Shown: positions 1 through 64,000 of the stretch, in pieces
How the letters are laid out: each line of letters begins with the position of its first letter
How positions within the stretch are numbered: position 1 is the first letter of the stretch
DNA from: an uncultured Eubacteriales bacterium
GTDB taxonomy: Bacteria; Bacillota; Clostridia; Peptostreptococcales; Anaerovoracaceae
Length of the DNA stretch: 64,000 bases
Assembly (NCBI GenBank): GCA_902773665.1
Contig: CACYFF010000008.1
Span: forward strand, 1-64,000
Direction of reading: 5' to 3'
The notes under the pieces: generated by a model
Told to the model about the DNA's origin: nothing
Database searches by the model: none
The model's input: only the letters and a program-made list of their open reading frames with translations
Made by a program: the position numbers and the translations under genes

Positions 1-1
1 G

Positions 2-685
2 TTACACGCCGCTGTTCACGATGGCAGCATATTGCTCTTCGGGAATCATGGGGGAAGTAATCTCTGCCAGCAGAGAAGCCTCGATTTCGCCCTTTTCGGC
101 GTACTGCCGTCCGGCCTGTTTGATCAGTTCCAGTCTTGGCACAGTCACGGCTGCCGCTTCTATCGCATTGAACATAGGGCTTTCCGGAACGGTGATGATC
201 GTGTGATCACCTGGGAAGCACAACTTAAATTGCATGACTGCCGGTTCAAAGTTCTTCCTGCTGTTGGGGAAGCCGCAGCCGCAGATCATGAGGTATTTCA
301 AATGGCTGAAATCAGCCTGCCTCACATGCTCGTATCGATCGCCGACCTTCTGCATCGCCATGTTGGAAAGGGGAAGCGTGCTATCCATCAGGGCCTTCAG
401 GGATGCAGGCATTCCATAGCAATAGAGAGGGAAATTGAACAGCAGAAGATCGCTGTCCAGAATCTCCTCCAGGATCGCTTTCATATCGTCGTTATGGATG
501 CAGGTGCCGCCGTTTCGCATGCAAGCAAAGCAGCCCGTACAGTACTCAATATTCTGATCGATGGTATGGATGATATGTATATCCTGCGGTGCCGCTTCCT
601 GCATGCCATCTAGAAATGCCCGGGTGATGTGCATGGTATCGCTATTGTCCCGCTTGGGGCTGCCGTTCAAAACCAGTATCTTCAT
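2..685 (-). CDS. NADPH-dependent FMN reductase / flavodoxin-like oxidoreductase
   Basis: Complete 227-residue protein of the flavodoxin-fold NAD(P)H-dependent oxidoreductase family. The N-terminus MKILVLNGSPKRDNSDT is the FMN-phosphate binding loop after strand 1. Residues about 48-66 carry a CTGCFACM...C cysteine cluster, as in iron-sulfur flavoproteins and related quinone reductases. FPLYCYGMPASLKALMD is the family motif at the flavin edge. It is expected to be a soluble dimeric flavoprotein; the substrate cannot be told from sequence. The ATG is preceded by GGGGAGG about 12 nt upstream. The stop lies at the very edge of the window, so downstream operon partners are unseen. Confidence 0.85.
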   Translation of the reverse strand: MKILVLNGSPKRDNSDTMHITRAFLDGMQEAAPQDIHIIHTIDQNIEYCTGCFACMRNGGTCIHNDDMKAILEEILDSDLLLFNFPLYCYGMPASLKALMDSTLPLSNMAMQKVGDRYEHVRQADFSHLKYLMICGCGFPNSRKNFEPAVMQFKLCFPGDHTIITVPESPMFNAIEAAAVTVPRLELIKQAGRQYAEKGEIEASLLAEITSPMIPEEQYAAIVNSGV

Positions 686-893
686 TTTTCTTTTCTACCT
701 CCCCGTCTTATCTTCCTTATAATGTGTATCGTTCTTCCGCACCGCTGTTATCTTTTCTTTAATTAATCAAATGCTACAGCTTCTAGTATTGGGTTGTTTG
801 AACTTTCTATCAGATATTTTTCATACAATTATTCAATCATGACGGTTTTTCGCCTCGTTCATCAATCAACAATATCCGTCAGGATAAAACTTC
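686..893. other. intergenic gap, AT-rich
   Basis: This 208-bp AT-rich stretch lies between the esterase-like gene and the flavin reductase, both on the minus strand. It holds the ribosome binding site of the reductase (GGGGAGG on the minus strand near 692-698). I see no convincing hairpin terminator or coding frame in it. A promoter for the reductase is likely here but no clear -35/-10 pair stands out. Confidence 0.4.
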
Positions 894-2168
894 TTATTCT
901 GCGAGCAGGTTCAGCGGTGTGCATTCATAAACAAAAACCATCGAATCATACAGATAATCAGGTTCACAGTAGAGCCTGACCGTATCCTGAAGAATGGTTT
1001 GTCGAATGCTGTAGCCCTCTCCCAGACTGCCGGTATAAATGGGCTCATGTATATACTTGTATACGTCGGTCTCTTCGCTGACCATGGAGAAATCCAGATA
1101 ATACGTTCCTATCCTCTTCGCCTGATAAGCCAGAATATCACCTGAAACAAACCTGTGGTTGGATCTTCTGCCGCTGACGGACGGCATATTGCATTTGGTT
1201 ATGAAATAATCCGTGCCGATTGCAAAGTAAGCATCGTCCAGTTCATCTCGGATGAACGACCCCATCGTTCTCACGAAGTTTCCGGCATAACCGATATGCC
1301 CGTTATGCCCGGTTATCATCATCCTTGAATCCCCTAATGTCTCAGATATTTCTACGACCTTCTTTGCCATCATCTGATCACGGTACCCGCTGCCTTCAAC
1401 CATGCCGTTATCTCCAGCATACTTAACGGAGAGTTCTCTGGCTCTGAAGACATTCTCGATGCATTCCAATATCCGGTCATAGTTATACAGGTTTTGATAT
1501 GTCTGTTTATTGCTATAAAGCTCGCTTCTCAGGTTTTCCAACTCTTCAAAAGCATGGTTCAGGCTTTCGGCCCTGAGACTGACTTCGCCGTTCACAAAAG
1601 GCTCAAACGCACCTGTCGGATCCCCGTCTATAGAATTCTCTTTGACGAAATCCCGGATCAGTGCCAGATCCACATCTGGGTTCTGGAGATCAAACCCATA
1701 AAACGACAACTTTTCATCATGCAGATCGTTGTATTCCCTCATCCATTCAATCAGTCCGCGGATTTCTTCTGTTCTGTAAATCCTGAAACTGATATGATCC
1801 ATCACCTCATCAATCGTCATCCCTGAGCAGCCGTTTATGTAATCGTTTATGATTACACCTTCTGCGTAATCCATTTCCATGGCAAAGCAGCTAACATCAT
1901 ATTTGTCGACCAGAACTTTCAGAACGTCGAGCTTTAGCTCCTGAAACTCCGCATTCCCGTGAGCCGCTTCACCGAGGCCGATGACATTTGCCTTCTCATT
2001 GATCGTCAAGTCCTCTATCTGACGAGCGAACTCTTCCATCCCGTCAATCTTTTTCTTAGCGTCCTGTTCCGGTTTTTTTATCATATAAATATCCAGAGCG
2101 GTTAATCCCAGGAGCAGTGCAAGAAACAACACTACTATGATTTTTATGATTTTCTTTAACACCTTCAT
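894..2168 (-). CDS. Membrane-anchored erythromycin-esterase-family protein
   Basis: Erythromycin esterase (EreA/EreB-like) family hydrolase of 424 residues. The start is placed at the ATG at 2168 because GAGGATG lies just upstream and the next residues MKVLKKIIKIIVVLFLALLL form a membrane anchor; an in-frame ATG at 2195 lacks a site. Family motifs are seen: GLGEAAHGNAEF (catalytic Glu and His in the known family) and ITGHNGHIGY near residue 290. The family hydrolyses lactones in macrolide-resistant bacteria, but many chromosomal members have unknown substrates. The N-terminal anchor here suggests an extracytoplasmic or membrane-associated role. I would not call it a resistance gene. Confidence 0.8.
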   Translation of the reverse strand: MKVLKKIIKIIVVLFLALLLGLTALDIYMIKKPEQDAKKKIDGMEEFARQIEDLTINEKANVIGLGEAAHGNAEFQELKLDVLKVLVDKYDVSCFAMEMDYAEGVIINDYINGCSGMTIDEVMDHISFRIYRTEEIRGLIEWMREYNDLHDEKLSFYGFDLQNPDVDLALIRDFVKENSIDGDPTGAFEPFVNGEVSLRAESLNHAFEELENLRSELYSNKQTYQNLYNYDRILECIENVFRARELSVKYAGDNGMVEGSGYRDQMMAKKVVEISETLGDSRMMITGHNGHIGYAGNFVRTMGSFIRDELDDAYFAIGTDYFITKCNMPSVSGRRSNHRFVSGDILAYQAKRIGTYYLDFSMVSEETDVYKYIHEPIYTGSLGEGYSIRQTILQDTVRLYCEPDYLYDSMVFVYECTPLNLLAE

Positions 2169-2247
2169 ATTTTCATCCTCACAAGCAGGTGACATACCAT
2201 TCTTATGAGCGTTTTTCCTGCTCTCTTTTAAACTTTGAACGCCTCAT

Positions 2248-3345
2248 TTATATATTCCATCGGCGTAAAGCAGATGCCGTTGACCGTTTGCTCGCTTCCC
2301 GTCTCCTTAAAGCCAAGTGCCTTGTAAAAAGGCAGTCCGTATGGAGAAGAATTATTTTCTGTCCGGGGAAGTCTCCCCGAAGCCGCCAGAACAGCTTTGT
2401 TCCGATGCCGCGCCGGTGATATTCGCCGTCTACGAAAAAGAAGCAGATATGGCGCTGCGAGACTCGGATCGCCAGTAAGCCGATCAGTTTTTCTCCATCA
2501 AATGCACCGTAGTATCGAAGTCCGGCCAGATAGGCCCCGTTTTCCAGAGTTTTTCGGAATTCTTCAGTACCTTCCGATGAGTAATCCAAAGATTCATATT
2601 CGGTGAAAACCTTCCACGCAAGAGCGAGTGCCGCATCTGTTTCGTCATCCGCCAGGATTCGGATCGAGTATTCATTTTTTGCGAGTTGTTCCACACGCAG
2701 AAAAGCTGATTGACACCAGGCAAACAGAGCAGAGAAAGTCTGATCGAAATCAAATCCGTCCGGCAGCTCTGCCAGCTCAAGCACCCGTCGGTCTTCCGCT
2801 AAAGCGGCTTCTTTGAGTTCCTTTTTTGTGAGTATAAAACGGCCGGTTTCCAGGTAGTGCAGGTTCTGTATCAGGAAAAACACACCTTTGCAGGTGCCGC
2901 GGAATTTGGCTATGTTCTTGTCCCTGCCCGCATGAATATAGCGATGACAGAGTTCGTGATACAGATTCCCCAGGCTCAAGTTGACAAAGTTGATTTCGTC
3001 TTCTCGCGTCGCGGGCGGAAGATAATCCGTCAGTACGCCTACCAAGTCTTGCGTCGTATGACGCAGCTGGCATACCTCCAGAGGATTCCAGCGCTTCATT
3101 TCGTCTTTCCCGCAGATGAAACCGCAGGATCTCTCAAAGAAACCGATCCTTTTCAAGATCTCCCGATACCGATCCATGTCCTGAACAAAAAACCGATCCA
3201 GAATCACCATGACGTCAATATCGCTGTTTTCGTGAGCTTCTCCACGCAGGTAGCTGCCCTGAAGGCCAACGTACAACAGCCGTTCTCCGAAGGCTGCCCG
3301 GCAGGACAGGATCAGAGCATTCATATAACTATCCAAATCAAACAT
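2248..3345 (-). CDS. Nucleotidyltransferase-GNAT acetyltransferase fusion, frameshifted near C-terminus
   Basis: Two-domain protein. Residues about 20-55 hold the polymerase-beta-type nucleotidyltransferase signature GSYLRGEAHENSDIDVMV (GS...DxD), followed by a helical region. Residues about 225-335 form a GNAT acetyltransferase domain with the acetyl-CoA loop HRRGIGTKLF. After FPGQKI (about 2365) the annotated frame runs into basic low-complexity sequence, whereas the neighbouring frame reads SSPYGLPFYKALGFKETGSE and ends at a stop at 2228. That is the classic GNAT C-terminus, so a small indel has shifted the frame. The ATG has AGAGGAG upstream and overlaps the hydrolase gene before it by 8 nt. 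Substrates are unknown; each half resembles antibiotic-modifying or small-molecule-modifying enzymes. Confidence 0.7.
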   Translation of the reverse strand: MFDLDSYMNALILSCRAAFGERLLYVGLQGSYLRGEAHENSDIDVMVILDRFFVQDMDRYREILKRIGFFERSCGFICGKDEMKRWNPLEVCQLRHTTQDLVGVLTDYLPPATREDEINFVNLSLGNLYHELCHRYIHAGRDKNIAKFRGTCKGVFFLIQNLHYLETGRFILTKKELKEAALAEDRRVLELAELPDGFDFDQTFSALFAWCQSAFLRVEQLAKNEYSIRILADDETDAALALAWKVFTEYESLDYSSEGTEEFRKTLENGAYLAGLRYYGAFDGEKLIGLLAIRVSQRHICFFFVDGEYHRRGIGTKLFWRLRGDFPGQKIILLHTDCLFTRHLALRRREASKRSTASALRRWNI

Positions 3346-3835
3346 CGTTTCGATACTCCTCTAATGTTCTGACTTCACAGCCCTTGTCCGAGTAGTAGAC
3401 AAGCATTTCCGGCATCTTCTTTAAGTCATAGCTGGTCACACAATCGGAAATGACATGAACGGCATATCCATCCTTTGTCATGTTGAAACAGGTGGATTTC
3501 ACACAGACTGTGGCGTCCGCTCCGATAATATAAAACTCGTCGATACCATTTTCCCGGATAAACGCCGAAAACGCCTCGCTGGTCAGCGTATTGGCTTTTG
3601 TCTTAACAAAGATATAGTTCGACACCACCTTCAGCTCCGGGGCAAGCTCTGCGCCTTTTGTGTCCGGTTTGAATGTCCGCGTACCGGGGGACAGATTATT
3701 ATGTTTGATATAGATGACTGTCATTCCCAGATCAGCGGCCCAGTCGATAGCAGCATTGATGTTGTCGATGATATTCCTGTAATGCTTCGTAATGTCGTTC
3801 TGAATGTCGATTACGACAAGTGCTTTATTACTCAT
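3338..3835 (-). CDS. Isochorismatase-family cysteine hydrolase
   Basis: Cysteine hydrolase of the isochorismatase/nicotinamidase superfamily, 165 residues from the ATG at 3835. The catalytic triad is visible: Asp in VVIDIQND, Lys in FVKTKANTLTSEAF and the nucleophilic Cys in GADATVCVKSTCFNM with the usual cis-peptide neighbourhood. The family hydrolyses amides or vinyl ethers (nicotinamide, isochorismate, ureido compounds); the substrate here is unassigned. An ATG 30 nt further upstream is less likely because the conserved first strand starts right after MSNKA. It is translationally coupled to the nucleotidyltransferase-GNAT gene. A sequence matching half of the TetR operator lies upstream, so it may be repressor-controlled. 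Confidence 0.85.
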   Translation of the reverse strand: MSNKALVVIDIQNDITKHYRNIIDNINAAIDWAADLGMTVIYIKHNNLSPGTRTFKPDTKGAELAPELKVVSNYIFVKTKANTLTSEAFSAFIRENGIDEFYIIGADATVCVKSTCFNMTKDGYAVHVISDCVTSYDLKKMPEMLVYYSDKGCEVRTLEEYRNDV

Positions 3836-4014
3836 TACAGCCACGCTTTCCTTTCCGCCAATCATTTTTCAGGACTTCACAAAATGCCTCCGCATCTCCT
3901 GCAATTCCATCAAAACGATAATATATTCCCCGAAATCAATGATCCTTATCAGAAGCATCGTTTTTCTTTGTATAGACTGCTGCAGCGTACTATCGTTCGT
4001 TAGCTTTATACCCG
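3836..4014. other. intergenic leader upstream of the hydrolase
   Basis: About 180 bp between the hydrolase and the TetR terminator. On the minus strand there is a possible -10 (TATAAA, around 4006-4011) followed by the operator-like half-site. A 65-codon open frame (3869-4066) runs through it, but it lacks a ribosome site and crosses the terminator hairpin. I treat the stretch as non-coding 5' leader. Confidence 0.4.
3994..4003. promoter_or_regulatory. Candidate TetR operator half-site
   Basis: The ten bases CGTTCGTTAG are identical to the right half of the palindrome inside the tetR promoter at 4751-4768. The left half is not conserved. The site sits in the leader of the hydrolase/nucleotidyltransferase pair, just downstream of the tetR terminator, so these genes are candidate targets of the repressor. 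This is inference from a single shared half-site. Confidence 0.4.
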
Positions 4015-4049
4015 AAAGAAAACCGGTCAGCCGTCTCCGATCTGACCGG
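4015..4049 (-). terminator. Intrinsic terminator after tetR
   Basis: A perfect 8-bp stem (CCGGTCAG / CTGACCGG, 4023-4030 with 4042-4049) with an 11-nt loop. On the minus strand it is followed by TTTTCTTTC. It lies 28 nt past the tetR stop codon. Confidence 0.75.
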
Positions 4050-4076
4050 CCATCGTAAATTCCCATTCAAAAGGAT

Positions 4077-4694
4077 CTACTTCCGATAGATCTTAAAGAA
4101 CTGCATCACATGTTTCCTGACCAGTTCCATGACTTCGTCCTCGCGCTCCGGTTCCCGGTCGCACAGGTTGATCCAGACGGTGATCGGAGAAGAGAACTGC
4201 GCGGCCATAATCTCAGGATCCTCATCCTTCAAAATAGCCTCACGGATCAGAAATCTCATCATCCCCATAAAATAGTTCAGGACATCCCGATAATTTTGTT
4301 TCGTCTGAAGCTCTGCCAGTTCTGCATTGCGGAACTGCTCGATCATGAGCATCTTTCTGCCCTTGCTGATATGCGGGTCATGCAGGATGTAGCGCAGCTG
4401 TCCCTGTATGAGCTTTGCCACATCTTCTGCAGTCATACCAGTCTTATCCTTTGTGAATTCCGGATCGTCCCAGTTTGCACGTACAAAGATCGAATGGTCA
4501 GCATAACCTTTCAGAACGGTCTCGACGACAGTATCCAGAATGTCCTGCTTATTGGCGAAATGGCTGTAAAGAGATGCCTTGCGGATACCCACCGCATCGG
4601 CGAGCTGCGAGATACTGGTCGCTTCGTACCCATTGACAGCGAACAGATCCAGCGCTGCCTCCAGTATTTCTTCCCGTGTATTGCTCTTTTCCAT
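4077..4694 (-). CDS. TetR/AcrR-family transcriptional repressor
   Basis: TetR-family repressor of 205 residues. The N-terminal helix-turn-helix domain is clear: TREEILEAALDLFAVNGYEA, then SISQLADAVGIRKASLYSHF, then the family's FANKQDIL. The C-terminal half is the variable ligand-binding and dimerisation domain. The start is the ATG at 4694, preceded by GGAGAGAGG. The more upstream ATG at 4772 overlaps the -35 hexamer of the promoter and cannot be in the transcript. A palindrome sits in the promoter spacer, so the protein almost certainly represses itself. The inducer is unknown. The nearest candidate targets are the downstream hydrolase and nucleotidyltransferase genes. Confidence 0.92.
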   Translation of the reverse strand: MEKSNTREEILEAALDLFAVNGYEATSISQLADAVGIRKASLYSHFANKQDILDTVVETVLKGYADHSIFVRANWDDPEFTKDKTGMTAEDVAKLIQGQLRYILHDPHISKGRKMLMIEQFRNAELAELQTKQNYRDVLNYFMGMMRFLIREAILKDEDPEIMAAQFSSPITVWINLCDREPEREDEVMELVRKHVMQFFKIYRK

Positions 4695-4743
4695 CCTCTT
4701 CGCCCTCTCTCCAAAATAGTAGTAATGCTGAATTACATCGCCT

Positions 4744-4772
4744 ATTATACCTAACGTACGTTCGTTAGTCAA
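4744..4772 (-). promoter_or_regulatory. tetR promoter with operator in the spacer
   Basis: On the minus strand: -35 TTGACT (4767-4772), 17-bp spacer, -10 TATAAT (4744-4749). The spacer and flanks contain the 18-bp palindrome CTAACGAACGTACGTTAG (4751-4768; arms CTAACG/CGTTAG), as expected for a TetR dimer blocking RNA polymerase. Near-consensus promoter and operator seen directly. Confidence 0.88.
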
Positions 4773-4811
4773 TAATCAATTTCTCCTTTTGTGTAAAAAA
4801 CCTATGAAGCA

Positions 4812-4841
4812 AGGCCGATACATCTTTAAATGCATCGGCCT
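4812..4841 (-). terminator. Terminator-like hairpin
   Basis: A 12-bp stem (AGGCCGATACAT with ATGCATCGGCCT, one G-U) and a 6-nt loop. On the minus strand a run of six T follows only after 11 nt, so it is a weak or atypical intrinsic terminator. It lies downstream of the rlmD-like gene and the gene remnant. Confidence 0.45.
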
Positions 4842-4924
4842 CGTTTGTCATATTACAACTTCAGTTCCCCGTCGTAGCCCATCAGCCGCGTCTGTGATAT
4901 GATTCGTTTCAAAAAAACACTTTA

Positions 4925-5086
4925 TCAAATCATCTGAAAGTGTTTAAAGGCTTCAACGATCGCTTCTTCCTTCTCCTTCGGCGTCCATGGCGACCGGCTG
5001 TTCTCACTCTTTGCCAGATTATAATTCTGCCGTTCGATGATACCGCACTTCCTCTTCGACCAGTCGGTCTCACCGAAGGTGAAATG
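4925..5086 (-). pseudogene. Remnant of a protein-coding gene (unrecognised)
   Basis: Minus-strand open frame of about 53 codons, bounded upstream by an in-frame TAG at 5087-5089 and ending at a TGA at 4925. It has no ATG/ribosome site. The translation is protein-like, with segments such as GETDWSKRKCGIIERQ and SRSPWTPKEKEEAIVEAFKH followed by the stop, as at a real C-terminus. I do not recognise the family. It looks like the 3' end of a decayed gene whose 5' part was lost. A chance open frame is the alternative. Confidence 0.35.
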
Positions 5087-5115
5087 CTAGTAAAAGTGCT
5101 TAAAATAAAGGATTT

Positions 5116-6272
5116 CTACGAGTTCAACTTTTGTAGCAACACTATAGTCTCGATGTGGCTGGTCATCGGGAAATTATCATAGGGCTTCAGATAAGAGATC
5201 TCGTATCCAGCCTCCACCGCGGTCTGCAGATTCTGCACCAGCGTCTTGGGATTGCAGGAGATATAGACGATCTGGCTGACCCCATAGGAGCAGATCTTCG
5301 TCATGGCTTTGGGGTGGATACCGGCTCTGGGCGGGTCAACGACGATCACATCCGGTTCTGCCGGCATTTCGTCCAGCACCTTCAGCACGTCGCCGCAGAT
5401 GAATTCGCAGTTGGACAGGCCGTTGCGGACAGCGCTCGCCCGGGCAGCTTCCACCGCCTCCTCCACGATCTCCACGCCATAGACCTGTCCAGCCTTCGTC
5501 GCCATGGCCTGCGTAATGGTGCCGGTGCCGCAATACAGATCGTAGACTGTTTTGCCTTCGATGCCGTCGATCAGGGAAATGGCATCGCGATACAGACGCT
5601 CCGCCGCGGGTACGTTCGTCTGGAAGAACGAGAACGGACCCACGTCGAACTTCAGGTCCAGCACGACTTCCTCGTAGTGGTCGGATCCATATAAAACCTT
5701 GATTTCTGAAGGCTTTACGGCATCGGACATGCTCTCGTCCACCGTGTGCAGGATACCGCAGATTTGGTGATCCAGAGAAAGAGACAGAACAAGATTTATG
5801 TAACCTTCCTCGTCAAACGTCCCTTCGCTGGTCACGATGTTCACAAGAAGCTGCTTCGTACGCACACCGCGCCGCAAGATCAGCTGCCGCAGCAGCCCTT
5901 CGTGGCGTTTGCGGTGGTAATGCGTGTACCCTTTCTCCCGGCAGAACTGCAGCGTAGCATCCAGCAGGCGGTTGAAGTCTTCCGGCACGATCTGGCACAC
6001 GTCCGCGTTGACCACAGACATGAACTGCTTCTTGCGGTGCATCCCCAGCTGCAGCGGACCGTCCTTCACTTCGTCACCGAAGGTGTAGTCCATCTTGTTG
6101 CGGTAACGGTAGACGTCCGGACAGGGTTCGATGGGCCGGCAGATGGACGGGTCAAACCCCGCAGACGAAAGAAGGCCGCGAACGGCCCCCTCTTTTTCCT
6201 TTAACTGTTGTTCGTAAGCGGTGCCCTGATAGGTGCAGCCGCCGCATTTTTCAGCGATCTGGCAGATATCCA

Positions 6273-6273
<1 letters not shown>
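5116..6273 (-). CDS. 23S rRNA (uracil-C5)-methyltransferase, RlmD/RlmCD type, lacking TRAM domain
   Basis: SAM-dependent RNA m5U methyltransferase of the TrmA/RlmD superfamily, 385 residues. The N-terminus MDICQIAEKCGGC holds three cysteines of the iron-sulfur cluster of RlmD-like enzymes. GPFSFFQTN, the SAM loop DLYCGTGT, DPPRAG and the catalytic-cysteine motif YISCNPKTL are all present. The usual N-terminal TRAM RNA-binding domain is absent because the cysteine cluster begins at residue 4. The start is the ATG that shares one base with the tgt stop codon (TAATG); the longer open frame upstream is read from tgt's other frame. It ends the ruv-queA-tgt operon. Whether it acts on U1939, U747 or tRNA is not decidable here. 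Confidence 0.85.
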
Positions 6274-8434
<2,161 letters not shown>

Positions 8435-8437
8435 TTA

Positions 8438-9886
8438 TCATTGGAAATCGGCGATGTTGCCGATCTCGGTCCCTTCGTAGTAATATTTCAGGATCTGTTC
8501 GCAGTTGAACCCCAGATCCGCCATGTTGCGCGCGCTGGTCTGCGGCATGCCGACGCCGTGGCCCCAGCCGCTGCCGGCGATGTAGACCACGTCGCTGCTG
8601 ACGGGGTCATCCGTCCATCCGGCGCTCACCGTGCCCTGGGGCATGGAGACCATGGTGCCGTTGGAGATGCGCAGATCCGACGCAGAAACGGAAGACACGC
8701 CGCCGTCCGCACCGATCACGTAGACATCCTTAACATTATCGTCTTGTTCGCTGGCGCCGATGACGCTTACGGATGCGTCCGTCACGGTCGCCATGCCGTC
8801 CTTGTTCCAGACGAACTGCTCGTCGTTGATCGCGAACATAAAGGATTTCAGGCCCAGGGCGGACAGGATGGTGCTCTTGGTGACCGTTGCAGAACCTTTC
8901 GTTCCGACAAAGGTGACCTCCGCCACAGCGCCGGTGGAATGGCGCTTCGTTATCTGCACGCTCTGCACTTCGCCGATGTTCTTGCCCCGGTTCACCATCT
9001 CCTGGGTGAGCTCATCCATCGTATAGTGGACGGCCCAGCGGTAGTCCGAATAGTATTCGTCCACCTTGCCGCGGCAATAGTCCAGGGCATTCATCCACAC
9101 GTCCTCGCTGTTGAGAGTGGCACCGCCGCTGTAGGCGTAATAATAGGTCTCGACGATCTTTCCGTCGTAGGTGAGCACCTGCCCTTCCGTCTGGCTGCAG
9201 GCCAGATCCGTGCTGTCGTGTTCGGAGACATAGCCCCGGTACACCTGGCAGTCCTGGGTGGTGCAGAGGTCGAAACCGTAGTTCTTGTGCTTGTTGATAG
9301 ACTTAAAACCGTAGCTTCTGGCTGCGATCGCCTGGGCTTTGAGCGCCTCCAGCGGATAGGTATAGCCCATCTCGTTGGCGACGACGCCCCGCACGTAGTG
9401 TTCGAGTTCGATGACGTTGATGACGTTCAGCCTGCCTCCGGTGACCGTCGCCGTGGCGCCGTCCCGGTAACGGCTGCCGTTGATGGTGATGAGCCGGTCC
9501 TCCGGATCTTCCGCGGCGCTCAGCAAGATGTAGCCGCCGTTGCCCATGCCGCCGAGGATCGTTTCGCCGTTTTCATCCACGACCGTGGCCTGACCCCCGG
9601 AAGGCACGATCGTCAGGGTCGTGCTGGACGTCTTGATATCGGTCTCCGTCCATCCCTTGTTGTTGCCCTTGACGATCAGGAATCCGTCTGCGCTCCTTAC
9701 CGTGATCTTATCCACGGCGCTGCTGCCGTACTGGAGGCCGATCCACAGGTAAGTGCTGTCGTCCGAACGGACCGCCTGCGAGGCAGGGTCTTCCGTTTCC
9801 CCTTCTTCGCCCTCCGCGAAGACGAGTCCCGCAGCCATCAGGCAGAGCGCCAGAACGATGCATATGGTCTTTGTCAGTCTCTTCAT
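8438..9886 (-). CDS. Secreted SpoIID/LytB-domain protein
   Basis: Protein of 482 residues with an N-terminal signal peptide (KRLTKTICIVLALCLMAAGL, cut near FA-EG) and a SpoIID domain in the C-terminal two thirds. The domain shows ELEHYVRGVVANEMG with the likely catalytic Glu, LKAQAIAARSYGF, YYAYSGGATLNSEDVW and the closing GSGWGHGVGMPQTSARNMA. SpoIID of Bacillus is a lytic transglycosylase that cleaves denuded glycan during engulfment; family members also occur in non-sporulating bacteria. The ATG at 9886 has GGGGGA upstream; an in-frame TTG at 9901 is less likely. Its place between ruvB and queA is conserved in many Clostridia. It does not by itself prove sporulation. Confidence 0.88.
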   Translation of the reverse strand: MKRLTKTICIVLALCLMAAGLVFAEGEEGETEDPASQAVRSDDSTYLWIGLQYGSSAVDKITVRSADGFLIVKGNNKGWTETDIKTSSTTLTIVPSGGQATVVDENGETILGGMGNGGYILLSAAEDPEDRLITINGSRYRDGATATVTGGRLNVINVIELEHYVRGVVANEMGYTYPLEALKAQAIAARSYGFKSINKHKNYGFDLCTTQDCQVYRGYVSEHDSTDLACSQTEGQVLTYDGKIVETYYYAYSGGATLNSEDVWMNALDYCRGKVDEYYSDYRWAVHYTMDELTQEMVNRGKNIGEVQSVQITKRHSTGAVAEVTFVGTKGSATVTKSTILSALGLKSFMFAINDEQFVWNKDGMATVTDASVSVIGASEQDDNVKDVYVIGADGGVSSVSASDLRISNGTMVSMPQGTVSAGWTDDPVSSDVVYIAGSGWGHGVGMPQTSARNMADLGFNCEQILKYYYEGTEIGNIADFQ

Positions 9887-9905
9887 GTCCGGATCCCCCA
9901 ATCCT

Positions 9906-10949
9906 TTACTTTCCCAGCGTCAGTTGTTCTTCTTCCGGCATCATGCTCTTGGGCACGTCCAGGCCCAGATGCCGGTATGCGTTGATGGATGCCATGCGGC
10001 CCTTCAGCGTGCGGTGCAGCAGTCCTGCCTGCATCAGATAGGGCTCGTAAGCGTCCTCGATCGTCACTCTTTCCTCGCCCAGGGAGGCAGCGATGGTATC
10101 GATGCCCACGGGGCCGCCCTGGAACTGTTCGATGATGAGTTTTAAGATGCGGCGGTCCAGTTCCTCCAGACCCAGTTCGTCGATGCCTAAAGACCGCAGC
10201 GTGTTCTCCACGATGGGCGGATCGATCTTTCCCGTACCCAGCACCTGGGCGAAATCGCGCACTCGCTTCAGGAGGCGGTTCGCCACACGGGGCGTGCCGC
10301 GTGACCTTGCTGCCAGCATACGCGTGGATTCCTCGTCGATCTCCACGTTGAGGATGCGGGCCGTGCGGCGCATGATCGCCGCCAGTTCGTTCTCGTTGTA
10401 CAGTTCGAACTTCGCCAGGATGCCGAACCGGTCGCGCAGCGGCGCAGACAGGCTGCCCGCTCTCGTTGTAGCGCCGATGAGGGTAAAATGCGGCAGTTCG
10501 AAGCGGATGGAACTGGCGCCGGGTCCCTTGCCCGTTACGATGTCCAGCGCGAAGTCCTCCATAGCGGAGTACAGCACTTCTTCCACAGCCCGGTTGAGGC
10601 GGTGGATCTCGTCGATAAACAGCACGTCCCCTTCGTTGAGGTTCGTCAGGATGGCTGCCAGGTCTCCCGCTCTTCCGATGGCGGGGCCGGAGGTGATCCT
10701 AAGATCCACACCCATCTCTTCGGCGATGATGCCGGCCAGCGTCGTCTTGCCCAGTCCCGGAGGACCGTAGAAGAGCACGTGGTCCAGGGGTTCTCCCCGC
10801 ATCTTGCTCGCCTGGATGTACACTTTTAAATTATCCGTTACATTGGTCTGTCCTACGTAATCCTCGAAGCGTTTGGGGCGGATGGACCGCTCCATCAGTT
10901 CCTCGTCGCCCTGCAGATTCGCGCCGACCACTCTGTTTTCCGTATCCAT
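9906..10949 (-). CDS. ruvB: Holliday junction branch-migration helicase RuvB
   Basis: AAA+ motor that drives RuvA-bound Holliday junction migration. 347 residues. Walker [13 protein letters not shown], Walker [12 protein letters not shown], sensor-1 region IGATTRAG, arginine-finger region DRFG and the C-terminal winged helix (RTLKGRMA) are visible. Its ATG shares one base with the ruvA stop codon, giving strict translational coupling. No LexA box is visible directly upstream of the operon, so SOS control is not evident. Confidence 0.98.
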
Positions 10950-11542
10950 TATCGGTTCCTTAATGCCAGTTTAATGTATTCCTGCGTCGTAAGGCCTTCG
11001 TCGGTGATGCCGGCCATCGAGGCCATGGCTTCCGCCTTCGTAAAGCCAAGGGCCATGAGGGCAGACACCGCCTGTTCCTTGTTGCTGCCGGGAACGACGG
11101 AAGGCATCGGCGCGCCCTGCGGCAGATCGAGATCCGAAACATCTCCCATCTTATCCTTCAGCTTGACCACCACCATCTGCGCGGTCTTCTTGCCGACGCC
11201 CTGGGCTCTCGTAATGGAACCTACGTCTTCAAACGCGATGGCCCGCTTCAGATCCCGCAGCGACAGCGCCGACAGGATAGCCATGGCGGCCTTCGCACCC
11301 ACGCCGGGCACTGTCTGCAGCAGGCGGAACATGTTGAGAGCTTCCTTCTCCGTAAACCCGTACAGGCTCACGTCGTCCTCCCGCACGACCATCGCCGTGT
11401 AGAGCGTAATGATCTCGCCGTCCTGCGTCAGATACGCCCTGCTAGTCTCCGGCACGTAGACCTCGTAGCCGATCCCGTTATTTTCGATGCACACCATGCC
11501 GGGCATGGTATCGGTGATGACCCCTTTGATATAGTGCAGCAT
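10949..11542 (-). CDS. ruvA: Holliday junction DNA-binding protein RuvA
   Basis: Tetrameric junction-binding subunit that loads RuvB. 197 residues: N-terminal OB fold ([15 protein letters not shown]), two helix-hairpin-helix motifs ([18 protein letters not shown] and [19 protein letters not shown]) and a C-terminal RuvB-binding UBA-like domain ([15 protein letters not shown]). It sits 17 nt after ruvC and overlaps ruvB by one base. Standard length and domain set. Confidence 0.97.
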
Positions 11543-11559
11543 GTCGTCCTTTCTTCTGT

Positions 11560-12060
11560 CTATCTCATCTCGAACAGTTTCTTCTTCGCATCGCCGTTGC
11601 GCCCGTGGCAGATGGCTGCCGCGATGGCGTCTGCCGTGTCGTCCGGTTTGGGGACTTCCTTCAGACCCAGCATGGTCTTCACCATAAACTGGATCTGCTT
11701 CTTGTCCGCCCTGCCGTAACCGGTGATGTTCATCTTGATCTCCAGCGGCGTGTATTCGTAGATCGTAAGGCCGCTGTTGACCCCGGCAAGGATGGCGACA
11801 CCCCTGGCCTGGCCGACGAAGATCGCCGTCTTGGCATTGTCGTTGAAGTAGAGCTGCTCGATGCTCATCTCCTCCGGCTGGTACTCCGCCATGATCTCCA
11901 TCAGCCCCGCGTACAGGCTTTTGAGCCTCTGAGGCATGGGCATATCCTTATCCGTCGTGAGCGATCCGTAGGCGATGGGCTTAAAACTGTTTCCGTTTTT
12001 TTCGATGACCCCCCAGCCCATGATAGCGTAACCGGGGTCTATTCCTAATATGCGGATCAT
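11560..12060 (-). CDS. ruvC: Crossover junction endodeoxyribonuclease RuvC
   Basis: Holliday junction resolvase, 166 residues. Acidic active-site residues are visible in ILGIDPG (first Asp), SIEQLYF (Glu) and the C-terminal KPDDTADAIAAAI (two Asp). The start is the ATG at 12060, preceded by AAAGG and directly followed by the conserved MIRILGIDPG; the frame continues upstream without a site. First gene of the ruvCAB-spoIID-queA-tgt-rlmD group, transcribed away from argR. Confidence 0.97.
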   Translation of the reverse strand: MIRILGIDPGYAIMGWGVIEKNGNSFKPIAYGSLTTDKDMPMPQRLKSLYAGLMEIMAEYQPEEMSIEQLYFNDNAKTAIFVGQARGVAILAGVNSGLTIYEYTPLEIKMNITGYGRADKKQIQFMVKTMLGLKEVPKPDDTADAIAAAICHGRNGDAKKKLFEMR

Positions 12061-12132
12061 CCGAAAAGCGCCTTTCTTTTGCGATTTTGCAGAATTCATT
12101 TGATTTTATCATATTTTCTATGCTTTGTATAG

Positions 12133-12161
12133 TTGGCAAGACTGCCATGGTATGTTATAGT
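12133..12161 (+). promoter_or_regulatory. argR promoter
   Basis: -35 TTGGCA (12133-12138), 17-bp spacer, -10 TATAGT (12156-12161), located 41 nt before the argR start codon in the divergent ruvC-argR interval. Good match to the sigma-A consensus. Confidence 0.75.
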
Positions 12162-12166
12162 TAGTG

Positions 12167-12188
12167 TGCATTATTGTATATTTATGCA
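12167..12188. promoter_or_regulatory. Possible ARG box (ArgR operator)
   Basis: The inverted repeat TGCAT-N12-ATGCA in an AT-rich core lies just after the -10 box of the argR promoter. ARG boxes are AT-rich imperfect palindromes of about 18 bp, and ArgR often represses its own gene. The match is loose, so this is tentative. Confidence 0.35.
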
Positions 12189-12202
12189 GTCAGGAGGAGA
12201 AG

Positions 12203-12655
12203 ATGCGTTACGCAAGACACCAGAAGATCCTTGAGCTGATCAACGCTCATGAGATCGACACTCAGGAAAGGTTGGCTGAGAAATTGCGTGAATCGGGCTT
12301 CAACGTAACACAGGCTACCGTATCCAGAGACATCAAAGAACTGCAGCTGGTAAAACACGCCGGTCCGTCCGGCCGCAGCTGCTACACCCAGAACCGCTCC
12401 ACAGATGCTCCCGTCAGCGAAAGATTCCGCAAGATCCTGCGCGAGACGATCCTCAGCATCAGTGCAGCGGAGAACATCATCGTCATCAAGACTTTGAGCG
12501 GCTGCGCCAATGCGGCTGCCGAAGCCATCGATACGACGAATTTCCCCGAAATCATCGGCACCCTTGCCGGAGACAACACGATCTTCATGGTCATCTCCTC
12601 CAAGGAAGCCGTACCGGCCCTCATGGACCAGTTTAGCGAAATGACTGCAAAATAA
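12203..12655 (+). CDS. argR: Arginine repressor ArgR/AhrC
   Basis: Hexameric arginine-responsive regulator, 150 residues. The N-terminal winged helix contains RHQKILELINAHEIDTQERL and the recognition segment VTQATVSRDIKELQLVK. The C-terminal arginine-binding domain has GTLAGDNTIFMVI with the usual GD pair and an alanine-rich helix. The start ATG has a strong AGGAGGAGAAG site; the frame runs on upstream from a GTG that overlaps the promoter region. It lies 8 nt before recN, a conserved argR-recN pairing in Firmicutes. No arginine biosynthesis genes are in the window. Confidence 0.97.
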   Translation: MRYARHQKILELINAHEIDTQERLAEKLRESGFNVTQATVSRDIKELQLVKHAGPSGRSCYTQNRSTDAPVSERFRKILRETILSISAAENIIVIKTLSGCANAAAEAIDTTNFPEIIGTLAGDNTIFMVISSKEAVPALMDQFSEMTAK

Positions 12656-12663
12656 AGGATAAA

Positions 12664-14319
12664 ATGATCTCACACATCTCTATCAAAGATTTTGCCATTA
12701 TCAAAGAACTGGAATTGGATCTGCATCCCGGTCTCAACATCATCACAGGCGAGACCGGCGCAGGAAAATCGATCGTCATCGAAGCCGTCTCCATGGCTCT
12801 CGGAAGCCGTGCCGACACCGACTATATCCGCACAGGTGCGGACAAAGCATCCATCACGCTTACGGCGGACATGGACGCTGTTTCTGTTGGCAATTTGCTG
12901 GAGGAGGCGGGCGTTCCCGCGGATGACCCTCTGATCATCCGCAGAGAGATCTCTTCCGGGAGCAAAAGTCTGTGCCGGGTCAACGGCACGATCGTTCCCC
13001 TCTCTTTTCTGAACCGTCTTTGCCGCCACGTGGCGGACATCCACGGACAATACGACAATCAGACGCTGCTCAATACGGATCATCACGTCGAAGTGCTGGA
13101 TCTGTACGCAGGAGAAGAAACGCAGAACGTGCGCCGCATGGTCTGCGGTTTTTATCGCGACCTCACGAAAGCGAAAGCGGATCTGCAGGCTCTTGAGAAA
13201 AAGCTGGCGGACAGCGAACGGCAGAAAGATCTTACGCGATACGAACTGCAGGAGATCGAGGCGGCAGGCCTTACGGCAGGCGAAGATGAAGCGCTCGAAG
13301 ATGAGATCCGCCTAATGCAGAACAGCGAAGAGATCTATAACACGCTGAGCCACGTCTACGACGCGGTGTATGACAGCGACGACAGCGCCTCCGGCAGGCT
13401 GAGCAGCTGTCTGTCCTCCCTTGAGAGCATCTCCTCTTATTCCAGGGATCTCTCCGATGCGGCGCAGCAGTTCTCCGACGCCTACTACGCGTTGGACGAT
13501 CTGGGCAGAGATCTGCGCAGACTGCGCGATTCCGTCAGTTTCTCCCCGGAAGAACTGGAGGAAAAGATGGAGCGGCTCGATCTGATCGACCGGTTAAAGC
13601 GCAAATACGGCGGCAGCCTGGATGCGGTCTTCGCCTACCGGGAGAAAGCAGAAAAGGAATTGCGCACGATCGAGAACGCTGACGCGGAACTGGAAGATCT
13701 AAAGAGCAAGTGCAGACTGTACCGCGAACAGTACGAGACCTCCGCAGCGAGGCTGTCCGTGTTAAGAAAGCGAGCTGCCAAGGATCTGCAGCAGGCCGTG
13801 GATAAAGAACTGGCGGAACTGAACTTCCAGGACGCCGCCCTCTCCGTCTCCGTAGAGCCATCCGAAGCTTCGGAACGCGGCAGCGACAATGTAGAATTTC
13901 TTATCCGCACCAACAAGGGAGAAGCCTTTAAACCGCTGGCCAAGATCGCTTCGGGCGGCGAACTGTCCCGCATCATGCTGGGACTGAAGCGGATCCTGGC
14001 AGGTCTGGACCATATTCCGACTCTTATTTTCGACGAGATCGACGCCGGCATCTCCGGCGCTACGGCGGGCGTCGTAGGAGAAAAACTGCGGTCCATCGCA
14101 GCGGACCATCAGATCGTCTGCATCACCCACCTGCCCCAGATCGCAGCGCTGGGAGACCACCATTACCGGATCGAGAAGATCTCCGACGAGATCTCCACGC
14201 ATACGACGGTCGTTCCCCTCTCGGAGGAAGAGCGGGTGGAAGAGCTGGCCCGCCTGCTTTCCGGCACGCAGATCACCGAAAGCGCAAGACAGCAGGCCAG
14301 AGAGCTGTTAAAGAGATAG
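12664..14319 (+). CDS. recN: DNA repair ATPase RecN
   Basis: SMC-like ATPase acting in double-strand break repair. 551 residues, typical length. N-terminal MISHISIKDFAIIKELELDL with Walker A ITGETGAGKS, a long central coiled-coil region (about residues 150-370), then the ABC signature ASGGELSRIMLGLK and Walker B LIFDEIDAGISG, followed by ITHLPQIAALGDHHY. Site AAAGGATAAA before the ATG. Co-transcribed with argR and closed by a strong bidirectional terminator. Confidence 0.97.
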   Translation: MISHISIKDFAIIKELELDLHPGLNIITGETGAGKSIVIEAVSMALGSRADTDYIRTGADKASITLTADMDAVSVGNLLEEAGVPADDPLIIRREISSGSKSLCRVNGTIVPLSFLNRLCRHVADIHGQYDNQTLLNTDHHVEVLDLYAGEETQNVRRMVCGFYRDLTKAKADLQALEKKLADSERQKDLTRYELQEIEAAGLTAGEDEALEDEIRLMQNSEEIYNTLSHVYDAVYDSDDSASGRLSSCLSSLESISSYSRDLSDAAQQFSDAYYALDDLGRDLRRLRDSVSFSPEELEEKMERLDLIDRLKRKYGGSLDAVFAYREKAEKELRTIENADAELEDLKSKCRLYREQYETSAARLSVLRKRAAKDLQQAVDKELAELNFQDAALSVSVEPSEASERGSDNVEFLIRTNKGEAFKPLAKIASGGELSRIMLGLKRILAGLDHIPTLIFDEIDAGISGATAGVVGEKLRSIAADHQIVCITHLPQIAALGDHHYRIEKISDEISTHTTVVPLSEEERVEELARLLSGTQITESARQQARELLKR

Positions 14320-14328
14320 CAAATGATC

Positions 14329-14370
14329 AAACGGGGACGGTTCTTTGTCTTAAAGAACCGTCCCCGTTTT
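14329..14370. terminator. Strong bidirectional terminator between recN and rbgA
   Basis: An 18-bp perfect stem (14329-14346 with 14352-14369) and a 5-nt loop, with AAA/TTTT ends on both sides. It serves recN on the plus strand and the converging rbgA on the minus strand. Confidence 0.92.
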
Positions 14371-14375
14371 ATTGT

Positions 14376-15203
14376 CTATTCCAATGTAATGCGTCCTATC
14401 GCGCCGGCCCGGAACTCGTCGATGACGGTCCTGGCCGTTCTCTCGTAGTCGATCCGCTTGCCGGGCAGGATAAATCCCCGCTTGCGCGCGATGTTCTCCA
14501 TGTTTTTCAACGGCGTTTCTGCGAACTCCTCCAGTTTATACCGGGCGGAGAGCAGGTCCGGATAGTCTCTTGCCAGCACGCCGATGAGTTCCATGCCCAG
14601 AGTCTCCAGATCCATGATCTCGTCCTTGATGGAACCGCAGAACGCGAGATTTAAGCCCACCTTGGGATCTTCGAACTTCGGCCACAGGATGCCGGGGGTA
14701 TCCAGCATCATCATGTGTTCGCCCAGGGAGATCCACTGCTTTCCCCGGGTCACGCCGGGTTTATTCCCTGTCTTGGCCGCCTTTTTCCCCGTCAGCCGGT
14801 TGATGAGTGACGATTTGCCCACGTTGGGGATGCCGACGATCATCAGGCGCAGATCCTTCTTGCGTTCCCTGCCCTCGTTCTTTTCGTCCCGGATCTTCTC
14901 CAGCAGTTTTACGAGCGCTGCACTGCCTGCGCCGGTATTGCAGTTCGTCACCAGCACATAGGCGCCGTCCTGCCTCAGCTTTTCCGCCCATTCCGCCGTC
15001 TTCGCCTCATCCGCCAGATCGCTCTTGTTGAGCACCAGCACGCGGATCTTGTTCGCGGTCAGCTCCGCCAGGATGGGATTGCGGCTCGACACGGGGATGC
15101 GGGCATCCAGCACTTCCACGCAGACGTCCACCAGTTTTAAGTTTTCCTGGATGAGTTCCCGGGTCTTTTTCATGTGACCCGGATACCAGTTGATATGTTC
15201 CAT
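14376..15203 (-). CDS. rbgA: Ribosome biogenesis GTPase RbgA (YlqF)
   Basis: Circularly permuted GTPase for late 50S subunit assembly, 275 residues. Motif order is permuted as expected: G4 LNKSDL first, then G1 VGIPNVGKSSL, G2 TRGKQW and G3 LDTPGI. The N-terminus HINWYPGHMKK is the family hallmark. In Firmicutes it commonly neighbours rplS, which lies 1.5 kb upstream here with two unrelated genes between. The ribosome site is weak (AAGAAAAG). Confidence 0.95.
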   Translation of the reverse strand: MEHINWYPGHMKKTRELIQENLKLVDVCVEVLDARIPVSSRNPILAELTANKIRVLVLNKSDLADEAKTAEWAEKLRQDGAYVLVTNCNTGAGSAALVKLLEKIRDEKNEGRERKKDLRLMIVGIPNVGKSSLINRLTGKKAAKTGNKPGVTRGKQWISLGEHMMMLDTPGILWPKFEDPKVGLNLAFCGSIKDEIMDLETLGMELIGVLARDYPDLLSARYKLEEFAETPLKNMENIARKRGFILPGKRIDYERTARTVIDEFRAGAIGRITLE

Positions 15204-15220
15204 AATCTTTTCTTAACGTT

Positions 15221-16138
15221 CTACGCGTGCCAGAGCAGCGTGGACAGATACAGGATAAAGGGGATCGTTACGATCGAAAGCAGCGTGGAGATGATGACCG
15301 TTTCCACCGCATAAGGATAGTCCTTGCCGTGCAGCTGCGCGTAGACCGCCACGTTGGAGCCCACCGGGCAGGCGGCGACGATCAGCAGCACCGTCTTCAT
15401 GACGTGCATGGAGGAAGGCAGCAGCGACAGGATGAGCAGCGACAGCACAGGGATCACCAGCAGGCGAAGCGCGGAGACCAGATACAGCGTCCTGCGCCCG
15501 AACATCTTCACCAGATCCGTCTGCGCCAGATAGACGCCGACGGTGAACATGGCCAGCGGCGTGTTGAGCCCTGCCACGTTGCTCAGGCAATTCTCCACGA
15601 TCGCAGGCAGAGGCAGCTGCGTTGCGAACAGGAAAATGCCAACCAGGATCGCGATGACGAAAGGCGCTTTGATGAGTTTCTTCGGCTGGAACCCCTGCAG
15701 CACCGGCTGTCCGTTGAGGCGCGAAACGCCGTAGGTCCACTGCCCGATGTTCAGGAACGCGATGAAAGGCGCCGCATAGAACACCGCGCCTTGTCCCAGG
15801 GACGCAACGATCAGAGGAATGCCGAAGAATCCGGGGTTCGCGAAGGATGTAGCAAACGCAGCCACACCGTCTTTTCGGAACACGAAGTGAGAGATCAGGA
15901 TGGACAGCAGCACGATCGTCAGCGCCGCCGCAGCGCTCCATAAAAGACCGCTGACATGCTCCGCCGTTCTCTCGATGCGGAATCCGTTGATAATGACGGC
16001 GGGAAGTGACCCGTAGATCAGGATGTTGCCGATGGTCTTGCTGCCTTCCAAACTGATCTTTCCGCCCTTAAACAGCAGATAGCCGATCCCTGCCAGAAGG
16101 AACATCTGCAGGATCTGTTTCACCAAAATAAGTATCAT
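15221..16138 (-). CDS. AEC-family transporter (auxin efflux carrier / malate permease type)
   Basis: Integral membrane protein of 305 residues with about ten hydrophobic helices in two similar halves. The AEC-family landmarks are seen: an N-terminal MFLLAGIGYLLFK, the central SFANPGFFGIPL with its helix-breaking Asn-Pro, and VAACPVGSNVAVYA in the second half. Family members export auxins in plants and organic acids such as malate in bacteria; the substrate cannot be assigned. It lies 17 nt before rbgA in the same direction. Confidence 0.85.
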   Translation of the reverse strand: MILILVKQILQMFLLAGIGYLLFKGGKISLEGSKTIGNILIYGSLPAVIINGFRIERTAEHVSGLLWSAAAALTIVLLSILISHFVFRKDGVAAFATSFANPGFFGIPLIVASLGQGAVFYAAPFIAFLNIGQWTYGVSRLNGQPVLQGFQPKKLIKAPFVIAILVGIFLFATQLPLPAIVENCLSNVAGLNTPLAMFTVGVYLAQTDLVKMFGRRTLYLVSALRLLVIPVLSLLILSLLPSSMHVMKTVLLIVAACPVGSNVAVYAQLHGKDYPYAVETVIISTLLSIVTIPFILYLSTLLWHA

Positions 16139-16199
16139 TTAAGTAGTCTCCGATATTGTAATTACAGGTTGATAGATGCTGCTTTCGTTCCGGCAGATC

Positions 16200-16685
16200 C
16201 TAAAGTTTCTTTTCGTAGCAGAACATATCCTGCTCGTAAATGTGGCATTTACCGGCTACGTGGAACCCGAAAGACGCATAGGAGCGGATTGCTTTTGCGT
16301 TCGTCTCGTTTACCATAAAGCGTACGCTGCAAAAACCGCGCCGCTTTAGTTCTTCCATGCCGAACCGCAGCATGGCCTTTGCAAGTCCCCTGTTCTGCCA
16401 TTCCGGCAGCACTGCAAGCCTCGCCAGCTCGCCGGAAGGTTCCAGGTCTTTATCCCAGAACGGAAACGCGGCCACGTCCTCGTCTTCTTCGAAAGAGATA
16501 GCCGCCAGGATCTTTCCCTCTGCCTTCATCACGTACAGCGCGTTTCTGGACAGGTCCCAGTCGATCGATTCCTCCCCGGGATACTCTTCATCCCACGGGC
16601 AGCATTCCCGCCCGATCTGGGCCTTATACAGCGAAAGCAGTTCTTCTCTGTCTTCTTCTGTTGCGTTTACGATTGCATAGTCCAT
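16200..16685 (-). CDS. GNAT-family N-acetyltransferase
   Basis: 161-residue single-domain acetyltransferase. The acetyl-CoA binding motif A region reads LARLAVLPEWQNRGLAKAML and motif B region FMVNETNAKAIRSYASFGF. Substrate unknown. There is no ribosome binding site. Instead a TAAAAT box ends 6 nt before the ATG, right after the rplS terminator, which suggests a leaderless message. Confidence 0.85.
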   Translation of the reverse strand: MDYAIVNATEEDREELLSLYKAQIGRECCPWDEEYPGEESIDWDLSRNALYVMKAEGKILAAISFEEDEDVAAFPFWDKDLEPSGELARLAVLPEWQNRGLAKAMLRFGMEELKRRGFCSVRFMVNETNAKAIRSYASFGFHVAGKCHIYEQDMFCYEKKL

Positions 16686-16691
16686 GGCACC

Positions 16692-16697
16692 ATTTTA
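16692..16697 (-). promoter_or_regulatory. -10 box of a leaderless promoter (acetyltransferase)
   Basis: TAAAAT on the minus strand with six bases before the ATG at 16685. No good -35 is seen; the region overlaps the tail of the rplS terminator. One of five genes in the window with this layout. Confidence 0.45.
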
Positions 16698-16715
16698 GCT
16701 CTGTCCGGGACAAAG

Positions 16716-16740
16716 AAAAAGGGAGAACTGTTGTTCTCCC
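16716..16740 (-). terminator. rplS terminator
   Basis: Stem GGGAGAAC / GTTCTCCC (16721-16728 with 16733-16740), 4-nt loop, then TTTTTC on the minus strand. It lies 13 nt past the rplS stop. Confidence 0.9.
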
Positions 16741-16752
16741 GATCTCTCGTGA

Positions 16753-17097
16753 TTAGTTTTCCTTGCTCTTGATCTTAGCAGCCTTACCGGTTCTTTCGCG
16801 CATGTAGTTGAGCTTAGCTCTTCTAACGTCGCCCTTGCGAACCAGTTCGATCTTTTCGATCTTGGGGCTGTGGAGCGGGAAAGTCTTTTCTACGCCTACG
16901 CCGCTGGAGATCTTTCTGACGGTGAACGTTTCGGAAACGCCGCCGTTCTGTCTCTTCAGAACGAATCCTTCGAAAACCTGGATTCTTTCCTTATTACCTT
17001 CTTTGACCTTAAGGTAGACCTTAACGGTGTCTCCGACGGAAAATTCGGGAATGTCGGTTCTCTCATATTCCTGAGTGATAGATTTGATTAAATCCAT
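16753..17097 (-). CDS. rplS: 50S ribosomal protein L19
   Basis: 114 residues, standard L19 length. Seen: [35 protein letters not shown], the conserved [19 protein letters not shown] and the basic tail [19 protein letters not shown]. Located at the 30S-50S interface. Transcribed from its own strong promoter at 17204-17232 through a leader of about 100 nt, and ended by its own terminator. It is thus a single-gene unit between the recombinase homologue and the acetyltransferase. Confidence 0.98.
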
Positions 17098-17198
17098 GGA
17101 ACTTTTATCCTCCTTCCTTCATAGACGTTCTTGACATCCAAACGCCGCAAAATCAATGGTTTGCAGACTCTGTCAGAGGACCGCCCGTAATAACGCAA
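17098..17198 (-). promoter_or_regulatory. rplS 5' leader
   Basis: About 100 nt of untranslated leader between the promoter and rplS, ending in an AGGAGG site. Many Firmicutes carry an autoregulatory L19 leader here. I see a possible stem near GACATCC/GGATGTC-type segments but cannot confirm a known fold. Confidence 0.35.
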
Positions 17199-17203
17199 GT
17201 GAG

Positions 17204-17232
17204 ATTATAACACACTTGCAAGCCCCGCGCAA
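17204..17232 (-). promoter_or_regulatory. rplS promoter
   Basis: Minus strand: -35 TTGCGC (17227-17232), 17-bp spacer, -10 TATAAT (17204-17209). It sits in the short gap after the recombinase homologue. Confidence 0.8.
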
Positions 17233-17240
17233 GCACAAAT

Positions 17241-18125
17241 TTAAGCTCTCGGGAAGGCTTTATCGTAGACGTCCATGATCCTGTTTTTGGACAGGCTCAG
17301 GAACACCTTCGTCGCTGTAATGTCTTCGTGACCCAGCAGCTCCTGCAGGGATTTGAGGTCTGCCCCGTTCTGGATCATGTGAGCCGCAAAGGAGTTGCGG
17401 AGAATAAGAGGATTCATATCCTTGCGGATGCCGGCTTTTTCGCCGTAGTGGCGCAGAAGCTTCCAAATCCCCTGGCGGGTCATCCGGTCGCCCATGTAGT
17501 TGAGGAACAGCGCACCCGGATCCTGGCTTTCGCCGAGGATCTGGGGTCTCCCCTCGTCCAGATAGCGCTGGATCGCCCTGCGGGCGGGTTTGCCCAGCGG
17601 GATGATGCGGGCCTTGCCGCTCTCCCCGTTGCAGGAGACAAAACCGATGCGCAGATTGATGTCGCCGGTGTTGACGGCTGCGATCTCGCTGGCCTTCATG
17701 CCGGTGGCATACATCATCTCCAGGAGAGCCCGGTCGCGGATGCCGCGGGCATCTTCGCCGGGCGTCTCCAGGAGTTTGTTGACCTCTTCCACGCTCAGGA
17801 ATTCGACGTCCTTGCGCTGCTGTTTCGGCGCTTTGAGACCCGCTGTGGGATCTTCACTGCTCTTTCCGGCTGCACGCAGGAACGCATAGTAAGCACGGAC
17901 AGAAGCCAGTTTTCTGTTAACAGTAGCACCGCTCCGTCCGGATTCCTTCAATTCTCTCAGAAAAGCCGCCACATCCGCGTTGCCGGCGGCCTCCCCGGTC
18001 TTTCCCCTGCTCTCTTCCATGAAGCGGCAGAATTCCCGGATGTCGCCGACATAGGCGCTGGCAGTGCTCCTGCTGGTTCCTTTTTCCTTTTCCAGATACT
18101 TTTCAAATTCCTGTTCGTATTTCAT
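17241..18125 (-). CDS. XerC/XerD-like tyrosine recombinase homologue with lost catalytic residues
   Basis: 294 residues with the Xer layout: an N-terminal SAM-like DNA-binding domain (EKYLEKEKGTSRSTASAY) and a C-terminal catalytic-type domain. The active site is degraded. The first Arg of the ATGLRxSE motif is Lys (YATGMKASEI), the His of PHxLRH is Leu (NPLILRNSF, with the following His now Asn), and the nucleophilic Tyr is Phe (TATKVFLSLS). The Lys of GKARIIPLG, the second Arg and the LLGHxDI His remain. Fold residues and length are intact, so this looks like a maintained protein without strand-cleaving chemistry rather than a decaying gene. It may bind dif-like or other DNA, or an Xer partner (inference). 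Confidence 0.85.
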   Translation of the reverse strand: MKYEQEFEKYLEKEKGTSRSTASAYVGDIREFCRFMEESRGKTGEAAGNADVAAFLRELKESGRSGATVNRKLASVRAYYAFLRAAGKSSEDPTAGLKAPKQQRKDVEFLSVEEVNKLLETPGEDARGIRDRALLEMMYATGMKASEIAAVNTGDINLRIGFVSCNGESGKARIIPLGKPARRAIQRYLDEGRPQILGESQDPGALFLNYMGDRMTRQGIWKLLRHYGEKAGIRKDMNPLILRNSFAAHMIQNGADLKSLQELLGHEDITATKVFLSLSKNRIMDVYDKAFPRA

Positions 18126-18138
18126 CTCTTCAGTCCTT

Positions 18139-19797
18139 CTATTTCAGCAAGGTGCGGATGGTCTCGAAAGTAATATTGGGTACGTTCTCGAAGGTCTGCT
18201 TCATGTCGACGCGTTCGGTGACCATATGGCCGTCGCGGCCGAAGGTACCGATGTTTACAACGGGTACGTCGATCTCGCGGATCTTTGAGATGTCGTGGAA
18301 ATACTTATACTTGGAGGACGGCATGTTGTCGTTCAGATCGTCCACCGTGGACGGGTCACCGCCCACAGCCATGAAGCTGGAGTCCGCGATGTACGGATAG
18401 AACATGCGGGTCTTGATCTGACGGCCGGCTTCGGGGCGGACCTTCTCGACGGCGTCTTCGACTGCGTCGAGCAGCGCCTTCTCCATGGGGGTCTTGCCTG
18501 TCATCTCGATGTTGGCGGAGTACAAGGAGCCGAAGTATACGACGATGCAGGGGCTCTTGTCGTCCATCCACTTCCACATCTCCTGGATGACGGTGTTGCC
18601 GTAGACGCGGAGGTCCATGCCGGGATCGGATTCGTGCAGTTCCTTCATGAACTTGTCCATGGCATCCACGAATTCCTGGCCCTTGTCGGCCTTGATCTCC
18701 TCGTAGTATTCCTTATAGGTGAGGACTCTGGTCTTCCAGGGCAGCGGCGTGAACTTGACCTTGGAGATGTTGCAGAACCGCATGTACTGGCGGTTGAGGT
18801 ACTTGATGACGTCGTCCATGGCATCGATGGCGACCTGTTTCGCATTGTACAGCACCTGGGTCGGGGTCATGCCGTGGGTAAAGTAGTTGTAGTAGCCGTA
18901 GGCCACCAGCGCGGTCTGTACGGTATAGCCGACCTTGGTATCCGCCTGCTTCAGGGAGATGGGCGGCACGCAGATCTCGCCGTAAGCGATATCGGAGTAG
19001 TCCACGTTGAGGGAGATCTTTCTGGTGATCTCCGCCAGCAGCAGGTTCGGATCGAGCGCCGCGAAGGACTGGCCGACGTGGGCTTCCTTGCCGAAGACCA
19101 CGTAGCTGGGCAGGGTCTTGCCGATGCAGCCGTAGTAGATGTAGCGGTTCTCGTCGCCGGGGTTATAGTTCGTGGAGTAGTCGGCGTTGATGCAGGCGAT
19201 GTACTGCAGCCCCTCCTTCTTCTTGATCTTTACCATCTCGTCCAGAGCAGCGATGATGCCGCCGGACATATCTTCCTCGTCGCATTCGGCGACATGCATC
19301 ACGTAGCCGTCCAGTTCATCCAGGTGGTTGGCGAAGTATTCCATGATGGTCATGTGACCCGCCACACCGCTCTTCATGTCCAGAGCGCCGCGGCCGAACA
19401 TGAATTCGCCGGACTTGATGTCGTCGATGACTTCCTGGGGAACCTTCATGGACAGGAACTGCTCGGGCAGCAGGTCGGGCCGGAAGGCCTTCTCCCAGAA
19501 GGTGCCGTAGTCATCCACGCCGACGGTATCGATGTGGCCGATCATGATGACGCAGCGGTTGGAATTGCCCTTCGTGCCCTTCAGATAGCAGATGTTGTTC
19601 TGGCGGTCGGGTTCTTCCAGATTGCCGAAGATGTAGTTCTGATCGGGATGTTCCTGGAAATACGGCATCTTTGCATAGAAATCGTGCACGTATTTCGCGA
19701 CTTTCGCTTCGCCTCCGTCGCCCGCATGGTTGATGGAGGGGATGTTGACCATTTCAGTCGTAAGCTTTTTTACTTTTTCGAAAGAATCAAGATTCAT
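18139..19797 (-). CDS. RocB-like M20-family peptidase/deacylase (copy A)
   Basis: 552 residues, resembling the long M20 peptidases annotated as arginine utilisation protein RocB. Metal-site motifs are present: MIGHIDTVG (His and Asp), GRGALDMKSG (bridging Asp), ECDEEDMSGG (Glu pair) and a downstream KEAHVGQSF. The start is the ATG at 19797 with GGAAGGAGA before it; a TTG five codons upstream is part of that site. It is a close paralogue of the gene at 21556-23220. The two flank a YtcJ-like amidohydrolase in one operon, suggesting serial hydrolysis of acylated or peptide-linked amino compounds (inference). Confidence 0.85.
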   Translation of the reverse strand: MNLDSFEKVKKLTTEMVNIPSINHAGDGGEAKVAKYVHDFYAKMPYFQEHPDQNYIFGNLEEPDRQNNICYLKGTKGNSNRCVIMIGHIDTVGVDDYGTFWEKAFRPDLLPEQFLSMKVPQEVIDDIKSGEFMFGRGALDMKSGVAGHMTIMEYFANHLDELDGYVMHVAECDEEDMSGGIIAALDEMVKIKKKEGLQYIACINADYSTNYNPGDENRYIYYGCIGKTLPSYVVFGKEAHVGQSFAALDPNLLLAEITRKISLNVDYSDIAYGEICVPPISLKQADTKVGYTVQTALVAYGYYNYFTHGMTPTQVLYNAKQVAIDAMDDVIKYLNRQYMRFCNISKVKFTPLPWKTRVLTYKEYYEEIKADKGQEFVDAMDKFMKELHESDPGMDLRVYGNTVIQEMWKWMDDKSPCIVVYFGSLYSANIEMTGKTPMEKALLDAVEDAVEKVRPEAGRQIKTRMFYPYIADSSFMAVGGDPSTVDDLNDNMPSSKYKYFHDISKIREIDVPVVNIGTFGRDGHMVTERVDMKQTFENVPNITFETIRTLLK

Positions 19798-19815
19798 GGG
19801 TTCTCCTTCCAAATA

Positions 19816-19840
19816 GGCCCGCCCGCGATGCGGACGGGCC
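19816..19840 (-). other. GC-rich intercistronic hairpin
   Basis: An 11-bp stem (GGCCCGTCCGC with GCGGGCGGGCC on the minus strand, one T-G pair) with a 3-nt loop, in the gap between the amidohydrolase stop and the ribosome site of copy A. No T run follows, so it is more likely a processing or stability element than a terminator. Confidence 0.6.
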
Positions 19841-19872
19841 GTCTGATGCCTTAACTGAAGCGTGAATGCAGA

Positions 19873-21522
19873 TTACTCTGCGGAGTAGACTTCGTCTCCT
19901 GCCAAGTAGGTCTTCAGGACCTTGACGTTCAGGATGTCGTCGTCCGGACCGTTGAGCCAGTCTCTGTCGGTGACGATCATGTCGGCGAACTTACCCGGCT
20001 CGATGGTGCCCAGATATCTCTCCATCTGGTTGCCGTAAGCCATGTACTTGGAGAACAGGCAGGCAGCCTGGAACTTGGACAGCTTCTGCTCGGGATGCCA
20101 GGGAGCTTCGTCCGGGAACAGAGGATCCGTTCTGTTGACGGCGCCCCAGATGCCGGGCCACGGGTTGTAGCTTTCTACCGGGCAATCGGAACCGCCGGTG
20201 CAGATGATGCCTTCGTCCAGGTAGGTCTTCCAGGTGTAGGCATCGTCCGCTCTGGATCCGATGCGCTCGTCGATCCAGTGCAGGTCGGTGTTGAGGAATA
20301 CGGGCTGGATATCGAAGATGACGGGCACCTTCTTGAATCTCTCCAGCTGATCTCTGTGGACCAGCTGCGCGTGGATGACGCGGAACTTCGGGCCCTTCAT
20401 GATCTCGTCCATGGTGTAGCCGTCTTCCTCGATGCACTTCTTGACGGTGTATTCGATGGCCTGCAGGCAGGCTTCGGTACCGGCGTCGCCGATGCAGTGG
20501 GTCGCGGGCTGCAGACCGTGCTTGTACGCCTGATAGATGCGCTCGTTCAGAGCATCCTGGGAGATAACGAGGATACCCTTGTTGCCGGGATCGTCGTCGT
20601 AGTCTTCCAGCAGCGCTGCGGATCTGGCACCGAAGGAGCCGTCGGTAAAGCTCTTAAAGGTGCCGTAGTCGACCTTTCTGTAGGGGTCAGCCTTCTGCTG
20701 CTCGGTGAGGATGGGCTTGTCGTACATCTCTTCGAGGCAGACTCTCATACGGACGGGCAGCTTACCCTTCTTGTCCAGATTTTCGTAGACGTCGGGGTCT
20801 TCGAAGAAGTTCCAGATCTTAGCGGCATAGGTATCCATCATGGTGACGCCCACGCTGGAAACGTGCTTAAAGGTCTTCTCCATGGTCTGCTCGCGCACGG
20901 TCTTATCGGTGAGAGGATCGGGTACGATATCGTCGAAGATCTTGGAAGCCTGTTCGCGGATAACGCCGTTGGGATCGCCGTTTTCATCCAGTTCTACGAG
21001 GCCGCCTTCGCCGAAGACATAGCCGTTGCCGATGCCTGCGACTTCCAGCGCCTTATGGTTCGCGGAGACTTCGTGCAGGCAGCATCTCTTGATGATGACG
21101 GGGTGATCGGTGGAGACCAGATCCAGGTCGTCAGCAGTAGGCATTCTGTCCACATCCATATCCTGCCACTTGGACTGGTCATAGTTGGAGCCTTTGACCC
21201 AGGCACCAGCGGGAACCTCGGCGCACTTGGCCTTCAGTTTTGCCCAGGCTTCTTCTCTGGTGGTGACGCCGCCCAGATCTACCGTGAACAGCGTCTGGTT
21301 ATAGGCGTAGAAGTGCAGATGGGAGTCGCCCATGGAGGGTTCCATCGCCTTGCCTTCGAGATCGATGATCTCTGCGGGCTCGAACTTTTCCATCGCGTTC
21401 TTCGTAAGACCGGTCCAGATGATGTAACCCTTGTCGACCGCTACCGCTTCCACGGTATCGTTTTCTTCGATAAAGGTGTAGATCTTGCCGTTTACAAACA
21501 GTTTGTCGATTTTCTGTTTCAT
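19873..21522 (-). CDS. YtcJ-like amidohydrolase (amidohydrolase family 3)
   Basis: 549-residue metal-dependent hydrolase. N-terminal strand-rich section (KLFVNGKIYTFIEENDTVEA), then GDSHLHFYAYNQ with the metal-binding HxH, a central TIM-barrel region including FTDGSFGARSA, THCIGDAGTEA, RVIHAQLVHRDQ and TGGSDCPVESYNPWPG with the late Asp, and the C-terminal GTIEPGKFADMIVTDRD typical of the superfamily. Members cleave amide or ester bonds in diverse small molecules. Flanked by two RocB-like peptidases in the same direction. Strong ribosome site (GAGGTG). Confidence 0.88.
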   Translation of the reverse strand: MKQKIDKLFVNGKIYTFIEENDTVEAVAVDKGYIIWTGLTKNAMEKFEPAEIIDLEGKAMEPSMGDSHLHFYAYNQTLFTVDLGGVTTREEAWAKLKAKCAEVPAGAWVKGSNYDQSKWQDMDVDRMPTADDLDLVSTDHPVIIKRCCLHEVSANHKALEVAGIGNGYVFGEGGLVELDENGDPNGVIREQASKIFDDIVPDPLTDKTVREQTMEKTFKHVSSVGVTMMDTYAAKIWNFFEDPDVYENLDKKGKLPVRMRVCLEEMYDKPILTEQQKADPYRKVDYGTFKSFTDGSFGARSAALLEDYDDDPGNKGILVISQDALNERIYQAYKHGLQPATHCIGDAGTEACLQAIEYTVKKCIEEDGYTMDEIMKGPKFRVIHAQLVHRDQLERFKKVPVIFDIQPVFLNTDLHWIDERIGSRADDAYTWKTYLDEGIICTGGSDCPVESYNPWPGIWGAVNRTDPLFPDEAPWHPEQKLSKFQAACLFSKYMAYGNQMERYLGTIEPGKFADMIVTDRDWLNGPDDDILNVKVLKTYLAGDEVYSAE

Positions 21523-21555
21523 GTTTCACCTCTTGAATGACTTAAAAATATGTCT

Positions 21556-23220
21556 TTATTTGGAGATCTCCAGCAGGTTGAGCAGCGTGCGGTAGATCAG
21601 TTCCGGCGTAACGTTGAAGGAGAACTTCTTCTCGATCCGCTCCGTCCATCTGTGGGCATCCTTGCCGAAAGCGCCGATGTCCAGTACGGGCAGATTCAGT
21701 TTCTTAATGGTATCGAAGGGCAGATCGTAGGTGATGCCGTAGCCGGGCATGTTGGACTTGAAGGTCTCGACGACGGTCTCATCGGGCACTGCCGCATAGG
21801 ACAGGTCGGAGATGTACGGGAAGAACTTCTTGTAGCCGATCTGGTAATCGGTCTCTGCCTCGTTAACGGCCTTTTCGACGGCAGCGATCAGGTTCTTATC
21901 CTTCTGGCTCTTGCCTTCGATAAAGACGTGCGGATAGTACGGGCTGGAGAAGTAGACGATTACCACGGGATCGCGGTCGCTCCACATATCGTGCACGTAA
22001 GCGCAGATCGCGGTGGAACGGTCTCTGGAGTCCATATCGGTCTTCATGAGTTCTTCGGCCTTGGCCTTTACCAGTTCGTCCAGGTTGGGAACTTCCTTGC
22101 GGACAGCGTCCATCAGCTGATCGAAGCTCATCGCTCTGGGAACGAAGGGCAGCGGCGTGTATTCGCGCTTTGCCATCTCGCAGAACTTCTTATACCGTTC
22201 ATTCAGGACATCCATCGTCTCTTCGAAGCATTCCTGACCGACTTTGAGCATCTTTTCCAGGATGATCTCCGGGGTGCTGCAGTGGGTGGCATAGTTGAAG
22301 TAGATTGTCGCAGCCTTGGCGGTCTGTACGGAGTACTCGGTCTTTAAGTCTCTCTGCTTCAGCGTAATGGGAGGCAGCGCGACTTCGCCGTCTGCGACGT
22401 CTGCGAATTCGGGGTTGAGGTTGACCCGCATCGTGATCGCAGCAGCGATCTGGTTGGGATCCAGACCCTTGAAGGATTCGCCGACGTGGGTCTCCTTGCC
22501 GACGATGTAGAACGTGGGCATGGTCTTGCCGACGGTGCCGATGTAGATGTACTTGTTCGGGTCACCTTCGTATTCTTCGGTGATGTAGTCGGCATCCAGC
22601 ATAGCCAGATACTCGTAGCCTCTCTCCTCTGCCAGGCGGACATAGTCCGGGTCGCAGTTGAGAACGCCGCCGGAGTTGCCTTCTTCGTCGCATACGGCGG
22701 AGAAGATCAGGTTGCCTTCCAACTCATCCAGGTGCTTGGACATGTCTTCCATGACGGCCATGATGGCGGCATCGCCGGTCTTCATGTCGAAGAGACCGCG
22801 GCAGAAGATGTATTCGCCGGATTCCAGATCTCTCTTTGCAGAGGGAGGCAGTTCGATCTCCTTGAACTTTTCCATCAGTTCGAAGGGGCTGTTGGAGTAT
22901 TCCTGCAGATTACCGTAATCGGAGATGCCGACATGGTCGATGTGGCCGATCATGATGACGGTCTTCTTGGAGTTGCCCTTTTTGCCTTCCAGAATGGCGG
23001 TGCAGCTCTTTCTTCCGATCGGGTCGTCCTTAACGGGAACGAAATACAGGTTTTCGGGATGCTCTTTCCAATAGTCCATCTGAGAAAAGATCTCGTAGAC
23101 CTTATTGGCGGCATCGATCTCGCCCGGAGTGTCGACAACGCTTCTGACCTGACCTAAAGCCAGCGCGATCTCTTCCACTCTCTTGGCGATCGCAGGATTC
23201 TTCTTGATTTCGGGTGTCAT
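21556..23220 (-). CDS. RocB-like M20-family peptidase/deacylase (copy B)
   Basis: 554 residues, paralogous to copy A along its whole length. Metal-site motifs: MIGHIDHVGISDYG, CRGLFDMKTGDAA, AVCDEEGNSGG and KETHVGESFKGLDPNQ. ATG with GAGGAGGAAG upstream. First gene of the three-gene operon, behind a candidate promoter at 23311-23339. Sequence divergence between the copies suggests two related substrates or a heteromeric enzyme (inference). Cytoplasmic: no signal peptide. Confidence 0.85.
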   Translation of the reverse strand: MTPEIKKNPAIAKRVEEIALALGQVRSVVDTPGEIDAANKVYEIFSQMDYWKEHPENLYFVPVKDDPIGRKSCTAILEGKKGNSKKTVIMIGHIDHVGISDYGNLQEYSNSPFELMEKFKEIELPPSAKRDLESGEYIFCRGLFDMKTGDAAIMAVMEDMSKHLDELEGNLIFSAVCDEEGNSGGVLNCDPDYVRLAEERGYEYLAMLDADYITEEYEGDPNKYIYIGTVGKTMPTFYIVGKETHVGESFKGLDPNQIAAAITMRVNLNPEFADVADGEVALPPITLKQRDLKTEYSVQTAKAATIYFNYATHCSTPEIILEKMLKVGQECFEETMDVLNERYKKFCEMAKREYTPLPFVPRAMSFDQLMDAVRKEVPNLDELVKAKAEELMKTDMDSRDRSTAICAYVHDMWSDRDPVVIVYFSSPYYPHVFIEGKSQKDKNLIAAVEKAVNEAETDYQIGYKKFFPYISDLSYAAVPDETVVETFKSNMPGYGITYDLPFDTIKKLNLPVLDIGAFGKDAHRWTERIEKKFSFNVTPELIYRTLLNLLEISK

Positions 23221-23310
23221 TATTCTTCCTCCTCAAATAAATAACTGACGCTCGTTCTTTCCAACCATATCTGAACATCCGTAAAAAGAATTATGTTCAC
23301 ATACATATTT

Positions 23311-23339
23311 AGTTTACCCCATTGTGAAATGGTTCGCAA
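23311..23339 (-). promoter_or_regulatory. Promoter of the M20/amidohydrolase operon with palindrome in the spacer
   Basis: Minus strand: -35 TTGCGA (23334-23339), 17-bp spacer, -10 TAAACT (23311-23316). The spacer holds CCATTTCACAATGG, an inverted repeat (CCATT/AATGG) that could be an operator. No regulator gene is adjacent. Confidence 0.5.
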
Positions 23340-23399
23340 TCTAATCGACCCAACAAAAAAATTTAAAAAAAAGTTTGCGGCGAATACCTTGTAAAGTTG

Positions 23400-23516
23400 T
23401 ATAAACTTGTGTAAACTCTTTGTAAGTGGCTATCCCCCCGATAGCCATCACAGATCTCTAATCCCAATACCCCTTTTGAACAAAAGACGCTGCCCCCCTG
23501 CAGCGTCTTTTGTTTT
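23400..23516 (+). other. Intergenic element with two hairpins, possible small RNA
   Basis: The divergent gap contains TTGTAA-17-TAAACT (a possible plus-strand promoter near 23400-23430), a hairpin TGGCTATC-ccccc-GATAGCCA, then a strong terminator at 23480-23516. Nothing upstream on the plus strand needs termination, so a short non-coding transcript is conceivable. No reading frame is visible. Confidence 0.3.
23480..23516 (+). terminator. Strong terminator directly upstream of the RNase H-like gene
   Basis: A 14-bp perfect stem (23480-23493 with 23500-23513), CCCCCT loop, then TTTTC. It ends 16 nt before the next gene's start codon. Confidence 0.8.
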
Positions 23517-23517
23517 C

Positions 23518-23526
23518 TGATATAAT
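23518..23526 (+). promoter_or_regulatory. Extended -10 promoter, leaderless layout
   Basis: TGATATAAT (TGn plus consensus -10) with only six bases to the ATG at 23533 and no ribosome site. The -35 region is occupied by the terminator stem. Transcription should start at or within a base or two of the start codon. Confidence 0.65.
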
Positions 23527-23532
23527 GCAGCT

Positions 23533-24471
23533 ATGTTTAACAGCTATTATTTAAAAGATCTTAACACCACCGTCTTCGATATCGAGACGACGGGACTGTT
23601 CCATTCAAAAGATTGCATCATCAATGCCGGTTTCTGCAGTCCCATGGGAGACGTCTGGCAGAACTTTACGGAGGACCCCACAGATGAGAAGCGGGTCGTG
23701 GAGGAAGCGCTGGAGCGGATCTGCGCGGCCGATGCGGTGGTCACCTATAACGGCGACACCTTCGACCTGCCCTTCCTGCAGCGGCGCGCCGTAAAATATG
23801 GTCTCTGCGAAAGGCTGCCGCTGCTCTGGAGCGTGGATCTGTACCGCTGGCTGAAGAAATACTGGCCCGTTGCGCCTTCCATGAAGAGCATGTCCCAGAA
23901 ATCCGTAGAAGAAGCCATGGGTCTTGCGCCGAAGCGGTCCGACGAGATCCCCGGAGGCGACTGCATCCCTCTGTATAACTACTATCTGCAGACAAAAGAT
24001 GATTCCGCAAAGCAGACCATCCTGCTGCACAATGCCGACGACGTGCGTCAGCTGGCCCGCATCGCCTGGAAATGCACCTTCCTGCCCTACCACGACATCG
24101 CCATGCGCGAAGGGTTCCTGTTTAAGGCCGGACAGCGGAAGATCCTGACGAAAGGCTGTTCCTTCAAAAAGGGGACGCTGCAGCTGCAGGCGAAACTGGA
24201 TGCCGGACAGATCCCCGTCTCCGCCTACGAAGATCAGTACCATTTGGAGTACGATTCGTTCTCCGGAAAGGCCGAGCTGGCGCTCTTTACCGGGGAGGAA
24301 GGACCGTTCCGCTACGTGGATACGCAGTATCTCCCCGGCGACAAGACGGAAATAAAAGAACTCCCCGGATTCCACAGCGGATATCTTATCCTTGCGGAAA
24401 ACGGAGAGCCCGATCCGAAAGCTGTCAATGCGGCGGTCAAAACGGTTTTGAGCGCCTACTTCGGCGATTAG
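23533..24471 (+). CDS. RNase H-like DEDD exonuclease-domain protein (YprB-like)
   Basis: 312 residues. The first two thirds are a DEDD-type 3'-5' exonuclease/RNase H-like fold: TTVFDIETTGLF (Asp, Glu), VVTYNGDTFDLPFL (Asp), LHNADDVRQLA (Asp). The C-terminal part is rich in beta structure and unassigned. Similar proteins in Firmicutes are annotated as YprB or ribonuclease H-like domain proteins; the substrate is unknown. Apparently leaderless. The last codons overlap the convergent small membrane gene by 4 nt. Confidence 0.82.
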   Translation: MFNSYYLKDLNTTVFDIETTGLFHSKDCIINAGFCSPMGDVWQNFTEDPTDEKRVVEEALERICAADAVVTYNGDTFDLPFLQRRAVKYGLCERLPLLWSVDLYRWLKKYWPVAPSMKSMSQKSVEEAMGLAPKRSDEIPGGDCIPLYNYYLQTKDDSAKQTILLHNADDVRQLARIAWKCTFLPYHDIAMREGFLFKAGQRKILTKGCSFKKGTLQLQAKLDAGQIPVSAYEDQYHLEYDSFSGKAELALFTGEEGPFRYVDTQYLPGDKTEIKELPGFHSGYLILAENGEPDPKAVNAAVKTVLSAYFGD

Positions 24472-24656
24472 CGGTCTCTGAGAGAACCGGGATAGATCCG
24501 GTCGAATTCCCATTCCTGCGCAGCGAGTTCCCTTTCCTCTCTGCGCTTTTTTGCTGCCTTGTTTGCTTCCTGCGTCTTATAGACCGACAGAGAGACGCAC
24601 CAGATCAGAAACAGTTTCAGCAGGTTCCATAATGTCTTTTTCGTGTCGCATTTCAT
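24468..24656 (-). CDS. Small membrane-associated protein, unknown
   Basis: 62-residue protein beginning MKCDTKKTLWNLLKLFLIWC, a single hydrophobic helix, followed by a strongly charged segment (NKAAKKRREERELAAQEWEF). The start is chosen because AGGGGGAAAA lies just upstream. The gene converges on, and overlaps by 4 nt, the nuclease gene. No family recognised; a one-pass membrane protein with a cytoplasmic coiled tail is the simplest reading. Confidence 0.6.
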   Translation of the reverse strand: MKCDTKKTLWNLLKLFLIWCVSLSVYKTQEANKAAKKRREERELAAQEWEFDRIYPGSLRDR

Positions 24657-24679
24657 AGCGTTTTCCCCCTTTTCTTCCC

Positions 24680-25372
24680 TTATGCCCTTATGATAGCACC
24701 GGCTGGCATCTTCCGCCAAGTCCGTAATGCGAGAATACATAAAACTGTAACAAACGCCCCGAACAGCAGCTCGGCTGGGCCTTGCGGCAGAAGACCGTAG
24801 CGCAGCATGCCCAGCGGAGCGTCGCAGACCGCATGGATCAGGACAGCGAACGCAAGCCGTTTTTTATCCCTGCGGCAGAAGGCATCCCACACCAGGATAG
24901 ACAGCGCCGTGTGACCCGCACAGGCAACGATGCGCTCGTAAATGACGACGCCTGCCTGAACGGCGCCGAACAGTTCGGGCGCCCGGGAAAGCAGCGGATA
25001 GACCGTCAGGATGACGATCTCCGCGCCGAAATGACCGATGGCGTAGCCTATCGGTACACCCCGTCCTTCGCAGTGCTGCAGCCCATTGCTGTAGATCCAG
25101 TACCGGCCCCACTCTTCGAAGAAGCCGGCGCACAGGCAGGAAAAGACGACGAGCCGCAAAGGACTTGCATTCAGGGCTCTGGTAACAGGTCCGGCGGCAC
25201 TCAGGAAGAACAGCACGAACACCGTTTCCACGATGGCGGAAAACGCGAAGAATCCCAGTATGCCAAAGCCTACCGGGCGCATGGCGCCGACTCTTTTGCG
25301 CCACACTGCGCCGCAGATGAGCGGAATGAGGCAGACGGCAACACAGGAAAGACCGATCCAGAAGGCGCGCAT
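24680..25372 (-). CDS. YhfC-family intramembrane metalloprotease-like protein
   Basis: 230-residue polytopic membrane protein with about seven helices. Motifs fit the YhfC/PrsW-like putative intramembrane metalloproteases: FFEEWGRYWIY (Glu-Glu), AIGHFGAEIV, CAGHTALSILVWDA and LIHAVCDAPLG (His...Asp), which together could bind a metal. The start is the ATG that shares a base with the stop of the 5'-nucleotidase-domain gene (TGATG), with AAGGAAA upstream. The longer frame seen upstream is read through that gene and is not real. Substrate unknown; coupling to the preceding exported protein suggests a shared role (inference). Confidence 0.8.
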   Translation of the reverse strand: MRAFWIGLSCVAVCLIPLICGAVWRKRVGAMRPVGFGILGFFAFSAIVETVFVLFFLSAAGPVTRALNASPLRLVVFSCLCAGFFEEWGRYWIYSNGLQHCEGRGVPIGYAIGHFGAEIVILTVYPLLSRAPELFGAVQAGVVIYERIVACAGHTALSILVWDAFCRRDKKRLAFAVLIHAVCDAPLGMLRYGLLPQGPAELLFGAFVTVLCILALRTWRKMPAGAIIRA

Positions 25373-26349
25373 CAGGAGTTTCCTTTCTGCAGGAGCCTTG
25401 CCCGTCTGCGGTATACCGCCCTGCGGATGAGCGCGATGACCGCTGCGATCAGGATGAGCAGCGCGATGACCGCGCCGATGGCTGCCAGGGTCACCGTGCC
25501 GGGATTTTCGATCCGGGCAAAGCCCCCTTCCTCGTATTTTACCTTGCGCGTCTGGGGCGCCGAATACAGCAGAGGCACCTCGGGAAGCCCGGAATCGCCG
25601 GTCCGAAACGACGTCCAGTAATCCGCCAGAGCCATCCATTCCATCACCGGACTGCCGTTTTCGTCCGTCAGAAGACAGCCGCTGAGATCTTCCAGGGGCT
25701 GTCCGTCCGCATCCCGCGGCGTAATGACGAAGGTTTTCCAAACCAGGCCGTTCAGATCGTCCAGAAGGTCCGCCGCATACCGGTTGGTGCAGACCTTATA
25801 CAGCATGTCGTCTTCGATCAGTTCCAGCATGCCGCCGCTGCGCGCCAGTCCGACGCTCGTCACCCGGTCCATCAGGATGCGCTTCGTATTGAATCGGTAA
25901 TTCAGTCCCGCATAGCTGAGCTTAACGCCGGACTGGGCCGGTCCCAGAGAAGCGTCGATCTCCGTCAGAAGCTTTAGGTCTTTGCCCGAAAGATAGGCGC
26001 AGACCAACGGAGCGCCCTCTGCATAGGGGCCCTCTTCTGCCGCATAGCAGATAGAGAACGCATCCGCTGCCGTCAGCGGACCTTCCTTTACGGAAGCGCG
26101 GATCGATGCCAGCGGTACGATCGCCACGTCGATATCGGTGATCCCGTTCTGACGGGCTTCGTACAGATAGGAATCCGCGATCATGTCGCCCGTCGTATAT
26201 TCCTGATGGGTCTCCTGCATCTCCTGCAGCGAGATCATATCGAAGTTGCTGTAGCAGATCGGCTCGTCCGAAGAGAGGTCCAACGCGCCGCAGGGAACTG
26301 GCAAAAGAAGCGCGAGGATCAGGATCAGACCGGAAATTCGTTTCTTCAT
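25372..26349 (-). CDS. Exported protein with solo 5'-nucleotidase C-terminal domain
   Basis: 325 residues: signal peptide (KKRISGLILILALLLPVPCG), a domain resembling the C-terminal substrate-binding domain of 5'-nucleotidases (TTGDMIADSYLYEA, VAIVPLASIRASV, GPLTAADAFSICY, AGLNYRFN), then a C-terminal transmembrane helix near 290-312 and a basic tail. The metallophosphatase half that carries the catalytic site is missing, so it may bind a nucleotide-like ligand without hydrolysing it (inference). It overlaps the ABC exporter gene upstream by 4 nt and the YhfC gene downstream by 1 nt. Confidence 0.75.
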   Translation of the reverse strand: MKKRISGLILILALLLPVPCGALDLSSDEPICYSNFDMISLQEMQETHQEYTTGDMIADSYLYEARQNGITDIDVAIVPLASIRASVKEGPLTAADAFSICYAAEEGPYAEGAPLVCAYLSGKDLKLLTEIDASLGPAQSGVKLSYAGLNYRFNTKRILMDRVTSVGLARSGGMLELIEDDMLYKVCTNRYAADLLDDLNGLVWKTFVITPRDADGQPLEDLSGCLLTDENGSPVMEWMALADYWTSFRTGDSGLPEVPLLYSAPQTRKVKYEEGGFARIENPGTVTLAAIGAVIALLILIAAVIALIRRAVYRRRARLLQKGNS

Positions 26350-28112
26350 AGGGTTTCTCCTATATGTTCCTGGGCACGGACGAGCCTTGCGTATTCGCCG
26401 TTCAGGGCCATGAGTTCTTCGTGGCTGCCCAGTTCCGCGATGCGGCCTCCCTGCAGCACGGCAATGCGGTCGCTGTTTCTTACCGTAGAGAGCCGGTGGG
26501 CGATGACGATGCCGGTGCGTCCTTCGCAGAGCTTGTCGAAGGCATCCTGGATATGCGCTTCCGTGACGCTGTCTAGCGCGCTGGTCGCCTCGTCCAGAAT
26601 GACGATGGGCGGGTTCTTCAGGAAGACCCGGGCGATGGAAACGCGCTGTTTCTGACCGCCGGAGAGCATCACGCCGCGCTCGCCCACATAGGTATCGTAT
26701 CCGTCGGGCATGGCGCAGATATCCGCATGGATCTCCGCGTATTCCGCAGCAGCCATTACCTCTTCATCCGTGGCGTCCGGTCTGCCGTATCGAATGTTCT
26801 CCATGACGGTATCGGCGAACAGGAACACGTCCTGCTGCACGATGCCGATCTGGTCGCGCAGCGATTTCTGGGTCACGCTCCGGACATCCTTGCCGTCCAC
26901 CAGCACGCAGCCGCCCTTTACGTCGTAGAACCGGGGGATGAGCTGGCAGAGCGTGGTCTTACCGCTGCCGGAGGTGCCGACGAAAGCGATCTTCTGGCCG
27001 GGCAGGATCTCCAGATCCACGTGAGACAGGATCTCCCGGCCGCTGCCGGTATCGTAGTGGAACGAGACGTCCTGAAATTCGATATGCCCTTTTGCGTCCG
27101 TCAGTTCTTCCGCATCCGGCGCGTCCTGGATAAGGGGCTGCGTGCGCATCAGTTCGAGGAAACGGGAGAAGCCGGCGGTACCTGCCATGTATTGTTCCAT
27201 AAAGTTGACGAGCTTTTTGATGGGCGTCGTAAACGTGGAGACGTACAGCGTAAACGTCATCAGGCCGATGTAGTCCAGGGTCCCCTTCATGATGAAATAA
27301 CCGCCTGCCGCGACGACGGCGACGGGCAGGATGGACGTTGCCGTCTCGGAAATGCCGTGGAAGATCGCCAGCTGCCGGAAGGACTCTCCCCTCGCCTTTA
27401 CGTATTCCACGTTGGCTTGCCCGAACTTTGAGATCTCGGAGTCCTCGTTGGCGAAGGCCTTGGCCGTGCGCATGCCGGAAAGCGACGACTCGATGGCGGC
27501 ATTGATCTCCGCCATCTTCGCCTTGACGGCGATCTGGGCGATCTTCATGTGGCGGCGCCGCATCATGACGAGAATTGCCAGCGACGGCACCAGGATGAGC
27601 ATGATGAGGGCGAGCCGCGGCTCGATCGTAAACATGATGGCGATGGCGCCGAGGATCGTGAGCACCGACAGCACCACATCTTCCGGGCCGTGGTGGGCCA
27701 GTTCCGCGATCTCGTTCAGGTCCGTCGTGACCCTCGACATCAGTTTGCCTGTGCGGTTGACGTCGTAATACGAAAACGACAACGTCTGCATATGAGAAAA
27801 GACGTCCCTGCGCATGTCCGCCTCCACCCTGGCGCCGAACATGTGGCCCCAGCGCGTTACGATGTAATAGAACACGCCCTTCAGCAGATACGCCGCGATG
27901 CAGATGAACATGACGGTGTAGAACGCCCGGAAGTTGTTCTCCGGGATGAACCGCTGCATCGAAAGCCGCGACACGTAGGGAAACGCCAGGTCGATGGCCG
28001 ATACGCAGAAGGCGCTGGCGATATCGATCAGGAATAGTTTCTTATGAGCCGGATAATACGAGAAGAAGATCTTCAGCGCCGGCGTGTTGTTAAAATCGAT
28101 CTGCTTTTTCAT
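26346..28112 (-). CDS. ABC-type multidrug/lipid exporter, fused permease and ATPase
   Basis: 588-residue type IV ABC half-exporter. Residues 1-310 hold six membrane helices (ALKIFFSYYPAHKKLFLIDI at the start). The ATPase domain shows Walker A GTSGSGKTT, the Q-loop GIVQQDVFLF, signature LSGGQKQR, Walker B IVILDEATSALD and H-loop IVIAHRLS. It works as a dimer; no second half-exporter is adjacent, so a homodimer is likely. The start is taken at 28112, 7 nt after a TGATATAAT box; an ATG nine bases upstream overlaps that box. Substrate unknown. Confidence 0.88.
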   Translation of the reverse strand: MKKQIDFNNTPALKIFFSYYPAHKKLFLIDIASAFCVSAIDLAFPYVSRLSMQRFIPENNFRAFYTVMFICIAAYLLKGVFYYIVTRWGHMFGARVEADMRRDVFSHMQTLSFSYYDVNRTGKLMSRVTTDLNEIAELAHHGPEDVVLSVLTILGAIAIMFTIEPRLALIMLILVPSLAILVMMRRRHMKIAQIAVKAKMAEINAAIESSLSGMRTAKAFANEDSEISKFGQANVEYVKARGESFRQLAIFHGISETATSILPVAVVAAGGYFIMKGTLDYIGLMTFTLYVSTFTTPIKKLVNFMEQYMAGTAGFSRFLELMRTQPLIQDAPDAEELTDAKGHIEFQDVSFHYDTGSGREILSHVDLEILPGQKIAFVGTSGSGKTTLCQLIPRFYDVKGGCVLVDGKDVRSVTQKSLRDQIGIVQQDVFLFADTVMENIRYGRPDATDEEVMAAAEYAEIHADICAMPDGYDTYVGERGVMLSGGQKQRVSIARVFLKNPPIVILDEATSALDSVTEAHIQDAFDKLCEGRTGIVIAHRLSTVRNSDRIAVLQGGRIAELGSHEELMALNGEYARLVRAQEHIGETL

Positions 28113-28119
28113 ACCCTTC

Positions 28120-28128
28120 ATTATATCA
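28120..28128 (-). promoter_or_regulatory. Extended -10 promoter of the ABC exporter, leaderless layout
   Basis: Minus strand TGATATAAT with seven bases to the ATG at 28112. It lies directly after the terminator of the preceding ABC transporter operon, and no -35 consensus is seen. Confidence 0.6.
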
Positions 28129-28136
28129 AAAACACG

Positions 28137-28168
28137 AAAAAGGCACAGCGGGTTAGCCGTGCCTTTTT
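28137..28168 (-). terminator. Terminator after the GntR/ABC operon
   Basis: Stem AAAAAGGCAC / GTGCCTTTTT (28137-28146 with 28159-28168), T-rich after the stem on the minus strand. About 30 nt past the permease stop. Confidence 0.85.
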
Positions 28169-28198
28169 CTTCATTCGCGTGCGAACGTTGAAACCGTT

Positions 28199-28810
28199 TT
28201 AAAACTCCCGTTTTTCGTACATGCGGATGGACAGTCCCTGGGACAGCACCCACAGGATGGCGACCACGGGAATGCCTATGACCGGATCAAGACCGGACAT
28301 GCCGGGGACCTTATTAAACATGCCGAATGCGCCGGCCACACCGAACAGCAGGCCGAAAAGCAGATAGTACAGGATGCGCCCTTTCTCTCTGCCGAATTTA
28401 AAGATGACGGGGAGAAGAAGGACAGATCCCATCAGACTCATGCAAAAGAACACGCCGGCCGTAGTCAGCGGCGAGAACGGTACCCCCGGATGCAGCGCAG
28501 CGTTGATGCCGGCTGAGAAGGTCGACAGAATCGTACCCGCTGCAGAGAACAGGAGTCCCAGCAGGTATTTTTCCATCACGAGATCCTTCGCAGTGACCGG
28601 CAGCGTATCTGCATAAGCCGGCCATTTTTCCGCTTCGTCATAACTGAGCATTGAGACGGGAACGAGTCCTGCGATCAGGATCGCGGTATAGAAATACCAC
28701 TGGAGGCCGTCCATCAGTGCACCGAGAACGAGGAAGACCGCGATCGCGACAGCCGTCGTACGGAGATAGCTCTTCGCCATATACAGATCTTTTCTCAATA
28801 AACCTTGCAT
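28199..28810 (-). CDS. ABC-2 type transporter permease
   Basis: 203-residue protein with six hydrophobic segments (for example TAVAIAVFLVLGALM and AAGTILSTFSAGINAAL), matching ABC-2 membrane proteins of the small YhcI/BcrB-like kind. The ATG at 28810 has AAAGGGGG before it and follows the ATPase stop by 2 nt; the longer upstream frame lies in the ATPase gene. It partners the ATPase at 28813-29649. GntR-YtrA regulator plus ATPase plus permease is a known cassette for cell-envelope stress or peptide-antibiotic response. Confidence 0.82.
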   Translation of the reverse strand: MQGLLRKDLYMAKSYLRTTAVAIAVFLVLGALMDGLQWYFYTAILIAGLVPVSMLSYDEAEKWPAYADTLPVTAKDLVMEKYLLGLLFSAAGTILSTFSAGINAALHPGVPFSPLTTAGVFFCMSLMGSVLLLPVIFKFGREKGRILYYLLFGLLFGVAGAFGMFNKVPGMSGLDPVIGIPVVAILWVLSQGLSIRMYEKREF

Positions 28811-28812
28811 GT

Positions 28813-29649
28813 TTACGCCCCCTTTACCATGACGACGAAGAGATCTTCCAAACTTACGGGGCTTAACGACCAGCCTTCCGGCACCGCATCCCGCTTTACA
28901 ACGGCGCTCACGCCGTAAACGCTGTCCGTGCAGCCGATGACTGCGGCCGGATCGATCGCCTCGAGATTCTCTCTTCTGCAGTGCAGCACGCCGTATTCCG
29001 CTACGAGTCTGTCCTTTTCCTCGCAAAGCATGAGTTTTCCTTCGTGCAGGAACGCGATATAATCGCAGACCTTCTCCAGATCGCTCACGATATGGGAGGA
29101 GATGAGCACCGCATGATCTTCATCCCGGGTGAACTCCATCAGAAGGTTCATCACCTTATCCCTTGCGACCGGGTCCAGACCGTTGGTGGGTTCATCCAGA
29201 AGCAGCAGCTTTGCGCCGTGGGACATCGCTACCGCGATGCCCAGCTTCATCCGGTTTCCCTGGCTGAGTTCCTTGAACTTCTTGTTCATGGGAAGATCCA
29301 GCTGTTCTGCCAGTTTCGCAAAGGTCTCCGTCTCCCAGTGGGAAAAGATCCCTTCCATGATGCGGTCCACCTGAGCTGCCGTCAGACAGCCGGACAAGCC
29401 CGGCTCTCCCAACACGATGCCCAGATCTTCCTTGTTAGAAGCGATTTCCTCCCTGCTCCGTCCCAGCAGCGTTACTTCTCCGCTGTCCGCTTTGACGATA
29501 TCCAGCACCGCCTTGATCGTCGTGGTCTTGCCTGCACCGTTCTCCCCGATGAGTCCGAGGATGCAGCCGGCCGGTAGCGTCAGGTCCAGGCTGTCCAGCT
29601 TAAAATCCTTATATTCCTTTGTAAGTCCCCTGATCTCCAGTGCGTTCAT
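28813..29649 (-). CDS. ABC transporter ATP-binding protein
   Basis: 278 residues. Walker A LIGENGAGKTTT, Q-loop region, signature LSQGNRMKLGIA and Walker B LLLLDEPTNGLDP; the C-terminal 60 residues are the accessory tail common in BcrA/CcmA-like ATPases. ATG with AAGGAG upstream, 3 nt after the GntR gene. It powers the downstream permease. Confidence 0.93.
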   Translation of the reverse strand: MNALEIRGLTKEYKDFKLDSLDLTLPAGCILGLIGENGAGKTTTIKAVLDIVKADSGEVTLLGRSREEIASNKEDLGIVLGEPGLSGCLTAAQVDRIMEGIFSHWETETFAKLAEQLDLPMNKKFKELSQGNRMKLGIAVAMSHGAKLLLLDEPTNGLDPVARDKVMNLLMEFTRDEDHAVLISSHIVSDLEKVCDYIAFLHEGKLMLCEEKDRLVAEYGVLHCRRENLEAIDPAAVIGCTDSVYGVSAVVKRDAVPEGWSLSPVSLEDLFVVMVKGA

Positions 29650-29652
29650 TCC

Positions 29653-30021
29653 CTACTCCTTCGTAAGTTCCAGCATGTCCTGCAGGTCCGCGGCGGTAAG
29701 ACTGTTCCGGTCTGCCAGCACGTGGATCTGCCGCATCAGTTCTTCGATCTTTTTCAGATCTTCCTCCCGCATCAGCTCCCGGTTCTGCACGGCCACATAG
29801 CTGCCCTTGCCGGGCATGGTATCGATAAACCCCTCTTGTTCCAGTTCCTCGTAGGCCCGCTTCGTCGTGATGACGCTGATGCGCAGGTCTTTGGCCAGGC
29901 TGCGGATGGAAGGCAGCGCTTCACCTTCCGGCAGTGACCCGTCCAGGATCTGCTCTTTGATCTGCGTAGCGATCTGATCGTAGATCGGTACGCCGCTTTT
30001 GCTGTCGATGAGAATATACAC
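29653..30021 (-). CDS. GntR-family (YtrA subfamily) regulator
   Basis: 122-residue repressor with an N-terminal winged helix (GVPIYDQIATQIKEQILDGS, LPSIRSLAKDLRISVITTKRAYEELEQEG) and the very short C-terminal tail that defines the YtrA subfamily. It starts with GTG at 30021, supported by AAAGGAGATC. The operon leader carries three direct copies of a 9-bp repeat and an inverted repeat overlapping the promoter, so autoregulation is very likely. Confidence 0.92.
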   Translation of the reverse strand: MYILIDSKSGVPIYDQIATQIKEQILDGSLPEGEALPSIRSLAKDLRISVITTKRAYEELEQEGFIDTMPGKGSYVAVQNRELMREEDLKKIEELMRQIHVLADRNSLTAADLQDMLELTKE

Positions 30022-30037
30022 GTGTCTGATCTCCTTT

Positions 30038-30078
30038 ACTGTTCATATACAGTATATACAGTATATACAGTTTGTCAA
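30038..30078 (-). promoter_or_regulatory. GntR operon promoter with triple-repeat operator
   Basis: Minus strand: -35 TTGACA (30073-30078), 16-bp spacer, -10 TATACT (30051-30056). The box ACAGT recurs on the plus strand at 30049, 30058 and 30067, exactly 9 bp apart, and ACTGT at 30038 forms ACTGT-N6-ACAGT with the first. The operator covers the whole promoter. Confidence 0.85.
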
Positions 30079-30090
30079 CACCCTTTTCAA

Positions 30091-30120
30091 AAAATAAAAA
30101 GAGGCACCGGAGGGTGCCTC
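30091..30120 (-). terminator. Terminator after the lipoprotein gene
   Basis: Stem GAGGCACC / GGTGCCTC (30101-30108 with 30113-30120), 4-nt loop, then TTTTTATTTTTT on the minus strand. Confidence 0.92.
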
Positions 30121-30167
30121 GTGGCTATCATGTCTCACGTCATCCCGAAAGCCCGGAGACGTTGATT

Positions 30168-31352
30168 CTACTCCTCCCCGTACGCGTACGAGGTATGCGT
30201 GCCGAAGTAATAATAGTACTGCGGGTTCAGTTCGCAGAAGACTGCTCGGTCTCCGCCGGGCTCGCTCACCCGGAACACGGAATACGGACTGGTGCTTCCC
30301 GTGTAGTATATCATCAGGGGCAGACCGTCCTCCCTGTTGTCGAGCACATAGAGGCTCAGGCAATTCCGGGAATCCAGCTCGTCCAGCACCCGCTGCGACA
30401 GTTTTGCGCGATACAGCGGTGCATCCGGGTCATCCAGCACCACATGGGATTCGTGGCGCTGGTCGTGGACCGAATAGCCGCCGTTCTTGTTCTCCTCCGC
30501 ATCCACCGGCATTCCGTAATATCCTTCGTCGATCAGCTTCTGAAGATCCGCGCAGGTACCGACCTGCTCGAACACCACGTCCCCTTCCTGCAGGTCGAAA
30601 TTCGCTTTGACGCTGGCGATCTTTATGTCCGCAAACGCCTCAACATAGAGTTTTCGGTACCAGCGGATCTGATCGTCGTAGCGCAGCGAGGCGCTCGCCA
30701 AAACGTTCTGCGCATGGGTATCCGGGTACCAATCGTCGCCGCTGAGAGCATCGAGGCCTTCTGTAAGGAGAAAGACTTCGTTGCTGCCCTTCACATACGG
30801 CTTAAGCGCTTCGTAAAACGCTTCGACCGCCCTTTCTCCGGTTTCCCTGTCCTCCGTCTGCAGCGCAATCTGCAGACCATCCAGTCTCGGCCTTTCCTCC
30901 GCCAGATAGGTGCGGATATCGCCGTCGTAATAAGCGGTAAAGACACTTTCGTCGAAGGAATCGTAGTTTGTCCGGTTGAGGGCTGCCGGCGTCGCTTGAT
31001 AGGGGACCGGGAAAGCGGCAAGAAGAGGCTGCAGGATCTCCTGTTCGAAGTCCGACCGGATCTGGTCCGCCTGCGCGTTGTCTGCGAACGTTTCCAAGCT
31101 GTCGTCCCAATAGACCGAGGAGCCGTCGCTCATTTCGTAAGCCCGGTCCTCTACGCCCAGATAGCCGAACAGGCCGTTGTTGCCGGCCTTGTAGCTATCG
31201 ACGATCTCCACGTCCTTTTTGCTGTATTTATTTTGATAATACTTCAGCGCCTTCTTTTCGACGCGATCATAATGCGCACGGTCCATGCAGCCGCTAAGCA
31301 GCGCGGAAAACGCCAGAGCCAGCGCTAAAAGAACTTCTTTCCGAACCCGCAT
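30168..31352 (-). CDS. Lipoprotein, unknown function
   Basis: 394-residue protein with a clear lipoprotein signal (RVRKEVLLALALAFSALLSGC, lipobox LSGC), so it is exported and lipid-anchored. The mature part is acidic with many Tyr and Asp residues and shows no motif I recognise. It is a single-gene unit: terminators stand on both sides. GAGAGAGG upstream of the ATG. A surface sensor or binding protein is possible, but nothing in the sequence says so directly. Confidence 0.7.
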   Translation of the reverse strand: MRVRKEVLLALALAFSALLSGCMDRAHYDRVEKKALKYYQNKYSKKDVEIVDSYKAGNNGLFGYLGVEDRAYEMSDGSSVYWDDSLETFADNAQADQIRSDFEQEILQPLLAAFPVPYQATPAALNRTNYDSFDESVFTAYYDGDIRTYLAEERPRLDGLQIALQTEDRETGERAVEAFYEALKPYVKGSNEVFLLTEGLDALSGDDWYPDTHAQNVLASASLRYDDQIRWYRKLYVEAFADIKIASVKANFDLQEGDVVFEQVGTCADLQKLIDEGYYGMPVDAEENKNGGYSVHDQRHESHVVLDDPDAPLYRAKLSQRVLDELDSRNCLSLYVLDNREDGLPLMIYYTGSTSPYSVFRVSEPGGDRAVFCELNPQYYYYFGTHTSYAYGEE

Positions 31353-31369
31353 TTTTTTCTGCCTCTCTC

Positions 31370-31399
31370 AAAAACAGGGCCCGGCACAGCCGGACCCTG
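31370..31399 (-). terminator. Terminator after the Thg1-like gene
   Basis: Stem CAGGGTCCGG / CCGGGCCCTG on the minus strand (one T-G pair), 5-nt loop, followed by TTTTTG. It lies 17 nt past the stop codon. Confidence 0.85.
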
Positions 31400-31415
31400 G
31401 TCTTTTCCTTATCGT

Positions 31416-32216
31416 TTACTTTCTTTCGAAGAACTTCTTCAGGATGTCGGAATTCTCCGCGAAATCGGGTGTACCGACGGCTTCCCAGGACTTGCGGACG
31501 ATCTCCTTCACCTCGCCCAGCTTCATATCCAGTGCGGTGCTCTTGATCTTGGCGGGTCCGATGAGGCAACCTCTGCGGAAGCGCTCGGGATAATCTGCCC
31601 ACTTCTTGCCCTTCTCCTCCAGCATCTTCTTGATCGTCTCGGGGTTCTTTCCTTCGACTTCCTTCGCGCCGAATTCCGCAGCGCCGGCCAGCTGTACGCT
31701 GTTGGCAGCGGCTTCCTGCTGGCACCACAGGATATAGTTGCGGACTTCCCAGATGTCGGGCAGGCAGAACGCACGGCTGTCGAAGGCGGCGGTCCACTGC
31801 TTCGATCCGTAGATCTTGTCCAGTTCCACGTCGTGGAGCTTGGAGACTTCTTCGGCGAAGGCCTTGTTGAAGGCCAGGGTCGCCATGGAGGCGGACAGCG
31901 CTACCATCTTGTTGACGCAGCCGTCGCACCAGCTCTCGGTCTTGTCATCTTCCGTAACGTCGTTCAGCACCAGGGAAATCTTATCGGACTGGGTATAGGC
32001 AAAGACGACGCCGGAGATCTGCTGGCACAGATCCTGCGCAGTCTTCATCATGCAGCGGGAGAACAGATCGTCGAAGGGCTGCTCAAATCCTTTGCAGAAA
32101 CCGGCGCCGCCTTTCATGTCCAGACGGATGACTTTCGGCGTGCGCAGGGTGAGCCAGTTCTTGGTGACGGTCTCATATTGCTTCATTCTATCGCGAAGCG
32201 TAAGTGCTTTGCTCAT
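31416..32216 (-). CDS. Thg1-like protein with altered active-site motifs
   Basis: 266 residues related to tRNA(His) guanylyltransferase and bacterial Thg1-like 3'-5' polymerases. Family features: RDRMKQYETVTKNWLTLRTP, VIRLD, GFEQPFDD, YTQSDKISLVL and AFDSRAFCLPDIWEVRNYI. Key positions differ from the usual enzymes: the Gly after the first metal Asp (RxDG) is Met, the SDE triad is SDK, and the WRQQDATRNS segment reads WCQQEAAANS. Two metal-binding Asp residues remain. The start is the ATG at 32216 with GAGAGGA upstream. A changed or lost nucleotidyl-transfer activity is plausible (inference). It stands alone between the aro operon and a terminator. Confidence 0.75.
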   Translation of the reverse strand: MSKALTLRDRMKQYETVTKNWLTLRTPKVIRLDMKGGAGFCKGFEQPFDDLFSRCMMKTAQDLCQQISGVVFAYTQSDKISLVLNDVTEDDKTESWCDGCVNKMVALSASMATLAFNKAFAEEVSKLHDVELDKIYGSKQWTAAFDSRAFCLPDIWEVRNYILWCQQEAAANSVQLAGAAEFGAKEVEGKNPETIKKMLEEKGKKWADYPERFRRGCLIGPAKIKSTALDMKLGEVKEIVRKSWEAVGTPDFAENSDILKKFFERK

Positions 32217-32294
32217 GTTGGATCCTCTCTTTCGGTTATTGGGAAATTTACATACGTACAGTTTACCACAGATCAAAGACCCTGTGTTGCTGTT

Positions 32295-32732
32295 TTACGC
32301 TTTTCCGTACTTCTCCTTCAGATAGATCATGGCCTGCCGGTAGCCGTCGATCCCCTGTCCTGCAATGCGTTTTTCGCAGGCCATGCCGGCGTAGGAGATC
32401 TGACGGAAATCCTCCCGGTTGTCCACGTCGGAGATGTGTACCTCCACCGCAGGGATGGAGACGGCCTTGAGCGCATCCAGAATGGCGATGCTGGTGTGGG
32501 TATAGGCAGCCGGATTGATGACGATGCCGTCGGTCTTCCCGTAAGCTTCCTGGATCCGGTCGACGATGGCACCTTCGTGGTTGGACTGGAAGCACTCGGC
32601 CTCCAGACCTTCCTCTTCCGCTATTTTAGCCACCAGATCCAGCAGTGCCTGGTAGTTCTGCGTGCCGTAGACACCGGGTTCCCGGATGCCCAGCATATTG
32701 ATGTTCGGTCCGTTGATGATAAGGATCTTCAT
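32295..32732 (-). CDS. aroQ: 3-dehydroquinate dehydratase, type II
   Basis: Dehydrates 3-dehydroquinate to 3-dehydroshikimate. 145 residues, typical for the dodecameric type II enzyme. Seen: INGPNINMLGIREPGVYG with the catalytic Tyr and flexible-loop Arg, SNHEGAIVDRIQ, INPAAYTHTSIA with the catalytic His, and VEVHISDVDNRE. The start is the ATG at 32732 with an AGGTG site; the frame upstream runs through a structured repeat. Last gene of the aro operon. Confidence 0.96.
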   Translation of the reverse strand: MKILIINGPNINMLGIREPGVYGTQNYQALLDLVAKIAEEEGLEAECFQSNHEGAIVDRIQEAYGKTDGIVINPAAYTHTSIAILDALKAVSIPAVEVHISDVDNREDFRQISYAGMACEKRIAGQGIDGYRQAMIYLKEKYGKA

Positions 32733-32755
32733 GTTATAGCACCTATGATATTCCT

Positions 32756-32834
32756 CGGGGTCCTGTCGCAAGGCAACCTTCCCCATCCCTTGCGCTTACG
32801 CGCCGGGCGGGGCCCCTTCCTTCGCGCCACCCCT
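32756..32834. repeat. 79-bp structured intercistronic repeat, copy 1
   Basis: Same sequence as 44186-44264 in the same orientation, with 6 mismatches over 79 positions and no gaps by my alignment. On the transcribed (minus) strand it contains GGGGCCCCGCCCGGC and a GCGC-GTAA-GCGC hairpin with a GNRA-type tetraloop. The ends GGGGT/ACCCC can pair. It fills the gap between the aroE/K stop (12 nt away) and the aroQ start. No frame in it is supported as coding. Confidence 0.85.
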
Positions 32835-32845
32835 CGGATCAATCT

Positions 32846-34102
32846 CTAAAAATGTAAAATATCCTTTGCAGCAGATTCTACTGAATCATTATTATAAATA
32901 ATATAATCGGCGTATTTCTCGTATAACAGCTTTCGCTCTACATAAATCTGATTTATGTCTTTTGACAGCGAGATCGGCCGCCCTTCTTTTGCAAGCAGAG
33001 CCAGATCCCTTTGGATCCAGACGATGCGGCCGTTCTGGTGCAGCAGCGGGTAGTTCTCCGGACGGGTCACGCAGCCGCCTCCGGTAGAAAGGATGACCCC
33101 AGACAGTTTCCCCAGGTCCGCCAGCACTTCTGTCTCTATTTTGCGGAAACTCTCCTCCCCACCTTCGGCGAAGATCTCGGGAATGAGCTTACCCGTCCGC
33201 CTTTCGATCTCCTCGTCCGCGTCGTACAGAGGCCTGTTGGTCCGCTTTGCCAGCTCCTTCGCCACGGAAGTCTTGCCGCAGCCGGGCATGCCGATGAGGA
33301 CGATGTTTTCCTGCCGGTCTTTCAGAAGATCGTAGATGCGCTGCACGTCTGCCGCCGACTGCAGCGGATCCATGGCCGGATGGGCCGGGTCATCCGCGGT
33401 AAAGACGCGGCTCGCCGCTTCCGCCTGCGCCACCAGCATGTACAGACCGCCGAAAGCAGGCACGTCCAGTTCCTCCGCCTGCAGCATCAGGGCTGTTCTG
33501 GCTGGATTATAGACGATGTCGAACAGGGCCTTCAGGCGGGGAAAAGCCTTCAGATCCAGGGGTTTTGCGCCGTTGCCGGGATACATGCCCACAGGCGTCG
33601 TGTTGACGATGAGCTCCGCATCTTCGTGTTTCTGCAGATTCTCGTAATTGTCTGCGCCGCTGCGGGAGATAACGACGGTCTCCCCCGCCCCCAGGTCCTC
33701 CAACACGGCCTTTACCGTTACCGAGGCGCCGCCGCTGCCGAGGACCAGGCATTTGCAGCCCTTGACGGAAACGCGGCTCTTCTTTACAAGGGCGAGAAAG
33801 CCGGCATAGTCCGTGTTGTCGCCGTAGAGGATGCGGCTGCCGTCTTCCGCGGTGCGCACGGCGATCGTGTTGACGCTGCCCAGCTTACGCGCCGCCGGAC
33901 TCAGCTTCGTGCACAGCGCCGCCGCCGTCTTTTTATAGGGGATCGTAACGTTCAGGCCGTCGAATTCCCCATGGCGAAGAAAGACCTCCGCCTCCGCAGG
34001 GGTCTTCTCGTACAGTGCGTATTCGTAATCGCCCAGCAGGGCGTGGATCTCGGGAGAATAGCTGTGCCCCAGTTTTTCCCCCAGCAATCCGCATTTGCGC
34101 AT
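32846..34102 (-). CDS. Shikimate dehydrogenase - shikimate kinase fusion
   Basis: 418-residue bifunctional protein. Residues 1 to about 255 are AroE: MRKCGLLGEKLGHSYSPEIH, the catalytic-Lys region LNVTIPYKKTA, VLGSGGASVTV for NADP and FDIVYNPARTALM. Residues about 258-418 are AroK: P-loop LIGMPGCGKTSVAKEL, DADEEIERRTG, the segment EESFRKIE, STGGGCVTR and the lid region EGRPISL. It thus performs two consecutive steps, dehydroshikimate to shikimate to shikimate-3-phosphate. It starts 9 nt after pheA with GGAGGAGACC. This order of fusion is uncommon but the domains are complete. Confidence 0.95.
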   Translation of the reverse strand: MRKCGLLGEKLGHSYSPEIHALLGDYEYALYEKTPAEAEVFLRHGEFDGLNVTIPYKKTAAALCTKLSPAARKLGSVNTIAVRTAEDGSRILYGDNTDYAGFLALVKKSRVSVKGCKCLVLGSGGASVTVKAVLEDLGAGETVVISRSGADNYENLQKHEDAELIVNTTPVGMYPGNGAKPLDLKAFPRLKALFDIVYNPARTALMLQAEELDVPAFGGLYMLVAQAEAASRVFTADDPAHPAMDPLQSAADVQRIYDLLKDRQENIVLIGMPGCGKTSVAKELAKRTNRPLYDADEEIERRTGKLIPEIFAEGGEESFRKIETEVLADLGKLSGVILSTGGGCVTRPENYPLLHQNGRIVWIQRDLALLAKEGRPISLSKDINQIYVERKLLYEKYADYIIYNNDSVESAAKDILHF

Positions 34103-34111
34103 GGTCTCCTC

Positions 34112-35254
34112 CTATACGATCTCGCTGTAGCTGCCCAGATAGATGAATTCTTCGGAAATGCTGTCCATATCCGCCATCAGCTGGGTGAACCGGGGCGAAT
34201 ATACGGAATTCTCCAGATCGAAATAGAACATGAATTCGAAATTGCGGTCCGGCAGCGGACGGGATTCCAGCTTGTTCAGGTTGATGCCCAGCGCATAGAA
34301 CCGCGACAGCACCTTGTACAGAGAACCGGGCGTATGGGGCAGCACCATCATCAGGGAGGTGCGGTCCGCACCGGGATAGATCTCCGGATCCTTCGCGATG
34401 CACACGAAGCGGGTGTAATTATTGCTGCTGTCCTGCACCGAAGCCTTCAGGCAGGTGAGCCCATACAGATCCATACAGCTGCGCGAAGACAGCGCCGCCA
34501 CATCGGTGCGGTCCGACGATGCCACGATCTTAGCTGCCACCGCCGTGTTCTCCACGGGAACGGCTTTGACCCCGGACAGTTCCGAAAGGAATCCCCGGCA
34601 TTGGGAGATGGCCTGCTCGTGGGAATAGACTTCCCGGATATCCTGCAGTTTCGTCCCCGGTTTGACCAGCAGATTGTGGTCGATCTTCACCCGCACGCTG
34701 CGGACGATATGGAAGTGATGCTTCAGCATCAGGTCGTACACCCGGTTGACTGTACCTGCCGTGGAGTTCTCCACCGGCAGTACGCCATAGCGGCATAGTC
34801 CTTTGTCGACGGCGGAAAACACCGCGTCGAAGGTCTCGAAGAAGAAGAGATTTGGATATTTGAACAACCGTTCCGCTGCGGTCTGGGAGTAGGCTCCCTC
34901 CACGCCCTGGCAGGCTACGACGGCCTTTTCCGGAAACAGAGGCGGCGTATTCCGGATCGCCTGTTCTATCCGTTCAGAGACCTCGCTGCTCTCCCCCAGC
35001 GTTCTGTGCTGATACGTCTTGGAGAGGTCCATCAGCAGAGAATACAGCGACAGCCCATAGTCCCGCAGATGTTCCGGCAGCTGCTCGTTCACCGCTTCCA
35101 GTTTGCTGCGTTCCCTAGCGCCGTCATAAATGGGAAGACGGTTCTCCTTCTTGTATTTCGCAATCTCGGCGGAGACTTCCATCCGCTCCTCGAACAGACG
35201 GACCATCTGCTCGTCGATCTCATTGATCTTCTCTCTGCAATCCTTCAGATCCAT
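34112..35254 (-). CDS. pheA: Bifunctional chorismate mutase / prephenate dehydratase (P-protein)
   Basis: 380 residues in three parts. An N-terminal AroQ-type chorismate mutase (LKDCREKINEIDEQMVRLFE, AKYKKENRLPIYD). A central prephenate dehydratase (VACQGVEGAYSQTAAE, VLPVENSTAGTVNRVYDLM). A C-terminal ACT domain with LESRPLPDRNFEFMFY, the Phe-binding ESRP motif. It converts chorismate to phenylpyruvate and should be feedback-inhibited by Phe. ATG with AGGAGAG, 14 nt after aroC. Confidence 0.97.
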   Translation of the reverse strand: MDLKDCREKINEIDEQMVRLFEERMEVSAEIAKYKKENRLPIYDGARERSKLEAVNEQLPEHLRDYGLSLYSLLMDLSKTYQHRTLGESSEVSERIEQAIRNTPPLFPEKAVVACQGVEGAYSQTAAERLFKYPNLFFFETFDAVFSAVDKGLCRYGVLPVENSTAGTVNRVYDLMLKHHFHIVRSVRVKIDHNLLVKPGTKLQDIREVYSHEQAISQCRGFLSELSGVKAVPVENTAVAAKIVASSDRTDVAALSSRSCMDLYGLTCLKASVQDSSNNYTRFVCIAKDPEIYPGADRTSLMMVLPHTPGSLYKVLSRFYALGINLNKLESRPLPDRNFEFMFYFDLENSVYSPRFTQLMADMDSISEEFIYLGSYSEIV

Positions 35255-35268
35255 TTTTCTCTCCTGCC

Positions 35269-36291
35269 TTATCCTATGAATGCCTTATATTTTTCCTGTT
35301 CCAGCAACGCGTCCAGGATCGCCAGCGCCACCGCCGCTTCCACTGCCGGAACAGCTCTTCTGGCGATGCAGGGGTCGTGCCTTCCCGGGACGGATATCTT
35401 ACAGTTTTCCATCGTCTTCAGGTTTACGGTATCCTGTTCTTTTGCGATGGAAGGCGTCGGTTTGAACGCTGCCCGCACCACGATGGGACTTCCCGTCGTA
35501 ATGCCACCCAGGATGCCGCCGCAGTGATTGGTCTTTAAGAACACCCTGCCGTCCCGGATCTCGTATGCGTCGTTGTTTTCGCTGCCCTTCAGCGCCGCAG
35601 CGCTGAAGCCTTCCCCGAATTCCACGCCCTTTACGGCAGGGATGCCGAAAACAGCAGAGGCGATGCGGTTCTCCATGCCGTCGAACATAGGGTCGCCGAG
35701 GCCTGCCGGAACGCCTGTCGCAACGCATTCCACGATGCCTCCGACGGAATCCCCTTCCGCCTTCGACTGTTCGATCGCCTGCAGCATGGCTTCCTCGCTT
35801 TCCGTTATGCCGCCAATGGCGGTGACCCTTCCAGCCACCTCGATCCCCTGCTTTTTGAGGATCTGCAGCGCGATGCCGCCCGCGATGCACAGAGGCGCTG
35901 TCAGCCGGCCGGAGAAATGGCCGCCGCCGGTCTTATCCTGAAAGCCGCCGTACTTGACCTCCGCCGTATAGTCTGCATGACCCGGCCGGGGTGTGTCCGC
36001 GATCGACGCATAATCGGAAGAATGCTGGTCGCTGTTGCGGATGATGGCGGTCACCGGCGTGCCGCAGGTCTTTCCATCCTTGACCCCGCACAGAAACTCC
36101 GGCGTATCGCTTTCCTTTCTCGCCGTGGAAAACCGGTCTTTGCCCGGCGCCCTGCGGTCCAGGAAAGCCTGCAATTCTTCGGTATCGATGGCGATGCCCG
36201 CCGGCAGTCCCTCGATCGTGACGCCGATCGCAGCCGCATGGGATTCCCCGAAGATCGTAACTCTTATATTCTTTCCGTAGGTGCTGCTCAT
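35269..36291 (-). CDS. aroC: Chorismate synthase
   Basis: Forms chorismate from EPSP with reduced flavin. 340 residues, typical length. Seen: VTIFGESHAAAIGVTIEGLPAG near the N-terminus, RRAPGKDRFSTARKESDTPE, GHADYTAEVKYG, GGHFSGRLTA and GGILGGITTGSPIV. The ATG at 36291 overlaps the aroA stop by four bases (ATGA); the frame upstream is aroA's other frame. Confidence 0.97.
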   Translation of the reverse strand: MSSTYGKNIRVTIFGESHAAAIGVTIEGLPAGIAIDTEELQAFLDRRAPGKDRFSTARKESDTPEFLCGVKDGKTCGTPVTAIIRNSDQHSSDYASIADTPRPGHADYTAEVKYGGFQDKTGGGHFSGRLTAPLCIAGGIALQILKKQGIEVAGRVTAIGGITESEEAMLQAIEQSKAEGDSVGGIVECVATGVPAGLGDPMFDGMENRIASAVFGIPAVKGVEFGEGFSAAALKGSENNDAYEIRDGRVFLKTNHCGGILGGITTGSPIVVRAAFKPTPSIAKEQDTVNLKTMENCKISVPGRHDPCIARRAVPAVEAAVALAILDALLEQEKYKAFIG

Positions 36292-37580
36292 ACTCTCTGT
36301 AAACTCCCTAGATCTTCCCAAAACGCCGGATAGGATTTCGAGACGCAGTCCGGCTGATCGACCGTCACCGCTTGTTCGCACCGGCAGACGGCAACGGCTG
36401 CCGCCATGGCGATGCGGTGGTCACCGAAGGGATCGACGGTGCCGCCTTTCAGCATACGCTGACCCCGTATCCTCATGCCGTCCGGGAACTCCTCCGTCTC
36501 CGCCCCCAGCGCGCGAAGCATGGCCGAAGTGCTGCGGATGCGGTCGGATTCTTTCAGCCGCAGACGCGCCGCGTTTACGATGCGGGTCTCCCCTTCGCTC
36601 AGAGCAGCGACGACCGATAACGCCGGCACTGCGTCCGGGATCTGGGAGGCATCGATCTCCGTGCCCTTCAGAACGCCTTTCTGCACCAGGATGCCTTCTT
36701 CTGTGCGGGAGACTTTCGCACCGAACCGCTCCAGCACATCCAGCGCTTTTTTATCGCCCTGGGCGGAAGCAGGATCCAGTCCTTTTACCAGGATCCCTTC
36801 TTCGCTGAACGCACCCATGCAGAGGTAAAACGTCGCGGAGGAATAGTCCCCTTCGGCCTGCAGGCTTTCCGGCAAAGCGTATTTCTGTCCGCCGTTTACC
36901 GTCCACTGCAGTCCGTCCTTCTCAAAGACGATGCCGCTCTGCCGCAGGACCGCCTCCGTCATATCGATGTACGGCTTAGACTCTGGCGTACCCACTACCT
37001 GCAGTCTGCTTTGCCCCTGTAAGGCTCCAAATGCCATCAGGAGCCCCGAAATAAACTGGGAGGATATATTTCCCGGTAAAACATAATCGCCGGCTGTAAG
37101 CCGTCCTGAGACCTTCAGACGGTCTCCTTCCTGCTTCAGGGTCATGCCGTGCGCCGCCAGCTGTTCGCCGTACTCCGCCAGAGGCCGTTTCGAAAGCCTG
37201 CCCTGCATCACGAAGGTGCAGTCGGCACCCAAAAGGCCTGCGACAGGAAGCAGAAAGCGCAGCGTGGAGCCGCTTTCGCCGCAGTCCAGTTCCACGCCGG
37301 ATGGACTACTGCTCCGGTCCAGAGGGCTTACATGCAGAACGCTCTGCGGACCGTCTTCCGAGACCGTTATCTTCGCGCCAAGCGCGTTCAGGCAGCGCAC
37401 CGTCGCCGCGATATCCTCCGAAAGGCCGCGGTACGAGATCGCCACAGGACGCTCTCCCAGCGCCGCGCAGATCAGCAGCCTGTGCAGCTGCGATTTGCTG
37501 GAAGGTACCTGCAGGGTGCCGATGCGGACACCGGGCTGCAGAACGACCGTATTCTGTTGTCTTACGACGCTGTCTACCAT
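36288..37580 (-). CDS. aroA: 3-phosphoshikimate 1-carboxyvinyltransferase (EPSP synthase)
   Basis: 430 residues. Seen: VPSSKSQLHRLLICAAL for phosphoshikimate/PEP binding, DCGESGSTLRFLLPVAGL, LPGNISSQFISGLLMA, RLKESDRIRSTSAMLRALG and DHRIAMAAAVA. It transfers enolpyruvyl from PEP to shikimate-3-phosphate. It overlaps aroB by 7 nt and aroC by 4 nt. The DCGESGSTLRF region contains the glycine positions that distinguish glyphosate-sensitive class I from class II enzymes; I do not assign a class. Confidence 0.96.
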   Translation of the reverse strand: MVDSVVRQQNTVVLQPGVRIGTLQVPSSKSQLHRLLICAALGERPVAISYRGLSEDIAATVRCLNALGAKITVSEDGPQSVLHVSPLDRSSSPSGVELDCGESGSTLRFLLPVAGLLGADCTFVMQGRLSKRPLAEYGEQLAAHGMTLKQEGDRLKVSGRLTAGDYVLPGNISSQFISGLLMAFGALQGQSRLQVVGTPESKPYIDMTEAVLRQSGIVFEKDGLQWTVNGGQKYALPESLQAEGDYSSATFYLCMGAFSEEGILVKGLDPASAQGDKKALDVLERFGAKVSRTEEGILVQKGVLKGTEIDASQIPDAVPALSVVAALSEGETRIVNAARLRLKESDRIRSTSAMLRALGAETEEFPDGMRIRGQRMLKGGTVDPFGDHRIAMAAAVAVCRCEQAVTVDQPDCVSKSYPAFWEDLGSLQRV

Positions 37581-38695
37581 GCCAGTCCCGCCTCGATCCA
37601 GTCCTGAAGATCCTTCGTTTCGATGCGGACGAGTTCGCAGTTTCCGATGCTGCGGGGCACCACCAGGTCTATGGCGTACTGCGACGACTTCTTGTCCGAC
37701 ATGGCTGCCTCCGCCAGCTGTTGCGCCGGGTACGCTGTAGTCACGGGCAGTCCGTACAGCTGCAGCGTCTCCTCGAGCAGGCGGGCATCCGCCTCGTCCA
37801 TATAGCCTTTGCGCACGGCCGCTCTCGCCATAATGGCCATCCCTGCCGCAACAGCGCTGCCGTGGGACTGCCCGTAATGGCTGCAGTGTTCGATGGCATG
37901 GCCGAAAGTGTGACCCAGATTGAGCTTCTTACGCTCGCCCCGGTCGAATTCGTCCTGTTCCACCACGTTCCGCTTGAAGGAAACGCAGGTCTCGATGATC
38001 TCCTCCAGATCCTTCGCCAGTTTCTGCTTCAGGCTCTGCCCGGTGCGATCAGTCTCCGCCAGTGCCTTCAATTTCAGGAAGAAGTCCCGGTCGTACAGCA
38101 CGCCGTATTTGATGACTTCGGCACAGCCGTCCCGGAACACATCGTCCGGCAGCGTTTTGAGCGTCAGCGGGTCACAGAGGACCAGCGACGGCTGGCAGAA
38201 CGCCCCGGCCAGATTTTTGCCTGCGGGCAGGTCGATCGCCGTCTTGCCGCCCACGGAGGAATCCACCATGGCCAGCAGCGTCGTGGGGATCTGCACGTAG
38301 GAGATGCCGCGCAGATAGGTCGCAGCGGCAAAGCCCGCCATGTCACCCGTCACGCCGCCGCCCAGGGCTACCAGACAGTCTTCGCGGGTGAGCCGGTTCT
38401 CCGCCAGGAACGCCAGGATCTCCGCATAGTGCCCGATGTTCTTGTTTTGTTCTCCGGGCTCCAGAATGTACTGCGCACAGGATAGCCCCGCATCCCACAG
38501 ATCGCCTTCCACCGGTCCTCCGTGGGGAACAAAAGCGTTTCCGTCGCAGACGACAGCAGCTTTGACGGCCTTCGGGCAGACCTTTGCGGTCTCTTCTCCC
38601 GCATAGGACAGGATGCCCTCCCGGATCAGGATATCGTAGCCCTTACCTACATTCACGTGCACGCAGCGGGTCTTCTGCGTCTTCTTACCTGCCAT
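37574..38695 (-). CDS. aroB: 3-dehydroquinate synthase
   Basis: NAD- and metal-dependent cyclase making 3-dehydroquinate from DAHP. 373 residues. Seen: ALGGGVTGDMAGFAAATYLRG, QIPTTLLAMVDSSVGGKTAI, LPAGKNLAGAFCQPSLV, the metal-site segment AEVIKYGVLYD and LNLGHTFGHAIEH. The start ATG (38695) overlaps tyrA by 11 nt; the frame upstream is tyrA's other frame. Confidence 0.97.
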   Translation of the reverse strand: MAGKKTQKTRCVHVNVGKGYDILIREGILSYAGEETAKVCPKAVKAAVVCDGNAFVPHGGPVEGDLWDAGLSCAQYILEPGEQNKNIGHYAEILAFLAENRLTREDCLVALGGGVTGDMAGFAAATYLRGISYVQIPTTLLAMVDSSVGGKTAIDLPAGKNLAGAFCQPSLVLCDPLTLKTLPDDVFRDGCAEVIKYGVLYDRDFFLKLKALAETDRTGQSLKQKLAKDLEEIIETCVSFKRNVVEQDEFDRGERKKLNLGHTFGHAIEHCSHYGQSHGSAVAAGMAIMARAAVRKGYMDEADARLLEETLQLYGLPVTTAYPAQQLAEAAMSDKKSSQYAIDLVVPRSIGNCELVRIETKDLQDWIEAGLAW

Positions 38696-39518
38696 CCACT
38701 TCCGCCTTCTTTCTGCGGCCCTCGTCCAGCAGCCGGATGAGTTCCTCCCGGTCCCCGGTTTCCAGCGCATAGCGGTATTCTTCCATGCTCTCCATAAACC
38801 AGTCGATCTCCTTCAGCAGATTGTCCCGGTTCTCCAGGAACAGCTCTGCCCACATGCCGGGGTTCAGCCAGGCGACGCGGGTCATGTCCTTGTAGCTGCC
38901 GGCAGAGAAACCCTTGTGCATCGCCGCCGTATCGCTCTTGATGTAGGCGTTGGACACCACGTGGGCCATCTGGGACGTAAAAGCGATCATCTCGTCGTGT
39001 TTGTCCGCCGTCGTAAAGGAAAAGCGCCCGAATCCCGCGGGCTTCAGCAGTTCCTCCGTCCTGCCCAGCAGGTTTACGTCGTCCGCATCCATCGGCACCA
39101 GCACCATGGGGGCATTGTGGTACAGGTTCGCCCGGGCGTATTTAAAGCCGGAGTATTGGGTGCCGGCCATGGGATGACCGCCCACAAAGTGAAAACCGTA
39201 CTCCTCCGCCACCGGGAACAGCGCTTCGCACACCGCCCGCTTCGTGCCGCAGCAGTCGATGACGATTGGCTTTTTGCCGAAATGCGGCGCCATGCGTTTG
39301 ACCCATTCGATGGCAGCCTCCGGATAAATGGTGACCAGCACCAGATCGCAGCTGCCCACGTTCTCCTGGGTCAGTTCCCCGTCCACGGCTCCGCTGATCC
39401 TGGCAAAGTCCAGGACGGACGCTGTGCGGTTGCAGGCCAGCACTTCCCAGCCCGCCTCTTTGTATGCCTTGGCAAAGGAGCCTCCGATGAGGCCCAGGCC
39501 CACGATGCCGCAGATCAT
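38685..39518 (-). CDS. tyrA: Prephenate dehydrogenase
   Basis: NAD-dependent oxidative decarboxylation of prephenate to 4-hydroxyphenylpyruvate, the Tyr branch. 277 residues: N-terminal Rossmann motif GIVGLGLIGGSFAKAY, substrate-site GGHPMAGTQYSGF, then a helical dimerisation domain. No C-terminal ACT domain, unlike pheA, so Tyr feedback on this enzyme is less evident. ATG at 39518 overlaps the aroF stop (ATGA). Confidence 0.95.
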   Translation of the reverse strand: MICGIVGLGLIGGSFAKAYKEAGWEVLACNRTASVLDFARISGAVDGELTQENVGSCDLVLVTIYPEAAIEWVKRMAPHFGKKPIVIDCCGTKRAVCEALFPVAEEYGFHFVGGHPMAGTQYSGFKYARANLYHNAPMVLVPMDADDVNLLGRTEELLKPAGFGRFSFTTADKHDEMIAFTSQMAHVVSNAYIKSDTAAMHKGFSAGSYKDMTRVAWLNPGMWAELFLENRDNLLKEIDWFMESMEEYRYALETGDREELIRLLDEGRRKKAEVDGR

Positions 39519-40516
39519 TGTACGATCTCCCGGATCTGGCGCACCTTGCCCATCAAAGCATCGAATTCCTCCGGCTTTAAGGACTGGGCGCCGTCGCACA
39601 GCGCGTGCATCGGGTCGTTGTGGACTTCTATGATCAGTCCGTCGCAGCCGCTGGCCGTGGCCGCCATGGCCATGGGAGGCACGAGCCTTGCGATGCCGGT
39701 CGCGTGGCTGGGATCCACGATGATGGGAAGATGGGTGAGTTCCCGCAGCATGGAGACCGCCGCCAGGTCCAGCGTATTTCTTGTGTAGTCATCGAAGGTA
39801 CGGATGCCGCGTTCGCAGAGGATCACCTTCTCGTTGCCGCCCGCCATGATGTATTCGGCACTCATCAGCAGTTCTTTCAGGGTATTGGCGAGACCTCTCT
39901 TCAGCAGGATGGGCTTATCCAGCTTGCCGACGGCCTTCAGCAGCTCGTAATTCTGCATGTTGCGGGCGCCGATCTGGATGACGTCCACATTCTCGAACAG
40001 AGGCAGGTCGTCCACGCCCATGCACTCCGTTACCAGAGGCAGTCCCGTCTCCTGCTTTGCGATCTCCAGCAGGCGCAAGCCTTCGCCGCGCAGTCCCTGG
40101 AAGTCGTAGGGCGAAGTTCTGGGCTTGAAGGCGCCGCCCCGGAGCATGTCCGCGCCGGACGCTTTTACGGCTTTTGCCACGGTCACGATCTGTTCCTCTG
40201 TCTCCACGGAGCAGGGTCCTGCGATGACCACGAAATTGCCCTTGCCGATCTTCACATCCCCCACTTCCACGATGGTGTCGTCGGGATGGAACTTGCGGTT
40301 GCTCTTCTTGAACGGATCCGTGATCCGCTTGACGGAATCCACGATGCCCAGGGATTCGATCAGATCCATGTCCACCTGGGTGGTGTCGCCCACCAGGCCC
40401 AGCACGGTCTGATAATCGCCCTGGGAGATATGTACGGTAAGACCCTGCTGCTTGAGCCATTCCACCAGCTGGTCTCTCTTTTCGTCCTGTACGTTATGCT
40501 TCAATACTACGATCAT
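39515..40516 (-). CDS. aroF: 3-deoxy-7-phosphoheptulonate (DAHP) synthase, type I-beta
   Basis: First enzyme of the shikimate pathway, joining PEP and erythrose-4-phosphate. 333 residues: an N-terminal ferredoxin-like regulatory domain (MIVVLKHNVQDEKRDQLVEW) and a catalytic barrel with VIAGPCSVETEEQIV, GADMLRGGAFKPRTSPY, ILLKRGLANTLKE, ILCERGIRTFDDYTRNT and VDPSHATG. The N-terminal domain is the one that gives Tyr/Phe feedback inhibition in Thermotoga-type enzymes. AAAGGAG precedes the ATG. The gene follows the Phe/Tyr-rich leader and attenuator-like terminator. Confidence 0.97.
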   Translation of the reverse strand: MIVVLKHNVQDEKRDQLVEWLKQQGLTVHISQGDYQTVLGLVGDTTQVDMDLIESLGIVDSVKRITDPFKKSNRKFHPDDTIVEVGDVKIGKGNFVVIAGPCSVETEEQIVTVAKAVKASGADMLRGGAFKPRTSPYDFQGLRGEGLRLLEIAKQETGLPLVTECMGVDDLPLFENVDVIQIGARNMQNYELLKAVGKLDKPILLKRGLANTLKELLMSAEYIMAGGNEKVILCERGIRTFDDYTRNTLDLAAVSMLRELTHLPIIVDPSHATGIARLVPPMAMAATASGCDGLIIEVHNDPMHALCDGAQSLKPEEFDALMGKVRQIREIVQ

Positions 40517-40581
40517 TGGTAAATACTCCTTTAACCTTATAAGTATACCTGAAATCTTCCGGATATGATACTGCAGGGATA

Positions 40582-40619
40582 CAAAGAAAAGCGGTCCTGC
40601 ACGAAGCAGGACCGCTTTT
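40582..40619 (-). terminator. Attenuator-type terminator in the aro operon leader
   Basis: A perfect 14-bp stem (40587-40600 with 40606-40619), 5-nt loop, then TTTTCTTTG on the minus strand. It lies 24 nt after the stop codon of the Phe/Tyr-rich leader ORF and 66 nt before the aroF start. The only gene it could end upstream is the leader ORF itself. Confidence 0.9.
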
Positions 40620-40642
40620 GGACTTGTATCTCTTCCGGCAGT

Positions 40643-40765
40643 CTATGCTCGCGCAGCGTCTATGGGAAAGGCACCGTAAAAGTAGCCTCCGAAATAGAAG
40701 CCAAAGAAAGCATCATAAAAGAAGCCGGAAACTGCGCTGTAGAGTGTCTTGCTATTTTTGTTCAT
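40643..40765 (-). CDS. Phe/Tyr-rich leader peptide of the aro operon (attenuation)
   Basis: 40-codon ORF with its own promoter and an excellent ribosome site (AAAGGAG, 9-nt spacing to the ATG at 40765). Residues 15-33 read FFYDAFFGFYFGGYFYGAF; the whole peptide has 8 Phe and 5 Tyr, no Trp, no His. Directly after its TAG comes a strong intrinsic terminator, then aroF. This is the layout of classical ribosome-mediated attenuators such as enterobacterial pheL. The codons match the two end products made by the downstream operon. The segment just after the stop (40633-40641) can pair with the 5' UTR (40782-40790) or with leader codons 12-14 (40724-40730), giving alternative folds. The peptide itself has no recognised homologue; a small hydrophobic membrane peptide is the alternative. 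Confidence 0.8.
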   Translation of the reverse strand: MNKNSKTLYSAVSGFFYDAFFGFYFGGYFYGAFPIDAARA

Positions 40766-40800
40766 CGTCTCTGACTCCTTTCTGCCGAAATTATGGATAT

Positions 40801-40829
40801 ACGATAGCACTTTCGTTTTGTTTCGTCAA
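40801..40829 (-). promoter_or_regulatory. Promoter of the aro operon leader
   Basis: Minus strand: -35 TTGACG (40824-40829), 17-bp spacer, -10 TATCGT (40801-40806) with TGC just before it. Transcription would begin near 40794, giving a leader of about 210 nt when terminated. Confidence 0.8.
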
Positions 40830-40845
40830 CAAATATTTCGGAAAT

Positions 40846-42852
40846 TTATTGTTCTTCTGCAACACTTTCTTCCGGGTCAGGCTCTGCCTGCACCGCCTCC
40901 GGCGAGACGCTCTGGGTGTTGGGCTTCATCTCCTGATAGAAGCTGGAGATGCCCGTCTGATCTTCGGTGTAGCCCGGATTCGGCGGCGTCTGGTTGGTGA
41001 TCTCCTCGCCCTTGTGCTTCTTCCACAGGATCAGGATGACCGCCACCACGAGCAGCGTCGCGACGACAGCGATGATCAGCAGGCCTTTGAGAACGGAAGT
41101 TGCCACCCCTTTAGCCTTGTCCGCCTTATCCTTGAACGCAGAGAGCGGATTGTCGGCCTGCCAGAACGGGTCTTCCCCGGTCGGAAGCTCACCTGACGCA
41201 TATTCCGCGTAGTTTTCGTCGAAATAGTCGTAGATGTCGTCCGACAGATCTCCTATTGCGGAAGAGTTGCGGAAATCCATCAGACCGCAGGCCTCGGCCG
41301 CCTCCAGATATCCCATGTCGCTGGGCAGTGCGGTCACCTGCATGTAGCGGTCCACCGCTCCGTCCCAGTCCTCCAGAGACTGGCGCCAGATATCCAGTGC
41401 AGACAGCGCGGAAGTGGCATAGGACACGTAATAGCAAGGCATATCGAAGTTGTGGGACACATCCACCCATTCATAGGCTTCGCAGCCGCTGCCGTCCATG
41501 CCGTATTCGTAGGACAGCCGTTCCGCCAGATCGTTGATCTCGTCCAGGGTCATATACGGATCTTCGTAGACTTCCCGCTGGAATTCGTCGTACATGCAGC
41601 CGGACAGAATGGAATTCAGCATGCGGAACAGGACATCGATCGTCATGAACGGCGCATCGATCCCGTACAATTCGTCCGCGTAGTGCGTGATCAAAAGTTC
41701 CAGCGCCTGAGAGTGGATCTCCGCTACGTCCAGGACGGAAGCCATGTAGACGCTGGGAGTCGGATCGTGATACGCAGCATTGAAGTGGCCGAATTCATGG
41801 ACGATATCCGAATAATCCTGATACGTATCGTAGGGGCTGTTGAAGATAAAGGCGGAGCGGAACCCCGGCAGATTGTCGGTGTAGCCCGTGGCAGCCTTCT
41901 TGTCCGACCATTCCAGATCGTAGGTCTTATTGCGGCGCAGGTAGGCGAACGCTTCCGTCAGATCCGGATGGATGCGCCCGATAAAGGGTTCGATCTTGTC
42001 CAGGATCTCCTCTTCGTCGTAGAAATCTTCCACGCTTTCCGGATAATCCAGACCCCACCAGGCATCGTAGATCTCATAATACAGAGGCACAAAGTAGTAT
42101 TTGGCGATCTTGCAGAATTCTTTGATATCCTCCGGATCGTAATCTCTGCCGTAGCTGTCGAAGGCATACTCGTAATAGTTATCGTATCCGTTCCACTCGG
42201 CGATCTCGTCTCTCACCTGCAGCAGATCCAGGAAGATCGGTCCGCAAAGCTCGTTTTCCTTTTCCATCGCCTCGTCGTAATCGTCGATGTCCGCAGCCTC
42301 CGCCACGGCGCTGTAGTACTCCTGGACCAGGCGGTTCTCCTCTTTATAGAGTTCCTCCAGTTCGTCCGTCTCTTCGACGTACGTCTCGATCCAGTCGATC
42401 CAGCTATCCTGCAGCTGTGACCGCAACAGCGTACCGTTCGGTCCGTGCAGGATGTTCTGCATCGCCACGTAGAAATCGTCCTGGGCGTCTGTCAGCGCGT
42501 CGTACATCTCATCGGATGCCTCTGCCGCCCGGGTGCTGTTGACGTCCGCGTAATAGGCGGCATCCGCCAGCACATATTGGTCGTAGCACTCGTCCAGTTC
42601 GTCCAGGATCTGCTGATAGACCGCCAGGAATTCGCTGTCGGGCACCGTCTTGTCCATGTTCTGCAGCTGCTCGAGAAGCGCATCGAACGTGTCGTCGTCC
42701 CAGCCTTTATACTGCAGATCGCCCGCCGTAAGTTCCTTGTGATCTATGGGGTCATAGCCCTCGAATCCGGACGCAAAAACGGCTGCGCTGCCGCCTACCA
42801 TCAGGCAGACAGCCAGCAAGACAGCCGTCAGTTTTGCAAATGCTTTTCTCAT
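40846..42852 (-). CDS. Membrane-anchored M3-like metallopeptidase
   Basis: 668 residues: signal peptide (KAFAKLTAVLLAVCLMVGGS), a large helical acidic ectodomain and a C-terminal transmembrane helix (LLIIAVVATLLVVAVILILW) with a short cytoplasmic tail. The zinc motif VHEFGHFNAAY (HExxH) is followed about 25 residues later by AEIHSQALELL with the third-ligand Glu, as in the M3/oligoendopeptidase F clan. Most M3 enzymes are cytosolic, so a surface-anchored one is unusual. It could trim peptides outside the cell for uptake (inference). AAGGGGA site. It lies upstream of the aro leader but is a separate unit. Confidence 0.83.
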   Translation of the reverse strand: MRKAFAKLTAVLLAVCLMVGGSAAVFASGFEGYDPIDHKELTAGDLQYKGWDDDTFDALLEQLQNMDKTVPDSEFLAVYQQILDELDECYDQYVLADAAYYADVNSTRAAEASDEMYDALTDAQDDFYVAMQNILHGPNGTLLRSQLQDSWIDWIETYVEETDELEELYKEENRLVQEYYSAVAEAADIDDYDEAMEKENELCGPIFLDLLQVRDEIAEWNGYDNYYEYAFDSYGRDYDPEDIKEFCKIAKYYFVPLYYEIYDAWWGLDYPESVEDFYDEEEILDKIEPFIGRIHPDLTEAFAYLRRNKTYDLEWSDKKAATGYTDNLPGFRSAFIFNSPYDTYQDYSDIVHEFGHFNAAYHDPTPSVYMASVLDVAEIHSQALELLITHYADELYGIDAPFMTIDVLFRMLNSILSGCMYDEFQREVYEDPYMTLDEINDLAERLSYEYGMDGSGCEAYEWVDVSHNFDMPCYYVSYATSALSALDIWRQSLEDWDGAVDRYMQVTALPSDMGYLEAAEACGLMDFRNSSAIGDLSDDIYDYFDENYAEYASGELPTGEDPFWQADNPLSAFKDKADKAKGVATSVLKGLLIIAVVATLLVVAVILILWKKHKGEEITNQTPPNPGYTEDQTGISSFYQEMKPNTQSVSPEAVQAEPDPEESVAEEQ

Positions 42853-42918
42853 GATACTGTTCCCCTTCTGTTTCTTTTTCCAAAGAGATCTCAGGAACAG
42901 TATACCATAAATGCGGGT

Positions 42919-44154
42919 CTATTCGTATCTTTCGTCGATCACGCGCTTCGTCTTCTTTTCGCTTCTGGGCAGCAGGCCGATCTCCACGACCTTGACGAGC
43001 GGTGTAAAGCCGATCTTGCCTTTGACGGTGGCAGCGATGCGGTCCGCCAGCTCCAGGAAGTTGACGGAGCCGTTCGTCTCCACGTACAGACGCATGGTAT
43101 CCTTGCCGTCCAGGTGGGAGATGCGGATCTGGTATTCGCTGGACACTTCGGGGAAGCCGGCCAGGATCTCCTCGATCTGGCTGGGGAATACGTTGACGCC
43201 CTTGATCTTCATCATGTCGTCGCTGCGGCCCATGATCGTATCCAGCCGCGGGAATTTACTGCCGCAAGGGCATTCTCCGGGGATGATCCGGGACAGGTCG
43301 TGGGTCCGGTAGCGGATGAGCGGCGCCCCTTCCTTGACGAGCGTCGTAATGACGACCTCGCCCATCTCGCCGTCGGGAACGGGCTTTCCCGTGACGGGAT
43401 CGATGATCTCGATGTACAGATAGTCGTCCCAGTAGTGCATACCGGTCTCATACTGGCAGTTGATGCCGATGCCGGGTCCGTAGATCTCCGTAAGACCGTA
43501 GATGTCGTACAGTTCGATGCCCAGGGATTCGGCAATGCGTTTTCTCATCTTTTCGCCCCAGCGTTCGGAACCGATGACGCCCTTCTTCAGCTTGATCTTA
43601 TCCTTGATGCCGCGTTTTTCGATCTCTTCCGCCAGCAGCAGCGCGTAGGACGAAGTGGAGCACAGAACGGTGCTTCCCATGTCCATCATCATCTGCAGCT
43701 GCTTTTCCGTGTTGCCCGGGCCCATGGGGATGACCATGGCACCCAGCTTTTCCGCGCCGTACTGGAAGCCGATGCCGGCGGTCCACAGACCGTAGCCCGG
43801 CGTGATCTGGATGCGGTCACGGTTCGTGATGCCCGCCATCTCGTAGCAGCGCTTGAACATGATGCCCCAGTCGTCCACGTCCTTCGCGGTATAGGGGATG
43901 ATGACGGGAAGACCCGTAGTGCCGGAAGAAGAATGGATGCGTACGATCTGCTCTTCCGGGGCGGTCATGAGGCCCAGCGGATAGGCTTCCCGCAGGTCTG
44001 CCTTCTCGGAAAAAGGCAGTTTTTCGAAATCTTCCGGCGTTTCAATGGAATCGAATCCGGCTTCCGCCAGTTTTTTGCCGTAGAAGCTGCCGGCTTTTAC
44101 CAGCGCGCCGATCTGTTTGTTGACCTGTTCGATCTGTGCTTTTGAGATCTGCAT
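42919..44154 (-). CDS. Phenylacetate-CoA ligase-like (aryl-CoA ligase)
   Basis: 411 residues of the PaaK adenylate-forming family. Seen: the phosphate-binding loop RIHSSSGTTGLPVIIPYT, YGLTEIYGPGIG, a Cys pair in GECPCGSK as in many PaaK proteins, LDTIMGRSDDMMKIKGVNVFPS and a C-terminal AMP-binding subdomain with Lys in KKTKRV. It forms or uses aryl-acetyl-CoA with ATP/AMP. It follows iorA-iorB, which make aryl-acetyl-CoA from aryl pyruvates, so in an anaerobe the pair could release aryl acids with ATP gain or run in reverse (inference). AAAGGAC site. Confidence 0.88.
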   Translation of the reverse strand: MQISKAQIEQVNKQIGALVKAGSFYGKKLAEAGFDSIETPEDFEKLPFSEKADLREAYPLGLMTAPEEQIVRIHSSSGTTGLPVIIPYTAKDVDDWGIMFKRCYEMAGITNRDRIQITPGYGLWTAGIGFQYGAEKLGAMVIPMGPGNTEKQLQMMMDMGSTVLCSTSSYALLLAEEIEKRGIKDKIKLKKGVIGSERWGEKMRKRIAESLGIELYDIYGLTEIYGPGIGINCQYETGMHYWDDYLYIEIIDPVTGKPVPDGEMGEVVITTLVKEGAPLIRYRTHDLSRIIPGECPCGSKFPRLDTIMGRSDDMMKIKGVNVFPSQIEEILAGFPEVSSEYQIRISHLDGKDTMRLYVETNGSVNFLELADRIAATVKGKIGFTPLVKVVEIGLLPRSEKKTKRVIDERYE

Positions 44155-44185
44155 ACGATGTCCTTTCTAGTTTTGAGGCGCCCTC

Positions 44186-44264
44186 CGGGGTCCTGTCGCA
44201 GGGCACTCTTCCCCATCTCTTGCGCTTACGCGCCGGGCGGGGCCCCTTCCCTTGCGCCACCCCT
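44186..44264. repeat. 79-bp structured intercistronic repeat, copy 2
   Basis: Second copy of the element at 32756-32834, same orientation, 73 of 79 positions identical by my alignment. Here the flanks extend the terminal stem (GCGCCC at the left end, GGGCGT at the right). It begins 13 nt after the iorB stop and ends 32 nt before the paaK-like start, the same placement as copy 1. Confidence 0.85.
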
Positions 44265-44276
44265 TTGGGCGTCTTC

Positions 44277-44846
44277 TTAATCAAAATAACAGAATGCCTT
44301 TTTATTGAGGTCTAAGAATTTGGGAGGAACGTTGTCTTCGATCGCGAAGAGCATGCTTTCTTTTTTGAGGCCCAGCGCGTCCGCGTGGAATGCGGCACTC
44401 AGAAGAAGAAGGTTCAGCACTTTGGAAGAGCGCAGTTCTTCGAAGGCCTTCTCGACTTCCACGATCTGCAGATGGGTCACATACTCCTGTAAATACCGCC
44501 TCATCAGAGAAGGATCGTAGCCGCCGCCAAGGCTGGCCGTTACGGGCATTACGGCGCGGTCCGCCGCGATGACCCTTCCATCTTTCTTCAGATAGGGCAG
44601 CTGCCGAACGGCCTCTCCCAGTTCGAAGCCCAGGATGAGGTCTGCCTCTCCGAGCCCGATCATGGGAGTGTTCACCCCTTCTCCGATGCGGATGTGGGAA
44701 AACACGCTGCCGCCGCGCTGGGCCATGCCGATGGTCTCGGCGCTCTGCACGGGAAGTCCTTCTTTCATGGCTGCCGCGGAGATGAGGCGCGACGCCAGGA
44801 CGGTGCCCTGTCCGCCGACACCGCACAGGATGATATTCTTACTCAT
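44277..44846 (-). CDS. iorB: Indolepyruvate:ferredoxin oxidoreductase, beta subunit
   Basis: 189 residues of the gamma-type 2-oxoacid oxidoreductase domain: NIILCGVGGQGTVLASRLIS at the N-terminus, ETIGMAQRGGSVFSHIRIG and ADLILGFELGEAVRQL. With IorA it oxidatively decarboxylates aryl pyruvates to aryl-acetyl-CoA and reduces ferredoxin. The ATG at 44846 overlaps the iorA stop by 8 nt (ATGAGTAA). Confidence 0.95.
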   Translation of the reverse strand: MSKNIILCGVGGQGTVLASRLISAAAMKEGLPVQSAETIGMAQRGGSVFSHIRIGEGVNTPMIGLGEADLILGFELGEAVRQLPYLKKDGRVIAADRAVMPVTASLGGGYDPSLMRRYLQEYVTHLQIVEVEKAFEELRSSKVLNLLLLSAAFHADALGLKKESMLFAIEDNVPPKFLDLNKKAFCYFD

Positions 44847-46668
44847 GGCGAGCCTCCTTTCCCGCAGGTGCGATGGCACTGACTGGGCACAGCTGGCTGC
44901 AAAGCCCGCAGCCGGTACACTGCCCTTCGTCGATGACAGCTCGTCCGTCTGCAAAGGTCAGTGCCGGGCAGCCGATCTCATCGATGCAGGTGCGGCAGCC
45001 GATGCAGGCGTCCTCATCCACAGCGCATTTGCCTGCCGGTTTTGCGATCGCGATGCAGGGCGAACGGAAGATGATCGCCTTGACGCCCTGCTGCGCTGCC
45101 ACGCGCTTTATGCAGGCGACAGCAGCTTCGTGATCCAATGGATCCACGGTCTCCACGCAGGTCAGGCCGATGCCCTTCAGCACGCTTTCGATGCTGATGG
45201 CCGGCACGTTCTCCCCCATCATGGTCCGGCCGGTGCCGGGATGAGGCTGGTGACCTGTCATGGCCGTGGTGGAATTGTCCAGAACGACCAGCGTAAAGTC
45301 CGCCTGATTGAATACCCCGTTGATGACGGACGGGATCGCCGAAGCGAAGAACGTGGAATCGCCCACGAAGGCGAAGCAGCTCGTATCCGGTTCTGTATGG
45401 AACACGCCCTGGGCGATACCGAGACCGGCGCCCATGCACAGGCAGGTATCCACCATATCCAAAGGCATCGCGTTTCCGAGGGTATAGCAGCCGATATCGC
45501 CGCAGTAGATCGACTTTTTCCCCTTCATGGCCTGTTTGACCGCGTAGAACGAAGCCCGGTGCGGGCATCCTGCACATAACACGGGAGGACGCACCGGAAG
45601 CGGCGGGAGATCGAGGGAACTGCCTTCCGTCAGTTTCTTTTCCAGGAAAGCCGCGACGGTCTTTTTGACGCTGTCCACGGTATTTTCGCCGGCGGACGGC
45701 GTATCGCCCGTCAGTTTGCCGCGAATCTTTACGTGCAAGCTGTGTTTGCCGCACAGATACGCCAGTTCCCGCTCGATGACGGGATCCAGTTCCTCAAGAC
45801 AGAGGACTTCATCCAGGCCTTCCAGGAACTGCAGCGCCAGTTCTTCGGGGAACGGGAACGGCGTTCCGACCTTGAGCAGGCGGACGTTTCCCAGTTCTTT
45901 GAGGGCTTCCCTTGCATAGGTATAACTGATGCCGCCCGCCGCGATGCCTTTGCGGCAACCGGCGTTCGCGTCGGTTTCCGCTTCGATGCGGTTGAACCGC
46001 AGCTGCGAAAACTCCGCCGTCAGAGCGGCGTTTCTCTTTTCGATCCGCTGGTGGTTCGCGAAGGATGCTCTGGGGAAGATGACCCATTTCTTCGTATCTT
46101 TGATAAACCCTTCCGGTCTATGGGAAACGTATTCCGCTGCGTCTTTTACGTCGATGGACGCATAGCCGTGGGAAACTCTCGTCGTAGGCCGCACAAAGAC
46201 CGGCGTGCCGTACTTTTCGGACAGCGCAAAGGCTTCTTCCATCATGTTGTAGGCTTCCTGCGCCGTGGACGGGTCAAAGCAAGGAACCTTGGAGAACCGC
46301 GCAAAGCTGCGGGTATCCTGTTCCGTCTGCGAACTGATGGGACCCGGGTCATCCGCGACGAGAACGACCATGCCGCCCTTTACGCCCACATATTCGACGC
46401 ACATCAACGGATCTGACGCCACGTTCAGTCCCATCTGCTTCATGGTGACCAGCACGCGGCTGCCCGCATAAGCGGCGCCAGCTGCCACTTCCATGGCGGT
46501 CTTTTCGTTGATGGACCATTCCACATAACAATCCTGCGGTCTGTGCTTCGCCACCGTTTCGAGCACCTCCGTGGAAGGTGTGCCGGGGTAGCCGCATACC
46601 AGGTCGACCCCGGCAGCGATCGCACCCATGGCGATGGCTTCGTTGCCCATTAAGAATTCTTTATGCAA
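44839..46668 (-). CDS. iorA: Indolepyruvate:ferredoxin oxidoreductase, alpha subunit
   Basis: 609 residues: N-terminal pyrimidine-binding domain (AAGVDLVCGYPGTPSTEVLE), central TPP-binding domain (CAGCPHRASFYAVKQAM, GDIGCYTLG, FVGDSTFFASAIP...VVLDNSTTAMTGHQ) and two C-terminal 4Fe-4S clusters (CIGCRTC...C and CTGCGLCSQLC). Oxygen-sensitive, so the host is an anaerobe. It begins with TTG at 46668: GAGGTG lies 8 nt upstream, whereas the first ATG six codons in has no site. Confidence 0.95.
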   Translation of the reverse strand: MHKEFLMGNEAIAMGAIAAGVDLVCGYPGTPSTEVLETVAKHRPQDCYVEWSINEKTAMEVAAGAAYAGSRVLVTMKQMGLNVASDPLMCVEYVGVKGGMVVLVADDPGPISSQTEQDTRSFARFSKVPCFDPSTAQEAYNMMEEAFALSEKYGTPVFVRPTTRVSHGYASIDVKDAAEYVSHRPEGFIKDTKKWVIFPRASFANHQRIEKRNAALTAEFSQLRFNRIEAETDANAGCRKGIAAGGISYTYAREALKELGNVRLLKVGTPFPFPEELALQFLEGLDEVLCLEELDPVIERELAYLCGKHSLHVKIRGKLTGDTPSAGENTVDSVKKTVAAFLEKKLTEGSSLDLPPLPVRPPVLCAGCPHRASFYAVKQAMKGKKSIYCGDIGCYTLGNAMPLDMVDTCLCMGAGLGIAQGVFHTEPDTSCFAFVGDSTFFASAIPSVINGVFNQADFTLVVLDNSTTAMTGHQPHPGTGRTMMGENVPAISIESVLKGIGLTCVETVDPLDHEAAVACIKRVAAQQGVKAIIFRSPCIAIAKPAGKCAVDEDACIGCRTCIDEIGCPALTFADGRAVIDEGQCTGCGLCSQLCPVSAIAPAGKEARHE

Positions 46669-46693
46669 AATATCACCTCGCTGTATTGACAGT

Positions 46694-47524
46694 CTAAAAG
46701 TAAGGACCTTCCTGCACCTTATCCTTGACGTATGCCATCAGGGCGTTTACGTCGAACGGGCAGGTATCCGCAGCGTCGCCGCTGGCACCGATCTCCAGTT
46801 TTTCACCGGAAGCGTATTTCACGTACAGATAATAGCTGTGACTGCGCACGTTATTCGTTTTATAGTAGCCGTTGAGAGACGGCAGTTCCAGTTCCTGGAT
46901 GAGATCCGCCAGACCCTCCGCGTAAGAGGCGTCTTCCGTGCCGTTGTATCTGGCAGCAATATAGGAGTCGCCCATGATGTCGACATCGTTCTGGTACGAG
47001 CCGTCCTCCAGACGTTCCAGGGACCAGGAGAAATTGCCGTGGGGCCAGTCCTCATCCAATCCGTAGGAAACGCCGTCGATCTTCAGGGTCAGCGAAAACG
47101 TTTCGATCTCCCGGGATGCGATCGTCTTGGGCAGATCCTTGGATTTGTCGCGGATCTCTCTTTCCGCTGCCAGCGCCTCTTCCCGTACGAAATGATAGTC
47201 GTGCCCTTCTGCGTCCAAGATCTGCTCGTAGGCGGACAGCGTACCGTCGTCGAGGATCTGCAGCTTCGACATCGCGCCGAATTCATAGTCCTTATCGCTG
47301 TTGATATAGCGCAGGCTTCCTTCGCTCTCCAGGTGCACTGTGTACACATCCGACCAGTTTCTGAAGGAGACCGTCAGCTGATCGCCGGAGAATTCCAGCA
47401 CCGTTTCGCCGTTGACATCGAACCATTTGCCCTGAAAGTCCTGCAGATCACCGGCTCCGCCGGAACAGGCTGCAAGCCCCATCAGCAGCAGGAGGCTTAA
47501 GAACAGGCATCCTTTTTTCTTCAT
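46694..47524 (-). CDS. Lipoprotein, unknown function
   Basis: 276 residues. Signal KKKGCLFLSLLLLMGLAAC with lipobox LAAC, so it is membrane-anchored outside the cell. The mature protein begins with a short all-beta section (FQGKWFDVNGETVLEFSG) resembling lipocalin-like or DUF5640-type small domains, then a charged region and a second beta section. No firm family. Strong AGGAGG site. Convergent with nothing; it is followed by iorA 25 nt further on. Confidence 0.7.
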   Translation of the reverse strand: MKKKGCLFLSLLLLMGLAACSGGAGDLQDFQGKWFDVNGETVLEFSGDQLTVSFRNWSDVYTVHLESEGSLRYINSDKDYEFGAMSKLQILDDGTLSAYEQILDAEGHDYHFVREEALAAEREIRDKSKDLPKTIASREIETFSLTLKIDGVSYGLDEDWPHGNFSWSLERLEDGSYQNDVDIMGDSYIAARYNGTEDASYAEGLADLIQELELPSLNGYYKTNNVRSHSYYLYVKYASGEKLEIGASGDAADTCPFDVNALMAYVKDKVQEGPYF

Positions 47525-47585
47525 GACCGGTATCCTCCTTGTTTAATTTATTATTTTACAACAATTCGTTTGTGATAGCAAAACA

Positions 47586-47610
47586 AAGACCCCGGACAAG
47601 CCGGGGTCTT
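47586..47610 (-). terminator. Terminator after tRNA-Arg
   Basis: 10-bp stem AAGACCCCGG / CCGGGGTCTT (47586-47595 with 47601-47610) immediately after the tRNA, followed by TTGTTTTG on the minus strand. Confidence 0.9.
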
Positions 47611-47612
47611 GC

Positions 47613-47688
47613 TGGTGCGCCACGCGGGATTCGAACCCACAACCTACTGATTCGTAGTCAGGCACTCTATCCGTTGAGCTAGTGGCGC
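47613..47688 (-). tRNA. tRNA-Arg (anticodon ACG)
   Basis: 76 nt including an encoded CCA. Perfect 7-bp acceptor stem (GCGCCAC with GTGGCGC), D arm with GCTC/GAGT (one G-T pair), anticodon loop CTACGAA giving ACG, T loop TTCGAAT. Reads CGN arginine codons after A34 deamination to inosine. Confidence 0.97.
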
Positions 47689-47716
47689 GTATGCGCTTTT
47701 CAGAACGCAACAAAGA

Positions 47717-48151
47717 TTATACCGCAGGTCTTGCGGATTGTAAAGCGGCAATTTTCGCTTTCAATGCGGAAAATGCTTCTTTTGGATCGGTGATCTCCAG
47801 AACCGTCTCCTCCATGGGACACATGCCGGTGCCCTGCCGGTTAACGATGCGGTCCGTAAACGCCCCGGCTTCGTAGGCGATGCCTGCCTTTTCCAGTTCC
47901 GCGGCGCCTCCCCGGCTCATGACCCGTCCATAGACGGAACCGACGCCGGCCAGAATATACATCATGGCGGCAGCCCTGCCTACGATCGTGTCGAACACGG
48001 CGGCGTCCTTCAGATCCGCACCCTCCTCGATCCAGCCCACGATGGGCTTTACGCCCCGCACGCGGGAGATCAGAGGGTCGTTTCCCTCCTTCAGCACGAT
48101 GCATGTAATGCCGTCCGTTCCCAATACTGTCTTTGCTTCTTCGAATGTCAT
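47717..48151 (-). CDS. DUF1893 (TM1506-like) protein
   Basis: 144 residues. GSVYGRVMSRGGAAELEKAGI and the terminal CPMEETV segment fit the DUF1893/TM1506 family, which has a cytidine-deaminase-like fold but no proven activity. The DTIVGRAAAMMYILAGV segment precedes it. The ATG at 48151 with AAAGGGG is preferred to one 60 nt upstream that lies beyond the site. Divergent from the aminotransferase gene. Confidence 0.72.
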   Translation of the reverse strand: MTFEEAKTVLGTDGITCIVLKEGNDPLISRVRGVKPIVGWIEEGADLKDAAVFDTIVGRAAAMMYILAGVGSVYGRVMSRGGAAELEKAGIAYEAGAFTDRIVNRQGTGMCPMEETVLEITDPKEAFSALKAKIAALQSARPAV

Positions 48152-48194
48152 GGAACTGCCCCTTTCTGTTTGGATGGAACCCATTTTATCACCT

Positions 48195-48223
48195 TGAGAA
48201 AGCTTGCTCAACGGGGTAAAATA
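48195..48223 (+). promoter_or_regulatory. Promoter of the aminotransferase-asnA group
   Basis: -35 TTGAGA (48195-48200), 17-bp spacer, -10 TAAAAT (48218-48223), 37 nt before the start codon. Confidence 0.75.
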
Positions 48224-48260
48224 AGTTGTTAGGCATTTTTGCCGAAAGGAGAACCGTTTT

Positions 48261-49535
48261 ATGAAAAATTATTCCGAATGCACCCGCGAAGAACTGCAGC
48301 AGGAGAAAGAACTGCTGCTGAAAAAATATAAGGAATATCAGGATCTTCACCTGAACCTGAACATGGCAAGAGGCAAGCCCGGCGCCGATCAGCTGGCGTT
48401 GTCCATGCCCATGCTGGACGTGCTCAATTCCACCAGCGACTGCCACGATAAGTACGGCACCGACGCCCGCAACTACGGTGAGCTGCTGGGGCTGAAGGAA
48501 GCGAGAGAGCTGTTCGGCGAACTGATGGGCATCCGACCCGAAGAGACCATCGTCGTAGGATCTTCCTCCCTCACCTTCATGTTCGACTGCGTGGCGAGAG
48601 CCATGCTGCTGGGCGTTCTCGGATCCGAAAAGCCCTGGTGCAGGTACGATAAGATCAAATTCCTCTGCCCCGTTCCCGGTTATGACAGACATTTTACGAT
48701 CTGCAAGACCCTGGGCATCGAGATGATCCCTGTGCCTCTCACGGAGTGGGGTCCGGACATGGATCAGATCCGCGAACTCGTAAAGGACGAGACCGTGAAA
48801 GGCATCTGGTGCGTGCCCAAGTACACGAATCCCCTGGGCGGCTGCTATTCGGACGAAGCTGTTAAAGCCCTGGCATCCATGGAGACCGCAGCAAAGGACT
48901 TCCGCATCTTCTGGGACAACGCCTACTGCGTCCACTACGTCTACGAAGACGTTCCCGTGCTCAACATGCTGGAGGAATGCAAGAAGGCAGGTCATCCGGA
49001 CAGAGTCTTCATGTTCGGTTCCACCTCGAAGATCACGTTCCCCGGCGCCGGCGTCGGCTTCTTCGGCGCATCCGAAGCGAACGTGGAATTCATCAAGAAG
49101 CAGATCAACGCCGAAGCCATCAGCTGGGACAAGATGAACATGCTGCGCCACGTGCGCTTCTTCGGTTCCGCCCAGGGCATCCTGGATCTGATGGACAAAC
49201 ACGCCGCCCTGCTGCGGCCCAAATTCGACGCCGTGCTCAACGCCCTGGAAGAAGAGATCGGTCCCAGAGGCTGCGGCAGCTGGGTGCGTCCCTCCGGCGG
49301 CTATTTCGTCACGTTCATGGCGCCCAAGGGTTGTGCTGCCAGGGTCAACGCCCTGTGCAAGGAAGCCGGCGTGACCATGACAGGCCCCGGCGCCACCCAC
49401 CCCTACCACAAAGATCCGGACGACAGCGTGCTGCGCATCGCACCTTCCTTCCCGCCTGCCGAAGAACTGCAGAAAGCCATGGAAGTGTTCTGCGTGGCGG
49501 TCCGTCTGGCAGCTGTGGAAAAACTGCTGGCATAA
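48261..49535 (+). CDS. PLP-dependent aminotransferase (AspT-like, fold type I)
   Basis: 424 residues, of the aminotransferase group typified by corynebacterial aspartate aminotransferase. Seen: NMARGKPGADQL, TDARNYGELLGLKEARELF, VPKYTNPLGGCYS for the substrate/PLP ring, DNAYCVHY, the PLP-lysine in GSTSKITFPGAG and the substrate-binding Arg region VLRIAPSFPP. Likely interconverts glutamate/oxaloacetate with aspartate/2-oxoglutarate, or acts on an aromatic or other 2-oxo acid. It sits just before asnA, which consumes aspartate, supporting aspartate as product. GAAAGGAG site. Confidence 0.88.
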   Translation: MKNYSECTREELQQEKELLLKKYKEYQDLHLNLNMARGKPGADQLALSMPMLDVLNSTSDCHDKYGTDARNYGELLGLKEARELFGELMGIRPEETIVVGSSSLTFMFDCVARAMLLGVLGSEKPWCRYDKIKFLCPVPGYDRHFTICKTLGIEMIPVPLTEWGPDMDQIRELVKDETVKGIWCVPKYTNPLGGCYSDEAVKALASMETAAKDFRIFWDNAYCVHYVYEDVPVLNMLEECKKAGHPDRVFMFGSTSKITFPGAGVGFFGASEANVEFIKKQINAEAISWDKMNMLRHVRFFGSAQGILDLMDKHAALLRPKFDAVLNALEEEIGPRGCGSWVRPSGGYFVTFMAPKGCAARVNALCKEAGVTMTGPGATHPYHKDPDDSVLRIAPSFPPAEELQKAMEVFCVAVRLAAVEKLLA

Positions 49536-49623
49536 ATACGAAAAGAATTTGATTTTTTTTCCGTACAGGCGTAAAATTAGACATTATTTTTATTTCTACA
49601 TACGGAAAAAGGAAGGCAAGATC

Positions 49624-50637
49624 ATGAGTAAAGTCATCGTTCCCGAAAACTACAAAGCAGCGCTCAACCCTTACGACACGCAGAGAGCGATCATGCTCAT
49701 CCACAGCATCTTCGAAAAGGAGCTGTGCAGCGAACTGGACCTGAGCAGAGTTTCGGCGCCTTTAATGGTGCCCACCGCTTCGGGTCTGAATGACAATCTG
49801 AACGGCGTGGAACGTCCCGTCGGCTTCGACATCAAGGAGACCGGTGAAGATTGCCAGGTCGTACAGTCTCTGGCGAAATGGAAGCGCAAGGCTTTAAAAG
49901 ACTACGATTTCCACGTGGGCAAGGGTCTTTACACCGACATGAACGCGATTCGCAGAGACGAAGAGATGGACAACCTCCACTCCGTCTACGTGGACCAGTG
50001 GGACTGGGAGAAGGTCATCCGCGAATCCGACCGCACCCTCAGCTATCTGAAGAAAGTCGTGCAGAAGATCGTCAACGCCATCGTCGACACGGAAGACATC
50101 ATCCGGGAAGTCTATCCCGAGCTCAACGTCTATGCCCCCAAGAAGCGTCAGATCAAATATCTGACGACGCAGGAGCTGGAGGACATGTATCCGGACAAGA
50201 CTGCCAAGGAAAGAGAAGACGCCGTTACGGAACAGTATAAAACGGTGTGCCTGATGAAGATCGGCGGCGAGTTAAAGAGCGGCAAGCCCCACGACGGCAG
50301 AGCCCCGGACTACGACGACTGGGAACTCAACTGCGACATCCTGTTCTGGAACGAGATCCTGCACCACACCATCGAGATCTCCAGCATGGGCATCCGCGTA
50401 TCCCCCGAAAGTCTGGACAGACAGCTCACCATCGCGGGCTGCGACGACCGCAGAGAACTGCCCTTCCACAAGGCGCTGCTGGCGGGCGAGCTGCCCTACA
50501 CCATCGGCGGCGGCATCGGTCAGAGCCGTCTGTGCATGCTGCTGCTGGGAAAAGCCCACATCGGCGAAGTCCAGTCCTCCGTCTGGGACGACGATACGAG
50601 AAAGATCTGCAAGGAAGCCGGCATTACGATCCTGTAA
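49624..50637 (+). CDS. asnA: Aspartate-ammonia ligase (AsnA)
   Basis: ATP-dependent asparagine synthesis from aspartate and ammonia; related to class II aminoacyl-tRNA synthetases. 337 residues: DTQRAIMLIHSIFEKEL, VPTASGLNDNLNGVERPV, VVQSLAKWKRKAL, GLYTDMNAIRRDEE, DQWDWEKVI and the C-terminal GGGIGQSRLCMLLLGKAHIGEV. The ATG at 49624 has AAGGAAGG upstream; the 25-codon extension before it lies in an AT-rich leader. It follows the aminotransferase by 88 nt. Confidence 0.97.
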   Translation: MSKVIVPENYKAALNPYDTQRAIMLIHSIFEKELCSELDLSRVSAPLMVPTASGLNDNLNGVERPVGFDIKETGEDCQVVQSLAKWKRKALKDYDFHVGKGLYTDMNAIRRDEEMDNLHSVYVDQWDWEKVIRESDRTLSYLKKVVQKIVNAIVDTEDIIREVYPELNVYAPKKRQIKYLTTQELEDMYPDKTAKEREDAVTEQYKTVCLMKIGGELKSGKPHDGRAPDYDDWELNCDILFWNEILHHTIEISSMGIRVSPESLDRQLTIAGCDDRRELPFHKALLAGELPYTIGGGIGQSRLCMLLLGKAHIGEVQSSVWDDDTRKICKEAGITIL

Positions 50638-50667
50638 GGCTTCTCCTGTCAGACAGTTAACGTAAGA

Positions 50668-51426
50668 ATGAGTTTAGTAAACGAAAAGAAAAAAGGATAT
50701 AATCAATTAGTACTGCGGAGCATCGCCATGGTATGCACGATCCTTGCGATCGCCTCCCATACCGTGGCGCCCACGTTCCGTTTTTTCGGCTATCTGGAAT
50801 GGATCGCCTTCCCCATTTTCGCCTATCTGCTGGCGGAAGGCGTCGAAAACAGCATGGCCAGAGGACTGTACGCCGTCCGCCTGTTCCTGTTTGCCGTCCT
50901 GTCCGAAGTGCCCTACGACCTGATGATGAGCGGCAAGGTGATGGACACCAGACAGCAGAACGTACTGTTTACGCTGTTTTTCGGCTATCTTATCCTGCTC
51001 GGAGTCGATCTCATCCGCACGCATGCGGACAATCTCATCCTGACGATCGCAGCGGAAGTCGGCGGCATTTTCTTCGGACGGTACCTGATCTCGGAGATGC
51101 ACTGCGCCTATTCCAGGTTCGGCATGTTCTTTATCATGCTGTTCTACGTCGCCCGGCGGGTGCACTACGAGAAGCTGATGGAACTGGTCGTGACCCTCTA
51201 CATCGCGTTCAACCTGTCCAGCCAGACGTTCGCAACGCCGAAGATCAACGGTCTGCAGTACGATCTGTCCGTACAGCTGTTTGCGGTCCTCGCCCTCATC
51301 CTCATCTGGCTGTATAACGGCGAACGGGGTCCAAACACCCTGCCTGTCCGCTACATCAGCTATGGCTTTTTCCCCGTCAGCATCCTGCTTTTCTGGTATC
51401 TGGCATCTCAGGGCGTAATCTATTAA
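50668..51426 (+). CDS. TraX-family polytopic membrane protein
   Basis: 252 residues with about eight membrane helices. The TraX family (acetylates F-pilin in E. coli; chromosomal versions are of unknown role and resemble acyltransferases) is suggested by IAMVCTILAIASHT, YLEWIAFPIFAYLLAEGVE, LFAVLSEVPYDLMM and MFFIMLFYVARR. The start is uncertain: the ATG at 50668 has only a weak site, while an in-frame ATG at 50728 has GGAG 8 nt upstream but would lose 20 residues. Confidence 0.8.
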   Translation: MSLVNEKKKGYNQLVLRSIAMVCTILAIASHTVAPTFRFFGYLEWIAFPIFAYLLAEGVENSMARGLYAVRLFLFAVLSEVPYDLMMSGKVMDTRQQNVLFTLFFGYLILLGVDLIRTHADNLILTIAAEVGGIFFGRYLISEMHCAYSRFGMFFIMLFYVARRVHYEKLMELVVTLYIAFNLSSQTFATPKINGLQYDLSVQLFAVLALILIWLYNGERGPNTLPVRYISYGFFPVSILLFWYLASQGVIY

Positions 51427-51434
51427 AATTCTGC

Positions 51435-51463
51435 TTTACAAACAGCAGACCCGGTGCTATACT
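51435..51463 (+). promoter_or_regulatory. tRNA-Leu promoter
   Basis: -35 TTTACA (51435-51440), 17-bp spacer ending in TGC, -10 TATACT (51458-51463), 14 nt before the mature tRNA 5' end. Confidence 0.8.
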
Positions 51464-51477
51464 TTTACTGTTGACAC

Positions 51478-51562
51478 GCGGTATTGGCGGAATTGGCAGA
51501 CGCGTACGGTTGAGGGCCGTATGGGTAACACCGTGATGGTTCAAGTCCATTATACCGCACCA
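51478..51562 (+). tRNA. tRNA-Leu (anticodon GAG)
   Basis: 85-nt class II tRNA with long variable arm and encoded CCA. Acceptor GCGGTAT pairs with ATACCGC; the anticodon loop TTGAGGG gives GAG; T loop TTCAAGT. Reads CUC/CUU leucine codons. Confidence 0.97.
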
Positions 51563-51596
51563 AAAATCCAGACCTTTCGGTCTGGATTTTTCTTTT
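51563..51596 (+). terminator. Terminator after tRNA-Leu
   Basis: 13-bp stem AAAAATCCAGACC / GGTCTGGATTTTT with a 4-nt TTTC loop, followed by CTTTT. It begins directly after the CCA end. Confidence 0.93.
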
Positions 51597-51628
51597 GTAT
51601 TTTGAGGCTGCACTGTTGAAAGATAAAA

Positions 51629-52600
51629 CTAAAATTTCAGATCTACGATCGCCGGATACCCGTACGCCCCTTCCGCGCTGCGCACGGCCCGCAGGATCGC
51701 CTGCTCGATGCAGCGGGCAGCCAGTGTACCTGCTACGTCCATATCCGCGTCGATCTCCCCTGCCGCCAGCGCGTAGATGCTGTCGCCGTCCGCACTGGTG
51801 TGCACCGGGCGGATGCAGCGGGCATAGCCGTCGTGACCCATGCCGGCGATCTTGCAGAGCTGGGGATTCGTAAACTTTCCGTTCGTAAGGACGACGGCCA
51901 GCGTCGTATTGCGGCCGGTAAAGCGGTTCTGCACCACGTCGTAGCGTGCGATCATGGCGTCTTCCCCGCTGGCGAAGGATCTGTGATCCGCAGAAAGCAT
52001 GCCGGCGACTTTTTGGCCGTTTTCCGGGTCATAGATGTCGCCAATGGCGTTGACCGCAACGATCGCACCGATCTTGAAATCCCCGATCTGCACCGCGAAA
52101 CTTCCGATGCCGGATTTCATGGCCGTTTCCAGACCGCCGAGCTTGCCGACCGTTGCGCCGGTCCCTGCCCCGCGGCAGCCGTCCTGATAGTTTCCGCCGT
52201 TCTCCGATGCAAGGCAGGCCGCGTAAGCCATGTCCGCATCCGGCCGGCAGCGCATATCGCCCACATTCAGGTCGAACAGGTCCGCCTGACACACGAGAGG
52301 AACCGTCGTAAAGCCTACGTCGTAGCCGTATCCTCTCTCCTCCAGATAGCGCATCACGCCGCCTGCTGCATCCAGACCGTAGGCGCTGCCGCCAGCCAGC
52401 ACCACGCCGTTGATGGCCTTCGGTGCCGTGAGCGGATCGACCAGCGTGCTTTCCCGGGAGGCTGGGCCGCCGCCTCTCACGTCCAGGCCGCCCAGAACGC
52501 CTTTTTTGCTCAGCACGACCGTAACGCCAGTGCCGCCTTCTCTATTTTCTGTCTGCCCAATGGCAAAACCTTGGATCTCCTTGATCGAAATTTCCTGCAT
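51629..52600 (-). CDS. P1-family (S58/DmpA-like) peptidase
   Basis: 323 residues. Seen: GGGPASRESTLVDPLTA, NGVVLAGGSAYGLDAAGGV, GCRGAGTGATVGKL, SFAVQIGDFKIGAIVAVNAIG and RNTTLAVVLTNGKF, where self-cleavage before the Asn-Thr-Thr segment would free the N-terminal nucleophile in this family. The family includes D- and L-aminopeptidases and beta-aminopeptidases made as self-processing precursors. Cytosolic. Good AAAGGAG site. Its promoter faces prfC across a 70-bp gap. Confidence 0.88.
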   Translation of the reverse strand: MQEISIKEIQGFAIGQTENREGGTGVTVVLSKKGVLGGLDVRGGGPASRESTLVDPLTAPKAINGVVLAGGSAYGLDAAGGVMRYLEERGYGYDVGFTTVPLVCQADLFDLNVGDMRCRPDADMAYAACLASENGGNYQDGCRGAGTGATVGKLGGLETAMKSGIGSFAVQIGDFKIGAIVAVNAIGDIYDPENGQKVAGMLSADHRSFASGEDAMIARYDVVQNRFTGRNTTLAVVLTNGKFTNPQLCKIAGMGHDGYARCIRPVHTSADGDSIYALAAGEIDADMDVAGTLAARCIEQAILRAVRSAEGAYGYPAIVDLKF

Positions 52601-52654
52601 CGCAAATTCTCCTTTCGAAAATATGATTCTATTATACCTTACAGACCTTAACTG

Positions 52655-52663
52655 TGCTAAAAT
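52655..52663 (+). promoter_or_regulatory. Extended -10 promoter of prfC, leaderless layout
   Basis: TGCTAAAAT (TGn plus -10) with eight bases to the prfC ATG at 52672 and no ribosome site. No -35 match at 16-18 bp. Confidence 0.6.
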
Positions 52664-52671
52664 AAATCGTT

Positions 52672-54264
<1,593 letters not shown>

Positions 54265-54275
54265 AGACATACAAG

Positions 54276-54305
54276 AAAGACCGGAGGATCATCCTCCGGT
54301 CTTTT
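54276..54305. terminator. Bidirectional terminator after prfC
   Basis: 13-bp stem (54276-54288 with 54292-54304), 3-nt loop, TTTTT on the plus strand and a shorter T run on the minus strand. It lies between converging prfC and the membrane-protein gene. Confidence 0.92.
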
Positions 54306-54323
54306 TATACCGATTTTATCGTA

Positions 54324-55715
54324 TTACATCAGCGAATCCGCCAGTTCCGCATAGGAACTTTCGCCCAGCAGTTCTCCTGCTGCCGCCAGGAAACGCGCTG
54401 TTTCCTTCAGTGTGTCCGCGGATGCGGGCACCGTCTGGATCTCGCCCTTATAGTGCCAGTATTCCGGCAGCGTTCCTTCCGCGAGGCGGGCCGCATAGAA
54501 GTCCGCCAGTGCACGGATCGCCGGTTCAAACGCGTCCTTGCCATACCGCTGCGCTGCGGTCACCAGGCGCTGTCCGATCTGTGCGTTCGCCCCCAGGTCT
54601 GCATATCCGTAACGGATGCCGTATTCGTTATACAGCTGCGTATCCTGGACCGGAACGTCAAAATAACCGTTCTCGTTGATGTTCTGTGCGATCTTGTACA
54701 GCTGGATAAAGGCCAGTTCCGAAGCAGTTCTGCTCTCTTCCGCCGCAAGCAGCAGATCGAGCTGCTCCGTATCGTCGCTGCGGTAATAATACCCTTCGCC
54801 GTAGGGCGTGTACCCTTCCGGAACGGATGCGTAATAGCCGTCCGACAGCCAGCGGAAACCGTTGCCCAGGCCCAGCCCCATCAGGATGAGTTCCTTTTCC
54901 GTATGATCCATGCCGGGGAGAAGTTCTCCGCTCTCCAGATCCACCAGAGGCTGGGAAGATTCCAGCGTCCAGTTCTGGCTCACCATGCCCTCCCGCACGT
55001 AATACGGCGAGATGATGTCCCAGCCGCCGCCCTGGCGGTTCGTATGGGACAGCAGCGTGAGTTCGTCCTTCGCCTCCCAGACGCCGTCGTCCACTTCCTC
55101 GTAGGTATAAAGCGGATCGAACAGAACGTAGTAGGCATCGTCGAAGACGAAGTACATCAGGGTATTCTGCGGAAGCTGCGTACCGCCGCGCAGGGTATTG
55201 ATCTGGCTCCATTCGCTCTTTTCCGTGTCGTAGAAATAGACCGAGCCGGATCTGTATTTATAGCGGGTGAACATCTTGAGCGTCTCCACGTCCAGGATGT
55301 CCAGCGTGTCTACGTATGGGAGCGTAACGTGGCGGAACACATCGCCGTTTTCAAACTCGAATTTTTCCTGTTCGAGCGTAATATCGCTGCCGACGCGCAG
55401 GTTATGGCTGTACGTGCCGTTTTCCAGAACGACGACGTCCGAATACTCCGCAGGATCTTCCAGGTAGAAGCGGTCCGCGTTGAACAGCCGCTGCATCAGG
55501 ATGACGTCGCCCTTTGCCTCCTGGATATCCTCCCAGTTGCGGAAGGTATTGATCGTGCGGCTCAGGGTGCCGCGTCCGAGATAGAGGGCAAGAACGATCA
55601 GGAGCACCCAGCCGATCTTGTTGTATTTGACGACAAATTCCATGAATTTGCCGCTCCTTTTCTTCTTGGGATCCTTATTGCTGTATTTGTTGTTATATCC
55701 GTAATCGTTGTTCAT
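54324..55715 (-). CDS. Single-pass membrane protein, unknown function
   Basis: 463 residues. Asn/Tyr/Lys-rich cytoplasmic start (NNDYGYNNKYSNKDPKKKR), one membrane helix (IGWVLLIVLALYLGRGTL), then a 400-residue acidic extracellular region without recognised motifs. The topology is type II. The ATG overlaps the pgeF stop by 4 nt (ATGA), so it is co-translated with pgeF. I cannot assign a function; an exported sensor or carbohydrate-related protein are possibilities without evidence. Confidence 0.7.
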   Translation of the reverse strand: MNNDYGYNNKYSNKDPKKKRSGKFMEFVVKYNKIGWVLLIVLALYLGRGTLSRTINTFRNWEDIQEAKGDVILMQRLFNADRFYLEDPAEYSDVVVLENGTYSHNLRVGSDITLEQEKFEFENGDVFRHVTLPYVDTLDILDVETLKMFTRYKYRSGSVYFYDTEKSEWSQINTLRGGTQLPQNTLMYFVFDDAYYVLFDPLYTYEEVDDGVWEAKDELTLLSHTNRQGGGWDIISPYYVREGMVSQNWTLESSQPLVDLESGELLPGMDHTEKELILMGLGLGNGFRWLSDGYYASVPEGYTPYGEGYYYRSDDTEQLDLLLAAEESRTASELAFIQLYKIAQNINENGYFDVPVQDTQLYNEYGIRYGYADLGANAQIGQRLVTAAQRYGKDAFEPAIRALADFYAARLAEGTLPEYWHYKGEIQTVPASADTLKETARFLAAAGELLGESSYAELADSLM

Positions 55716-56419
55716 TCCATCCTCTTTTCGATAAATGCCAGCATTCTCGTGCTGTCTTTACAGCGTCTGTATGACCAGAATTTCTCCGGTTCGCAGCAGG
55801 TGCAATGGGGCGATATTTCGATCTGCGTGACCCCTTCCAGCATCAGCAGTTCGGCGTTGACTCCCTTCAGATCCAGGCGGGGCCTTCCGCCGGGATGACA
55901 GTATACGTAGTCTTCCGCCCACCAGAACGCGTCCGTGAACTGCTCTGCCACGTCCGGACCGACCTCGAAGCAGCAGGCGCCGATCCCGGGACCGACCGCA
56001 GCTCTTATGTCCGCCGGATCGCATCCGTATGCACGGACCATGGTCCGCACCAGGGAAGCCGCGACGCCCTTCAACGTGCCCCGCCAGCCCGCGTGTGCCA
56101 CGCCGACGACGCCTTTGACCGGGTCACAGGTCCAGATCGGCACGCAATCGCCGTGTGTCGTCGTCAGATAGACGCCGGGCAGATCCGTGACCGCTCCGTC
56201 CGCGTCGTAGACGTCCAGATACCCTTCGTCGGTATCCGCCCGCAGCGGCGCGGCCCCTTCCGGCTGCATGCTCCGGATGACGGCGATCTCGCTGCCATGC
56301 ACCAGGGAAAGCCGCACGACCGGCGCTTTCTTCAGCAGTTCCGATCTATACACTTTTCCGTCCGCCGGTTTGCAGGTAAACCCTGCATCCACCGACAGGT
56401 CTTCAAAGATGCGAATCAT
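55712..56419 (-). CDS. pgeF: Polyphenol oxidase / purine nucleoside phosphorylase-like laccase-domain protein
   Basis: 235 residues of the YfiH/PgeF (laccase domain) family. Seen: YLTTTHGDCVPIWTCDPV, VGVAHAGWRGTLKGV (zinc-binding His residues and Cys), GPGIGACCFEVG. Members have zinc-dependent purine nucleoside phosphorylase/adenosine deaminase activity, and in E. coli affect peptidoglycan fidelity. No ribosome site: a TGGTATAAT box that overlaps the MATE stop codon ends 8 nt before the ATG, which indicates a leaderless message. Confidence 0.92.
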   Translation of the reverse strand: MIRIFEDLSVDAGFTCKPADGKVYRSELLKKAPVVRLSLVHGSEIAVIRSMQPEGAAPLRADTDEGYLDVYDADGAVTDLPGVYLTTTHGDCVPIWTCDPVKGVVGVAHAGWRGTLKGVAASLVRTMVRAYGCDPADIRAAVGPGIGACCFEVGPDVAEQFTDAFWWAEDYVYCHPGGRPRLDLKGVNAELLMLEGVTQIEISPHCTCCEPEKFWSYRRCKDSTRMLAFIEKRME

Positions 56420-56427
56420 AATAAAAT

Positions 56428-56436
56428 ATTATACCA
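56428..56436 (-). promoter_or_regulatory. Extended -10 promoter of pgeF, leaderless layout
   Basis: Minus strand TGGTATAAT, 8 bases before the pgeF ATG (56419). It lies in the last codons and stop of the MATE gene. Confidence 0.6.
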
Positions 56437-57838
56437 CATCGGCGGCCGCTTCGGAAGATTCCACACCCGTCAGCACGTTGATCCACTGTCCGCCGCGATA
56501 GCGGAAATAGCAGATGACGCCCTTTATCCCTTCGCCCAGATAGCACAGGAACATCGTCGTGCGCAGATCCGCATGGAACACGCGCACCGCGATGAGCATC
56601 GCCGGGATGATGAGCGCCCAGTTGCAGACCAGATCCACGACCATGGGGAACGTGGTGTCGCCGCCGGGCCGCAGCACGCCGCACATGATGATATAACACA
56701 TCATGCGCATGATGATGGTCCAGGCCGTAATGGAGAGGCCGGAGGACAGCACCTGATTCGTCGCTTCGTCGAAGTGATAGAACCCGATGAGGAACGGACT
56801 GATGAGCAGCATAAACAGCGACATCAACGCAGACAGTGCCACTCCCGTCCACAGGAACTGCACCGCAGACTTTTTCGCCCGCTTCAGATTCGCCTGGCCC
56901 AGCTGCTCCCCGATGAGCACCGCTGCCGCGCTGCCCACGCCGTAGAACACGGACTGGAAGCATTCGTTGACGATATTGATGACCTGTACCGCCGCTACTG
57001 CCGCCGTGCCGATCATGCCGTAGATGGACAGGTAGACAGTGCAGGTGACGCCCCACAGTCCGTCGGAGAACCCGACGGGGATCGCAGTCTTCAGGATGCG
57101 GTTTCGGAACTCCTTCGTATAACCGGAGAGTTCCGAAAGGTGCCGGAACGCCAGCGGATGATCTTTGACCGCATAGGAATAGATAATAAAAGCGGAGCAT
57201 TCGAAGACGCGGGAGAGCACCGTCGCAAAGGCAGCACCTTTGATACCCCAGGCCGGCGCGCCGAACTTGCCCCAGATAAACATGTAGTTGAGCAGCGAAT
57301 TGAGCAAAATGGCGCAGATGTCGATGATCGTTGCAGCCCGCAGCCGCTGAACGCAGCGGGACGACACCATAAAGCTGTAGCTGAGCATGGCCAGCGCATA
57401 GGACGGCGCGATGACCCGCAGATACTGCACGCCCAGGTCGATGACCTCGGGATCTCTGTCGATGAGCCAGATGATCTTCGGTGCGAAGAGTTCTCCCGCC
57501 AGCGTAAACAGCAGAGAAAACGCGATGGACGCCCGGTAGATGACGCCGAGCACCTTCCGTATGGTCTCGATATCCCGGATACCCCAGTATTGGGAGATGA
57601 ACGCCCCTGACCCGCTGAGGAAGCCGTACATGAAGTTGAACAGGACGATCGCCACCATGGAAGCAGCGCCGGAAGCCGCAAGAGGCGCGACGCCCATGCG
57701 GCCCACCATGGCGGTATCCACGATGCCCATGGCGCAGCCTAACAGATTCTGCAGCGTGATCGGCAGCACGATGGCGAATATTTTCTTCAGATAGGAGCCG
57801 CGGGACTCGCCGCTCAGTGCGTTAGGATTGGAATTCAT
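56429..57838 (-). CDS. MATE-family efflux transporter
   Basis: 469 residues, about 12 membrane helices in two homologous MatE halves (VLPITLQNLLGCAMGIVDTA and, in the second half, PVGFSDGLWGVTCTVYLSIYG). Cation/drug antiporter of the NorM/DinF group; substrate unknown. The start is uncertain: the ATG at 57838 is 16 nt after GGAGG, while a TTG at 57850 is 5 nt after it. That GGAGG is the 3' arm of the terminator of the upstream ribosomal operon. Confidence 0.9.
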   Translation of the reverse strand: MNSNPNALSGESRGSYLKKIFAIVLPITLQNLLGCAMGIVDTAMVGRMGVAPLAASGAASMVAIVLFNFMYGFLSGSGAFISQYWGIRDIETIRKVLGVIYRASIAFSLLFTLAGELFAPKIIWLIDRDPEVIDLGVQYLRVIAPSYALAMLSYSFMVSSRCVQRLRAATIIDICAILLNSLLNYMFIWGKFGAPAWGIKGAAFATVLSRVFECSAFIIYSYAVKDHPLAFRHLSELSGYTKEFRNRILKTAIPVGFSDGLWGVTCTVYLSIYGMIGTAAVAAVQVINIVNECFQSVFYGVGSAAAVLIGEQLGQANLKRAKKSAVQFLWTGVALSALMSLFMLLISPFLIGFYHFDEATNQVLSSGLSITAWTIIMRMMCYIIMCGVLRPGGDTTFPMVVDLVCNWALIIPAMLIAVRVFHADLRTTMFLCYLGEGIKGVICYFRYRGGQWINVLTGVESSEAAADVV

Positions 57839-57848
57839 CAGTAGTCTC

Positions 57849-57878
57849 AAAAAAACCTCCGGACGAAACGGCCGGAGG
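57849..57878 (-). terminator. Terminator of infC-rpmI-rplT
   Basis: 7-bp stem CCTCCGG / CCGGAGG (57856-57862 with 57872-57878), 9-nt loop, then seven T on the minus strand. About 28 nt past the rplT stop. Confidence 0.88.
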
Positions 57879-57905
57879 GATGATAGTTTTCTTGGAAAGG
57901 AAGGC

Positions 57906-58259
57906 TTACAGCGCAGCCTTGGCAGCGTCCACCATCTTGGTGAAGCCTGCGGGATCGTGGATAGCCATTTCGGACAGCATCTTTCTGTTGACTTCGATAC
58001 CGGCCTTCTTCAGACCGTTCATCAGTCTGCTGTAGGAGATGTCGTTGGCTCTCGCCGCTGCGTTGATGCGGGCGATCCAGAGTCTTCTGTATTCTCTCTT
58101 CTTGAGCTTGCGGCCCATCTGAGCGCTGCGCAGAGATCTCATGACAGCGGGATTGGCTGCGGAAAAGATCTTATGCTTGGAACCGTAGAAGCCTTTTGCC
58201 AGCTTCAGGATCTTCTTATGCTTTCTCTTGGCGTTCATGCCCTTCTTAACTCTTGCCAT
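57906..58259 (-). CDS. rplT: 50S ribosomal protein L20
   Basis: 117 residues, standard. Basic, helical N-terminus ([20 protein letters not shown]), then [32 protein letters not shown] and the C-terminal [17 protein letters not shown] region. An early 50S assembly protein and, in Firmicutes, the repressor of its own infC-rpmI-rplT operon through the leader RNA. AGGAGG site. Confidence 0.98.
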
Positions 58260-58272
58260 TGTCTCTTACCTC

Positions 58273-58476
58273 CTACTTTCCTACTAATACGCTCTTGATT
58301 CTCTTGTGGTCGGCATGGCCGAGAATCGTGGACTGGCGAAGGCCTCTTTTTCTCTTGGCGGTCTTCTTGGTAAGGATATGGCTCTTATACGCCTTATTTC
58401 TCTTAACTTTGCCGGTTCCGGTAAGCTTGAATCTCTTCATTGCCCCTCTGTGGGACTTCATCTTGTTCTTTGCCAT
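58273..58476 (-). CDS. rpmI: 50S ribosomal protein L35
   Basis: 67 residues, very basic: [20 protein letters not shown] and [13 protein letters not shown] are the family signatures. Between infC and rplT, as in nearly all bacteria. GGAAGGAAG site. Confidence 0.97.
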
Positions 58477-58514
58477 GATTTACTTCCTTCCTGTTATTCT
58501 TCAGCGTCTGCCCG

Positions 58515-59102
58515 CTATTCTTCCGGAGCATTTTCCGCCGCAGCCTTTTCGGCTGCCTGCTTCTTTGCCTTCGCGATCTTTTCCTTTTCGCGCTCGGATT
58601 TGGGCGCGATGGTCATGGACATGTTGCGGCCTTCCAGTTTGGGAGCCCGTTCCAGATTGCCCAGTTCCGCAAAAAGACCGGCAAAGTTCAGCATGGTCTC
58701 TTCTCCTTTTTTGACGTAGCCCATTTCGCGGCCGCGGAAGCGCATGCTGATCTTGACCTTGTCGCCGCCTTCCAGGAACTTGGCGACAAGTTTCGCCTTC
58801 GTTTCCAGGTCGTGCTCTTCGGTGAAGATGCCGAGGCGCATTTCCTTGACTTCCATGGTCTTCTGCTTCTTGCGCGCTTCTTTTTCCTTCTTCTGCTGCT
58901 CGTAACGGTACTTACCGTAATCCATGATGCGGCAGACAGGGGGAGCGGCATTGGGAGAGATATTCACCAGGTCCAGATTCGCTTCGGCAGCTTTGGCCAG
59001 CGCTTCCTGAATGGGTACGATACCCACCTGGGTTCCTTCCGCGTCGATCAGGCGGACCTCTTTTGCACGAATTTCTTCGTTGATAAGGCTTTCCTTGCTA
59101 AT
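58515..59102 (-). CDS. infC: Translation initiation factor IF-3 (ATT start)
   Basis: Prevents 70S reassociation and proofreads initiation. 195 residues: N-terminal domain LINEEIRAKEVRLIDAEGTQ, MDYGKYRYEQQKKEKEARKK linker and C-terminal domain with MRFRGREMGY, plus an Ala/Lys/Glu tail. There is no ATG, GTG or TTG at the right place. GGAGG lies 8 nt before ATT at 59102, followed by Ser-Lys-Glu-Ser. infC genes famously start at AUU so that IF-3 limits its own synthesis, so I choose this codon. Confidence 0.93.
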   Translation of the reverse strand: MSKESLINEEIRAKEVRLIDAEGTQVGIVPIQEALAKAAEANLDLVNISPNAAPPVCRIMDYGKYRYEQQKKEKEARKKQKTMEVKEMRLGIFTEEHDLETKAKLVAKFLEGGDKVKISMRFRGREMGYVKKGEETMLNFAGLFAELGNLERAPKLEGRNMSMTIAPKSEREKEKIAKAKKQAAEKAAAENAPEE

Positions 59103-59236
59103 TGCTTTATCCTCCGGTAAAAAAATAAAGAGCGGACGCAAATTTCCGCTCCAAAAATCGCCATCAGCTGACAATTTACTGTGTTGACCTTTTCGGCACT
59201 GCCTGAAGGTGAGAAGCGGACTTCTGCTTAGTACTC
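59103..59236 (-). ncRNA. infC operon leader (L20-type autoregulatory leader)
   Basis: About 134-nt untranslated leader between the promoter and infC. It contains AGAAGTCCGCTTCTCACC and AAGGTCAACA, segments that recur in Firmicutes infC leaders as I remember them. It ends with an intrinsic terminator 16 nt before the start codon. The expected control is L20-dependent premature termination. Confidence 0.75.
59119..59151 (-). terminator. Attenuator terminator in the infC leader
   Basis: Stem GAGCGGA / TCCGCTC (59130-59136 with 59145-59151), 8-nt loop, then TTTATTTTTTT on the minus strand, directly before the GGAGG site. Confidence 0.9.
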
Positions 59237-59241
59237 AAATA

Positions 59242-59270
59242 GTATATAGGGGCACGGTGGGCATGTCAAG
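59242..59270 (-). promoter_or_regulatory. infC operon promoter
   Basis: Minus strand: -35 TTGACA (59265-59270), 17-bp spacer, -10 TATACT (59242-59247). Near-consensus, as expected for a ribosomal operon. Confidence 0.9.
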
Positions 59271-59312
59271 CGCAATTTTCAACATTTTTCGCGCTATTTA
59301 ATCCATCCCTGC

Positions 59313-59957
59313 CTAGTGTAGATAACGGAACACGCCCTTGACGAGACCGATGATCTTACAGTCGTCGACGATGATGGGCTCCATCTCGGAATTTCTGGGC
59401 TGCAGGCGGATGTGGCCGTTCTCTTTATAGAATGCCTTTACCGTCGCTTCGCTCTCCATGCCGTCGATCTGCGCGACGACGATGTCGCCGTTGTTCGCCG
59501 TATCCTGCTGCTGCACCAGCAGATAGTCGCCGTCGAAGATGCCGGCTTCGATCATGGACTGTCCGTGGACCGTGAGCATAAAGTTCGTACCCTTGCCGAT
59601 AAACCGGCTGGGCATGGGGAAGCTGTCCTCGATGTTCTGCTCCGCCAGGATGGGCGTGCCTGCCGCGATGCGTCCGATGACCGGAAGATCGACGATATCG
59701 TCTCTCTCTTCGACGATGCTGCGCACGTTGGACTGGGGCTGTTCGCTGCCGACGATATCCATGGCGCGGCGCTTGCCAGCCTGCTTTTTGATGAAACCCT
59801 TCTCTTCGAGAGAGACGATAGCTTTATGTACAGTGGACGTGGATCTGATCCCCAGAGCCGCCGCGATGTCGCGCACGGTGGGAGGATAGCCCCACTTTGT
59901 CACGTATTCTTTCATATAATCCAGGATCTTCTGTTCGCGATCGGAAAGATTGCTCAT
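59313..59957 (-). CDS. lexA: SOS repressor LexA
   Basis: 214 residues. N-terminal winged helix (REQKILDYMKEYVTKWGYPP, VRDIAAALGIRSTSTVHKAI), Ala-Gly self-cleavage site in GRIAAGTPILAEQ, catalytic Ser in TVHGQSMIEAGIFDGDY and Lys in EATVKAFYKE. AAGGAGA site. A LexA box overlaps its -35, so it represses itself. Confidence 0.98.
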   Translation of the reverse strand: MSNLSDREQKILDYMKEYVTKWGYPPTVRDIAAALGIRSTSTVHKAIVSLEEKGFIKKQAGKRRAMDIVGSEQPQSNVRSIVEERDDIVDLPVIGRIAAGTPILAEQNIEDSFPMPSRFIGKGTNFMLTVHGQSMIEAGIFDGDYLLVQQQDTANNGDIVVAQIDGMESEATVKAFYKENGHIRLQPRNSEMEPIIVDDCKIIGLVKGVFRYLH

Positions 59958-60016
59958 TTTTGGTCTCCTTCTTTGCTAAATGTGAATAGACGAATCCCTA
60001 ACTCTAATCTATAATT

Positions 60017-60045
60017 AATATAACACAGGATATTGTTGTTGTAAA
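60017..60045 (-). promoter_or_regulatory. lexA promoter
   Basis: Minus strand: -35 TTTACA (60040-60045), 17-bp spacer, -10 TATATT (60017-60022). Confidence 0.78.
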
Positions 60046-60055
60046 CATATGTTCG
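60042..60055. promoter_or_regulatory. LexA (DinR-type) box
   Basis: On the minus strand CGAACATATGTTTA, matching the Firmicutes SOS box CGAAC-N4-GTTCG in the first half and GTTTA in the second. It overlaps the lexA -35 and lies 34 nt before the divergent lipoprotein start, so it could affect both genes. Confidence 0.85.
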
Positions 60056-60089
60056 CAACTTTTTTAATAGATGTAGGGGGTATTGTTGT

Positions 60090-61772
60090 ATGAGGAAATT
60101 GCTGTGCGTCATCGTCTGTCTGTCGATGCTCGCGGGTCTTTGCGCCTGCACGCACACTGCAGAAGTTCCCGAAACCGTCCCCGAGATCTCCGACGAAGAC
60201 CTTTACACCGTGGACATGGAGGAAAAAGCGTGGCCCGTCATTGACGGATCCGCCGCCTTCCTCCCCTATTACACCGCTGCAGCGGCCCGTCTGCTGGAGG
60301 TGAGCGAAGAAGAAGCCTCCCGCTCCGTGCGCTGTTCCACGACCGAATTCGCCTATACCGATCTGATCTATGGCGACGCGGATCTCGCGTTCTGCTTCCT
60401 CCCTTCCGAAACGATCGCCCGCCTCGCTTCCCATGAGGGGGTCACGCTGGCTTGCTACCCCGTCCTCAACGAAGCCTTCGTTTTCTGTGTAAGCCCGGAC
60501 AATCCCGTGGAAGATCTTACGCTGCAGCAGCTGCACGATATCTACGCAGGAAAGATCACGAACTGGAGCGAAGTCGGTGGAGACGACGAAGCCATCCTGC
60601 CCTTCCAGCTCACGGAAGGAAACAGCGGCCGGGAAGCCATGTCGCGTTTCGTCATTCCGGAATACGAGCTGATGGAAGCGCCCAGCATCCTGCTGCCCGG
60701 CACCATGGGAGAGGAAGGCGACGTGACCGCCGTCTACGATGGATCGAAGGGTGCGCTGGGCTATGGCTATCTGCATGCCATGCAGATCTTAAATGAAGGA
60801 CTGGACTATAAACTGATCAGCATCGACGGTATCGCGCCAACGGAGGAGAATATCCTCAGCGGCGCTTACCCCTTCATTTCGCAGGTCTGCGCCGTCATAA
60901 GAGGCGGCGAGGAAGAGACTGCCGCAGGCCGGTTCGCCCAGTGGTGCGCATGGCCTTTGGGACAGGCCCTTGCAAAGGAAAAAGGCTATATCCCCAACAT
61001 GCCGGTGGAAGAAAAAGAGACCGCCGGTGAAGAAACGGAGCAGGCGCCTCCTACGGAACATGCGGAAGTTTCCCTCTCCGGAAAGACCGCCGCATTGCAG
61101 AGAAACGACCTCGCCGTGGCATACAGCGTCTATCAGGAAGATGACCGCATCTATGCCATGGGAGCCGAAGTTCGCGGATTTGCCGACAGCAACGTGGAAA
61201 AGGCGGTAAACGAACGGATCCGCAGCAAGCTGGACCGCCTCTGCGACCCCGCCTACCTTCCCGATCTTCAGGGGATCGAGACCTATAAGGCAGCCGGCCT
61301 TGCGCCCGAAAGCTGCCGCTACAAGACCGTCTACACCCGCGTGACCGCATCCAGCAGCGACCTGCTCTCCATCGTCTTCACCTGCAGCATGGACTGCGAA
61401 GTGCCCGCAGGAAAAGACGGCAAAACGCAGACGCTGTTCTTCAACGTATGCGAGACCATGAACATCGACCCGGCAACGGGGAAAGACGTTCTGATCTCGG
61501 CTTTCGCCCCGCTCGCTTCGCTGGACGGGCAGACCGGGCAATACCTGCGTCAGAACGCGGACACGGTCTATCAGGACGAGGACACGTTCGGTCCCCCGGA
61601 AGGCGCGGCGCCGGCCGGTGTGCGGGTCACCGCCTTCCCTGGTCTTAACCACACCCAGAAATATTATCTGGACGCGGCGGCCGGCACGCTCTATCTCGTC
61701 CTCGACGTCGAAACGCCCTGGGCGGTGACCGGAACAGACTTCAGCTGCCTCCCCATCGAACTGTCGAAATAG
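60090..61772 (+). CDS. Phosphate-binding (PstS-like) lipoprotein with extra C-terminal domain
   Basis: 560 residues. Lipoprotein signal RKLLCVIVCLSMLAGLCAC. Residues about 45-305 resemble PstS-type periplasmic binding proteins: DGSAAFLPYYTAAA, DLAFCFLPSETIARL, LQQLHDIYAGKITNWSEVGG, EGNSGREAMSRFVI and GALGYGYLHAM. The C-terminal 250 residues, after a Glu/Pro-rich linker, form an unassigned domain containing RNDLAVAYSVYQEDDRIYAM. No pst transporter genes are adjacent. GGGGG site 8 nt before the ATG. It is divergent from lexA over a shared SOS box. Confidence 0.75.
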   Translation: MRKLLCVIVCLSMLAGLCACTHTAEVPETVPEISDEDLYTVDMEEKAWPVIDGSAAFLPYYTAAAARLLEVSEEEASRSVRCSTTEFAYTDLIYGDADLAFCFLPSETIARLASHEGVTLACYPVLNEAFVFCVSPDNPVEDLTLQQLHDIYAGKITNWSEVGGDDEAILPFQLTEGNSGREAMSRFVIPEYELMEAPSILLPGTMGEEGDVTAVYDGSKGALGYGYLHAMQILNEGLDYKLISIDGIAPTEENILSGAYPFISQVCAVIRGGEEETAAGRFAQWCAWPLGQALAKEKGYIPNMPVEEKETAGEETEQAPPTEHAEVSLSGKTAALQRNDLAVAYSVYQEDDRIYAMGAEVRGFADSNVEKAVNERIRSKLDRLCDPAYLPDLQGIETYKAAGLAPESCRYKTVYTRVTASSSDLLSIVFTCSMDCEVPAGKDGKTQTLFFNVCETMNIDPATGKDVLISAFAPLASLDGQTGQYLRQNADTVYQDEDTFGPPEGAAPAGVRVTAFPGLNHTQKYYLDAAAGTLYLVLDVETPWAVTGTDFSCLPIELSK

Positions 61773-61781
61773 CTGAAATAC

Positions 61782-61820
61782 AGGACTTTTTCTCTTTTCG
61801 GGAAAAAGTCCTTGCTTTTC
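61782..61820 (+). terminator. Terminator after the PstS-like gene
   Basis: Stem AGGACTTTTT / AAAAAGTCCT (61782-61791 with 61803-61812), then TGCTTTTC. Confidence 0.8.
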
Positions 61821-61861
61821 TGTTTCTGTTGCGCTAATATATTTGTGTTGACTTCAAATAC

Positions 61862-61938
61862 GCGACATTAGCTCAGTTGGTTAGAGCGCCTGCTTGACGT
61901 GCAGGAGGTCACAGGTTCGAGTCCTGTATGGCGCACCA
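61862..61938 (+). tRNA. tRNA-Val (anticodon GAC), acceptor mismatch
   Basis: 77 nt with encoded CCA. Anticodon loop TTGACGT gives GAC; D arm GCTC/GAGC; T loop TTCGAGT. The acceptor stem GCGACAT / ATGGCGC has an A-G mismatch at position 4-69; a C at position 4 would restore it. Reads GUC/GUU. Confidence 0.92.
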
Positions 61939-61941
61939 ACG

Positions 61942-61978
61942 AGACCCGGACTGCAAGGCAGCCCGGGTCTTTCCTTTT
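61942..61978 (+). terminator. Terminator after tRNA-Val
   Basis: Stem AGACCCGG / CCGGGTCT (61942-61949 with 61963-61970) with an inner CTGC/GCAG stem, then TTCCTTTT. Confidence 0.85.
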
Positions 61979-62139
61979 CTCTGCAGATCGTCGTATAACA
62001 AGCTTCTGTTAACCACAAAGACCACCACTTCTTGTGTTTTTCCGCAAAAATTTTCAAAAAAATATACACTATCCTGTAATGTGATATATAATAGAATAAA
62101 TTGTAATTAGAGATCTATTTGCATAAGGAGGAAGCCACT

Positions 62140-63972
62140 ATGCGCACTACGAGAAAACTCATCACGCTCATCGCAGCACTGGCCCTGCTCTTCACTTCTG
62201 TCGTCCCCGCTTTCGCGGCTGACTTCACCGATCTGGAGGGTCACTGGTCCAAGACCTTTATGGAAAGACTGGTCGAAAAAGGCATCATGGCAGGATACGC
62301 GGACAAGACCGTAAAGCCGGATAAGACGCTTACGGCAGCAGAAGCGTTCGTCATGCTGGCCAACCTGTACGACCTGAACGACGAAGCCAAGGCGGAGATC
62401 CACAAAGATTTTGGAGAAGCCGTCGAAAAGAACGCGGACAGCAAAGTCAAATGGGCTTATCCGCAGCTCGAGATCTGCCTTGCGGCGGAGATCTTTACCG
62501 AATCCGAGCTGAAGAACATCACGCTCACTGCGGAGATGCCGAAGCAGAATCTGGCTGTCTATATGGTGCGTGCGATCCGCAAGGCGGACGACGCAGCCAA
62601 GCTGAACGATGCGAAACTGGATTATAAAGACGCAGCGGACATCACATCCAAGTGCCTGGGCAGCATCGCGCTTCTCACCGACATGAAGGTGGTGAGCGGC
62701 GATACGAACGGCAACTTTACGCCGAAGGCAAGCGTCACGAGAGCGGTATTTGCCACCATGCTCTGCAATATCCTCGATTACCTGGATAAGGAAAACATCA
62801 AGCTGCAGATCGACGATTATCTCGGACTGGATTCCACAGAAGGCATTCTTTCCTCCGTTTCCAACACCGGCATCGTCGTACGCGGATTCGATGGCATCTA
62901 CCACAGCTTTGCAAGAGATGCCGAACTGAAGACCACGGTCAACGGCAGCGCCAAGACCCTTTCCTCCTCCTATGCAGGCGATTATATCAAGGTCCAGTCC
63001 AAGGAAGGCAAAGCGCTCATCGCAGCCATCACGGAAGAGACCAACGTTTCCTATAAACAGGGCAAGCTCGGCACTGTAGCCTCCAATACCGCTTCCATCA
63101 AGCTGACGGATCTGGCCACCGGCGCCTCCGACTCCTACGTGCTCAGCAAGGCAAAGATCAAGCAGGACGGCAAGGAGATCAGCTTCGCAGACCTCACCAA
63201 GGGCGCATTCCTCACGCTGAAGGTCGAAAAAGGCACCGTCACGGAAGTCACCTCCGATACGAAGGAATACACGATCTCCGGCGCTGTCGGCAAAGTCAGC
63301 TACGACACGATCGTCACGATGACCCTCAAGGAAAGCGAAACGTCCGAAGCCATCCTCTACATGGATCTGGCCGATATGCCCACCATCAAACGCGGATCCC
63401 TGAGCATCACCGTCGACCGTCTGAGCTCCGGCGAAGAGATCAATGCCCGCATCAAGGGCGGCGAAGTCACCCGCATCACGACGGAAGGCAAAGATGCCAA
63501 TGCCAGCGGCGTGCTCACCATCATCACCCGCACCATCACGGATACCACGTGGACAATCAAGGGTGACGACGACACCAGCGTCACATACGCGATCGATAGC
63601 GCGGCGGCAGCCTTCAGCGGCGAGACGGCCATCAAGCTCGATACCATCAACCCGGGCGACGAAGTTTCCGTCATCGTTACCTCCGGCGTCATTACCGAGG
63701 TCAACCTGAAGAAGTCCGCCTCCCCCGCTTCCGATAAGTTGAGCGCCGAGATCCTGGCCGTCGACCCGACGAACCGCGTGCTCACCGTGCTCAAGGAAGG
63801 CAAACTCACCTACATCAACTGCAAGAAAGCGGCTTCCATCCTCAACAGCGAGACCGGCAAGACCTTAAGCTTCTCCGCTCTCGCAGCCGGCGACATGATC
63901 GTGGCCTACGGTTCCTACACCGATTCCACGAACTTTGCAGCGACATCCATCGTCATCGAATTGAAGCACTAG
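62140..63972 (+). CDS. SLH-domain surface protein
   Basis: 610 residues. Signal peptide RTTRKLITLIAALALLFTS (cut after AFA). Residues about 25-215 hold three SLH-like repeats: FTDLEGHWSKTFMERLVEKG..PDKTLTAAEAFVML, KWAYPQLEICLAAEIF and DITSKCLGSIALLTDMKVVS..PKASVTRAVFATML. These anchor proteins to secondary cell-wall polymer. The rest is a Thr/Ser/Lys-rich beta-repeat region (about 230-610). The ATG at 62140 has AAGGAGG upstream. It is probably an S-layer or cell-surface protein. The gene ends just inside the window. Confidence 0.88.
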   Translation: MRTTRKLITLIAALALLFTSVVPAFAADFTDLEGHWSKTFMERLVEKGIMAGYADKTVKPDKTLTAAEAFVMLANLYDLNDEAKAEIHKDFGEAVEKNADSKVKWAYPQLEICLAAEIFTESELKNITLTAEMPKQNLAVYMVRAIRKADDAAKLNDAKLDYKDAADITSKCLGSIALLTDMKVVSGDTNGNFTPKASVTRAVFATMLCNILDYLDKENIKLQIDDYLGLDSTEGILSSVSNTGIVVRGFDGIYHSFARDAELKTTVNGSAKTLSSSYAGDYIKVQSKEGKALIAAITEETNVSYKQGKLGTVASNTASIKLTDLATGASDSYVLSKAKIKQDGKEISFADLTKGAFLTLKVEKGTVTEVTSDTKEYTISGAVGKVSYDTIVTMTLKESETSEAILYMDLADMPTIKRGSLSITVDRLSSGEEINARIKGGEVTRITTEGKDANASGVLTIITRTITDTTWTIKGDDDTSVTYAIDSAAAAFSGETAIKLDTINPGDEVSVIVTSGVITEVNLKKSASPASDKLSAEILAVDPTNRVLTVLKEGKLTYINCKKAASILNSETGKTLSFSALAAGDMIVAYGSYTDSTNFAATSIVIELKH

Positions 63973-64000
63973 TTTACACACTTGTTTTCAGAAGAGCCGT

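What the first reader, a model, noticed from the sequence alone, without database searches (positions are those of the whole stretch)
40582..40829. Phe/Tyr-codon leader peptide attenuator controlling an entire aromatic amino acid operon
Seen: promoter, strong ribosome site, a 40-codon ORF with 13 of its codons Phe or Tyr (8 and 5) clustered at 40667-40723, its stop codon, a perfect 14-bp terminator with T tract 24 nt later, then aroF and seven more pathway genes. Also seen: the segment just after the leader stop (40633-40641) can pair over 9 bp with the 5' UTR at 40782-40790 or over 7 bp with leader codons at 40724-40730. These pairings exclude each other. Known: enterobacterial pheL/pheA uses ribosome stalling at Phe codons. 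Firmicutes usually use T-boxes or TRAP-like systems for aromatic amino acids, so a dual Phe/Tyr leader peptide in a clostridial host would be new or little described. Inference: low charged tRNA-Phe or tRNA-Tyr stalls the ribosome and allows readthrough into aroF. I could not identify a clear antiterminator that masks the terminator 5' arm.
Basis: partly seen in the sequence, partly recalled or inferred. Interest (0 to 1): 0.88.

Follow-up and report, generated by a model that had tools for sequence, protein, structure and literature searches.

The report
Phe/Tyr leader-peptide switch of aro operon
Upstream of a gut clostridium's eight-gene operon for making phenylalanine and tyrosine lies a tiny gene packed with Phe and Tyr codons whose translation probably decides whether RNA polymerase stops early; the same kind of switch precedes this operon in many Clostridia, and its codons match the amino acids the operon makes.

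Summary
Ribosome-mediated transcription attenuation holds up and is better supported. (1) 96 of 154 aroF upstream regions carry a short ORF with a ribosome site and at least 7 Phe/Tyr in 15 residues; shuffles give 0.1, the reverse strand 0. (2) The missing antiterminator is GACUGC (40643-40638), overlapping the leader stop, pairing with GCGGUC (40615-40610) in the terminator 5' arm. Across 72 relatives this pairing is specific to each locus's own terminator (Wilcoxon 6.6e-13), the competing upstream pairing also (3e-7), a control pairing not (0.91). In the window it is only 6 bp and weakly supported alone. (3) Leader composition follows operon content: Tyr-rich before aroF-tyrA, Phe-rich before most aroF-pheA operons without tyrA, mixed where both occur, as here (genus level p=1.6e-4). 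No Rfam family matches. Classical attenuation is known, also in Firmicutes, and a Phe-uORF motif before Acholeplasma aroF is published; I found no description of this clostridial family. Nothing was tested at the bench.

The parts
40824..40829 (-). promoter -35 (TTGACG)
   Evidence: consensus only
40801..40809 (-). extended -10 (TGC TATCGT), predicted start near 40794
   Evidence: consensus only
40782..40790 (-). 5' UTR segment UUUCGGCAG; alternative partner of the post-stop segment (9 bp, one G-U); only about 5 bp kept in L003
40775..40781 (-). ribosome binding site AAAGGAG of the leader
40643..40765 (-). leader peptide ORF, 40 codons, 8 Phe + 5 Tyr
   Evidence: conserved kind in 96 of 154 loci
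40667..40723 (-). Phe/Tyr codon run (12 of the 13 aromatic codons): proposed stall region
40724..40735 (-). segment 1 GCAGUUUCCGGC (codons Ala11-Gly14), just before the aromatic run; its GCAGUU (40735-40730) pairs with segment 2 GACUGC, its UUCCGGC with 40639-40633
   Evidence: GCAGUU/C kept in L001-L003
40638..40643 (-). segment 2 core GACUGC (antiterminator 5' arm), begins in the stop codon; further pairing from 40650
40610..40615 (-). segment 3 core GCGGUC in the terminator 5' arm, partner of segment 2
40587..40619 (-). intrinsic terminator hairpin (14 bp, loop UUCGU), followed by CUUUG
39515..40516 (-). aroF, DAHP synthase, first gene of the operon
   Evidence: NF006421, TIGR01361
38685..39599 (-). 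tyrA, prephenate dehydrogenase (true start probably further in)
37574..38770 (-). aroB
   Evidence: TIGR01357
36288..37580 (-). aroA
   Evidence: TIGR01356
35269..36381 (-). aroC
   Evidence: TIGR00033
34112..35254 (-). pheA, chorismate mutase-prephenate dehydratase
32846..34102 (-). aroE-aroK fusion, shikimate dehydrogenase + shikimate kinase
32295..32786 (-). aroQ, type II dehydroquinase
   Evidence: PF01220

Best explanation
A classical ribosome-mediated transcription attenuator. RNA polymerase starts near 40794 and a ribosome translates the leader. When charged tRNA-Phe and tRNA-Tyr are plentiful the ribosome runs to the stop codon and covers segment 2 (GACUGC, which overlaps the stop), so the terminator 40619-40587 forms and the eight aro/phe/tyr genes are not transcribed. 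When either charged tRNA is scarce the ribosome stalls in the Phe/Tyr run, covers or opens the upstream partners of segment 2, and segment 2 pairs with the terminator 5' arm (GCGGUC); polymerase reads through. Without translation, segment 2 is held by upstream sequence and termination is the default. Shown by sequence and comparison: leader, terminator, locus-specific pairing 2:3 and 1:2 across relatives, and match of codon content to operon content. Inferred: translation, stalling, termination, readthrough, and the exact pairing in the window.
For: Conservation of leaders in 96 of 154 aroF upstream regions against 0.1 in shuffles and 0 on the reverse strand (sequences). Own-terminator specificity of segment 2:3 in 72 loci, 93% in the expected direction, Wilcoxon 6.6e-13, permutation 5e-5; segment 1:2 Wilcoxon 3.2e-7; control 1:3 p 0.91. 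Helices of up to 17 positions whose sequence differs between loci while pairing is kept, many overlapping or following the leader stop codon. Nascent-RNA folding with a ribosome masked at the Phe/Tyr codons raises antiterminator occupancy over ribosome-at-stop in 57 of 72 and over no ribosome in 63 of 72. In the window the 2:3 core has probability 0.05 with no ribosome, mean 0.44 and maximum 0.98 over aromatic codons in the run, 0.00 at the stop. Median Tyr fraction of the leader 0.75 before aroF-tyrA operons without pheA, 0.50 where both are present, about 0.1 before four of seven aroF-pheA(dehydratase) operons without tyrA; genus-level exact p 1.6e-4; genome G020 has a 7F:1Y leader before aroF-aroA-aroC-pheA and a 4Y:2F leader before aroF-tyrA.
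Against: The window's own 2:3 helix is 6 bp (plus 5 bp beyond a small loop) and ranks only 19th of 72 in the own-terminator test; its energy does not beat shuffles (p 0.24). 9 of 40 synonymous recodings of the leader gave at least as large a response in folding. In one search, with a longer 5' end and total occupancy instead of the core helix, the window shows no clear contrast (stop 0.36, stalled about 0.05-0.39). Two genus-mates (L004, L027) lack leader and promoter altogether. Relatives are not independent. No transcript or expression data.
Confidence: 0.9

Rival explanations
1. Nascent-chain arrest: the peptide itself, sensing free Phe or Tyr, stalls the ribosome (as TnaC does for tryptophan).
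For: A short hydrophobic leader; a 'FAAE-YYYY-FFF-T' pattern recurs in part of the family.
Against: Outside the aromatic run the peptide is not conserved, Phe and Tyr replace each other freely, length runs from about 16 to 55 residues, and the 'FAA' codons coincide with segment 1, an RNA constraint. The Phe/Tyr ratio follows the operon's product.
Confidence: 0.05
2. The short ORF is an independent small gene with its own terminator, and aroF is driven by a second promoter downstream (TATACT 40547-40542; TATAAT in L003).
For: A -10-like hexamer just upstream of the aroF ribosome site is present in all three genus-mates with the leader.
Against: No acceptable -35 for it (the scan finds only the leader promoter); the ORF is found before aroF across genera without peptide conservation; own-terminator pairing would be unexplained. 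A weak second promoter could coexist and give basal expression.
Confidence: 0.03
3. A T-box or another tRNA- or protein-binding leader controls the terminator and the ORF is incidental.
For: T-boxes are common in Firmicutes and the genome has three T-box matches, one above the cut-off.
Against: None of them is here; Rfam finds nothing convincing at the locus at gathering or relaxed thresholds. One of the three T-box matches lies before a seryl-tRNA synthetase-like gene (my reading of the translation).
Confidence: 0.02

Closest known systems
Enterobacterial pheA (pheL) and pheST attenuators (Rfam Phe leader)
   Same: Phe-codon leader peptide, mutually exclusive antiterminator and terminator, same logic (own knowledge of these systems).
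   Different: Leader rich in both Phe and Tyr, before an operon for the whole pathway; no Rfam match.
uORFC-13-1 motif, Acholeplasma aroF (PMC8632094)
   Same: Short ORF with at least one Phe codon and a terminator directly upstream of aroF; attenuation proposed.
   Different: Described only for Acholeplasma and unplaced environmental sequences, 24 examples, Phe only; I could not compare the alignments directly.
His and branched-chain leader attenuators of Firmicutes (PMC2965389, PMC9413887, PMC5794164)
   Same: Same mechanism class in Firmicutes, including C. difficile his (predicted) and S. aureus ilv-leu with genetic evidence.
   Different: Other amino acids and operons.
E. coli aroF-tyrA leader (Camakaris 1980, as cited in PMC2659441)
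   Same: Attenuation sensing tRNA-Tyr listed for an aroF-tyrA operon.
   Different: Proteobacterial; I have not compared the sequences.

Membership tests
Classical ribosome-mediated transcription attenuator (functional class) | short ORF with ribosome site, rich in codons of the operon's end products | tested here: met
   translation itself not shown
Classical ribosome-mediated transcription attenuator (functional class) | intrinsic terminator between leader and first gene | tested here: met
   found in 88 of 90 relatives
Classical ribosome-mediated transcription attenuator (functional class) | antiterminator excluding the terminator, and a protector excluding the antiterminator | tested here: met
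   met for the family; for the window alone present but weak
Classical ribosome-mediated transcription attenuator (functional class) | starvation-dependent readthrough, lost on codon replacement | not testable with these tools
   needs reporter or RNA experiments
Rfam leader families incl. Phe leader and T-box | covariance model score above gathering threshold | tested here: not met
uORFC-13-1 motif (PMC8632094) | match to its consensus model | not tested
   only the text description was compared

The most novel reading that the evidence does not exclude
A widespread but undescribed family of aromatic leader peptides is a common control of aroF operons in Clostridia and neighbouring Bacillota, and its codon content is re-tuned in evolution to what the operon and host make: Tyr-rich before aroF-tyrA, Phe-rich before aroF-pheA, mixed for both, with Trp codons mostly in genomes that also have trpE.
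Probability: 0.65. Interest if true: 0.65.

Novelty: new member of a known kind. Interest (0 to 1): 0.58.

Why it matters
Control of aromatic amino acid operons in gut and rumen Clostridia is little described. Here about a hundred aroF loci appear to be under leader-peptide attenuation, with antiterminators that fit their own terminators. The match between leader codons and operon content across about fifteen genera is a natural experiment for the idea that such leaders read tRNA charging codon by codon, and it predicts from a short sequence which amino acid should limit which operon.

Tried and rejected
T-box and other Rfam families: no match here. Energy of segment 2:3 against shuffled sequence: weak (23 of 88 at p<0.05), because composition and long internal loops blur it; replaced by the own-versus-foreign terminator test. 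First ribosome-mask folding for the window with an arbitrary 5' end gave no contrast; repeated from the predicted start and scoring the core helix, which does, but a synonymous-codon control (9 of 40) shows it is not decisive alone. The 9-bp 5' UTR pairing as the key switch: shrinks in L003. Trp codons versus trpE: associated (genus-level Fisher p 0.024, table compiled by hand) but confounded by lineage, with exceptions both ways; kept as a hint only. First translation of the leader used the wrong frame. Paper searches found no description of this family; Lopatovskaya et al. 2010 (Mol Biol 44:128, cited in PMC4833913) may bear on it and could not be read.

Full report
What is there. On the minus strand a promoter (TTGACG-17-TATCGT with extended TG, 40829-40801) is followed by a ribosome site and a 40-codon ORF, 40765-40643, MNKNSKTLYSAVSGFFYDAFFGFYFGGYFYGAFPIDAARA. 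Eight Phe and five Tyr codons; twelve of them lie in 40723-40667. After the UAG stop comes a perfect 14-bp terminator (40619-40587, -25.3 kcal/mol), and 126 nt after the stop aroF. The operon continues with tyrA, aroB, aroA, aroC, pheA, an aroE-aroK fusion and aroQ, that is the whole route to prephenate and both branches.

More than chance. I collected aroF loci from relatives. With a fixed rule (ATG, ribosome site, 10-60 codons, at least 7 Phe/Tyr in 15 residues) 96 of 154 upstream regions have such an ORF; shuffled regions give 0.1 of 154 and the reverse strand none; the next best amino-acid pair is Phe/Ser with 47, presumably on the same ORFs. Named carriers include Angelakisella massiliensis, Bittarella massiliensis, Papillibacter cinnamivorans and Clostridium ganghwense. 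Peptides are not alike apart from the aromatic run, and Phe and Tyr exchange freely, so codon content rather than peptide sequence is kept.

The antiterminator. In relatives a segment at or just after the leader stop pairs with the terminator 5' arm, for example GUAAUUUGUGCUGC with GCCGCACAGAUUAC in L079 (both 5'-3', one mismatch), and the same segment pairs with codons before or in the aromatic run (folds). I tested this by asking whether each locus's segment pairs better with its own terminator than with those of the other loci, after removing row and column means. For 72 non-identical loci 93% do (Wilcoxon 6.6e-13; permutation 5e-5); the upstream competitor pairing is also own-specific (3.2e-7); the control pairing between the upstream region and the terminator arm is not (0.91). 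Relatedness makes foreign pairs look better, which works against the result, but loci are not independent and the p-values are nominal. In the window the best helix by the same search is GACUGC (40643-40638) with GCGGUC (40615-40610), identical in L001 and L003, while GCAGUU/GCAGUC before the aromatic run can take GACUGC away. This helix is short and, on its own, not better than chance.

Polarity. Masking a ribosome at the aromatic codons in the nascent RNA raises pairing of the terminator arm with upstream sequence over ribosome-at-stop in 57 of 72 loci and over no ribosome in 63 of 72. For the window, from the predicted start 40794, the 2:3 core has probability 0.05 without ribosome, 0.05-0.98 (mean 0.44) with stalls at aromatic codons in the run, 0.00 with the ribosome at the stop. 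9 of 40 synonymous recodings respond as strongly, so part of this follows from geometry alone.

Composition follows the operon. I read gene content downstream of leaders. Leaders before aroF-tyrA operons without pheA have a median Tyr fraction of 0.75 (n 11), before operons with both 0.50 (n 41), before operons with pheA but no tyrA 0.44 (n 14); in this last group five are at 0.08-0.12, and those in which only the chorismate mutase domain was detected are mostly 0.5-0.67. tyrA-only against pheA-without-tyrA: p 4e-5; tyrA-only against both: 4e-6; both against pheA-without-tyrA: 0.07. With one value per genus and the pheA-with-dehydratase group (plus L166, whose contig ends early) the separation is complete, p 1.6e-4; this grouping by dehydratase was made after seeing the data. 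In genome G020 a 7F:1Y leader precedes aroF-aroA-aroC-pheA and a 4Y:2F leader precedes aroF-tyrA. The window, with both branches, has 8 Phe and 5 Tyr. trpE was not found in the window's genome or in any of seven genus-mates, which fits the absence of Trp codons, with the caveat of incomplete genomes.

What it is. By these results it works as a classical ribosome-mediated attenuator; the functional proof is missing. It is not a member of any Rfam leader family. Leader-peptide attenuation in Firmicutes is known or predicted for his (PMC2965389; PMC9413887) and ilv-leu (PMC5794164), and a Phe uORF before Acholeplasma aroF is published as uORFC-13-1 (PMC8632094). I found no account of a Phe/Tyr family in Clostridia in ten searches of an open-access library, which is not proof that none exists. 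I therefore call it a new member of a known kind, with unusual breadth and a useful internal test of its logic.

Noticed in passing
L004 and L027 (genus-mates G004, G002): Leader, promoter and terminator are absent; aroF directly abuts the upstream gene, and in L027 aroF also lacks about 70 N-terminal residues. Natural loss of the attenuator, or assembly error.
   Followed up: partly
window 40542-40547: TATACT (TATAAT in L003) just upstream of the aroF ribosome site: possible weak second promoter after the attenuator.
   Followed up: no
window genome and seven genus-mates: No trpE found although a full chorismate pathway is present in the window.
   Followed up: partly
window 42919-46668: Genes resembling a phenylacetate-CoA ligase (42919-44154) and an indolepyruvate:ferredoxin oxidoreductase alpha subunit (44839-46668) lie upstream of the aro operon (domains; names are my reading); possible arylacetate salvage.
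   Followed up: no
window 31416-32276: Thg1-like tRNA-His guanylyltransferase gene just downstream of aroQ, uncommon in bacteria.
   Followed up: no
L136-L148, L154, L156: Leaders of more distant Bacillota usually contain Trp codons as well (e.g. FSWGYYFFSAGYYFW in L154), mostly in genomes with trpE.
   Followed up: partly
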